A DNA stretch of 38,306 bases from assembly GCA_017624115.1 (NCBI GenBank), contig JAGANQ010000027.1, positions 1 to 38,306 on the forward strand. The letters are read 5' to 3'. Made by a program: the position numbers and the translations under genes. Each line of letters starts with the position of its first letter. Position 1 is the first letter of the stretch. The DNA is from Lachnospiraceae bacterium (GTDB lineage: Bacteria > Bacillota > Clostridia > Lachnospirales > Lachnospiraceae). This document shows positions 1 through 38,306 of this stretch, piece after piece. The notes below the pieces were generated by a model that saw nothing but the letters and a program-made list of their open reading frames with translations, was not told the origin of the DNA and ran no database searches.

Positions 1-950
<950 letters not shown>

Positions 951-989
951 TCACTGATAAATTTATATTGATTTCTTTAAATATTCCAG

Positions 990-1032
990 AAATCCCGCAA
1001 ACATTTCAATTCAGGTTGTTTGCGGGATTTTT
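990..1032 (+). terminator. Intrinsic terminator after gdhA
   Basis: A perfect 13-bp stem (990-1002 with 1018-1030, AAATCCCGCAAAC and its complement) with a 15-nt loop is followed by a short T run. It ends the gdhA transcript and separates it from the DUF885 lipoprotein gene. Confidence 0.9.
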
Positions 1033-1069
1033 GCATGATTGTTCTATCTTTCTTTTTTGCACATAATAA

Positions 1070-1078
1070 TGGTATAAT
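1070..1078 (+). promoter_or_regulatory. Extended -10 promoter of DUF885 lipoprotein
   Basis: TGGTATAAT fits an extended -10 element (TGnTATAAT). No good -35 box is present at 16-18 bp upstream; extended -10 promoters can do without one. It lies 77 bp before the likely start at 1155. Confidence 0.55.
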
Positions 1079-1154
1079 AAAAAAGGAACTGTCGCCTTGA
1101 CGGCACAGCTGCATGAATGTCTTTGACAAAGCTCAGGGACAGAAGGGAGTTCAA

Positions 1155-2891
1155 ATGAAACCATATAACAAACTTTTTTACAGGCTTCTTATTCTGTGTA
1201 TTTCTCTTTGCTTCCTGCTCTCCGGCTGCAGCCAGAAATCTGCCAAAACCGATTTTGATACCTTCACTGAAGAGCTCTTTTTAGAAGAAGTCTGTACCAA
1301 TACCATTAATCTTCACTACACACTGGCCTATCCGAAGGATTACGGCATCGAAGACTATCCTGTTTCTCTCGGGGATTTCACTATGGAAGACCTTGAAAAT
1401 TATACGGAAGAGCTTCTTACCCTGCAAAAGGAGCTGCGCGCATTTGATGATGGCACACTTTCCTTTGAGCAGCAGCTTACATACGATATTCTGGATGATT
1501 ACATAGAAACAGAGCTGAGCGCGTCAGATCTCTACCTGTATGATGAGGTTTTAAGTCCTGCCATCGGTTATCAGGCTCAGCTACCGGTTCTGCTTGCGGA
1601 ATATACCTTCCGCACAGAAAAAGACATTTCCGACTATCTTGAGCTTGCCTCACAGATAGACGATATCTTTGACACATTGATTGAATTCGAGCGCACAAAA
1701 TCTGCCGCAGGTCTTTTTATGGCTGACTTTGCCGTGGATGATATTGTTACTCAGATGCAGAATTTTATCGCTTCTCCTTCTGACAATTATATGCTTGCGG
1801 TTTTCAATGACAAGATTGATGCATTTCCTGATTTAACGGATGAAGCGCGCCGACAGTATAAAGAGCAGCATGATAAGATTGTCACTGAATCCATTATTCC
1901 TGCCTATCAGAAGCTTATTGACGCTCTGACGGAATTAAAGGGTACCGGACGGAATCCCGGCGGACTCTGCTATCTGCCGGAGGGTGATTCCTACTATGAG
2001 TACCTTGTCAGAAGCAAAACCGGTTCCTCAAAAAGCGTAAAGCAGCTTATGGGAAATGTAAATGACTTCATCATGGATGCACTGACCCAAATAACTGTTT
2101 TAAGTAAGGAGAACCCGGAGCTTTTAAGTGCATTTGCCTCCTCTTGTTTTACTCTGACCGACCCGGAAGAAATTATGGAAGATTTAATCAGCAAAGTGAG
2201 TAATGATTTTCCAGAGGCCCCCAATGTCACCTACACTATAAAGCAGATTCACGAATCCATGCAGAAATCCTCCAGTCCGGCATTTTATCTTACTCCTCCA
2301 ATAGATGATATTGAAAATAACATTATTTACATTAATCCACTTTATATGTCGGCTGATATCTACCCTACCATGGCACATGAGGGGTATCCCGGACATCTGT
2401 ATCAGACCGTATATACCAGCTCCAGAAATCTTCCGCTGGTGCGCAATCTGTTTAGTTGCCCCGGCTATACCGAAGGCTGGGCAACCTATGTGGAATATTA
2501 TTCCTATGGCATTTCCGGACTCGATGAGGATATTGCCGAACTGTATGCTCTTGATGCCGGAGCTTCACTCGCATTACATGCCTATATTGATTTATGTGTA
2601 AATTATGATGGCTGGGATGCAGATGAAGTATATTCCTATCTGTCACAGTTTGGATATGATGACAAATCCGTTGCTGAAGAAGTATTTCAGGCTATGGTAG
2701 AGGATCCTGCCAATTATCTGAGTTATTTTATCGGCTACCTGGAATTTATTGAGCTTAGAGAACAGGCAGAAAAATTATACGGCGATGAATTTACGCTGAA
2801 AGAATTCCACGATACCGTGCTCACACTCGGACCTGCACCGTTTGATATTCTTTCCCGCTACATCACACGCACCTACAAAGAAACGCATTAG
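1155..2891 (+). CDS. DUF885 family lipoprotein, putative metallopeptidase-like
   Basis: A predicted secreted lipoprotein of 578 aa. The start at 1155 is preferred over an in-frame ATG at 1113 because AAGGGAG lies just upstream and translation then begins directly with a lipoprotein signal: MKPYNKLF, a hydrophobic stretch, and the lipobox LLSGC with the Cys at about residue 25. The body matches the DUF885 family (PF05960), with its hallmark HEGYPGH at residues 408-414 followed by LYQ. In related zincins such an HE..H arrangement binds metal, so a peptidase role is plausible but is not demonstrated for this family in general. The later EGWATYVEYY motif is also typical of DUF885. Length matches the family. 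It stands alone between a terminator and a palindromic element. Confidence 0.88.
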   Translation: MKPYNKLFYRLLILCISLCFLLSGCSQKSAKTDFDTFTEELFLEEVCTNTINLHYTLAYPKDYGIEDYPVSLGDFTMEDLENYTEELLTLQKELRAFDDGTLSFEQQLTYDILDDYIETELSASDLYLYDEVLSPAIGYQAQLPVLLAEYTFRTEKDISDYLELASQIDDIFDTLIEFERTKSAAGLFMADFAVDDIVTQMQNFIASPSDNYMLAVFNDKIDAFPDLTDEARRQYKEQHDKIVTESIIPAYQKLIDALTELKGTGRNPGGLCYLPEGDSYYEYLVRSKTGSSKSVKQLMGNVNDFIMDALTQITVLSKENPELLSAFASSCFTLTDPEEIMEDLISKVSNDFPEAPNVTYTIKQIHESMQKSSSPAFYLTPPIDDIENNIIYINPLYMSADIYPTMAHEGYPGHLYQTVYTSSRNLPLVRNLFSCPGYTEGWATYVEYYSYGISGLDEDIAELYALDAGASLALHAYIDLCVNYDGWDADEVYSYLSQFGYDDKSVAEEVFQAMVEDPANYLSYFIGYLEFIELREQAEKLYGDEFTLKEFHDTVLTLGPAPFDILSRYITRTYKETH

Positions 2892-2906
2892 ACAGCCTAA
2901 GCACTC

Positions 2907-2996
2907 AAAAACCGTGATAATTGCTATTATAGGAAGTTTGCATATTTTCAAATATAGCAGATAAATGCTTCTTGTAACAGCAATTATCACGGTTTT
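2907..2996. repeat. 90-bp palindromic element, possible bidirectional terminator
   Basis: An 18-bp perfect inverted repeat (2908-2925 with 2979-2996) encloses a smaller palindrome, ATATTTTCAAATAT at 2943-2956. Both strands read a T run after the stem, and the element lies between two convergent genes, so it could terminate both. Its inner part is shared with the large palindrome at 30709-31305: the block near TTGCTGTTACAAGAAGC (on the minus strand) and TTTTCAAATATAGC. It therefore looks like a short member of the same repeat family. Confidence 0.8.
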
Positions 2997-3022
2997 CATC
3001 TATACTGGCTGTCACAGTCCCT

Positions 3023-3484
3023 TTACTTTTTTCTTTCATTCCCTTCCGCTGTGATATTGAAAAACTGGTTCAGATTCGATAGCGCCTTTACCAGCACTCT
3101 GGTTTCCTCCTCCGACAGTCCGTTGATCGTTGCCAGAATCATTCTCTTATGAAATTCCTCGTGATGCCGGTATGCCTTCTCTCCCTTTGGCGTCAGTGAA
3201 ATATAGACCACACGCCTGTCCTGTTCACTTCTTACACGCTCCACATAGCCCTTTTTTACCAGACTGTTAATCGCTATCGTCAAAGTACCGATGGTCACAG
3301 ATAATTCTTTCGCTACCATAGACATGTTTTTTTTGTCATGTATACCAATTGCTTCTATAACGTGCATATCATTGTTGGTAATATCTTTAAACTCTTCTGT
3401 TATGATAGCTCTGGCTTCAATATCCATAATGTCCCGGAACAGCTTTACCAGAATTCCATTAAACATATCATATACCTGTTTCAC
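3023..3484 (-). CDS. MarR family transcriptional regulator
   Basis: A small winged-helix DNA-binding protein of the MarR type, usually a dimeric repressor responding to small ligands or oxidants. The winged-helix core is visible: NDMHVIEAIG, then MSMVAKELSVTIGTLTIAINSLVKKGYVERVRSEQDRRVVYISLTPKGE read in pieces (helix-turn-helix plus the DRR wing motif). The start is set at the GTG at 3484 because GGAGG lies 7 bp upstream; an ATG at 3517 would start inside the T tail of the fliS terminator. That gives 153 aa, normal for MarR. It is downstream of fliS on the same strand, but the terminator between them suggests only read-through or a separate weak promoter. Its target is unknown; some clostridial members next to lipid genes are FabT-like, which this context does not support. 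Confidence 0.88.
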   Translation of the reverse strand: MKQVYDMFNGILVKLFRDIMDIEARAIITEEFKDITNNDMHVIEAIGIHDKKNMSMVAKELSVTIGTLTIAINSLVKKGYVERVRSEQDRRVVYISLTPKGEKAYRHHEEFHKRMILATINGLSEEETRVLVKALSNLNQFFNITAEGNERKK

Positions 3485-3518
3485 ACCTTCACCTCCAGCG
3501 CTCAGCGATTTTTTCATA

Positions 3519-3552
3519 CAAAACCGGATTCAGCCTTATACTCTGAATCCGG
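3519..3552 (-). terminator. Terminator of flagellin-fliS, overlapping fliS 3' end
   Basis: On the minus strand a 10-bp stem (CCGGATTCAG, 3543-3552 with 3524-3533) is followed by TTTTGT. The first stem arm lies inside the last codons of fliS, so the gene and its terminator share sequence. Confidence 0.85.
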
Positions 3553-3997
3553 GATTTGGTTCATATGTTTCATTTAAGCTCGATTTTCCATACGTCAATC
3601 CTGCATATACCTGACCGCCAGCAAAAGCCACGCTATTGTCCTGCCTTGCCACTTCTTCAAACGCTTCCTTCAGGCTGGCAAGCATCTGCTCCGGCCCCTG
3701 AAGACTGTCCGGCTTTTTCTGAAAAACAGCCTTCATCAGCATCTTCTGTATATAACGGTAAAGCTGCAGCAATTGCAGCGCCACCGGATACTGCAAATCC
3801 AGTGCCCGCATCAGCTCTGCCAGAAATTCATTCGCTTTTTTTACGTCAAATACAAATTTATCTGTATCCCCATGTTCATATTCCTGCTGTGCATCCGCCA
3901 GATATTTCAGTATAATATCATAGGTTGTCACAATCAGGGCAGATTTATTCCCCTGCGTGATACGCATGCTAAACTCCTGAATCTCTTCCTTTGTCAT
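3536..3997 (-). CDS. fliS: Flagellar export chaperone FliS
   Basis: FliS binds the disordered C-terminus of newly made flagellin in the cytoplasm, stops early polymerisation and delivers it to the flagellar export gate. The 153-aa product is largely helical, begins MTKEEIQEFSMRITQGNK and contains the FliS-like ANEFLAELMRALDLQYPVA region; length fits the family (about 125-150 aa). It begins 27 bp after the flagellin stop with AAGGAAGGG upstream, with no terminator between, so it is cotranscribed with its client flagellin. Its stop lies inside the terminator stem. Similarity is at the divergent end of FliS, and the identification leans partly on gene order. Confidence 0.85.
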   Translation of the reverse strand: MTKEEIQEFSMRITQGNKSALIVTTYDIILKYLADAQQEYEHGDTDKFVFDVKKANEFLAELMRALDLQYPVALQLLQLYRYIQKMLMKAVFQKKPDSLQGPEQMLASLKEAFEEVARQDNSVAFAGGQVYAGLTYGKSSLNETYEPNPGFRV

Positions 3998-4024
3998 ATC
4001 AGCCCTTCCTTCTCATAAAACAGC

Positions 4025-5455
4025 CTACTGGAGAAGCTGCAGTACTGTCTGTGGACGTTCATTCGCCTGGGCAACCATCGCTGTGGATGCCTGAGCTAAC
4101 ACCTGATATTTTGTATACTCCGTCATTTCCGCCGCCATATCTGCATCCTCGATACGCGAAATCGCTGCTGTCATATTCTCCGATGTCACGCTGAGGTTGC
4201 TGATGGTGGAATCCAGACGGTTCTGGTAAGCACCAAGGCTGGAACGAATAGAGGAAATCATATCAATCGCTCCGTCCAGTGCAGTAATTGCTTTTCCACA
4301 GCCATATTGTGTATTCGTATTAATCAAATCAATTCCCAGACTTTCCAGGCTTATCTTTGGAATATTTACATCTACAATCTGACCCTCTCGCGCTCCGATA
4401 TGAAGCGTCATCATACCGAGATCCTTTACCTTTGTACCGATAGTCAGTCCGACATTCTCTATGCTGGCAATATCAGCATCTCGCATCTCGTCCTTATACA
4501 AGGTGTACTCCATCTCAAAGCCGCCATTATCCTTAATAATCGCTTTATTTCCATCAAACGTAACAACTGCTGTATTTTTAAACTCACTGACACCCTTTGT
4601 TTCTCTTATGAGTTCACCCTGCATGTCTGTACCGCTCGCGATGTCATCACCTAATGTAAATCCAAACAGATTGCACAGCTCCGTTGTACTTGCACTGGAT
4701 ACAATCTTTGCTGAGCTTCCGTACTCATAGGTTGTCAGCGTCAGCTCACCTGCATCCGTGTCAAATTCTGCTGTCATATTCATCTTGTCTGCTGCGGTAA
4801 CAATTTTTGACTTTACATCTGCAACGGTGTCTCCTTCCTTTGCCACAATCTCATACCCATTGATACGGATTATACCTGTCTCCTTTATCGTATCTGTGTC
4901 ATTGCCGGCAACTGTCTTTGTAGTTGTCGCCTGCGTACCCAGCCCCGTGACCTTAATTGCATAATCTCCTGCTTCCACATACTCAGATAACTCCGTCACG
5001 GCTGTACCTGCCACGTTATTATAACGTCTTCTCTCCTGCGTTCCATCCAGCAATGGCTTGCCGTTGAACTCAGTATCTCTGGCAATACGCTCAATCTCAT
5101 CCTGTAGTGCAGATATCTCCTGTGTAATCGCTTCACGCTCACCATCACCGTTTGTACCGTTGGCACCCTGCACGGCCAGTTCTCTCATTCTCTGCAGCAT
5201 TGCTGCAACTTCATTCAATGCACCTTCTGCAGACTGCACCAGAGACTCTCCGTCAGAAGCATTATGATTCGCCTGATCCAGTCCTTTTATCTGCGTACGC
5301 ATTCTGGAGGCTATCGCCATACCTGCAGAATCATCTGCCGAGCGGTTCAGTTTAAGTCCTGACGAAAGACGCTCCATGGTATCACTCATGTAAGAATCAT
5401 TTCTCCTCAAATGGCTGTTTGCTATAAGCGCCGATATGTTTGTATTAATTCTCAT
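4025..5455 (-). CDS. hag: Flagellin
   Basis: The structural subunit of the flagellar filament, exported by the flagellar type III machinery without a cleaved signal. The N-terminal D0/D1 domain is clear (MRINTNISALIANSHLRRND, then LSSGLKLNRSADDSAGMAIA and MRELAVQGANG). The C-terminal D1/D0 domain is also clear (AAISRIEDADMAAEMTEYTK, ending VLQLLQ). The middle of roughly residues 150-370 is a variable surface domain of 476 aa total, larger than the shortest clostridial flagellins. AAAGGGA lies before the ATG. A sigma-28 promoter lies about 105 bp upstream, leaving a long 5' leader. fliS follows directly. The conserved TLR5-contact stretch is present in the N-terminal domain (QRMRELAVQ), so recognition by the host is plausible by analogy. 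Confidence 0.98.
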   Translation of the reverse strand: MRINTNISALIANSHLRRNDSYMSDTMERLSSGLKLNRSADDSAGMAIASRMRTQIKGLDQANHNASDGESLVQSAEGALNEVAAMLQRMRELAVQGANGTNGDGEREAITQEISALQDEIERIARDTEFNGKPLLDGTQERRRYNNVAGTAVTELSEYVEAGDYAIKVTGLGTQATTTKTVAGNDTDTIKETGIIRINGYEIVAKEGDTVADVKSKIVTAADKMNMTAEFDTDAGELTLTTYEYGSSAKIVSSASTTELCNLFGFTLGDDIASGTDMQGELIRETKGVSEFKNTAVVTFDGNKAIIKDNGGFEMEYTLYKDEMRDADIASIENVGLTIGTKVKDLGMMTLHIGAREGQIVDVNIPKISLESLGIDLINTNTQYGCGKAITALDGAIDMISSIRSSLGAYQNRLDSTISNLSVTSENMTAAISRIEDADMAAEMTEYTKYQVLAQASTAMVAQANERPQTVLQLLQ

Positions 5456-5559
5456 GCTATAATCCCTTTCTTTTCCTTATCCTGCGACATACGCAAATCC
5501 ATTTGCCCTATCAGTTTCCCTACCAACTGCCGCTGTATTTTGCCCGTTACCTGATATTT

Positions 5560-5587
5560 TTATCGGCAATTTCCTGCCAAAGCTTTA
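5560..5587 (-). promoter_or_regulatory. Sigma-28 (SigD/FliA) promoter of flagellin
   Basis: On the minus strand TAAA (5587-5584), 16 bp, then GCCGATAA (5567-5560) matches the flagellar sigma-28 consensus almost perfectly. The -35 box starts right after the stop codon of the upstream gene. The transcript would carry a leader of about 100 nt before the flagellin ATG. Confidence 0.93.
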
Positions 5588-5588
5588 A

Positions 5589-8447
5589 TTATTTTACATT
5601 TTTTACAACGGCTGAAATAAATTCTTTTGTAATCTGATACAGCTTTGCTGTGTCAGCCGTGTTCTCTGTTCTGTTATCCAGTACCGGCGGCAATTTATCT
5701 CCTTCCGAATAATTCAGCTTAAGCTCCGGGAAGTCACCCTCTGACACAATTCTGCTGAATTCTTCTGAAACCGCCTGCATTTTTTCGGATAGCTCCCGGG
5801 AATCTGCCATGACAAATACATTCAGACTTTCTTCCCCCAGATAAAACTCTGCCCGCAGACTGCCCGCAGACGGAAGCTCCATCGACAGCTCTGCCTTTCC
5901 CGATTCACCCTGCTTATGTACCAGCTTTACATGTACAGCACAGGTTTTTCCATCTATTTCTACCGGCATATGATAATCCTCAAAAGAGGCCAGCCTTCCT
6001 GCCAGCATTACCGTGCGGTGGAAAAGACGCAGTTCCTCTATCGCTGCCCTGCCATTCTCAGCATTCTCCAATGCTTCTGCCACAGCCGCTTCGGCTTCCT
6101 TCTCAAGCTCTTCATAGCCTTCCTGCATCATTTCTTTATTTTCCATCCGCTCCTTAAGACTCTTATCCTGCTTCTTTTCATGCTCCTGCAATCTCTGCAG
6201 GAAAGAAGCCTCCTCATATACCAGCCTGTGTGATGCTTCCAGATTATCAAGGCTGGCCGCTTCCTCTGACTGCGCCAGCAGCCTTAACGTTTCACTTTCC
6301 TTTGAAAGCTCCTGCATCCGCTGCTTCTGCTCTTGTGCATATTCCTCTGAGCCGCTGTTCATCGTCTCCATGAAGCCCTTAAGCTGCTCGGATATAGATG
6401 TTCCCTTCGGAATCATATCAGTCAGCAGACCGAAATCATCATCCACTGAAACATTCATGCCTCTGGCTTTCCTTGAGCGCACTGCTGAGAGAAGATTCTC
6501 CAGCGTAACCTCCCTGTTCTGGTTTACCAGTGCCCCGATTGCTGCTTCTCCGGTTCTGTCGACCTGATTCAGCAGACGGTATAAGCCGATATAGGCATCT
6601 CTGTCCTCCTTAGACAAATCTGTCTGTTTCTCGAGCTTCCACAGGAATTCGCTGTAGGTTTCCGCTTTCTCCGGTCCGATTTCTTCCTTAATCTGTTCAA
6701 TCTGGTTATTCAGCTCATGAATCTCTGTTTCCAGCGGATTTATATGTTTCTCTATCATATGCATCGTAACACGCGGCGTCAGGTTCTTAAGAAGATACTG
6801 ATACTCTCTGTCAAGCTCTGTCACTCTGTCCATATTACGGCGGGTAAGCTCCATCTGATTATAAGCCAGAATCTTAATCACACGACGATTCTCCGGTGTT
6901 GTTTCTCTGTCCATGTCTTCCAGGATATCGTCTATATTCTGGAATGCCTTGGACAAGCTGTCACCGTATTCCCTGTCCGGCGCCGTCATAAGCGCATCAT
7001 AAGCGGTATGCGCCGCATCCAGTGCTGCCTTAAGCGGGGCACCCGACTCATAGGTCAACGCCACAGTCACTTCCTGCACTCTCTGACTTACCGCCATCAT
7101 GCCGACTACATACGAAGGCATTTCCTTCAATGCTTCTATGGTACGGCTTACATCCGACAACTGAGCCAGCTTCTCCGATGATGCTTCCAGCCCATCACAT
7201 CTGTAAAGTGCCTTATAATATTTCTGCTCCTGCTCCTTAAGTGCATCCACCAATTCGCTTAACGGCAGTGTTTCAATTTCTATTCCTTTCTTCAAAAGAG
7301 ACAACCCTGCCTGTACTGTCATCATCAGACGGGTTTCCTCGAGGCGTCGGTATCTGGTCAAATCCTCTGCTGCTGCCTGCACTGTTTCGCTCTGACCTGC
7401 ATCCTGCTCAGCGTTTTCACCCTTCGGTGCAGCAGAAAGCTCTTCCCACGCCTTTGCAAATACTTCTTTTACACGCTCCTGTGTGTAGCCTTCTCCTGTA
7501 AGCAGCGCATCACGGGCAGCTTTTCCCTTCGCCATCGCCTGGGCTATTGTATCAACAATCTCATCTGTGCTCATCTCACCATCGATTGAGAGAATGCTGT
7601 CAAATGCCCGCAGCATATCCTGATCCATCGGAATACCCTGTTCAATCATCCATCTCGCCGTATCAAGATTATCTTCTGTCACTTCCAGACCCGCATCCGC
7701 AAGAATCTTCTCCGCCTGCGTCTTAAGCTGCTCCCAGTCCTTATCTGACAGCGGATTCTCTATATTCTTCTGTACCGGCATATGCTCCGCTCTGTAGACA
7801 TTCTCAATACTAGGCTCAAGTCCGTTTGCCGCCATATAGCCAGCTTGATTTCTGTTAGGAGTCTCTATCTCCTGTGCTCTCGAAACAGCATCACCTGCTG
7901 CCCTCAGATTGTCCTCAGTAACAGGCACACCGTACTGTTTGAATTTATCTGTAACCTTTCCTGCCAGTCCGCCGCCTCCAAGTATTTCCTGTGCCATCTC
8001 GCTGTCTATCGGCAGAGACGGCTGATAAGAATCACAATATGCTGCCAGCTTCACCTGTATCTGGTCAATAACTGTCTCTATCTTCTCTACGTCAGCTGCA
8101 TTCAGGCTGTAGCCCTCCTGCCGGATACCCAGAAGCTCCAGCCCGGAAGCACCATTAATAAGCTGCTCCAGCTTCGATTTAATCTCAGCCACACGCTTTG
8201 TAACCGCGTCCTGTGGAGCAGTCTCTCCCTGATATAATACAATTGATCTTTCTACGCCCGTTCTCTGAACTCCGTCATGTCCCTGACGGGTTCTTCCGGT
8301 TTTTTCTACCTCGGCGGTCTTTTCCTCCAGCTTCACATTCGTATTCTGTAAAGAAGCTGCCAGCAATCCATCCGCCACATTTGATGCCTTTATCTGCATA
8401 CCCGATTCCAGCCTTTCTGTCACATTGGCAACACAGCTCACGCGCAT
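5589..8447 (-). CDS. Large FliK-like / DUF6240-type protein, flagellum-associated
   Basis: A 952-aa, mostly helical, charged protein with many predicted coiled-coil stretches (for example around residues 540-600 and 700-800). The last 150 residues look different: PVEIDGKTCAVHVKLVHKQG, LPSAGSLRAEFYLGEESLNV, then SEEFSRIVSEGD. This beta-rich pattern resembles the C-terminal domain of flagellar hook-length protein FliK, and long proteins of this layout beside flagellin in Lachnospiraceae are, as I recall, annotated DUF6240. It lies upstream of flagellin on the same strand and has its own sigma-28-like promoter, so a flagellar role is likely; exact function is inferred. The start is uncertain: the ATG at 8447 lacks a clear ribosome binding site, and an in-frame ATG at 8399 (MQIKASNVADG) is a real alternative. 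There is no signal peptide. Confidence 0.7.
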   Translation of the reverse strand: MRVSCVANVTERLESGMQIKASNVADGLLAASLQNTNVKLEEKTAEVEKTGRTRQGHDGVQRTGVERSIVLYQGETAPQDAVTKRVAEIKSKLEQLINGASGLELLGIRQEGYSLNAADVEKIETVIDQIQVKLAAYCDSYQPSLPIDSEMAQEILGGGGLAGKVTDKFKQYGVPVTEDNLRAAGDAVSRAQEIETPNRNQAGYMAANGLEPSIENVYRAEHMPVQKNIENPLSDKDWEQLKTQAEKILADAGLEVTEDNLDTARWMIEQGIPMDQDMLRAFDSILSIDGEMSTDEIVDTIAQAMAKGKAARDALLTGEGYTQERVKEVFAKAWEELSAAPKGENAEQDAGQSETVQAAAEDLTRYRRLEETRLMMTVQAGLSLLKKGIEIETLPLSELVDALKEQEQKYYKALYRCDGLEASSEKLAQLSDVSRTIEALKEMPSYVVGMMAVSQRVQEVTVALTYESGAPLKAALDAAHTAYDALMTAPDREYGDSLSKAFQNIDDILEDMDRETTPENRRVIKILAYNQMELTRRNMDRVTELDREYQYLLKNLTPRVTMHMIEKHINPLETEIHELNNQIEQIKEEIGPEKAETYSEFLWKLEKQTDLSKEDRDAYIGLYRLLNQVDRTGEAAIGALVNQNREVTLENLLSAVRSRKARGMNVSVDDDFGLLTDMIPKGTSISEQLKGFMETMNSGSEEYAQEQKQRMQELSKESETLRLLAQSEEAASLDNLEASHRLVYEEASFLQRLQEHEKKQDKSLKERMENKEMMQEGYEELEKEAEAAVAEALENAENGRAAIEELRLFHRTVMLAGRLASFEDYHMPVEIDGKTCAVHVKLVHKQGESGKAELSMELPSAGSLRAEFYLGEESLNVFVMADSRELSEKMQAVSEEFSRIVSEGDFPELKLNYSEGDKLPPVLDNRTENTADTAKLYQITKEFISAVVKNVK

Positions 8448-8476
8448 TTAGCGCTGCTGTACATGTTATACCTCAT

Positions 8477-8503
8477 ATTTCGGCTGAAATTTCCGTTTTC
8501 TTA
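8477..8503 (-). promoter_or_regulatory. Sigma-28-like promoter of the FliK-like gene
   Basis: TAAG (8503-8500), 15 bp, then GCCGAAAT (8484-8477) differs from TAAA-N15-GCCGATAT at one position in each box. As for flagellin, the -35 box overlaps the stop codon (8503-8501) of the upstream gene, glgB. Confidence 0.6.
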
Positions 8504-10459
8504 ACGCGCACGCTTCTTTTTCTCTGCGGAAGCCTTCTTTTTTGACGCAGAAGCTTTCGCCGTTGCTGCTTTTTTAACGGATTTCTGCGGCATGGAAAAT
8601 TCCATCACTAATGACTGCATCGGCTGTAAATCAAATTCTATCGAATATGGGCGGCGGTCACACTCCAGCTTTTCAGGTCTGTATATACGCTTCTCATTCT
8701 TTTCAAAGCCGTCCTTATAGCTGTCCAGCAGCACCCGGCAGTCTGCCCTGCCCGGAACTCCCACACGATAATGCTCTCTCAGCATCGGTGTAAAATTCAT
8801 AACAAACAGCAGGCACTTCTTACCTGTCTTGTCTTTACGGATGAAGCTGAATGTACTCCTGTCTCCATCCTCGCAGTTAATCCACTCAAAGCCGTCCCAG
8901 CTCTCATCAAGCCCGGTCATGGCCGGATGCGAAGTATACAAGTATAGTAATCTCTTCACATACTCCTGCAGATTTTTATGCTCCTTTTCCTTCAGCAAAA
9001 ACCAATCGAGAGAACGCTCCTCGCTCCATTCCCGCAGTTGTCCAAATTCCTGCCCCATGAATAACAGCTTTCTGCCCGGATGCCCGAACATAAATGTATA
9101 CGCCGTCTTAAGATTCTCAAATTTGTCTGCGAAATATCCCGGCATCTTCTCCAGCATCGAGCATTTCAGATGAACTACCTCATCATGGGACAATACCAGA
9201 ATGTAGTTCTCGCTGAATGCATACGTCATGCTGAAGGTCATCTTGTTATGGCTGTATTTCTTAAATAACGGGTCTGTCTTCACATATTCCAGGAAATCAT
9301 TCATCCAGCCCATGTTCCATTTGTAGGAGAAACCCAGTCCGCCCTCCTCCGCCGGCCGTGTCACCTTCGGCCATGCCGTAGACTCCTCAGCTATCACAAT
9401 AGCATTCGGCACCTGCTTTGCGACAACCGAATTCAAATGACGGAAGAATTCAATTGCCTCCAGATTCTCATGCCCGCCGTATATATTCGGCACCCAGTTG
9501 CCCGGTGTCTTGCCGTAATCAAGATACAGCATGGAAGCAACCGCATCCACACGCAGACCATCCACATGATATTCCTTCAGCCAGTACAGCGCATTGGCAA
9601 TCAGAAAATCTGTCACCTCGGTCTTGCCATAATCAAAAATCTTCGTTCCCCAATCAGGATGCTCGCCCTTTCTGGGGTCTGCATACTCATAGACACAGGT
9701 ACCGTCGAAATTAGCCAGTCCATGACTGTCTCTCGGGAAATGAGCCGGTACCCAGTCAAGGATAACACCGATTCCCAGACTGTGCATATAGTTTACAAAA
9801 TACATAAATTCCTTTGGCGTTCCATAACGTGATGTCGGTGCATAGTATCCTGTCACCTGATATCCCCAGGAACCGTCATACGGATGCTCGGCGATACCCA
9901 TCAGTTCTACATGTGTATAACCCATTTCCTTTACATAGGCACCAAGCTCATGTGCCATCTCCACATAATTATAGAAACCACCGTTTTCCAGATCCTCTGT
10001 CTTCTTCCAGGAACCGATATGTACCTCGTAGATTGCCATCGGATTAGAATGGTGCACCCACTTTTTATCCGTCCACTTAAATCCTGTAATATCCGTGACA
10101 ACAGAAGCCGTATTCGGTCTTAGCTCAGAATAATTCGCATATGGATCAGCCTTCATAATTGTTTCACCGGACGGTGTTACGATGGCATATTTATACAGCT
10201 CTCCTTCACCTATTCCCGGCACGAACAGCTCAAAGATGCCGGAATCCCCCAGCTTCGTCATATTGTGGTTATAGCCCACCCAGCCGTTAAAATTACCTAC
10301 TACACTGACATTCTTCGCCCTTGGTGCCCACACAGCAAAATATACGCCCTTCTCTCCCTCATACTCTGTTATATGGGCACCCAGCTTTTTGTAAATCTCA
10401 TAATGCGTTCCCTGACCAAACAGATAGCGATCCACCTCTGTGATAAATCCTGTTTCCAT
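8501..10459 (-). CDS. glgB: 1,4-alpha-glucan branching enzyme GlgB
   Basis: GlgB cuts alpha-1,4-glucan chains and rejoins them through alpha-1,6 bonds during glycogen synthesis in the cytoplasm. An N-terminal CBM48 domain (about residues 35-110, GVYFAVWAPRAKNVSVVGNF) precedes a GH13 barrel. Signature motifs are WGYQVTGYYAPTSRYG, DGLRVDAVASMLYLDYG with the nucleophile Asp at about 305, IAEEST with the acid/base Glu at about 358, and LSHDEVVH. A C-terminal beta domain follows. The start is placed at 10459, nine bases after AAGGAG; an ATG at 10468 touches the binding site. At 652 aa it is normal. The last 30 residues are a Lys/Ala/Ser-rich tail (SASKKKASAEKKKRAR), which is unusual for GlgB. It lies 20 bp behind the GH13 glycosidase in one operon. 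No other glg genes are in view. Confidence 0.97.
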   Translation of the reverse strand: METGFITEVDRYLFGQGTHYEIYKKLGAHITEYEGEKGVYFAVWAPRAKNVSVVGNFNGWVGYNHNMTKLGDSGIFELFVPGIGEGELYKYAIVTPSGETIMKADPYANYSELRPNTASVVTDITGFKWTDKKWVHHSNPMAIYEVHIGSWKKTEDLENGGFYNYVEMAHELGAYVKEMGYTHVELMGIAEHPYDGSWGYQVTGYYAPTSRYGTPKEFMYFVNYMHSLGIGVILDWVPAHFPRDSHGLANFDGTCVYEYADPRKGEHPDWGTKIFDYGKTEVTDFLIANALYWLKEYHVDGLRVDAVASMLYLDYGKTPGNWVPNIYGGHENLEAIEFFRHLNSVVAKQVPNAIVIAEESTAWPKVTRPAEEGGLGFSYKWNMGWMNDFLEYVKTDPLFKKYSHNKMTFSMTYAFSENYILVLSHDEVVHLKCSMLEKMPGYFADKFENLKTAYTFMFGHPGRKLLFMGQEFGQLREWSEERSLDWFLLKEKEHKNLQEYVKRLLYLYTSHPAMTGLDESWDGFEWINCEDGDRSTFSFIRKDKTGKKCLLFVMNFTPMLREHYRVGVPGRADCRVLLDSYKDGFEKNEKRIYRPEKLECDRRPYSIEFDLQPMQSLVMEFSMPQKSVKKAATAKASASKKKASAEKKKRAR

Positions 10460-10479
10460 GCATTCCATCTCCTTATTTA

Positions 10480-11829
10480 CTATTTTTCTATCCGAATCAT
10501 CGTACCTCTGTGTGCTGGAAGTGTGAGCCGAATTCTTCCGCCATCCTCTACAGGTACCGCTTCCTCTGTAAACAAATCCTTTGCTCTGCTGCCTGCAAAA
10601 CCGCAGACTGTCTCCACCACCGCCGGTTCATCATCATTATTCACCGCTACCAGCACCATACTGTTGTCCAGATATCTTCCAAATACATACTGGCGGTTTT
10701 TTAACAGCAGCTCTTTATAACGTCCATAAGAAATCTCCTGGTTTTCCTTATGAAGCTGTCCCAGCTTTGCGATATAGGCAGAATATTCATTATCCAACTC
10801 CGCCTTCTTCATAATGTCTATCTGCGGACGCAGCGGACTGTCATCACTGCCGGCCTTGCGGCCCTCCATTCCCCACTCCGAGCCGTAATAAACAGACGGT
10901 ATACCCGGTAATGTATACAAAAGCATCTGCACCGGATAGTAATCCTCTTTTCTCGTCAGCTTACTCATAAGGCGGTCTACATCATGGTTGTCGGTAAAGT
11001 TATATAGCTTCCTGCCTCTGCAGATACCGCCATTATCATCTGACAGCCTGCGCACCGTATGCGCGATTTCAAAATAATTATAATCATTATGACCGGAATA
11101 CAGTCCCTTATGAAGCTCATAATTCGTCACAGAATGAAGCATTACATCATTTGCCCAGCGCGAATAATCTCCGTGAATCACCTCACCCATCAGCCAGAAA
11201 TCCGGCTTCTTCTGGGTCGTGATACTGCGCATTTCCTTCATAAAATCAAACTCCAGGCAATCCGCGCAGTCCAGACGGATACCGTCAATGTCAAATTCGT
11301 CAATCCAGAAGCGAATCACATCAAACAAATAATCCTTCACTTCGCGGTTCCAGAGATTAAGATTCACCAGCTCATAGCAGTTTCTCCATGCCTCATAGCC
11401 AAAACCGTCATTGTAATGTGTATTTCCCCAGAAATTAATTCCCTTATACCAGTCCTTATATCTCGAATTCTCGCGGTTCGCCTGAATATCCTTAAAAGCA
11501 AAGAATTCTCTTCCGGTATGATTGAACACTCCATCCACCACAACTCTGATGCCTGCTTCGTGACACAGGGACACGAACTCCTTAAAATCATCATTTGTCC
11601 CCAGACGCACATCCACCTTCCGGTAATCCTTTGTATCATACCCATGTGTCGAAGACTCAAACAGCGGCCCAATATACACCGCTGTAAATCCCATTTCCTT
11701 CATATGTGGAACCCACAGCTTCAGCTTTGCGAAACCATCTCCCGTTTCCCCATGATTCTCCCTCGGCGCTCCCACAAGCCCCAGAGGATATATATGATAA
11801 AACACTGCTTCCTCGTACCAATAACCCAT
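10480..11829 (-). CDS. GH13 alpha-amylase family glycosidase
   Basis: A cytoplasmic (no signal peptide) 449-aa GH13 hydrolase acting on alpha-glucosidic bonds, probably of maltodextrins or glycogen fragments. The catalytic set is complete: DGVFNH at 99-104, GIRLD with nucleophile Asp187, GEVIHG with acid/base Glu216, and FTDNHD with Asp283. It is shorter than typical 550-600 aa alpha-glucosidases, with a small C-terminal beta domain (VLVAVNNDD to HRGTMIRIEK) and no N-terminal CBM. AAGGAGAGG lies upstream of the ATG. It sits between tetR (23 bp upstream) and glgB (20 bp downstream), all minus strand, which suggests shared control and a role in glycogen or alpha-glucan turnover. Substrate cannot be fixed from sequence. 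Confidence 0.93.
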   Translation of the reverse strand: MGYWYEEAVFYHIYPLGLVGAPRENHGETGDGFAKLKLWVPHMKEMGFTAVYIGPLFESSTHGYDTKDYRKVDVRLGTNDDFKEFVSLCHEAGIRVVVDGVFNHTGREFFAFKDIQANRENSRYKDWYKGINFWGNTHYNDGFGYEAWRNCYELVNLNLWNREVKDYLFDVIRFWIDEFDIDGIRLDCADCLEFDFMKEMRSITTQKKPDFWLMGEVIHGDYSRWANDVMLHSVTNYELHKGLYSGHNDYNYFEIAHTVRRLSDDNGGICRGRKLYNFTDNHDVDRLMSKLTRKEDYYPVQMLLYTLPGIPSVYYGSEWGMEGRKAGSDDSPLRPQIDIMKKAELDNEYSAYIAKLGQLHKENQEISYGRYKELLLKNRQYVFGRYLDNSMVLVAVNNDDEPAVVETVCGFAGSRAKDLFTEEAVPVEDGGRIRLTLPAHRGTMIRIEK

Positions 11830-11852
11830 CTTTATCCTCTCCTTTTCCCTTG

Positions 11853-12425
11853 CTATGAATAAATTCCATGCAGAAACTGATGCACCACCGCATAAATCTT
11901 TTCATCACTTAACATATTTTCCGTACTCTTTTCGTTATATACCATCATATAACAGTTAATCACTCCCAGAAAACCTATTGCAAACTGCTCCTGCCTGCCA
12001 TTCATATTACCCAGATAGTCACCGGCTCTCACAAAGGTGTCAATTATCAGTTCATACTGTCTGGAGATAAACGGCATCGCCGCCTTATGTGCCTCACTCT
12101 CCGTCGACGAGTACATCAGTCCCAGCATCAAAAAATAAAAGTAATGCTCCCTTCTGCCAAAGTCCAGATATACTTTTGCCAGCTGATACAGCTGTTCCTC
12201 AAATCTCAGTTTTTTGCTCTGCACCTCGAGAATACGATGCAGCAGCAGCTCACCCTTCTCTTCTATCAGCGCTTCCAGAAGTCCCAGCTTGCTCTTATAA
12301 TAGTAATACATGGTCGGCTTCGTAATTCCCGCCATCTCTACGATTTCCTGCACCCCGGCAGCATCGTAGCCGCGCCGGTAAAAAAGCTCCAGCGCACATT
12401 GTAAAATCACTTCACGGTTATCCAT
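11853..12425 (-). CDS. TetR/AcrR family regulator
   Basis: A 190-aa one-component repressor. The N-terminal helix-turn-helix is typical: ALELFYRRGYDAAGVQEIVE then AGITKPTMYYYYKSKLGLLE (about residues 10-50). The C-terminal ligand domain is divergent. The start at 12425 follows AAAGGGGG by 7 bp; a start 7 codons upstream has no binding site. A consensus promoter with a palindrome at its -10 box lies 25-55 bp upstream, so autoregulation is likely. Because the GH13 and glgB genes follow at 23 and 20 bp, the regulator probably controls alpha-glucan metabolism together with itself. That pairing is inferred from gene order. Confidence 0.93.
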   Translation of the reverse strand: MDNREVILQCALELFYRRGYDAAGVQEIVEMAGITKPTMYYYYKSKLGLLEALIEEKGELLLHRILEVQSKKLRFEEQLYQLAKVYLDFGRREHYFYFLMLGLMYSSTESEAHKAAMPFISRQYELIIDTFVRAGDYLGNMNGRQEQFAIGFLGVINCYMMVYNEKSTENMLSDEKIYAVVHQFLHGIYS

Positions 12426-12449
12426 GAAATACCCCCTTTGATACATTTC

Positions 12450-12478
12450 ATTATACCAATCGGTATACGAGCTGTCAA
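12450..12478 (-). promoter_or_regulatory. Consensus promoter with TetR-type operator
   Basis: TTGACA (12478-12473), 17 bp, TATAAT (12455-12450) is a perfect housekeeping promoter on the minus strand. A 16-bp palindrome, TATACC-AATC-GGTATA (12452-12467), lies over the spacer and -10 box, where a bound regulator would block polymerase. It is the probable operator of the tetR-GH13-glgB operon. Confidence 0.9.
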
Positions 12479-12632
12479 GACTGCCTCTTGCGCAGTTTTA
12501 GGCATTCTTTTTTATGTTCTGAGCCTGCAAACCGGTATGCTTCGAAAATTGTAGTATTTTATAGCAGAATATGCTAAGCTATGAATCATAGTAACAAGTC
12601 GATGAATTTACAATCTTATGGAGGAATAAAAA

Positions 12633-13127
12633 ATGATAACTTTACAGGAATACAGAACCGAAAGAAAGGAAGCCATATCACTAATCAAAGGTTTCTGGCT
12701 TGCACATAATCAATATCAACAATCGAACGAAGAAGCCGCCAGGGATTTAACTGTCTGGACTTCGGAAGGTCACAAATTTTATTTTATTCTCTCAGCTTCT
12801 GAAAAAGTCGGATTTATTCATCTTGGAAACAGAGGCGGGAAAATCGACTGGCTGGAGGATTTTTTTGTTCTTCCTGAGCATCAAAGAAAAGGAATCGGAA
12901 CTCAGGCGATTGCATTAATAGAAAAAATTGTCCGAACATATTCTGTATCTTTGTACATAGAAGCGGCTGCGAGAAATGAAGCCGCTATTCGGCTGTACAG
13001 GCGGTTAGGCTTTGACTGCCTGAATACAATTACAATCCGCAAGGATTTCCCGGAATACCAGTATGATGTTGTTAGAAATGAGCATATATATGGAGAAGAA
13101 TTCGAGATAAGAAAAAGCAAGATTTGA
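12633..13127 (+). CDS. GNAT family N-acetyltransferase
   Basis: A 164-aa acetyl-CoA-dependent acetyltransferase; the acceptor is unknown. The acetyl-CoA motif A is visible as FFVLPEHQRKGIGTQAIALI (about residues 74-93; Q-R-K-G-I-G matches Q/RxxGxG/A), followed by motif B AARNEAAIRLYRRLGFDC. GGAGGAA precedes the ATG by 8 bp. It is a single gene, divergent from the tetR operon. A 11-bp inverted repeat after the stop (13144-13154 with 13172-13182) lacks a T run and is a weak terminator at best. Confidence 0.9.
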   Translation: MITLQEYRTERKEAISLIKGFWLAHNQYQQSNEEAARDLTVWTSEGHKFYFILSASEKVGFIHLGNRGGKIDWLEDFFVLPEHQRKGIGTQAIALIEKIVRTYSVSLYIEAAARNEAAIRLYRRLGFDCLNTITIRKDFPEYQYDVVRNEHIYGEEFEIRKSKI

Positions 13128-13189
13128 AGCTAAGCGTCACTGGCTTTCTAAACGACTGAAGGAAGGCCATGCGTTTAGAAAGTTAAATA

Positions 13190-13250
13190 CAAACATTGTA
13201 AAACACCTTTACCCTTATGTGTTGACAATGTTTGCATTTCTGCATATAAT
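13190..13250 (+). promoter_or_regulatory. Promoter and operator dyad of dinJ-yafQ
   Basis: TTGACA (13222-13227), 17 bp, TATAAT (13245-13250) is a perfect promoter. A long imperfect dyad, CAAACATTGT (13190-13199) with ACAATGTTTG (13225-13234) and nested AACAC/GTGTT, overlaps the -35 box. DinJ-type antitoxins autoregulate through such inverted repeats, so this is the likely operator. Confidence 0.85.
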
Positions 13251-13274
13251 AAAGCTACGAAAGGAGTGAATTCT

Positions 13275-13556
13275 ATGGCAACAACTAATATTAATGTTCG
13301 TGTAGATACTGAACTGAAACAAGCTGCCGAAGCACTGTTTAATGATCTTGGTCTTAATATGTCCGCTGCCATTACCATGTTTCTTAAAAACGCTGTGAAC
13401 CACGACGGCATACCATTTGAAGTGAAACGTCCGAATCCAAATCCAGAAACCAAAGCTGCTCTTGCCGAATATAACGAAATGAAAAAAAACCCTGAAAGCT
13501 ATAAACGGTATAGCTCCTTTGATGACCTGATGAATGAGGTACTTACGGATGCTTGA
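13275..13556 (+). CDS. dinJ: RelB/DinJ family antitoxin
   Basis: The antitoxin of a type II toxin-antitoxin pair: it binds and neutralises the YafQ-type toxin and, with it, represses the operon. The N-terminal ribbon-helix-helix is recognisable (INVRVDTELKQAAEALFNDL then GLNMSAAITMFLKNAV). The C-terminal half (KKNPESYKRYSSFDDLMNEV) is the toxin-wrapping segment, similar to RelB/DinJ tails. The start at 13275 follows AAAGGAG; a GTG at 13266 lies within that site. It is 93 aa, normal for the family. The stop overlaps the toxin start by 8 bp, which is standard for coupled pairs. Confidence 0.95.
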   Translation: MATTNINVRVDTELKQAAEALFNDLGLNMSAAITMFLKNAVNHDGIPFEVKRPNPNPETKAALAEYNEMKKNPESYKRYSSFDDLMNEVLTDA

Positions 13557-13821
13557 AATCATACCCTCTAACCAATTTAAAAAAGATTTGAAACTTGCTA
13601 AGAAACGCGGGCTAAAAATAGAGCATCTGCGGGATGTTGTCAATACACTTGCTCTACAGCAAAAACTGGATGACAGTTACCGTGACCACTGTCTTACGGG
13701 ACAATACCGTGATTTTCACGAATGTCACATAGAGCCGGACTGGCTTCTTGTGTATCGTATCGATGGAGATGCTCTCGAACTATTTCTATTCCGTACTGGA
13801 ACACATTCCGATCTTTTCTGA
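13549..13821 (+). CDS. yafQ: YafQ family mRNA interferase toxin
   Basis: A 90-aa ribosome-dependent endoribonuclease toxin of the RelE/YafQ superfamily, which cuts mRNA in the A site. Family residues are in place: DHCLTGQYRDFHECHIEPDW (the two His, the Asp and the Trp of the active centre) and the terminal RTGTHSDLF with the last catalytic His. The start at 13549 overlaps dinJ by 8 bp; an ATG at 13534 is in frame, but family proteins start at the MLEIIP region. No lesion is visible, so the pair looks functional. A shared terminator follows. Confidence 0.95.
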   Translation: MLEIIPSNQFKKDLKLAKKRGLKIEHLRDVVNTLALQQKLDDSYRDHCLTGQYRDFHECHIEPDWLLVYRIDGDALELFLFRTGTHSDLF

Positions 13822-13860
13822 GGCGATTTAGGATGAATACGATATTGCTATGAATAGATA

Positions 13861-13895
13861 CAAAGGAGCAGGCGTCTGAGAACCCTGCTCCTTTG
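13861..13895. terminator. Bidirectional terminator between yafQ and the hydratase
   Basis: A 12-bp perfect stem, CAAAGGAGCAGG (13861-13872) with CCTGCTCCTTTG (13884-13895). It lies between convergent genes. T runs are short on both strands, so efficiency may be modest. Confidence 0.75.
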
Positions 13896-13912
13896 ATCAT
13901 TCATACTGTGTG

Positions 13913-16213
13913 TTACTTCATCTGCTTATTATTATAATTTATCAGACAACCCTTAAGGATAATCTCTCTCTCATCATCTGTCAAATCGCCGAGCGCCATC
14001 TCAAATTCTGCCAGCTCATCCTTCACGACATAAGCCTTTACAGAAGCAGCCTTATTCTTTACCGCATCAGCAATTCCCGGCACGAAGATGCAATCTCCGT
14101 TCTCAAAAGGAAGCTCACCCTCTGGAAGAATGAACGGAAGCATACCCCAGTTAATGAGGTTTGAACGGTAACGCTTGGTTGCATATTCTCTGGCAATATT
14201 TGCCAAACCGCCAAGTACTCTCTGGCAGGAAGCTGCCTGCTCACGCGCAGAACCGTCACCCGGCTTCACAGCGAAAATTGTGCTTCCAATTTCTGTCTGC
14301 TCTGCCTTAACCTGCGGATAAGCTTTCGCAATCACCTCAAATGCCTTCTTAACAGCTTCATTCGCCTCTGCCGGACTCTTTCCTGCTGTTCTTGCCTCCT
14401 CAGCCTTCTTGACCTCTTTTGCACGGCCTACATAAGCAGGGTCCTTTCTGGACAAAGTAAATTCAGCCAGTCCCAGAGGATTGGAACGATAGGAAGATGT
14501 CTCACCGGACGGAATCAGCTCGTCCGTAGTCGTTACCGGATCATGGATAACCGATACAACCTGTAAGAGGATATTATCTGTCAGCGGTGACATCTTCGGC
14601 CAGTCCTTAATATTTGGTCCGAATTTAACCGGAACAGACGGGTCAGGCTTGCCGACACCATTATATACACGATTATCATAAATTGTCTTATCAAAGAAAT
14701 ACTTCGGGTTTGTAAACTCGCCCTCAAAGGTATCTGCTGCTGTCAGATATCCCTTATTAGCTGCAGTTGCTGCGATAGAACGTGCATCCATCAGAGCAAC
14801 AGAAGCAATCTGTCCGCTCGTAACCTTAGAGCCCTCACGGTTCGGGAAGTTACGTGTGGAGTGACGGATACTCAGTCCCTTGTTTGCCGGAACATCTCCT
14901 GCGCCGAAGCACGGTCCGCAGAATGCCGTTCTCACAGTCGCACCTGCTGCCATGAAATCAGCGATACATCCGTTCTTCACCAGCTCCATGAAGATTGGCT
15001 GGCTCGCCGGATATACACTTAAGGAGAACTCATCTGCACCGATATTCTTTCCTCTTAAAATATCTGCTGCTGCACAGAGATTCTCAAAGCCGCCGCCCGC
15101 ACAGCCTGCAATAACACCCTGCTCCACATAGAGTCTGCCGTCATGCACCTTGTCCTTTAAGGTGAAATCAATATTATTATTGTCAAGGCTTATCTTCGCC
15201 TTCTTCTCTACGTCATCGAGAATATCCATCAGATTCGCATTCAGCTCTTCAATCGTATAGGTATTGCTTGGATGGAACGGCATCGCAATCATTGGCTTAA
15301 CCTTATCCAGATCCACATAAATCATACCGTCATAGTAAGCTACCTTACCCGGCTTTAATTCTGCATATTCCTCACTTCTGCCGTGAATCTCATAGAATTC
15401 CTTTACCTTATCATCGGTTGTCCAGATAGAGGACAGGCAGGTCGTCTCAGTTGTCATAACATCCACGCCGATACGGAAATCTACGCTCAGATTACCAACA
15501 GCGTCACCGATAAACTCCATTACCTTATTTTTTACATAACCATTTGCAAATACCTCACCGATAATTGCCAGCGCCACGTCCTGAGGACCTACGCCCTTTC
15601 TCGGCTTGCCAGTCAGGTACACACCCACTACACCCGGCATATTGATATCATAGGTCTGGGACAGCAGCTGCTTTACGATTTCCGGTCCGCCCTCACCTAC
15701 TGCCATAGTACCTAGTGCACCATAGCGTGTATGGCTGTCGGAGCCTAATATCATCTTGCCGCCGCCTGCCAGCATTTCTCTTGCAAACTGATGAATAACT
15801 GCCTGATGAGGTGGTACATAAATACCGCCGTAATGCTTGGCACAGGACAGGCCAAACATATGGTCATCCTCGTTAATGGTTCCACCAACTGCACATAAGC
15901 TGTTGTGGCAGTTTGTCAGTACATATGGTACAGGAAATGTCTCCAGTCCGCTGGCTCTTGCTGTCTGGATAATTCCGACAAATGTAATATCATGGGATGT
16001 CAGACGGTCAAACTTGATTTTCAGCTTGTCCATATTTCCCGAGGTATTGTGACTCTCCAGAATACCGTATGCCATTGTATTTTTCGCTGCTTCTTCTTTA
16101 GACAGATAAGCATCTCCCAGCTTCTGCTTCAGCAAAGCTTCACTGTTTTCAGATACTTCTACTACCTCGTTGCCATTCAACAGATAGGCTCCGCCTTTTG
16201 CTAATGTAACCAT
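13913..16213 (-). CDS. Aconitase family hydratase
   Basis: A 766-aa iron-sulfur (de)hydratase. It has the aconitase fold with all three 4Fe-4S ligands: GCAGGG with Cys371 and [10 protein letters not shown] with Cys432 and Cys435, spaced 61 and 3 residues as in aconitase. Other motifs are [14 protein letters not shown] near 157-170 and a swivel domain after about 560 (IFVPGIADA). Clostridial proteins of this length are usually annotated simply hydratase, and resemble E. coli YbhJ more than AcnA (about 890 aa) or the two-subunit isopropylmalate isomerase. Citrate/isocitrate is the default substrate, but another 2-hydroxy acid is possible. GAGGAGG precedes the ATG. It has its own promoter, in the gap after the histidine kinase. 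Confidence 0.9.
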
Positions 16214-16252
16214 TCTTCTTCCTCCTCTGACGCATAAATATTCGTTCTTATC

Positions 16253-16281
16253 ATTATATCGGTTCTGGGAGTAGATTGCAA
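16253..16281 (-). promoter_or_regulatory. Promoter of the hydratase gene
   Basis: TTGCAA (16281-16276), 17 bp, TATAAT (16258-16253) on the minus strand, about 40 bp upstream of the hydratase start and just after the histidine kinase stop. Confidence 0.7.
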
Positions 16282-16286
16282 GTCAT

Positions 16287-18830
16287 TTATTTCACCAGAA
16301 ACGTCACCGTCACGCGGAACAAGTCCCCATCCAGATATATCTCAAAGCTTCCATTCATCAGCTCTGTCAGGCTCCTTGCTATTGAAAGCCCCAGACCGCT
16401 GCCCTCCGTGCTTCTGGATACATCTCCGCGAATAAAACGCTCCGTCAGCTCATCTGCATTGATATTCAGAGGATTGGCAGAAATATTTTTCATTATGAAG
16501 GACACCCTGCCATCCTCCGGAACCACAGTCACATAGACGCGCGTATTTTCCATGGCATATTTTGATACATTATTATACAGATTTTCCAATACACGCCAGA
16601 GTCTTCGTCCGTCTGCCTCAATCATCACCGGATTTGCCGGCAGCGTCGGAATAATCGTCAGATTCTTCGATGCAAATTTCTCCGTAAACTCACCATTTGC
16701 CTGATTAACCAGCTCTACGAGATTAATCTCCTGCATGGTAAGAACAATATTTCCTGAGCTCAGCTTCGAGGCCTCTACGAGGTCGTCCGTCAGATTTTTC
16801 AGTCTCTGCGATTTACTGTCCAGCACATCAATGTAAGAACGAATCTTTTCATCTTCAATCTTCTCCCGCTTCAGCAAATCGACATAGTTGATAATCGAGG
16901 TCAATGGCGTCTTGATATCATGTGAAACATTCGTAATTAAATCCGTCTTCATGCGCTCGTCCTTAATGCTCTTCTCCACAGCCGCAGCCAGTCCATTACC
17001 AACCCGGTTTGTTGCAACAGCGAGACGCTTATTATCCAGCTGCATTCCCTCCTCGTCCACTTTATAATTCAAGTCACCATCTGCTATACGTTCTACACCC
17101 TCTATAATCCGCTTATAGTCGACTCTGTCGCGCAGCAGCACATAGAGACCTCCTGCATGAATACCCGCAAAAAGCAGCAGGAAAAACAGCACCAGCATAC
17201 TTCCCTCAAAAAGAGTCACCATAATCAGAATACCTGTCACCACTGTCGCAGCAAGTATCATAATATACGCAATAATAGTACGCGCGGTAATATCACGTTC
17301 CTCATACACCACACGACAGCCCCTCGAGAACTTTCCCGCACCTCGCAGCAGCCATCTTCCTCCATTGAGCAGCAGACTGTTCTTCCAAAGCGTTCCCGCC
17401 TTAATTCTCCGAAGCAGACTTGCGATACTGAAGATGCCCGCCAGATAACACACCAGCGCCCCGCCTGCTGCCAGCACAATATAAAACAATTCCTGTGACC
17501 AGCTGAATTCCTCAATCAAGGTTATCTCCGCTGCCACAGCACACGTAAGTACCAAAATACATATTACTGCCGCAGGCTCAGTATACCATCTGTCAAACCA
17601 GGTCAGACGCACACCCTCCACGTCCTTTGCATGGCCGGCTGAGGCAATCAGATACAGTCCCAGTATCAGAACACCAAATATACCGATAACGCCAATCACC
17701 AGCAGCGCCTGACACATTCCCTGTGCCCTGTTATAAAAGCTCTCCTTTATCGTAAAGGCATCATCCTCTGTGTCCGGTGTTGTACTCCAGTCCGTCACCG
17801 CTGCAAAAAACTCAAATTTATCATGGCTGTTCATCACCGCTTTTTCCAGATTATCTACATAAGAACGATTCACATTACTTATATCCGTCTCCACCGCATA
17901 CGAAGTATTGCCATAGTACAGAGTTCCATCTACCGGTTCCTTTCCTGCCTGACAATTTTCTATCAGCCCGGCAGCGTTTGTATAGATCTTATCTCCTGTA
18001 TTTAAAGAATATACAAAGCGGTGCTCTCCATTGTCCTCAAAGAGCTGATGGTAATGAAGATAATATGCCACATAATATGTATACCGATAAGCCAGCTCGT
18101 CCTGAGTAAATATCCAGCATGCACCCTCCGGCAGCTTATTCTGCGGCTGCTGCTCCTGCACACTTACGCTCTCAACATCCACAGCTGAAGCATATGCCGC
18201 TACCTCAAGATCATCCCCGGAAAGCTTGCCGTCCTGCAGATTCTTGTTCTCCTGCCGCTCTGTCGTTTCCTCCCACAGTTCAATCGCTTCCTCATAATCC
18301 TCTATAAAAAACCAATCAATATCAGAATTAAAATCTTTTATAAATTCAGCCGTTTCAACATATCCCAGAGCTGCCTCACCATTATCATCTGTATATACAT
18401 ACCACTGCCGTTGAGGATACATGGAAAACAGCTCCTCCAGCAGGGTTGTGTTCTGAGAATCGATATCCTCTACAAAAAAGCTGTTGCTTTTAATCAGCTC
18501 GCCTATCGTATAGCCCTGCGGCTCAAAATTAAATAATCCGTCATCCACAACATGACACACCGGCTTATTGTAATCCAGAGCACCGTCTGTCTCAAGAATA
18601 TCTTTCAGCTTCATATATTCCGCAAGCTGACCAATTCTTGTACTGAACAGCCTGGAAAATCTCTCGGAATCCTCAAAATCTCCCTGAAACATTTCCTCTA
18701 CGTTCCCGTCAAAAATCTCCTGCGCCAGATATGCTTCTCCGATAACACTCAATGGAATTGCGGCAATACTGAAAAACAGCAGCACCACCGCTACTGCCTT
18801 TAACATCCTTGACTGTCTGAAACCCTTCAT
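16287..18830 (-). CDS. Multi-TM sensor histidine kinase
   Basis: The membrane sensor of a two-component system, 847 aa. An N-terminal membrane segment (MLKAVAVVLLFFSIAAIPLS) is followed by a roughly 350-residue extracytoplasmic region. Then come about five membrane helices (from ALLVIGVIGIFGVLILGLYL to LFFLLLFAGIHAGGLYVLL), a HAMP-like linker, a HisKA domain with SHDIKTPLTS (His about 637), and a HATPase. The HATPase has an N box (ENLYNNVSKYA) and G box (GSGLGLSIARSL), but KNIS stands where DxGxG is usual, a variant common in Firmicutes kinases of this type. The start at 18830 has GGGAG 8-9 bp upstream; an ATG at 18851 has only a weak site. It follows its response regulator in one operon. The stimulus is unknown. 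Confidence 0.93.
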   Translation of the reverse strand: MKGFRQSRMLKAVAVVLLFFSIAAIPLSVIGEAYLAQEIFDGNVEEMFQGDFEDSERFSRLFSTRIGQLAEYMKLKDILETDGALDYNKPVCHVVDDGLFNFEPQGYTIGELIKSNSFFVEDIDSQNTTLLEELFSMYPQRQWYVYTDDNGEAALGYVETAEFIKDFNSDIDWFFIEDYEEAIELWEETTERQENKNLQDGKLSGDDLEVAAYASAVDVESVSVQEQQPQNKLPEGACWIFTQDELAYRYTYYVAYYLHYHQLFEDNGEHRFVYSLNTGDKIYTNAAGLIENCQAGKEPVDGTLYYGNTSYAVETDISNVNRSYVDNLEKAVMNSHDKFEFFAAVTDWSTTPDTEDDAFTIKESFYNRAQGMCQALLVIGVIGIFGVLILGLYLIASAGHAKDVEGVRLTWFDRWYTEPAAVICILVLTCAVAAEITLIEEFSWSQELFYIVLAAGGALVCYLAGIFSIASLLRRIKAGTLWKNSLLLNGGRWLLRGAGKFSRGCRVVYEERDITARTIIAYIMILAATVVTGILIMVTLFEGSMLVLFFLLLFAGIHAGGLYVLLRDRVDYKRIIEGVERIADGDLNYKVDEEGMQLDNKRLAVATNRVGNGLAAAVEKSIKDERMKTDLITNVSHDIKTPLTSIINYVDLLKREKIEDEKIRSYIDVLDSKSQRLKNLTDDLVEASKLSSGNIVLTMQEINLVELVNQANGEFTEKFASKNLTIIPTLPANPVMIEADGRRLWRVLENLYNNVSKYAMENTRVYVTVVPEDGRVSFIMKNISANPLNINADELTERFIRGDVSRSTEGSGLGLSIARSLTELMNGSFEIYLDGDLFRVTVTFLVK

Positions 18831-18854
18831 ACGGCTCTCTCCCTTCTGCATCTG

Positions 18855-19550
18855 CTACTGCTTCTCAATCTTATAGCCAATGCCCCACACCACCTTCAGA
18901 TAGCGCGGCTCCTTGGGATTGATCTCGATTTTCTCGCGGATATGGCGAATATGTACGGCAACCGTATTATCTGCACCGATAGCCTCCTCGTTCCAGATAC
19001 TCTCATAAATCTGGTTAATGGAAAACACCTTACCCGCATTTTTCACCAGCAGCAAAAGAATATTATATTCGATTGGAGTCAGCTTTATCAGGTCACCGTC
19101 TACCGTGACTTCCTTGTTTTCATCATTAATCATAAGTCCGCCGTTACGATAAATATTCGTATCGCCCGCCATATTGGCACTTCCGAGCTGGGTATACCGG
19201 CGAAGCTGTGATTTCACACGCGCCACCAGCTCCAGAGGGTTAAACGGCTTTGTCACATAATCATCTGCACCAATATTCAGACCAAGTATCTTATCAGAAT
19301 CCTCTGACTTCGCAGACAGAATAATAATCGGTATACTGCTCTCCTCACGTATCTTAAGCGTTGCCCGTATTCCATCCAGCTTCGGCATCATGACATCGAT
19401 AATCAGCAGATGTACGTCATTGGAGCGCAGCTGCGTCAAAGCCTCCATTCCATCATATGCTTTAATCACATGATACCCTTCCTGCGTCAGATAAATATCT
19501 ATCGCCTCTACTATCTGCCTGTCATCATCGCAAACAAGAATGTTCAACAT
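18855..19550 (-). CDS. OmpR/PhoB family response regulator
   Basis: The DNA-binding partner of the adjacent kinase, 231 aa. The receiver domain (residues 1-115) has the acidic pair CDDD, the phospho-Asp in LLIIDVMMPKLDG (about 51), the switch Ser in IILSAKS and Lys in DYVTKPFNP. The winged-helix output domain (about 130-231) has LTPIEYNILLLLVKNAGKVF, GADNTVAVHIRHIREKIE and RYLKVVWGIGYKIE. The start at 19550 follows GGGGG by 8 bp; an ATG five codons upstream overlaps that site. The stop lies about 25 bp before the kinase start, so they are cotranscribed. Neighbouring genes do not reveal its targets. Confidence 0.95.
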   Translation of the reverse strand: MLNILVCDDDRQIVEAIDIYLTQEGYHVIKAYDGMEALTQLRSNDVHLLIIDVMMPKLDGIRATLKIREESSIPIIILSAKSEDSDKILGLNIGADDYVTKPFNPLELVARVKSQLRRYTQLGSANMAGDTNIYRNGGLMINDENKEVTVDGDLIKLTPIEYNILLLLVKNAGKVFSINQIYESIWNEEAIGADNTVAVHIRHIREKIEINPKEPRYLKVVWGIGYKIEKQ

Positions 19551-19591
19551 ACCTTTGTCCCCCATTTATCTTTTCTGTACTCCATGTACTT

Positions 19592-19619
19592 ATCCTATCA
19601 GTCAAGTTTTAATTTGCAA
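19592..19619 (-). promoter_or_regulatory. Probable promoter of the two-component system
   Basis: TTGCAA (19619-19614), 16 bp, TAGGAT (19597-19592) on the minus strand, about 45 bp upstream of the response regulator start. The boxes are moderate, so this is tentative. Confidence 0.45.
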
Positions 19620-19645
19620 CACAGTAAATATTAAGAATTTCTGAA

Positions 19646-20632
19646 TTATTCTTCCTTTATCTCATTTATCAGCTCCATGCCGTTCACATACTGATATGCG
19701 TTCTCAAGCGTCACCAGCGCAATCGCCTGCATCGCTTCACAGGTGAAATAGCCCTGATGTGAGGTTATCAGCACATTCGGAAACGTCATCAGACGTGCCA
19801 GCATATCATCCTCGATGATGTCATTTGACCTGTCCTCATAGAAAATCCCGTCCTCTTCCTCATAGACATCCAGCCCGACGCCACCGATGCGTCCAGGCTC
19901 CCTGAGTGCCTCCAGCAATGCCTTCGTATCAATGAGCGCACCTCTGGAGGTATTGACAATATAGACACCCTGCTTCATCTTTCGCAGAGCCTCTTCGTTA
20001 ATCAGATAGTGCGTGTCCTTTGTAAGCGGACAGTGTAATGTAATCACATCTGACTTCTCCAGAAGCTCCTCCAGTGATACATATTCCACGTCCAGCTCCT
20101 TATTCGGATACGGGTCATAAGCCAGAATCCTCATACGGAACCCCTTCAGAATCCGTATCATGGACTGTCCTATCCTGCCCGTTCCTATAACTCCGGCTAC
20201 CTTATGGTTTAAATCAGTCCCCATCAGTCCGTGGATATTCATGTTGAACTCTCTCGTTCTCACATATGCACGGTGAATATAACGATTGATGCACAATAAC
20301 AGTCCCATCGCATATTCTGCCACTGCATCCGGCGAATAACCGGGTACGCGCAGAACATGAATTTTCCCCTTTGCCGCCTTCAAGTCGACATTGTTAAACC
20401 CTGCACAGCGTAAGAATATCACCCGCACTCCCAGCTCATACAGCGCATCAATGGTCTGCTTATCTGCCGTATCATTGACAAAAATACAGACTCCCTCACT
20501 GTTTTCTGCCAGCACCGCTGTCTCCCGGCTCAGTCTGCTTTCTACAAAATGGATGTCCATACCGTACTCTGTGCCTAACGGCTCAAACCAGATACGGTCA
20601 TATGCCTTTGTACCGAAAAACGTTATCCTCAC
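19646..20632 (-). CDS. D-lactate dehydrogenase-type 2-hydroxyacid dehydrogenase
   Basis: An NAD-dependent D-2-hydroxyacid dehydrogenase of 328 aa; by similarity it reduces pyruvate to D-lactate in fermentation. The NAD-binding motif is GVIGTGRIGQSMIRIL. The catalytic trio is present: Arg in VNTSRGALID, Glu in GLDVYEEE, and His in SHQGYFTCEA. The long C-terminal stretch DVYEEEDGIFYEDRS is typical of fermentative LdhA-type proteins rather than phosphoglycerate dehydrogenases. The start is the GTG at 20632, 8 bp after AGGAGG; an in-frame upstream start at 20659 would lie on the other side of that site. It sits 57 bp after the alpha/beta hydrolase on the same strand. Related substrates (2-hydroxyisocaproate, for example) cannot be excluded. 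Confidence 0.92.
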   Translation of the reverse strand: MRITFFGTKAYDRIWFEPLGTEYGMDIHFVESRLSRETAVLAENSEGVCIFVNDTADKQTIDALYELGVRVIFLRCAGFNNVDLKAAKGKIHVLRVPGYSPDAVAEYAMGLLLCINRYIHRAYVRTREFNMNIHGLMGTDLNHKVAGVIGTGRIGQSMIRILKGFRMRILAYDPYPNKELDVEYVSLEELLEKSDVITLHCPLTKDTHYLINEEALRKMKQGVYIVNTSRGALIDTKALLEALREPGRIGGVGLDVYEEEDGIFYEDRSNDIIEDDMLARLMTFPNVLITSHQGYFTCEAMQAIALVTLENAYQYVNGMELINEIKEE

Positions 20633-20689
20633 AATATTACCTCCTGACCCTGTTATCATATGGAGATAGTATGTGTGTTTGAGAATGTT

Positions 20690-21628
20690 TTATGCTTTTT
20701 CCTTTATTCTTTTGTTCAGCCAGTTATACAGATATTGATACACTTCTTTTCTGTCAAGCTCATTCATAACCTCATGTCTGTCCTGAGGATAAAGCTTGAG
20801 TGATAAATCCTTTATCCCCTGCCTTCTGTAAATCATATAGACCTGTTTCACCGCTTTGCCGTAATCGCCCACCGGGTCATCCTCACCTGCAAGCAGCAGT
20901 ATCGGCAGTTTCATTGGAATCCGTGCTATATTTGCAGGCTTCTCAATAAATAACAGCGTAGAGAACAGCGTCTTATAGCCATTCAGAGTAAACAGAAAGG
21001 TACATGCTTTATCCTGGCTGTATTTATCTACATTCTCCGTATTTCTGCTCAGCCAGTCATACTGCGTTCTGACTGGTTTAAAATGTTTATTATAGGCACC
21101 GAACATCATCCGCTCCACAGCCTTACTTCTATAACGCTCACCAAAGAAAATGCTCAAAAATTCTACCAGTATCTTTCCAAAACGAACCATTGCCACCGGC
21201 TGGTTTCCCGTACCTACAAATATCGCCCCGTCAAGCTCCGCGCCGTAGGTCATCGCATACCGTCGCGCCATAAAGGAGCCCATGCTGTGTCCCAGCAGGA
21301 AATACGGAACCTTCGGATACTCTTTCTTGATTTTCAATGTCAGTGTATGCAAATCCCTTACCACCTTGCCGCTCGCATCGCCGGAAGCAAAAAAGCCCCA
21401 TTCCTCCTGGCTCATAACTGACCTGCCATGTCCCAGATGGTCATTACCCGCCACAAGAATGCCTCTGGCTGTCAGATATTCTGCTGCTTCCTCATAACGG
21501 TTCACATATTCAATCATTCCATGTGATATCTGCACAACCGCGCGTACATCCCCCTCCGGCTTCCATACTACCGCATGTATCTCATGTATTCCATCACTGG
21601 ATGGATAGAAAAATTCTGTCTTTTGCAT
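20690..21628 (-). CDS. Alpha/beta hydrolase, lysophospholipase/monoacylglycerol lipase-like
   Basis: A 312-aa serine hydrolase of the Hydrolase_4 / monoglyceride lipase type. The nucleophile elbow is GHSMGS (Ser about 115), with ISHGMIEYVNRYEEAAEYL and DHLGHGRS as the other family motifs. The Asp is in LLLAGEDDPVG and the His in PQDRHEVMNE. There is no signal peptide, so it acts inside the cell or on the inner membrane face; the lipid ester substrate is inferred. GAGGAGG precedes the ATG. Its transcript leader (21629-21831) is unusually structured, with a terminator-like hairpin directly before the ribosome binding site. The D-lactate dehydrogenase gene follows. Confidence 0.92.
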   Translation of the reverse strand: MQKTEFFYPSSDGIHEIHAVVWKPEGDVRAVVQISHGMIEYVNRYEEAAEYLTARGILVAGNDHLGHGRSVMSQEEWGFFASGDASGKVVRDLHTLTLKIKKEYPKVPYFLLGHSMGSFMARRYAMTYGAELDGAIFVGTGNQPVAMVRFGKILVEFLSIFFGERYRSKAVERMMFGAYNKHFKPVRTQYDWLSRNTENVDKYSQDKACTFLFTLNGYKTLFSTLLFIEKPANIARIPMKLPILLLAGEDDPVGDYGKAVKQVYMIYRRQGIKDLSLKLYPQDRHEVMNELDRKEVYQYLYNWLNKRIKEKA

Positions 21629-21645
21629 ATCATTGCCTCCTCATT

Positions 21646-21831
21646 AAAACAAAGCGGACAAGTCCGCCTCCAACTCTCTAAATCCCTCAATCCTTTAGGG
21701 ACTTGCTCCGCTTTGCGAGCCGAGCACGGTCAGCTTTAGCTGACATTTTTATCTCGTGCGAGTGCTCATCCATAGCGGAGCGTTATTTATGAAATAGGAA
21801 ATTTTATCGAAATTTCCTATTTCATAAATAA
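21646..21831 (-). ncRNA. Structured leader or repeat element with attenuator-like pairing
   Basis: Read on the minus strand, in order: a 22-bp perfect hairpin (21831-21810 with 21804-21783). A closing stem GCTCCGCT/AGCGGAGC (21781-21774 with 21712-21705) encloses GAGCAC/GTGCTC (21767-21762 with 21727-21722) and GTCAGC/GCTGAC with loop TAAA (21744-21729). A small TCCCT/AGGGA hairpin follows. Last comes GCGGACTTGTCCGC (21667-21654) followed by TTTGTTTT. CAAAGCGGA (21715-21707) can pair instead with TCCGCTTTG (21658-21650), which would break both the closing stem and the terminator-like hairpin. It may be a cis-regulatory RNA, or a dispersed intergenic repeat; no known riboswitch class is recognised. 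Confidence 0.5.
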
Positions 21832-21853
21832 GGGGCAGATTTCTCTGCCCCCT
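21830..21853 (-). terminator. Terminator of the DHH phosphoesterase gene
   Basis: On the minus strand GGGGCAGA (21851-21844), a GAAA tetraloop, and TCTGCCCC (21839-21832) are followed by TTATTTAT. It lies about 30 bp after the gene's stop codon. Confidence 0.85.
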
Positions 21854-21881
21854 TATCCCGGCTGCGCTCTATGCACACTCA

Positions 21882-22802
21882 CTAAGCATTTGCCAGCTCG
21901 CATAACTCCTTCAACATCTTCGGAAGGTCTGTCTCCATAGTTTCATTGCTGAACTGACAGGTTCCAACCTTCTTATGACCACCACCGTTGTACTTCAGCA
22001 TCAGGCTGCCGACATTTACATCGGAGGTCTTATTAAGAATACTGTAGCCTACCGCTGCAGAACAGCCCTGTCCGCCGCGTCCGCTTACAATCCATGCGGA
22101 AATATTCTGTTCCGGGTACATGCTGTAAATCATGAAACGGTTTCCGGTATAAATCGGGTCTACCCCGCGCAGGTCGGTAATGATAACATTTCCTTCTACT
22201 CTGGTATGCTCTGTCACCATCTTCTTAAACTTCTCTGTCTGCTCGTTGTACACCTCAATACGCTCCTGCACATCCGGCAGTGCCAGAATCTCTTCTGTAC
22301 TCATGGTACGGCATGCCTCCATCAGCTTCTCCATGAGCTGATAATTGGAAATCGTAAACTGTCTCCAACGTCCAAGTCCAGTTCTCGGATCCATCAGAAA
22401 ACCTACCAGAATCCAACCTGTAGGATTCATAATTTCATCAATTGTCAGATTGCCGGAGTCTACCTTATCTACTGCCTCCATCATATCATCAAACTGCGGA
22501 AACCGTTCTTTTCCGCCGTAATATTCATAAATGATTCTCGCACAGGAAGGCGTAATACGGCTCTCACCCTTGTATTTTCCTTCTAACTGCAATCTCTCAT
22601 GCTCGCTGGAGTGATGGTCAAACCACAGTCCGCAGCCCTCCACAAACGGCACATTTGCCAGACAATCATTCTCATTTACCTCTACCAGTCCATCCTGTAA
22701 ATCCTTCGGATGTGCAAATTTCCAGCTGTCAATAATCCCTGCCTCCAGAAGCAGTGCTCCGCATGCAAGTCCATCAAAATCAGAACGTGTCACTAATCTC
22801 AA
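21882..22802 (-). CDS. DHH family phosphoesterase
   Basis: A 306-aa metal-dependent phosphoesterase of the DHH superfamily. Motif I is SDFDGLACG (residues 7-15), the DHH motif is in LWFDHHSSEHERL, and the C-terminal DHHA1-type glycine motif is GGGHKKVGTCQF. Members include oligoribonuclease/pAp phosphatase NrnA, exopolyphosphatase-like and cyclic dinucleotide enzymes. This form is single-domain in length and without a PAS or membrane part, so it is not GdpP; the substrate is open. The start codon is a TTG, chosen because GAGGAGG lies 8 bp upstream and the conserved N-terminus begins at once. An extended -10 box lies 46-54 bp upstream. A GNRA-loop terminator follows. Confidence 0.9.
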   Translation of the reverse strand: MRLVTRSDFDGLACGALLLEAGIIDSWKFAHPKDLQDGLVEVNENDCLANVPFVEGCGLWFDHHSSEHERLQLEGKYKGESRITPSCARIIYEYYGGKERFPQFDDMMEAVDKVDSGNLTIDEIMNPTGWILVGFLMDPRTGLGRWRQFTISNYQLMEKLMEACRTMSTEEILALPDVQERIEVYNEQTEKFKKMVTEHTRVEGNVIITDLRGVDPIYTGNRFMIYSMYPEQNISAWIVSGRGGQGCSAAVGYSILNKTSDVNVGSLMLKYNGGGHKKVGTCQFSNETMETDLPKMLKELCELANA

Positions 22803-22847
22803 TGCTGTATCCTCCTCTTACTTAGCTTCTACGATTTGTATGATACC

Positions 22848-22856
22848 AGTATAACA
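22848..22856 (-). promoter_or_regulatory. Extended -10 promoter of the DHH gene
   Basis: TGTTATACT on the minus strand fits an extended -10 element. No convincing -35 box is seen. Confidence 0.45.
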
Positions 22857-22894
22857 CACTTTTGCGGATTATTCTACTTATAAGATAGTATCTT

Positions 22895-25800
22895 CTAAAA
22901 ATGTTGGTAACAGTTCATTTCTGCTATCTGCACTACTTCTATCCTTCCCATAATTCCATATGGCGTCAGAAGATATTCCGAAGAATAATCCTTCTCTGAC
23001 GGGCAAAAACTCGCATCATTGGTATTATAAGGCTTTTTCTTAATATGAAACGGTCCCATCATATTGCGCGGACTTCCCGCTGCTTCTATCGCGATTTCAT
23101 TTCTTCCCGCAACCAGCCAATCGCCAATGGAAATATCCTGCGTGAAATTCCACAGAAGCAGCCTTTCATGTCCGTTTATTGTTATTTTCACATAAACAGC
23201 CTTTGTTTCCGGTAATCTGAGTATTACTTCCGACGCTTCCCCATCTGTGCACGGCGTATGCTCATATTCCAGACAATAAGTTACATTTCCACAGTAATGC
23301 TTAAGCCCTTGTTCTACCCAGTCACCCGCTGTGAGCGAATCCGAAAGTGTTGTAAGCTGACGTTCCTTATCTACGCCAAATGTTCCTATGAGATAGATAT
23401 TTTCAAGCTCCATACCATTCGTGTAATCACATGAAAGAATCAGCGTATTCTCTCCTGCGCGAATCTCCGGCAATACACACGTCTCAAACTCCCTGTCCAG
23501 ATACCAGCCGGTTTTCTCCTTGCTGATCTCCTGTTCATTTAATGTAATGTCAAACTCCAGCAGTCGTTCTACTACAAGTGAGGCTCCCATAATCTGTTGT
23601 TTGGACTCAAAGGTAAATAACATCTGCACCTTGTGTCCATCCTCCGGATGTGGAAGATCTGTCCACTTATAGCGCTGCTCCAGCCCATTGAGATGAATCT
23701 GACGCATCCCCAGATTCTCTCTTATCTGCTTCTGCGCCTGCCATACCTCCATCTGCTCTGACCAGTCGTTTTCGTCTATGCGGTAACGGCAAATGTCCAG
23801 CGGCAGTACATTCTCCCTGTCGAGGCGGTATGAAAAAGGTCCAGCGTACACGGTTTTTCGTAGTGCACTGGCTTCTGATTCTTGGAGCGCCAAACTACGT
23901 TCCTCAATATCGTGTGCTTCCGTTTCACGTTCCTTCTCGCGGCAGGCATTCAGATAATATACCGCCGAGCCTGTCGGCGGAAGCTCCAACGAAACCTCTG
24001 TTCCACCCGTTGTATTCCTGTAGCTGGTCAACGGTTCTACCTCTCCGGTTAGCAGCTCCATGCGCACTGGCTCTGCCTGAAATGGCAGCCTGATTGTCAC
24101 TTTTTTTTCCTGCTCACGGTTATTATTTACTACAAAGAGGATATAGTCCTTCTCTGTTTTTCGAAGCTGATATAATATATCCTTGCATTCCTGTTCGGAT
24201 GCCTCCTGAATCTGCACAGTTCTATACGGTTCCAGCTTTTCTGCCAATTCCTCCTGCGTATCCACAGCAATCCAGTTTTCATGCGACGTAAGCTTGCTGT
24301 ACTGCTGCCATTCTTCCACGCTTCCTGCTACCATATACGGATGACTTCGCAGCGCATATACCAGACCACCCTGATTCATATATGCAAACAGCCTTTCACA
24401 GGTAGGAGCAAGCAACGTGTCTACCGGTGGTAAAACAACCGCAAGGTAGCTTGCCCTACCTATCACAAATCTTCCTTCCGCAGCCGTTCCATACTGTTCG
24501 ATTAAGAGTTCATCACCCAAATCACAATCCAGATGCTGTCGTTCCAGATACTCTATCAGGTTATTCAGCTCGTCACCGTAAACATTCAGCGCAGGAACAT
24601 CCCGCTCCTGTCTTCGTATCGGATTTCCATACGGATTTACGCCCAGTCGGCTCCATGCTGTTGTCACCGAGTGCAGAAGCAGAATGTCTCTCACTGCTTC
24701 TCCCTGTTCCAGCACCACTGATAGCCGCGCAAAATAATCATCAACCCTCTTATTTTCCGTCCACCATGTCGTATTGTAATTAAAACTCGGCGGATAATCA
24801 CGCTTCCTACAGCCTCTTAAGCTATAGAGAGCCAGATGCTGGCAGCGCCTGTTCACGCCCAGCACAAACTGCCAGTCACCCATCCATTTCTGCCCTTCAA
24901 AGGTAAACTCCCAGCCGGTACAGCCGTAGGTTTCTGAAATCACCTGCTTTTTTCCAAGCTGTGAAGCGACACTTGTGCACTGCTTAACTGTCATATATTC
25001 ACCGGTCTGCTCACACAGCATATCAATACCCGGTACATGCTGATACTGATAATTCGGCATTATCGCACCGTTTACTCTGGTAGAAAGTCCCAGCTTATCC
25101 TCCTGTAGAAAATGCCCTGTAAAATACAGCTTGTTTTCCTCACACCATTCTCCAATTACCTTAAAATAACTTTCCCCGTATCTTTTCGTGATGCTGTACC
25201 AATAATCATGCCGCACCTTCGCCGAACGTTCTCCGTGAAAAAAAAACTCAGGTAACAGCTCGAAAAAGTCATATCCGGCAAGCTCCTTAAAGTACTCCCC
25301 ATAACCATACGTCCACGGAATCCAGCTTCGATTCTCTCCAAAATATACATGTCGGTCATTGAGACTCGGCTCATCTGTAAAAATCCCCGGCACGGTCTTT
25401 CCAAATTCCGAGCCAACCACCTGCCTATAGCGCTCATGCGTTTCTGCGATAAATCTTTTGACGCAGTTCGGATTCAGGTTATCCGGCGGTGCTTCATGGT
25501 TAAACCATTCACTCGGCGCCGACACCTCCAGTCTGACTGCCAGCAGAACCTCTTCCGTGCCAAACTCCTCGCCCTTTTGCAGAGAAAGACGTTTATATTC
25601 TTTTATCGCATCTCCATCGATTATCGCCCGATACACCGCCAGCAGACCATTTCTGTTGTCTGCGAAAGAATTTTCTCCCTGTATTTCATACTCATACAGT
25701 TCAGAGTATTTCTTCGCCGAAAGCACCTCCAGGGTCAGTCCCTTACAACGGTATTCATCACCACACGCCGTCACTCTGCCTCCGGCAGTGCCGGACGGCC

Positions 25801-26071
25801 ATCTGTCCTCATCGTAGAGCCACGCATACATGCCTTGATTTTTCGCTTCCTCCACAGCTATTTTTACACAGTCCATCCATTCCTCTCCGAGATATTCTGT
25901 TTCCAGTCCATCACGCGAATGGATGAAAAAGCCACCAACTCCGGCATCCTTCATCTCTCTGATTTGTCTCTGCAATTCATCCTTATCAAGTCTGGAATTC
26001 CAGCCCCAGAAAGGAAACGAACGTTTATCCGCTCCCGGATTCTCAAACTGTTCTATCAGTTTTTTGTCCAT
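22895..26071 (-). CDS. GH106-like alpha-L-rhamnosidase family protein
   Basis: A large 1058-aa glycosidase without signal peptide. The N-terminal part has the hallmark pattern of the Glyco_hydro_106 family (PF17132): FPFWGWNSRLDKDELQRQI, GVGGFFIHSRDGLETEYL, EEWM, and WLYDEDRWPSGTAGG. These proteins have a (beta/alpha)8 barrel followed by beta-rich sugar-binding domains; the C-terminal 300 residues (LVVERLLEFDITLNEQEISK onward) look like a GH2-type sugar-binding jelly roll. The likely reaction is release of alpha-L-rhamnose from plant or bacterial glycans, but this family is broad and substrate is inferred. The ATG at 26071 follows GAGG and lies one base after the stop of the sialidase-fold gene, so the two are translationally coupled. 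The cytoplasmic location implies import of oligosaccharides; no transporter is in view. Confidence 0.85.
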   Translation of the reverse strand: MDKKLIEQFENPGADKRSFPFWGWNSRLDKDELQRQIREMKDAGVGGFFIHSRDGLETEYLGEEWMDCVKIAVEEAKNQGMYAWLYDEDRWPSGTAGGRVTACGDEYRCKGLTLEVLSAKKYSELYEYEIQGENSFADNRNGLLAVYRAIIDGDAIKEYKRLSLQKGEEFGTEEVLLAVRLEVSAPSEWFNHEAPPDNLNPNCVKRFIAETHERYRQVVGSEFGKTVPGIFTDEPSLNDRHVYFGENRSWIPWTYGYGEYFKELAGYDFFELLPEFFFHGERSAKVRHDYWYSITKRYGESYFKVIGEWCEENKLYFTGHFLQEDKLGLSTRVNGAIMPNYQYQHVPGIDMLCEQTGEYMTVKQCTSVASQLGKKQVISETYGCTGWEFTFEGQKWMGDWQFVLGVNRRCQHLALYSLRGCRKRDYPPSFNYNTTWWTENKRVDDYFARLSVVLEQGEAVRDILLLHSVTTAWSRLGVNPYGNPIRRQERDVPALNVYGDELNNLIEYLERQHLDCDLGDELLIEQYGTAAEGRFVIGRASYLAVVLPPVDTLLAPTCERLFAYMNQGGLVYALRSHPYMVAGSVEEWQQYSKLTSHENWIAVDTQEELAEKLEPYRTVQIQEASEQECKDILYQLRKTEKDYILFVVNNNREQEKKVTIRLPFQAEPVRMELLTGEVEPLTSYRNTTGGTEVSLELPPTGSAVYYLNACREKERETEAHDIEERSLALQESEASALRKTVYAGPFSYRLDRENVLPLDICRYRIDENDWSEQMEVWQAQKQIRENLGMRQIHLNGLEQRYKWTDLPHPEDGHKVQMLFTFESKQQIMGASLVVERLLEFDITLNEQEISKEKTGWYLDREFETCVLPEIRAGENTLILSCDYTNGMELENIYLIGTFGVDKERQLTTLSDSLTAGDWVEQGLKHYCGNVTYCLEYEHTPCTDGEASEVILRLPETKAVYVKITINGHERLLLWNFTQDISIGDWLVAGRNEIAIEAAGSPRNMMGPFHIKKKPYNTNDASFCPSEKDYSSEYLLTPYGIMGRIEVVQIAEMNCYQHF

Positions 26072-26072
26072 A

Positions 26073-27104
26073 TTAATCCTCAAGCTCCATCTGGCAATAC
26101 ACGATAGTCTCTCTGTTCCATGTATAGGTAATCATAATCTCATTTTTATCATTACAGATAACAGAAGGATAACAATAATTTCCCTGTACATTTTCAAGGA
26201 CGCAAACCTCCTCAAAGGTCTCCCCGTTATCCTTCGAAACTGCCACTACAAGCGGTGTTCTAGGTCCCTTATAGTAGTTTGGCAGATTCTCGCGCGGATT
26301 GTACACCAGGACCAGATTGCCGTTATTCATTCTCACCAAATCGATTCCGCTGTTATTGTTCGGAAGTCCGGTGTCATAAGCGAGGCACCATGTACGACCG
26401 CCGTCTGTAGAATCACTGCGGAAAATTCTGGAGCTTGTGCTTCTCAAAAACATATGTACTGCACCGCTCTCATCCTGCCATAAAGTAGGCTGAATAATGC
26501 CCTTGCCATACAGATAGTGTTTATTGTAAGGTCTGTCGACCATCTGTATGTTATTTGTACTCACACGTCTTACCGGAACGAGCTCACTTGCTTCCCATGT
26601 CCTGCAATCATCCTTCGAAATATCTACAAAAGCATCCCATTCTTCCCCTTCCAGAGAAGCAGGTGCCAAAACAGTTCCGTCTTTCAGACGAATCGGCTTA
26701 TTCTTTACAGGACCTCTGCCTCCGATTTCATCTCCCGGAACCAGCTCCCGCGGCGCAGAAAAGTTCTCACCATTATCATAGGTTTCCACAAACCATGTCT
26801 TCCAGATGGAGATGGACGCTCCTACCTTATAAAACAAGATAATACCGCCATCCTCTTTCTGAAATAAAACCGGATTCCACATAGCAACGCCACGCACGTC
26901 TACAAGCTTTCTTGGTGTTTCCCATAATCCCTGAATTCTCCTGGCTATCCAAAGTGCCACATCGCAGCCCTTCTCCCAGCTTCCGCCAAACCATGCCGCC
27001 AGAATATTTCCATCGCTCATCTGCACCAGCGTGGAGGCATGACCGCTGTCAAAGCCTCTGTCTTCCTCTGCGATAAATTCTCTGATATAATTTTTTACCT
27101 GCAT
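26073..27104 (-). CDS. Sialidase-fold (BNR repeat) protein, putative exo-glycosidase
   Basis: A 343-aa six-bladed beta-propeller of the BNR_2 type, commonly annotated exo-alpha-sialidase. Four Asp-box motifs are visible: TYDNGENF (108-115), SKDDCRTW (163-170), STDGGRTW (232-239) and SKDNGETF (290-297). The RIP motif typical of true GH33 sialidases near the N-terminus is not seen, and the conserved pieces AAWFGGSWEKG and GRGPVKNKPI belong to the BNR_2 subgroup found beside rhamnosidases, so another glycan is possible. The start at 27104 has AGGAGG 8 bp upstream. There is no signal peptide. It is the first gene of a two-gene operon with the GH106-like enzyme. Confidence 0.82.
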   Translation of the reverse strand: MQVKNYIREFIAEEDRGFDSGHASTLVQMSDGNILAAWFGGSWEKGCDVALWIARRIQGLWETPRKLVDVRGVAMWNPVLFQKEDGGIILFYKVGASISIWKTWFVETYDNGENFSAPRELVPGDEIGGRGPVKNKPIRLKDGTVLAPASLEGEEWDAFVDISKDDCRTWEASELVPVRRVSTNNIQMVDRPYNKHYLYGKGIIQPTLWQDESGAVHMFLRSTSSRIFRSDSTDGGRTWCLAYDTGLPNNNSGIDLVRMNNGNLVLVYNPRENLPNYYKGPRTPLVVAVSKDNGETFEEVCVLENVQGNYCYPSVICNDKNEIMITYTWNRETIVYCQMELED

Positions 27105-27150
27105 CGTCTCATCCTCCTGCCTTCTATAATCATCTTGATTCCTTACCATT

Positions 27151-27179
27151 AGAATAAGCCCCTTGCAATCTTTTGACAA
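27151..27179 (-). promoter_or_regulatory. Probable promoter of the sialidase-rhamnosidase operon
   Basis: TTGTCA (27179-27174), 17 bp, TATTCT (27156-27151) on the minus strand, about 50 bp before the start at 27104. Confidence 0.5.
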
Positions 27180-27411
27180 GACCACAAAAAGGAAAAAGCA
27201 AATAAAGCAGATGAAAACGAACTGAAAGCTTCCATTCTGTTCACCACAATGTAAAAATCAGTACAACGTGTATAAGAGCAGAGCGAAGAAAAATGATACC
27301 CCAACATGCTTAGATAGTTTCGACATTCTTTCAGTGTAGGCAAATTTTAACACCGAAAAAAAAACAGTGCTATATTGAATATTATAGCTTTACAATACAT
27401 AAACTACTATC

Positions 27412-27468
27412 ACCACTAAAAATCTATTTGACAGCGGTGGCTGTTGATGGTATATTATCTTTAGTGGT
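27412..27468 (+). promoter_or_regulatory. Promoter of the abiF-type RNA, flanked by inverted repeats
   Basis: TTGACA (27428-27433), 17 bp, TATATT (27451-27456) is a near-consensus promoter directed to the small RNA and the abi gene. A perfect 9-bp inverted repeat, ACCACTAAA (27412-27420) with TTTAGTGGT (27460-27468), frames it and could be an operator. Confidence 0.8.
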
Positions 27469-27531
27469 TGTGCTGCGGAAACTTGAGATGCCCGTAGCCG
27501 GTGGAGTTCCATGCGTGGACTCCACTTTTTT
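27463..27531 (+). ncRNA. Small RNA upstream of abi gene (abiF RNA motif candidate)
   Basis: A transcript of about 70 nt is predicted, beginning 7 bp after the -10 box and ending in a T6 terminator. Hairpin 1 pairs GCTGCGG (27472-27478) with CCGTAGC (27492-27498) with one G-U pair. Hairpin 2 pairs GTGGAGT (27501-27507) with ACTCCAC (27519-27525), then TTTTTT (27526-27531). Conserved structured RNAs directly upstream of abiF-type genes have been described (abiF RNA motif), and this fits by position and form. A role as RNA antitoxin or guide-like partner of the HEPN protein is inferred from reports on that family. Confidence 0.7.
27501..27531 (+). terminator. Terminator of the small RNA
   Basis: A 7-bp GC-rich stem (27501-27507 with 27519-27525) and T6. 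Reading through it would reach the abi gene 28 bp further on, so it can serve as an attenuator between RNA and protein. Confidence 0.85.
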
Positions 27532-27559
27532 ATACCACAAATCAGGAAGAAGGGATAGA

Positions 27560-28428
27560 TTGGCAAAAACATTTTTAACATACCAGCAACAATTACAAAT
27601 CCTTGAACAGGACAAACAACTGTCTATTCCTAATCCCGATTACGCTAAGCAAATGCTGGAAGAAATCAGTTATTATTCTCTTATTGGAGGATATAAATCT
27701 TTATTTAAGCACAATGCATCAAATAAATTTGCTCACGGAGTAACATTTGATGAATTGGTTTCATTTTATTACTTTGATGAAGAATTGCGCACCCTGTTTT
27801 TAAAATATATCCTTCATGTAGAACGTCATATGAAATCCATGTTCTCGTACCACTTCTGTGAGAAATATGGTGAACAGCAGCGTTATTATCTGGATGTAAA
27901 TTGCTATAATTACAATAAGAAAAACCAGCAGCAAGTACGTAGACTTGTTCACTCTTTGCAAAAGTCAATCTCGGTACCAAGCCAGTACGCATACATAAAT
28001 CATTCAGCCAACACACACCATAATATACCTTTATGGGTTGCAACGAATGCATTGACTTTTGGTCAAATCTCCAAAATGTATCAATACGCAACTACAGATT
28101 TAAGAGCAAAAATAAAAATGTATGTGCTCATGGCGAACGACTCTTTTCATTCCGTATCCATGAGACAATACCAAATACCCTATTGCATAAAAAGTTGCAA
28201 ATCTCCCGGAAAAACGGGAATTATCAATATGGCAAGCAGGACTTGTTTGCTGTCGTAATTGCCTTGCGCTATCTAATTAGTCCTAGAGATTTTAAAGAGT
28301 TCAAATCCGGATTAACCAAATTAATCAACAAGGTTCTCAAGCAGTGCCCACACCTTACATGTGATCAATTGCTAACGGAAATGGGATTCCCGGAGAACTG
28401 GGAGAAGATTATGCGGTATAAGAAATAG
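27560..28428 (+). pseudogene. Abi family (AbiF/Abi_2, HEPN) gene, frameshifted with internal deletion
   Basis: Abi_2 proteins are phage-defence or toxin RNases with a HEPN fold. The N-terminal part is typical: a TTG start at 27560 after AGAAGGG, AKTFLTYQQQLQILEQDK, YYSLIGGYK, LRTLFLKYILHVERHMKSMF and IPLWVATNALTFGQISKMYQ. Near 28107-28125 the frame shifts, and the next part (NVCAHGERLFSF, YGKQDLFAVVIALRYLISP, MGFPENWEKIMRYKK) continues in another frame to the stop at 28428. Family members have about 25-30 more residues between SKMYQ and the RNVCAH motif; these are missing here, and the HEPN Arg of RNxxAH reads Lys. So an out-of-frame deletion seems to have removed part of the active site. The promoter, small RNA and terminators around it are intact. 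Confidence 0.85.
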
Positions 28429-28437
28429 AACAGGGAC

Positions 28438-28475
28438 CATCAGTTGTTGTAAAATTTGCAACAACTGATGTTTTT
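28438..28475 (+). terminator. Terminator after the abi gene
   Basis: A perfect 12-bp stem, CATCAGTTGTTG (28438-28449) with CAACAACTGATG (28459-28470), followed by T5, starts 10 bp after the stop. Confidence 0.9.
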
Positions 28476-28496
28476 CCTTCTTGTGTAAGGATGAAC

Positions 28497-28794
28497 TCAC
28501 TGTTTCATAAAATATAACAATTCCCCGGATGCAATTTTCGCCAAAATTTTCACATTCTCAATACCAACGCAAGCTATATTGACAATTACACCTGCTGGTG
28601 TTGCTTGTGGAAAGAATTGAAAATGGTTTTACAACTTCTAACGCCACATTATAAGCCTGTGTAAATTCTTCATCTGTCATTTTTTACGTAAACCGGACAA
28701 ATTTGCAAGCTAATCTATTGGAACCGGCTTAAAATCCTCTACATTTGCTTCATACCCTACAATTCCGCTTGCTGCTGTTCCCGGTTTTGCTCCC
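28497..28794 (-). pseudogene. Decayed gene of unknown function
   Basis: The gap between the abi pseudogene and KDG kinase holds broken minus-strand coding sequence. In order it reads GAKPGTAASGIVGYEANVED...PVPID then a stop, LANLSGLRKK in the same frame, MTDEEFTQAYNVALEVVKPF after a one-base shift, and AGVIVNIACVGIENVKILAK...YFMKQ after another. The pieces look like one protein of about 100 aa with at least three lesions. I do not recognise the family. The rest of the gap (28795-28911) is the KDG kinase control region. Confidence 0.4.
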
Positions 28795-28809
28795 CTTTTC
28801 TCAGTTTTC

Positions 28810-28869
28810 TGTAAGCGCTTACATTTTTTCTCATTCTCTATTGCATTTTCGCTGACTTTATTATAAGAT
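28810..28869 (+). promoter_or_regulatory. cre/LacI-type palindrome and promoter of KDG kinase
   Basis: TGTAAGCGCTTACA (28810-28823) is a perfect 14-bp palindrome with a central CG, fitting the CcpA cre consensus and LacI-family operators in general. It lies 17 bp upstream of a possible promoter, TTGCAT (28841-28846), 17 bp, TAAGAT (28864-28869). Carbon-source control of the kinase is likely; which regulator binds is open. Confidence 0.65.
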
Positions 28870-28911
28870 AATACTAACTATTACTTACAATACTACGAAA
28901 AGGGGTGTCCT

Positions 28912-29925
28912 ATGAAGTTCATAACTATCGGCGAACTGCTTTTAAGACTTTCTCCGCCAAACTACGAAAAAATCCGTACTACGAATTCTTTTGTCATCAA
29001 CTTCGGCGGTGCAGAAGCTAACGTAGCTGTTTCCCTGGCTAATCTGGGTGTTGACAGTACCTATTTCACTGTACTTCCTAACAATGATCTCGGAAAGGCT
29101 GCCATCGCTTATCTGAAGGCAAATGATGTTCATGCGAGCAAAATTATATTAGACGGCGAGCGTATCGGTACCTATTATCTGGAAGAGGGTGTATCAGTTC
29201 GTGCTTCGAAGGTAATCTATGACAGAAAGCATTCCGCATTTGCAGAATATGATTATACTGATACTGATTTGGAAGCTATTTTGAAGGGCTATGACTGGCT
29301 TCACTTAAGTGGTATTACCCCTGCATTATCCGCTAACTGCCAGATTCTTCTGGAGAAAGCACTGGTTGTTGCCAAACGTCTGGGTATGACGGTCAGCTTT
29401 GACCCGAACTATCGTGCAAGCTTGTGGGATTGGGATACTGCGAGAGATGTATTAAGTACTTATATGCCTTATGTTGATATCTTAATCGGTATCGAACCTC
29501 TTCATCTGTACAACGCTGAAGGAAAGGATGTAAAGGAAGGTCTGTCCATGCAGCCAAGCTTCAAGGACATGAACCGTGTATTCCGCGAGCTGGATAATCA
29601 GTTCCATTTCCGCGCAATCGCCAGAACCGTCCGCTTTGCTCATTCAGGAAGCAATAACTCCCTGATGGCTTTCCTGCATATGGATGGAGAAACCTACGAG
29701 AGTACCACGATGAATTTCGATATCGTAGACCGTGTCGGCGGCGGAGACGCATTCTCCTCCGGCCTGATATTTGCGCTGATGAAAAATATGGATCCGCAGA
29801 CTGCTGTGAACTTCGCAGTTGCTTCCAGCGTAATGAAGCATTCTATCCGAGGCGATACAAATATCACCGACGAAGCTTCTATCATGCGTCTGATGGAAAA
29901 CAAATCCTACGATATCCGCAGATAA
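28912..29925 (+). CDS. kdgK: 2-keto-3-deoxygluconate kinase, PfkB family
   Basis: A ribokinase-fold sugar kinase of 337 aa that phosphorylates 2-keto-3-deoxygluconate to KDPG, the step before aldolase cleavage in uronate and pectin breakdown. The start of the fold is FITIGELLLRLSPPNYEKI and FGGAEANVAVSLANLGVDS (first PfkB signature). The second signature, DRVGGGDAFSSGLIFALM (about residues 277-294), carries the catalytic Asp of GGGD. SFDPNYRASLWDWDTAR is characteristic of KDG kinases rather than fructokinases. AAAGGGG lies 7 bp before the ATG. A cre-like palindrome lies upstream and a strong terminator downstream, so it is probably monocistronic. The KDPG aldolase normally paired with it is not in view. 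Confidence 0.88.
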   Translation: MKFITIGELLLRLSPPNYEKIRTTNSFVINFGGAEANVAVSLANLGVDSTYFTVLPNNDLGKAAIAYLKANDVHASKIILDGERIGTYYLEEGVSVRASKVIYDRKHSAFAEYDYTDTDLEAILKGYDWLHLSGITPALSANCQILLEKALVVAKRLGMTVSFDPNYRASLWDWDTARDVLSTYMPYVDILIGIEPLHLYNAEGKDVKEGLSMQPSFKDMNRVFRELDNQFHFRAIARTVRFAHSGSNNSLMAFLHMDGETYESTTMNFDIVDRVGGGDAFSSGLIFALMKNMDPQTAVNFAVASSVMKHSIRGDTNITDEASIMRLMENKSYDIRR

Positions 29926-29943
29926 GCTCACGAGTGAGTGCCC

Positions 29944-29978
29944 AGGCTACTGCAAAATTTTTGCAGCAGCCTCTTTTT
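29944..29978 (+). terminator. Terminator after kdgK
   Basis: The stem AGGCTACTGCAAA (29944-29956) pairs with TTTGCAGCAGCCT, with one internal mismatch, and is followed by CTTTTT. It ends the kdgK transcript 20 bp after the stop. Confidence 0.9.
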
Positions 29979-30049
29979 ACACCATAAGAAAGAATCCTGC
30001 CTGAAGGGCTTTTTATGTACCAGGAAATCAAGACAAGAAAGGAGTCAGC

Positions 30050-30712
30050 ATGACACACCCGATTACCCGCTTCCACTATCGTGGAAGCCTCATACGTGAA
30101 TATACAGATAACGAGCTTTCTGCGGCAATCACAGCATGCAAAGCCGACATTACAAAGCTTATAAAAAGCGGCCGCATCATGACTGCTGCCCTCTACCACC
30201 ACAAACACATGCTTTTTCTATACTATGAGGTTATCGGTGAGGAAATCAGACCGGAAGAATTCTGCTCTGCCCTCACACCTTATATGCAGGAATGGCCCGG
30301 CTTCGAAGGAAACCGCCTCTGGGTGTCCATGTACCACATTTATTATCATGCTATCCCGGAAAACGTGGAGGATTGGAAGCGTCCGACGGTACCGGAGCTT
30401 CGCCGCGGCAGAATCGCCTTTCTCTATCCGGATAAGCTCTACAGCTACATTTATCATCATCTGAATATCGTAAAAGAAGGGCTTCTAACCGGTGACAAAT
30501 ACCAGTCCATTGCCCTCCATGAAAATATTTTATTCTCTTACTTTGAGGAACCGAAGACCATGATGAATATCAAGCGTGACACTTCCCGTTCCTCCGAGGT
30601 CATCAACGAATGGATGGCGGTCGACCCGGAAAGCCACTTCATCCATTACCCGGAGTGCCTCGGCGAAAACTTCATGTTTCTTCCGGCATATTTCGCACTC
30701 GGCATGGAGTAA
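30050..30712 (+). CDS. Protein of unknown function (220 aa)
   Basis: I do not recognise this protein. It is 220 aa, without signal peptide or membrane segment, and rich in aromatic residues (Tyr, His, Trp). The stretch ALYHHKHMLFLYYEVIGEEI followed by FCSALTPYMQEWPGFEG is loosely reminiscent of the L-rhamnose mutarotase type dimeric alpha/beta barrel, but not enough to assign it. The C-terminal half has HENILFSYFEEPKTMMNIKR. AAAGGAG precedes the ATG at normal distance and codon use matches the neighbours, so it is a real gene. It follows kdgK after a terminator and may belong to sugar metabolism by context only. Its TAA stop is supplied by the first bases of the large palindrome that starts at 30709. 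Confidence 0.8.
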   Translation: MTHPITRFHYRGSLIREYTDNELSAAITACKADITKLIKSGRIMTAALYHHKHMLFLYYEVIGEEIRPEEFCSALTPYMQEWPGFEGNRLWVSMYHIYYHAIPENVEDWKRPTVPELRRGRIAFLYPDKLYSYIYHHLNIVKEGLLTGDKYQSIALHENILFSYFEEPKTMMNIKRDTSRSSEVINEWMAVDPESHFIHYPECLGENFMFLPAYFALGME

Positions 30713-31305
30713 GGCTTATCGTTGTTATTACGAGAAGTACTGCTTATCTGCAATGTTTTCAAATATAGCTTTAGAGAAAGCACGGAATTTGGCATTTCTA
30801 ACACCAGACTTTGGAAAGCGTTTATGATTTGTGTCTTTCGAAGCATCGAGCAAGCCAGGGGCAAAATGTCCGTCAGGAGAAAGACAGATGATAGAAAAGT
30901 TTCGTGCCGCTCTCGGCAGACAGCCAAGCAAAACGTAAGCGCGTAAATGTGTGTCTGAGCTCTCAACCTTATCATATCAATGATAATTGGAGCGAGTTCA
31001 CATTACGCGCTTTTATATCGATTTTGTAATAGTAGCACAGCTAAAGCGCACAAGGCGCAGCTGTGCGCAGGTTCTCGATTGCTTTGCAATCGGAACAATA
31101 TCTGACTTAGAGCGGCTAGAAACTTTGATTGTCTGTCTTCCCTGAGCGGACATTTGCCCTAGCTTGTCGATTGCATCAAAGACACAAAATTCGCTTTCCA
31201 AAGCTCTGGATATAAGAAATCCTCAAATTCCGTGTCAATCTCTCTAAAGCTTATATTTGAAAAACGCAGATTTCAGCTTCTCGTAATAACAACCATAAGC
31301 CTTAC
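30709..31305. repeat. Large imperfect palindrome (about 600 bp)
   Basis: Two arms of about 210 bp are inverted copies of each other with mismatches and small gaps. The outer 29 bases (30709-30737 and 31277-31305) agree at 28 positions. Other shared blocks are TTTTCAAATATA, CACGGAATTTG, CTTTGGAAAGCG, TTTGTGTCTTT and AATGTCCG. Near the middle AAGCGCGTAAATGTG (30937-30951) pairs with CACATTACGCGCTT (30999-31012), and the apex is TTATCAT/ATGATAA (30969-30986). The right arm has extra hairpins: GCACAGCT/AGCTGTGC (31035-31066) and CGATTGC/GCAATCG (31076-31092). Both ends carry a TAA that is the stop codon of the flanking convergent gene. No intact gene is seen inside. Confidence 0.9.
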
Positions 31306-31886
31306 ATCCCTGCACATGCGATATCCTCTCTTATCTGTGCCAGACATTGCTCCAGGTCTGCATTCTGGTAGCGCTTCTCTATCCCGCAGGCGCGCAGGTT
31401 TTCCTCCGCGAAATCCTTCTCGTCTGCCAGGTAGCGCCTGCACAGCTCTGCATATTTCGGCTCATTCTGCTGCATCTCCCGGTGCAGTGCTCTCTCAAGC
31501 CGCACTCCGTCATCAACCTCGATATATAACGGCACAAAGCTCTCAGCGCCATAATATTCCCGCAGCTTCTGATACGATTCCAGCGTCCCAATCATCAGAT
31601 AATTATTCTCCTGCAGATTGACCTGGCCGTCATCCACGGTAAAGTAATACCATATTCCATGCACCGTATGATAAGCGCGCACCTCGATAATTTTCCCTTC
31701 CGCCTCAAAACGCTTAAGTGCTTCCTCCGTCACAAAATGATACTCCCTGCCGTCAGTCTCGCCCTCACGCATCGGGCGGGTTGTATAAAGCACCACTGTC
31801 CGAAAGTCATATTCCTTCAACAGTCTCTGATAAATTGTATCCTTTCCGGAGGCACTTTTTCCCATTACATAAAATATTCTGCCCAT
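31302..31886 (-). CDS. Guanylate kinase-like P-loop protein
   Basis: A 194-aa P-loop kinase of the guanylate kinase fold. The Walker A is GKSASGKDT (9-17) and the GMP-binding-type motif TTRPMREGETDGREYHFV follows, so the core is Gmk-like. It differs from housekeeping Gmk where the family has a YGT motif (here VHGIWYYFTV) and in the middle region, so it may be a paralogue with another nucleotide or regulatory role. GAGAGAGAAATC precedes the ATG. It follows the Orn/Lys/Arg decarboxylase by 26 bp on the same strand; this pairing recurs in clostridia and recalls the bacillary yaaO-tmk arrangement. Its stop TAA lies in the end of the large palindrome. Confidence 0.85.
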   Translation of the reverse strand: MGRIFYVMGKSASGKDTIYQRLLKEYDFRTVVLYTTRPMREGETDGREYHFVTEEALKRFEAEGKIIEVRAYHTVHGIWYYFTVDDGQVNLQENNYLMIGTLESYQKLREYYGAESFVPLYIEVDDGVRLERALHREMQQNEPKYAELCRRYLADEKDFAEENLRACGIEKRYQNADLEQCLAQIREDIACAGM

Positions 31887-31912
31887 GATTTCTCTCTCTT
31901 TATTCTTCCTGT

Positions 31913-33355
31913 TCAGCTATCGACATCAACCGTATTTTGACCCTGGCACCCTTTGACTACCAGTATATCTGTTTTTGTTTCATCCGACAAGCCCTGTATT
32001 TCAAAGCCTGCCTTCTCCAGCTCCTCCATGCGCTCCATCAGTTCCCCGCTGATTCTCTCACCCGGAACCAGAAATGGTGCTCCCGGCGGATACAGATACA
32101 GGTATTCCCCGCTGATTCTTCCTGCTGCATGTTTTCGAGGACAGGCTTCCTTTTCGGCATAAAATGCGTCCGCTATCGTCAGCACGGCTTCGCCTGTGTC
32201 CGGCATATGAGATAATTCATGCACATCCTCTGCTTCCCCGCAGTCTATCTCCTTAAGGGCATGTAAAAGCCGCTCATAGCCCTCCTCCGTGTCCATCACC
32301 GAGGTCATCGCGAGTGCATAGCTCTCCATCGCCATCTCACACTGCAGACCATATCTTGTGCGCAGAAGCTCATATAGCTGCCTTCCATTGAGATTTTTTC
32401 CACAAACCGATAAAATCAGCTTGGAATTATCCACATCATATACCGCATTTTTCCCCACCAGCTCTCTGCCGGGAATGCGGATATGTGTAAGCCTGTTGAT
32501 TTCTTCCCGCACCTGCAGAAGTTTCTTCTCATATGATGTCATTGCTGCCTGTCCACGCTCGAGAAATGACAGTGCATAATCAATACTCGTCATCAGTACA
32601 TAAGACGGGCTGGAGGTCTGATAGACAGCCAGAAGCTCCTGCAGCCTCTCCCTGTCCACCAGCGTGCCATTTACATGGAGAAGTCCGGTCTGCGTCAATG
32701 CAGGCAGTGTCTTATGCGTGCTCTGAATGACGATATCCGCACCCTTTCTGACCGCTGACACCGGAAACCCTGCCTGATTGAAATGCGCTCCGTGCGCTTC
32801 ATCTACAATAAGCGGTATTCTCCTCTCATGCGCAAGCTCCGATAGCCGTCCGATATCCGATACTATCCCCTCATAGGTCGGCGAGGTCAGGATAACTGCA
32901 CGAACCTGCGGGTTTTCTTTTAGCAGCTCTTCGATTCTCTGCGGCTCAATTCCGCCTGCCATATGATATTCTTCTATCCATTCCGGCTGTACATAAATTG
33001 CCTTCAGATGATTCAGAAAAATCGCATGATACACCGATTTATGGCAGTTGCGCGCCACCAGCACCGTGTCACCCGGCTTCACCACCGCCGCTATGGCACT
33101 TAAAATGCCTCCCGTACTTCCGTTCACCAGAAACCAGCTCCTGTCGGCTCCGAAAAGCCTTGCAGCCCGCTCCATGGCTTCTTTAAGAATCCCCTCTGCA
33201 TGATGCAGATTGTCAGTGCCCTCTACCTCTGTGACATCCATCTGCCAGAGCTTCCATGACGGCATACTGTCCGTATTGCGTTTATGTCCCGGCATATGGA
33301 ACGGGTACACGCCCGACTCACTATACGCGCATAATTTATCCTTCAGATTCTCCAT
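31913..33355 (-). CDS. Orn/Lys/Arg decarboxylase family PLP enzyme
   Basis: A 480-aa fold-type I PLP enzyme of the small, Bacillus SpeA/YaaO-like decarboxylase group, which converts arginine, lysine or ornithine to polyamine precursors. MPGHKRN at the N-terminus, NGSTGGILSAI (cofactor phosphate), DEAHGAHF (Asp to the pyridine N), and QSTHKTLPALTQTGLLHV with the PLP Lys are all family hallmarks, and the C-terminal domain ends with YLYPPGAPFLVPGE. Substrate cannot be decided from sequence. A ribosome binding site, AAGGTG, lies about 10 bp upstream. A good promoter lies 35-63 bp before the start, facing away from the divergent xpt gene. The guanylate-kinase-like gene is downstream in the same operon. 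Confidence 0.92.
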   Translation of the reverse strand: MENLKDKLCAYSESGVYPFHMPGHKRNTDSMPSWKLWQMDVTEVEGTDNLHHAEGILKEAMERAARLFGADRSWFLVNGSTGGILSAIAAVVKPGDTVLVARNCHKSVYHAIFLNHLKAIYVQPEWIEEYHMAGGIEPQRIEELLKENPQVRAVILTSPTYEGIVSDIGRLSELAHERRIPLIVDEAHGAHFNQAGFPVSAVRKGADIVIQSTHKTLPALTQTGLLHVNGTLVDRERLQELLAVYQTSSPSYVLMTSIDYALSFLERGQAAMTSYEKKLLQVREEINRLTHIRIPGRELVGKNAVYDVDNSKLILSVCGKNLNGRQLYELLRTRYGLQCEMAMESYALAMTSVMDTEEGYERLLHALKEIDCGEAEDVHELSHMPDTGEAVLTIADAFYAEKEACPRKHAAGRISGEYLYLYPPGAPFLVPGERISGELMERMEELEKAGFEIQGLSDETKTDILVVKGCQGQNTVDVDS

Positions 33356-33389
33356 CTCTCATACACCTTATCCCTAAAGCATTTTCTTT

Positions 33390-33418
33390 ATTGTACTTTA
33401 TAATACGTCTTATATCAA
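33390..33418 (-). promoter_or_regulatory. Promoter of the decarboxylase operon
   Basis: TTGATA (33418-33413), 17 bp, TACAAT (33395-33390) on the minus strand gives a leader of about 28 nt. Confidence 0.75.
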
Positions 33419-33422
33419 ATAA

Positions 33423-33466
33423 ATTTTTCGAAGAGTGTTGTCATATGTCGAAAAATCTGGTACGCT
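33423..33466 (+). promoter_or_regulatory. xpt-pbuX control region with inverted repeat
   Basis: A perfect 9-bp inverted repeat, ATTTTTCGA (33423-33431) with TCGAAAAAT (33448-33456), overlaps a possible promoter, TTGTCA (33438-33443), 17 bp, TACGCT (33461-33466). It may be an operator for purine-responsive control. No guanine riboswitch is present. Confidence 0.5.
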
Positions 33467-33505
33467 GAATGTAATATTATCTTAATATCATGGAGGAAAT
33501 AAAAC

Positions 33506-34087
33506 ATGAACTTTTTAGAGGAACGAATCCAGCGGGATGGTATTGTAAAAGAAGGAAATGTCCTCAAGGTAGACAGCTTTTTGAATCATCAGATGGATAT
33601 CGCACTTTTTCAGCAAATGGGTGCGGAATTCAAGAAACGTTTTGCAGGGCAGCCTATCAATAAAATTCTCACTATCGAAGCATCCGGCATTGGAATTGCC
33701 TGTATCGTTGCTGAGCAATTCCATGTACCTGTTGTTTTTGCCAAAAAATCCAAAAGCATTAATATTGATGGTGACATGTATGTTGCTGAGGTAGAATCCT
33801 TTACACACAAAACCAAAAATCAGGTAATTGTATCGAGGAAGTTTCTTACTCCAGAAGACCATGTACTAATTATTGATGACTTTCTCGCAAACGGCTGCGC
33901 TCTGCAGGGTCTGATTTCCATTGTTTCACAGGCAGGCGGTACCGTTGAAGGAATCGGTATCGCTATCGAAAAAGGCTTCCAGACCGGCGGACAGGTTATC
34001 CGCAATCTGGGCTACCACCTCGAATCTCTTGCCATTGTAGAAAGCATGGATACTGCAACCGGAAAAATTGTCTTTAGAGAGCAGTAA
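33506..34087 (+). CDS. xpt: Xanthine phosphoribosyltransferase
   Basis: Xpt joins xanthine and PRPP to give XMP, the salvage route to GMP, in the cytoplasm. The 193-aa product matches the Bacillus-type Xpt family in length. [20 protein letters not shown] is a typical start, [20 protein letters not shown] carries the purine-site loop, and [20 protein letters not shown] is the PRPP motif (about residues 122-141). GGAGGAA precedes the ATG by 8 bp. pbuX follows 14 bp downstream, so uptake and phosphoribosylation of xanthine are made together. Confidence 0.97.
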
Positions 34088-34101
34088 CAGGAGGTACATT
34101 C

Positions 34102-35418
34102 ATGAAAGGAACAGAAAGTATTGAAAATATCTACCGCTTAGACGGTAAAGTTCCGGTTGGAAAAGCCATTCCTTTCGGCCTCCAGCACATACTGGCGATG
34201 TTCGTTGCGAATATCGCACCTATCATTATCGTCGCAGGCGCCAGCGGGCTGGAATCTGCCCAGACCGCACAGCTTATACAGAGTGCTATGATTATCGCAG
34301 GTATCGGCACCCTGATACAGCTTTTCCCGATATGGAAGGTCGGCTCCGGTCTGCCTATTGTTATGGGTATCAGCTTTACCTTTGTATCTGTATTCTGCTA
34401 TATCGGTCCGGCCTACGGATACCCTGCCATCATCGGTGCTGTTCTGGTTGGCGGTCTTATCGAGGGCTGCCTGGGACTATTTGCAAAATACTGGACCAAA
34501 ATCATTACTCCTATCGTAGCAGCCAGCGTTGTTACCGCTATCGGTTTCTCTCTGCTGTCAGTCGGTGCATCTTCCTTTGGCGGCGGCAGTGGCAGTGAAA
34601 ATTTTGGCTCCGCGGCAAACTGGATTCTCGGAAGCATTACATTACTTTGCTGCATCTTATTTAATATTTTTGCTAAATCCTACTGGAAGCAGTTGTCCGT
34701 CCTCTTCGGTCTGGTAGTCGGATATATTATCGCTATCTTTATGGGCATGGTAGATTTCACCGTCCTTAAGGGTACTGCCATTGTGTCAGTTCCGTCTTTA
34801 ATGCCATTTAAACCGGAATTCAACGCAGATGCCATTTTTTCCGTTGTATTGATTTTTCTTGTATCTGCCACCGAGACCATTGGCGATACCTCCGCCCTGG
34901 CTGCCTCAGGGCTGAATCGCGAAGCAAGCGAAAAAGAACAGTCCGGTTCTATCGCCTGTGACGGTTTTATCAGCGCTTTATCAGCCATGTTCGGCTGTAT
35001 GCCTATTACATCCTTTAGCCAGAACGTCGGTCTGGTAGCCATGACAAAAGTTATAAACCGCTTTACGATTGCCACGGGTGCTGTAATTATGATTCTTGCC
35101 GGAGTATTCCCTGCACTCGGCGCGCTTCTTACAACTCTGCCGGACGCAGTGCTTGGCGGCTGTACCATTATGATGTTCGGAACAATTGTTATCAGCGGTC
35201 TGCAGATGATGGGAAAATGTGGATACAGCCAGCGGAATATTACAATCGCTGCCTTGTCCTTAAGCGTAGGCATCGGTTTTACACAGGTTCCCGAGATTTT
35301 TCAGATTTTTCCGAAAATCGTGCAGAATGTCTTTGCAGAGAACTGTGTAGCTGTTGTCTTTCTGGTAGCTGTTATTTTAAATCTGGTTTTACCTAAGAAT
35401 ATGGAAGCCAATGTTTAA
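34102..35418 (+). CDS. pbuX: Xanthine permease, NCS2 family
   Basis: A 438-aa inner-membrane symporter of the nucleobase:cation symporter-2 (NCS2/NAT) family, importing xanthine, with 12-14 hydrophobic segments throughout. FGLQHILAMFVANIAPIIIV near the N-terminus is the family signature, with VSATETIGDTSALAASGLNR (the substrate-site Glu region) in TM8 and MPITSFSQNVGLVAMTKV in the NAT motif region of TM10. AGGAGG lies 8 bp before the ATG. It is the partner of xpt. The muramidase gene begins 21 bp after its stop and may be on the same transcript. Confidence 0.95.
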   Translation: MKGTESIENIYRLDGKVPVGKAIPFGLQHILAMFVANIAPIIIVAGASGLESAQTAQLIQSAMIIAGIGTLIQLFPIWKVGSGLPIVMGISFTFVSVFCYIGPAYGYPAIIGAVLVGGLIEGCLGLFAKYWTKIITPIVAASVVTAIGFSLLSVGASSFGGGSGSENFGSAANWILGSITLLCCILFNIFAKSYWKQLSVLFGLVVGYIIAIFMGMVDFTVLKGTAIVSVPSLMPFKPEFNADAIFSVVLIFLVSATETIGDTSALAASGLNREASEKEQSGSIACDGFISALSAMFGCMPITSFSQNVGLVAMTKVINRFTIATGAVIMILAGVFPALGALLTTLPDAVLGGCTIMMFGTIVISGLQMMGKCGYSQRNITIAALSLSVGIGFTQVPEIFQIFPKIVQNVFAENCVAVVFLVAVILNLVLPKNMEANV

Positions 35419-35439
35419 TTGTGAAAAGTGAGGAATTTC

Positions 35440-36504
35440 ATGGATAATTTTATTGAACCACCTGTTACCCCGGCACCTGCTCCGGTTTCAGGCAAGCCTG
35501 CACCAAAGAGAAAAAAGACCAGCCGCTTCAAAACGGCTGTTATCTGTAGTGAATTTTTCCTGATATTGCTGCTTATTGCAGCCATTCTGGTTACTACTGT
35601 ATACCAGAACAATCAAAATAACCTGCTGAAGGACACGATATTCCGCATGTCCGAGGAACAGGCTTCATTGACCAACGAACTGTCCAGACTGACAGATTCC
35701 GTGGAGCGCATGGAGCAGATGCAGGAGGCGCTGGTACGCTCTGCTGCCGACGAGACGATTCTGACCTATGATGATACCGGTGCGGAGGTACATATCCCGA
35801 TTCTGGCAGATGTTCCGCGTCATAACTATGACTGGACCTGCATACAGGATAAGGACGGCTTTAAGAATTATATTGTCAATAACGAAGTTGTGTCATGGCG
35901 CGGGATTGATGTGTCAAGCTTCCAGGGAAATATTGACTGGAAGAAGGTTAAGGCTGACGGCGTTGATTTTGCGATGATTCGTGTCGGCTACCGCGGCTAT
36001 GGCTCCGGTGCTATCATGGAGGATGAATACTTCCATGCAAATATGAAGGGCGCCATCGCTGCAGGCATTAATGTCGGTGTGTATTTCTTTTCTCAGGCAA
36101 TCACTGAAGAAGAAGCCATCGAAGAGGCTGAATTTGTACTGAAGCATATTAAAGATTATGAGCTGACTTATCCGGTTGCCTATGATATGGAGCTGATTCC
36201 ACATGATACAGCAAGAACCGATACACTGACCGGTCGTCAGATTACCGACCATACGATTGCCTTCTGTGAAGCAATCAAAGCAGCCGGATATAAGACCTGT
36301 GTCTATGCCAACCGCCGTTTTCTCGTGCTGAAGCTGGATTTGAGCCGTCTCGCTGCTTATGACACCTGGTATGCTGCCTATGTAAGCTACCCGGATTATC
36401 CGTATGACTTTAAGATGTGGCAGTTCACAGACAAGGGTTCTGTTGACGGAATTAAGGGAGACGTGGATATCAATATCAGCTTTATTGACTATGCTGCGGA
36501 ATAA
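35440..36504 (+). CDS. Membrane-anchored GH25 muramidase
   Basis: A cell-wall lysozyme of 354 aa. A proline-rich cytoplasmic start (PPVTPAPAPVSGKPAPKRKK) is followed by one membrane helix (residues about 30-52, FFLILLLIAAILVTTVY). Then comes a short coiled coil (about 60-90) that holds the enzyme off the membrane, and the GH25 domain from about 150 to the end. Catalytic acids are in RGIDVSSFQG and VAYDMEL, with DTWYAAYV and MWQFTDKGSVDGIKGDVDIN as later landmarks. It cleaves the bond between N-acetylmuramic acid and N-acetylglucosamine. The start at 35440 follows GTGAGG; a GTG at 35428 overlaps that site. The N-terminal anchor rather than a cleaved signal suggests a role in cell-wall remodelling, not a phage lysin. 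Confidence 0.94.
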   Translation: MDNFIEPPVTPAPAPVSGKPAPKRKKTSRFKTAVICSEFFLILLLIAAILVTTVYQNNQNNLLKDTIFRMSEEQASLTNELSRLTDSVERMEQMQEALVRSAADETILTYDDTGAEVHIPILADVPRHNYDWTCIQDKDGFKNYIVNNEVVSWRGIDVSSFQGNIDWKKVKADGVDFAMIRVGYRGYGSGAIMEDEYFHANMKGAIAAGINVGVYFFSQAITEEEAIEEAEFVLKHIKDYELTYPVAYDMELIPHDTARTDTLTGRQITDHTIAFCEAIKAAGYKTCVYANRRFLVLKLDLSRLAAYDTWYAAYVSYPDYPYDFKMWQFTDKGSVDGIKGDVDINISFIDYAAE

Positions 36505-36531
36505 TTATCTAAACACACCAGGAATGATATT

Positions 36532-37542
36532 ATGAATAAATTAAAGAAACTCGTTGTCTCTGCTCTGGCAATGCTGTCAACCATTGGCGTTCTGTATACT
36601 TCATTGACCGGGCAGAGAGATATACCTGCTTCCAGTCTGCCTGACGGCCGTTTAGAGGTTCATTTCATTGATGTAGGGCAGGGTGATGCCACCCTCATTC
36701 TATGCGGTGAGGATGCCATGCTGATTGATGCAGGTGAAAATGATAAAGGAACTCTTGTACAGAGTTATCTTCAGGCGCAGGGCGTAACCTCCCTGCGCTA
36801 TATGATTGGTACGCATCCTGATTCTGACCATATCGGCGGCATGGATGTTATTCTCTATAAATTTGACTGTGACACGGTAATGATGCCGGACAAAAAGAAA
36901 AATACCTCCACTTACCGGGATGTCATTGACACCATGAAAAACAGAGGCTACTCTAATACACTTCCGGTGGTCGGCGATACTTATGAGCTGGGTGATGCCA
37001 GTTTCACAATTCTCGCGCCATCACGCAGCTATGAGGACAGCAATAACTGTTCCATTGCCATTTTGTTAACTTATGGAAATACCCACTTCTTATTCACTGG
37101 TGATGCCGAAGAAGAAGCCGAGAAAGATATGCTCGACTGCGGCATTTCCCTGCGGGCGGATGTGTACAAAGCCGGGCACCACGGAAGCAGTACCTCCTCC
37201 AGTGAAGCGTTTCTCCGCGCAGTTCAGCCCACCTACGCTGTAATCAGCTGTGGTGAGGGCAACAGCTACGGTCACCCGCACGCCGAGCCGCTAAACAGCT
37301 TCCGTGCTATAGGAATTCAAGTGTTCCGCACAGATGAGCAGGGCAGTATTATCGCGACCAGCGACGGTGAGAATATTACCTGGAGTTGCAGCCCGACGGA
37401 GAGCTGGATAAGCGGCGCATATGTAGCAGGAAGTTCGTCCTGCAACCCCTTTGCATCTTTAGGAACACAGAATTATATCTGGAATATAAATACTATGGAA
37501 CAAAGTCAAAAATCATATGAAAATCAGAGCTACAAGAACTAA
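36532..37542 (+). CDS. ComEC/Rec2-like metallo-beta-lactamase fold protein, secreted or membrane-anchored
   Basis: A 336-aa protein with an N-terminal hydrophobic signal or anchor (KKLVVSALAMLSTIGVLYTS) and a metallo-beta-lactamase domain of the ComEC/Rec2 C-terminal type. Motifs are VHFIDVGQGDATLI, LIDAG, the metal site GTHPDSDHIGGMD (THPDSDH), LLTYGNTHFLFTGDAEEEAE, and KAGHHGSSTSSSEAFL. It lacks the ComEC membrane channel domain, so it is a stand-alone extracytoplasmic hydrolase, perhaps a nuclease or phosphodiesterase; the substrate is unknown. A modest ribosome binding site (AGGAATG) precedes the ATG, 28 bp after the muramidase stop. The last 40 residues (SWISGAYVAGSSSCNPFASL onwards) fall outside the fold. 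No terminator is seen in the 180 bp that follow. Confidence 0.9.
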   Translation: MNKLKKLVVSALAMLSTIGVLYTSLTGQRDIPASSLPDGRLEVHFIDVGQGDATLILCGEDAMLIDAGENDKGTLVQSYLQAQGVTSLRYMIGTHPDSDHIGGMDVILYKFDCDTVMMPDKKKNTSTYRDVIDTMKNRGYSNTLPVVGDTYELGDASFTILAPSRSYEDSNNCSIAILLTYGNTHFLFTGDAEEEAEKDMLDCGISLRADVYKAGHHGSSTSSSEAFLRAVQPTYAVISCGEGNSYGHPHAEPLNSFRAIGIQVFRTDEQGSIIATSDGENITWSCSPTESWISGAYVAGSSSCNPFASLGTQNYIWNINTMEQSQKSYENQSYKN

Positions 37543-37724
37543 GCTCATAAAACAAAGGTATGAACCATGTGACAGATGCAACCCTTAGTACTGTACCCCA
37601 TTATTATAAGTGTTAATTCATAATCAACTTAACTCGCTTGTATATATCAGAAGTATATTAATAGCTTCTACTATGTACTACTTCTTTACTCAAATTGTTC
37701 TCTATCATACCATTTTGTCTATCT
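37543..37724. other. AT-rich gap before the CRISPR array
   Basis: No gene, terminator or promoter that I can support is seen here. A small AGAAG/CTTCT inverted repeat lies near 37651-37671. It is the trailer side of the array and not a leader. Confidence 0.5.
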
Positions 37725-38306
37725 GTTTCGACTCACGCTCCCTGGATATTCCGAATAGCTTTCCAAATTTCCCGATTTGTGCTTTCGGAACGCAAGAATA
37801 TTCACGCTCCCGCGAGGGGAGCGACATTACTGGCTGAATCCGGATGATTACACATTAAAAATTTCAACCCACGCTCCCGCGAGGGGAGCGACACTGGTTA
37901 GCAACTGACTTCTGCCAGACAATATATATTTCAACCCACGCACCCGCGAGGGGAGCGACTATTGCGGATATGAAGAACGGCGCTGGCGTATATATTTCAA
38001 CCCACGCTCCCGCGAGGGGAGCGACCAGTATAACCAAATGCCCGGGAGCCTTCTGTTTATTTCAACCCACGCTCCCGCGAGGGGAGCGACCATAATCAAA
38101 AAAAGAACACTGTCAAGGGTAAACTATTTCAACCCACGCTCCCGCGAGGGGAGCGACAAACATGCAAGTGATTTTCTTCCTCTTACTGGTGATTTCAACC
38201 CACGCTCCCGCGAGGGGAGCGACGGGCATGGACATAAAGAAAGGAAGGTCAACACAATATTTCAACCCACGCTCCCGCGAGGGGAGCGACAAGTATCACA
38301 AAAGAG
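37725..38306 (-). CRISPR. CRISPR array, type I-C-like repeat, trailer end
   Basis: Seven near-identical 32-bp repeats begin at 37861, 37928, 37994, 38059, 38126, 38192 and 38259. They start ATTTCAACCCACGCTCC and end GGGGAGCGAC, with 33-35 bp unique spacers. The repeat holds the stem GCTCCC-GCGA-GGGAGC. The repeat at 37928 has one change (GCACCC). Two worn copies lie to the left: 37794-37825 keeps the last 23 bases, and 37725-37756 keeps only the first half. On the minus strand the repeat begins GTCGCTCCCC and ends GGGTTGAAAT, the crRNA orientation usual for type I-C. So transcription comes from the right, and the leader lies beyond the window. Wear at the left fits a leader-distal end. No cas gene is in view, so the subtype rests on the repeat. 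Confidence 0.97.

Follow-up and report, generated by a model that had tools for sequence, protein, structure and literature searches.

A family of long fold-back repeats in Lachnospiraceae with a conserved apical core and arms that are probably renewed as DNA

An imperfect palindrome between two convergent genes

The window, by which we mean the whole stretch of DNA analyzed, comprises 38,306 nucleotides of contig JAGANQ010000027.1 from the genome of a Lachnospiraceae bacterium (GCA_017624115.1). Within it two genes converge on an imperfect palindrome of 597 bp (30709..31305). The left-hand gene (30050..30712, plus strand) encodes 220 amino acids that match no Pfam family, and its TAA stop codon at 30710-30712 lies at one end of the element. 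The right-hand gene (31302..31886, minus strand) encodes a guanylate-kinase-like protein of 194 amino acids, and its stop, read as TTA at 31302-31304, lies at the other end. Elsewhere in the window, at 27428-28428, there is an abortive-infection-like Abi_2 gene in which a frameshift has apparently produced two overlapping ORFs; Pfam Abi_2 matches the first of these, and the second, taken alone, has no match.

The outer block of the left arm of the palindrome (30709..30737, plus strand) is specific to this copy, and is complementary at 28 of 29 positions to the outer block of the right arm (31277..31305, minus strand). Further in, exact blocks pair at 30756/31252 and 30809/31192, and over the whole copy the arms are ~78-80% identical. 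The palindrome that an earlier note on this DNA had described is therefore real, with inner blocks that still pair. The note had also suggested a long hairpin, and indeed either strand folds into a single giant hairpin, at -308 and -310 kcal/mol compared with -158 kcal/mol for shuffled sequences, with z-scores of -19 and -25.

A conserved core, the region of our models R1 and R2, occupies 30896..31126 (plus strand) and contains two mismatched loops. The alignment and conserved columns place the first of these at 30904..30905, the GT of a GTG, opposite 31117..31118, the TA of a CTA. The second is an internal loop near the apex, formed by TGTCTGA (30952..30958) and its partner GAGTT (30994..30998), that is kept between genera; all four elements are given on the plus strand. 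Inside the core of the window copy there is an insert of 73 bp (31028..31100, plus strand), within which lie two small hairpins. It is found only in this copy (C59) and in copies C68 and C56, and defines the minority type to which the window copy belongs. The insert is possibly a second, smaller repeat. Part of it is also found once outside any copy, at L049 (G000:C79:25066-25120).

A repeat family with a core found in several genera

A search of the assembly to which the window belongs (2.0 Mb in 94 contigs, 76% complete) returned 95 BLAST pieces of the palindrome sequence. From these, together with a search for the end motif, we recovered 17 copies with both sides, five short derivatives and 12 pieces cut by contig ends, which corresponds to roughly 29-34 copies in the genome. 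Most copies are ~530-590 bp long, and there are deletion derivatives of 63, 69 and 137 bp with the same ends as the full copies. Many of this genome's contigs terminate within a copy, and the family probably breaks assemblies. Like MITEs, the copies are short, non-coding, numerous and dispersed. No reading frame is conserved among them and no Pfam family matches above the cut-off, so that a hidden protein is rejected; an origin from phage or plasmid is likewise rejected, there being no match at the DNA level.

The terminal repeat GAGGCTGYYGCATTT is present at most copies in this genome, and is absent from the window copy and from other genera. Within the 76% complete assembly the motif occurs only at copies of the element and at a few terminator-like sites. 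Divergence between copies is U-shaped, being ~0.3 at the ends compared with 0.01-0.16 in the core. This is the reverse of the pattern expected for a transposon defined by its terminal repeats.

When context genes were called by a simple ORF rule, 14 of the 17 full copies were found to lie between convergent genes, in accord with the position suggested from the window copy, and 11 of the 12 contig-end pieces face the 3' end of a gene. The placement of stop codons at both ends, on which the earlier note had dwelt, holds for the window copy and fails as a general feature of the others, where the position of the stops ranges from ~20 nt within the aligned ends to 86 nt beyond them. Both stops fall exactly at the ends in just two of the 17 full copies, the window copy and C34c. 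Stop-codon placement is thus incidental, a consequence of the setting and not a property of the element, and insertion at stop codons is rejected; evolution with two stop codons is not supported. In the G103 lineage convergent sites account for 39% of contexts against a background of 9% (p 3e-8), a weaker bias than in the window's genome, and no such bias is seen in G073 and G318, where contexts are mixed. It is plausible that the element may help to end transcription between convergent genes. The region of the window copy has no promoter or intrinsic-terminator consensus; the terminator scan of 30500-31500 gave no GC-rich stem followed by a T run with a loop of 3-8 nt, a limit that places very large hairpins outside the scan.

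The expectation that a DNA search of Lachnospiraceae genomes would reveal other copies was borne out within the window's own genome and failed outside it. DNA similarity gave no homologue in 40 relatives and then in 397 genomes of the family, bar one chance-like match of 33 bp, and homologues in other genera were reached only by covariance models of the core. The first model found five copies in G318, 17 in G073 and 20 in G103, with one weak match in G283, and a second added two in G116 and one each in G268 and G027. The last is a genome of another family of the order; the other genomes with matches belong to Lachnospiraceae genera. Nearly all the matches in other genera are long palindromes (~220-660 bp, 68-78% self-complementary). 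Against its own reverse strand, a palindromic model scores 45-54 bits. For that reason we rejected the view that every palindrome match is a homologue, and accepted weak matches only with the apical loop.

The loop TGTYTGA/GAGTT, set within covarying stems, is common to G318, G073, G103, G116, G268, G283 and G027, although some of the G103 copies have a degenerate form of it and one copy from G318 has had it erased. The GTG...CTA loop is common to G000, G318, G073, G103 and G116, and the stem beside it varies freely (CCGCTCT/AGAGCGG, TTTCTCT/AGAGAAA and ACTTTCT/AGAAAGT). The ends of the element differ between genera while the core persists. Matches of the G103 type occur, according to contig titles, in Lachnospiraceae MAG contigs from cattle, deer and other sources. 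The family is previously unlisted, and is spread over several genera of gut bacteria. The covariance models of Rfam gave no match to it and a literature search no description, in agreement with the earlier remark that no named element has this form.

Arms that change together

The two arms of a copy match each other better than they match arms from other copies in every one of 11 windows along the arm, and in ten of these none of 5000 permutations was as good. Both ends of C11 have AATCCAAACGTGCTGTCGCA, and both ends of C86a have GGCTTTT(T)CTGTAAGGGGG. An 11-nt block from the coding end of the flanking gene (TCACACTGGAC) recurs in the opposite arm of C36. Covariation within copies extends along almost the whole length of the arm, orthologous sites included.

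RNAalifold analysis of 16 copies gives 171 pairs, 43 of which have changes on both sides. For the core, in 32 copies from four genera, the covariation score is 0.591 compared with 0.186 for shuffled sequences. Here 91.5% of cells pair, the corresponding figure being 67% for shuffles and 35-45% when partners are slid, and 43 of 58 pairs change on both sides; shared ancestry of the copies can inflate such covariation and the clustering of double changes. The covarying helices by which a structured RNA family is recognized are thus present, and the claim that the arms have altered at many places yet still pair is sustained, with covariation above every shuffle.

These compensatory changes, pervasive as they are, together with the conserved internal loops and the position at the 3' ends of genes, would be consistent with a structured non-coding RNA or a cis-acting element at the 3' end of mRNA (a bidirectional terminator, an RNase III site or a stabilizer of convergent transcripts), the stem being kept by selection on the transcript. 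Under selection of this kind G.U would be expected to be better tolerated than A.C on the strand that is transcribed, with most double changes being transitions that pass through G.U. Single departures from pairing across the four genera comprise 223 G.U and 246 A.C, and in the core the numbers are nearly equal (15 G.U and 10 A.C). The 245 distinct double changes divide into 149 transitions and 96 transversions (39%), close to the spectrum of single changes. With G.U and A.C equally common, the pairing bears no sign of being kept for RNA, which favors a process at the level of DNA. In the small set of orthologous sites from G103, G716 and G717, however, there are ~15 G.U against 5 A.C, as RNA would show, and on this evidence some RNA constraint may act on the element. 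The lack of promoter or intrinsic-terminator consensus in the region, the frequent loss of arms at orthologous sites and the lack of an Rfam family also stand against selection on a transcript, and we regard it as an unlikely explanation of the stem.

Further observations bear on a DNA process. At L110 in G318 the place of the apical loop has been taken by an exact complement of the opposite strand, generating a perfect apical hairpin. Comparison of L131 (G103) with L173 (G716) reveals an inversion in place, the flanks of a shared site enclosing the element in opposite orientations in the two species. With the inverted locus left out, the orthologous sites of G103, G716 and G717 contain 12 double changes where ~1 is expected; all 12 are re-paired, and about half are transversions. 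Within a copy, double changes at adjacent positions are more frequent than under a column-wise null, an excess to which shared ancestry may contribute. Together the parity of G.U and A.C, the transversions, the clustered double changes, the overwritten loop and the inversion point to DNA template switching rather than RNA selection. One half is probably rewritten from the other when the DNA is copied, which would explain why the arms change together.

Marks of such a kind are described for template switching between inverted repeats (PMC8794818, PMC8604942). The likeness to this quasipalindrome correction extends to multibase compensatory changes, homogenization of arms and inversion of the spacer. 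The correction is a process of mutation and not an element; in the present case an entire family of mobile repeats, with arms over 100-250 bp, would be subject to it. The mismatched loops persist despite a process able to erase them, and this argues that the loops matter. The family provides a natural test case of whether covariation always means RNA selection. If our interpretation is confirmed, a long palindrome could not be credited with a function as RNA on covariation alone, and the apical loop, being conserved, would offer a handle on a putative mobilizing enzyme.

Mobility, decay and comparison with known systems

We think it probable, though by no means assured, that the palindrome belongs to a Lachnospiraceae family of small, non-coding and non-autonomous fold-back repeats, MITE- or REPIN-like, in which an apical core is conserved and the arms are renewed by template switching. 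Each copy is a single imperfect inverted repeat, ~220-660 bp in length, that folds into one hairpin. In the core near its apex, the internal loop TGTYTGA/GAGTT and, in most genera, the GTG/CTA loop would be the recognition site of a putative mobilizing enzyme acting in trans. The arms would be under little constraint of sequence, their complementarity being renewed in the DNA by template switching (quasipalindrome correction) during replication, so that each copy would drift with both sides changing together. Accumulation between convergent genes might arise because insertion is tolerated there, or because the hairpins of bidirectional terminators are targeted. Copies would decay by loss of an arm or collapse to short hairpins. 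A search by end motif in the 76% complete assembly found no mobilizing enzyme or autonomous partner.

The targeting of terminator hairpins could be taken further, such that the core would enter the loop of hairpins already in place, mostly bidirectional terminators, and the copy-specific outer arms would be target and not element. The outer blocks are indeed specific to each copy yet matched on both sides, even where copies share nothing. There are two alternative types of outer arm, and the two ends of a copy are nearly always of one type (43 I/I, 21 II/II and 3 crossed, with 9 having an unclassified end). Moreover in the window's genome the distance from stop codon to element on one side is correlated with that on the other (rho 0.87, n 13; 0.79 when the two extreme copies are left out), and the bias toward convergent genes is in the same direction. 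Yet the outer blocks are mostly recognizable as family sequence, and the G103 lineage shows no correlation of distances. Only a perfect 44-bp hairpin remains at one site in G716. Since the element is present there in both G103 and G717, this sole bare hairpin is best read as a deletion, and is rejected as a pre-insertion site. We therefore consider insertion into hairpin loops improbable.

A classical MITE of a DDE-type insertion sequence, with GAGGCTGYYGCATTT terminal repeats moved by its transposase and the long palindrome incidental, would account for the shared TIR-like ends in the window's genome and for the deletion derivatives that keep them, but is very improbable given that clean ends read by eye reveal no consistent target duplication, that no further pair of GAGGCTGYYGCATTT-type ends spans a gene in the 76% complete assembly, that the core is the most conserved part and the ends the least, and that the ends differ between genera while the core persists.

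Returning to the fold-back family with a conserved core, decay of its copies is directly seen. Three close species of the G103 genus (G103, G716 and G717) carry dozens of copies, and most of the sites compared among them are shared; at several, either one arm or the greater part of the element is gone. The element at L137 is absent in G716 and G717, where the flanks are too rearranged for a target duplication to be read. The empty sites examined are deletions or rearranged, with no clean new insertion bearing a target duplication among them. A more speculative form of the proposal, which we would hold only tentatively, is a mobile hairpin of a new class. In this the fold, read through the apical TGTYTGA/GAGTT loop as single-stranded DNA or RNA, would be the substrate of the putative enzyme; with the arms rewritten in the DNA the sequence would be free to change and the fold inherited.

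Several known repeats are similar in part. The palindromic MITEs ERIC/IRU and Correia/NEMIS (PMC10969869) are also dispersed, non-coding, imperfect palindromes in intergenic DNA with size variants, likely moved in trans, and transcripts of the Correia element are cut by RNase III (PMC10969869). The present element is several times longer than ERIC at 127 bp (PMC2759123), and unlike ERIC/IRU and Correia its identity resides in an apical core with conserved mismatched loops and not in terminal repeats; no target duplication was seen. Like SPRITE and other terminator-like repeats of pneumococcus (PMC10969869), it is a hairpin repeat associated with terminator-like sequence, but it is much longer, and the window copy has no intrinsic-terminator consensus in the scan with loops of 3-8 nt. 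REPINs and BIMEs with their RAYT transposases (PMC3116915) are likewise families of hairpin repeats kept within genomes, where structure is conserved more than sequence, whereas the present element is one continuous stem of hundreds of bp.

The junction in the sister species G001 that is syntenic with 30709-31305 of the window (L088:1587-1680; G001:C51) has the same convergent gene pair with a palindrome of a different family between them. It was therefore rejected as a plain empty site. This unrelated repeat has dozens of matches in the G001 genome, often at contig ends. At L143 in G116 several further inverted repeats lie within ~700 bp of a copy of the element, and some of these are complementary to its arms.
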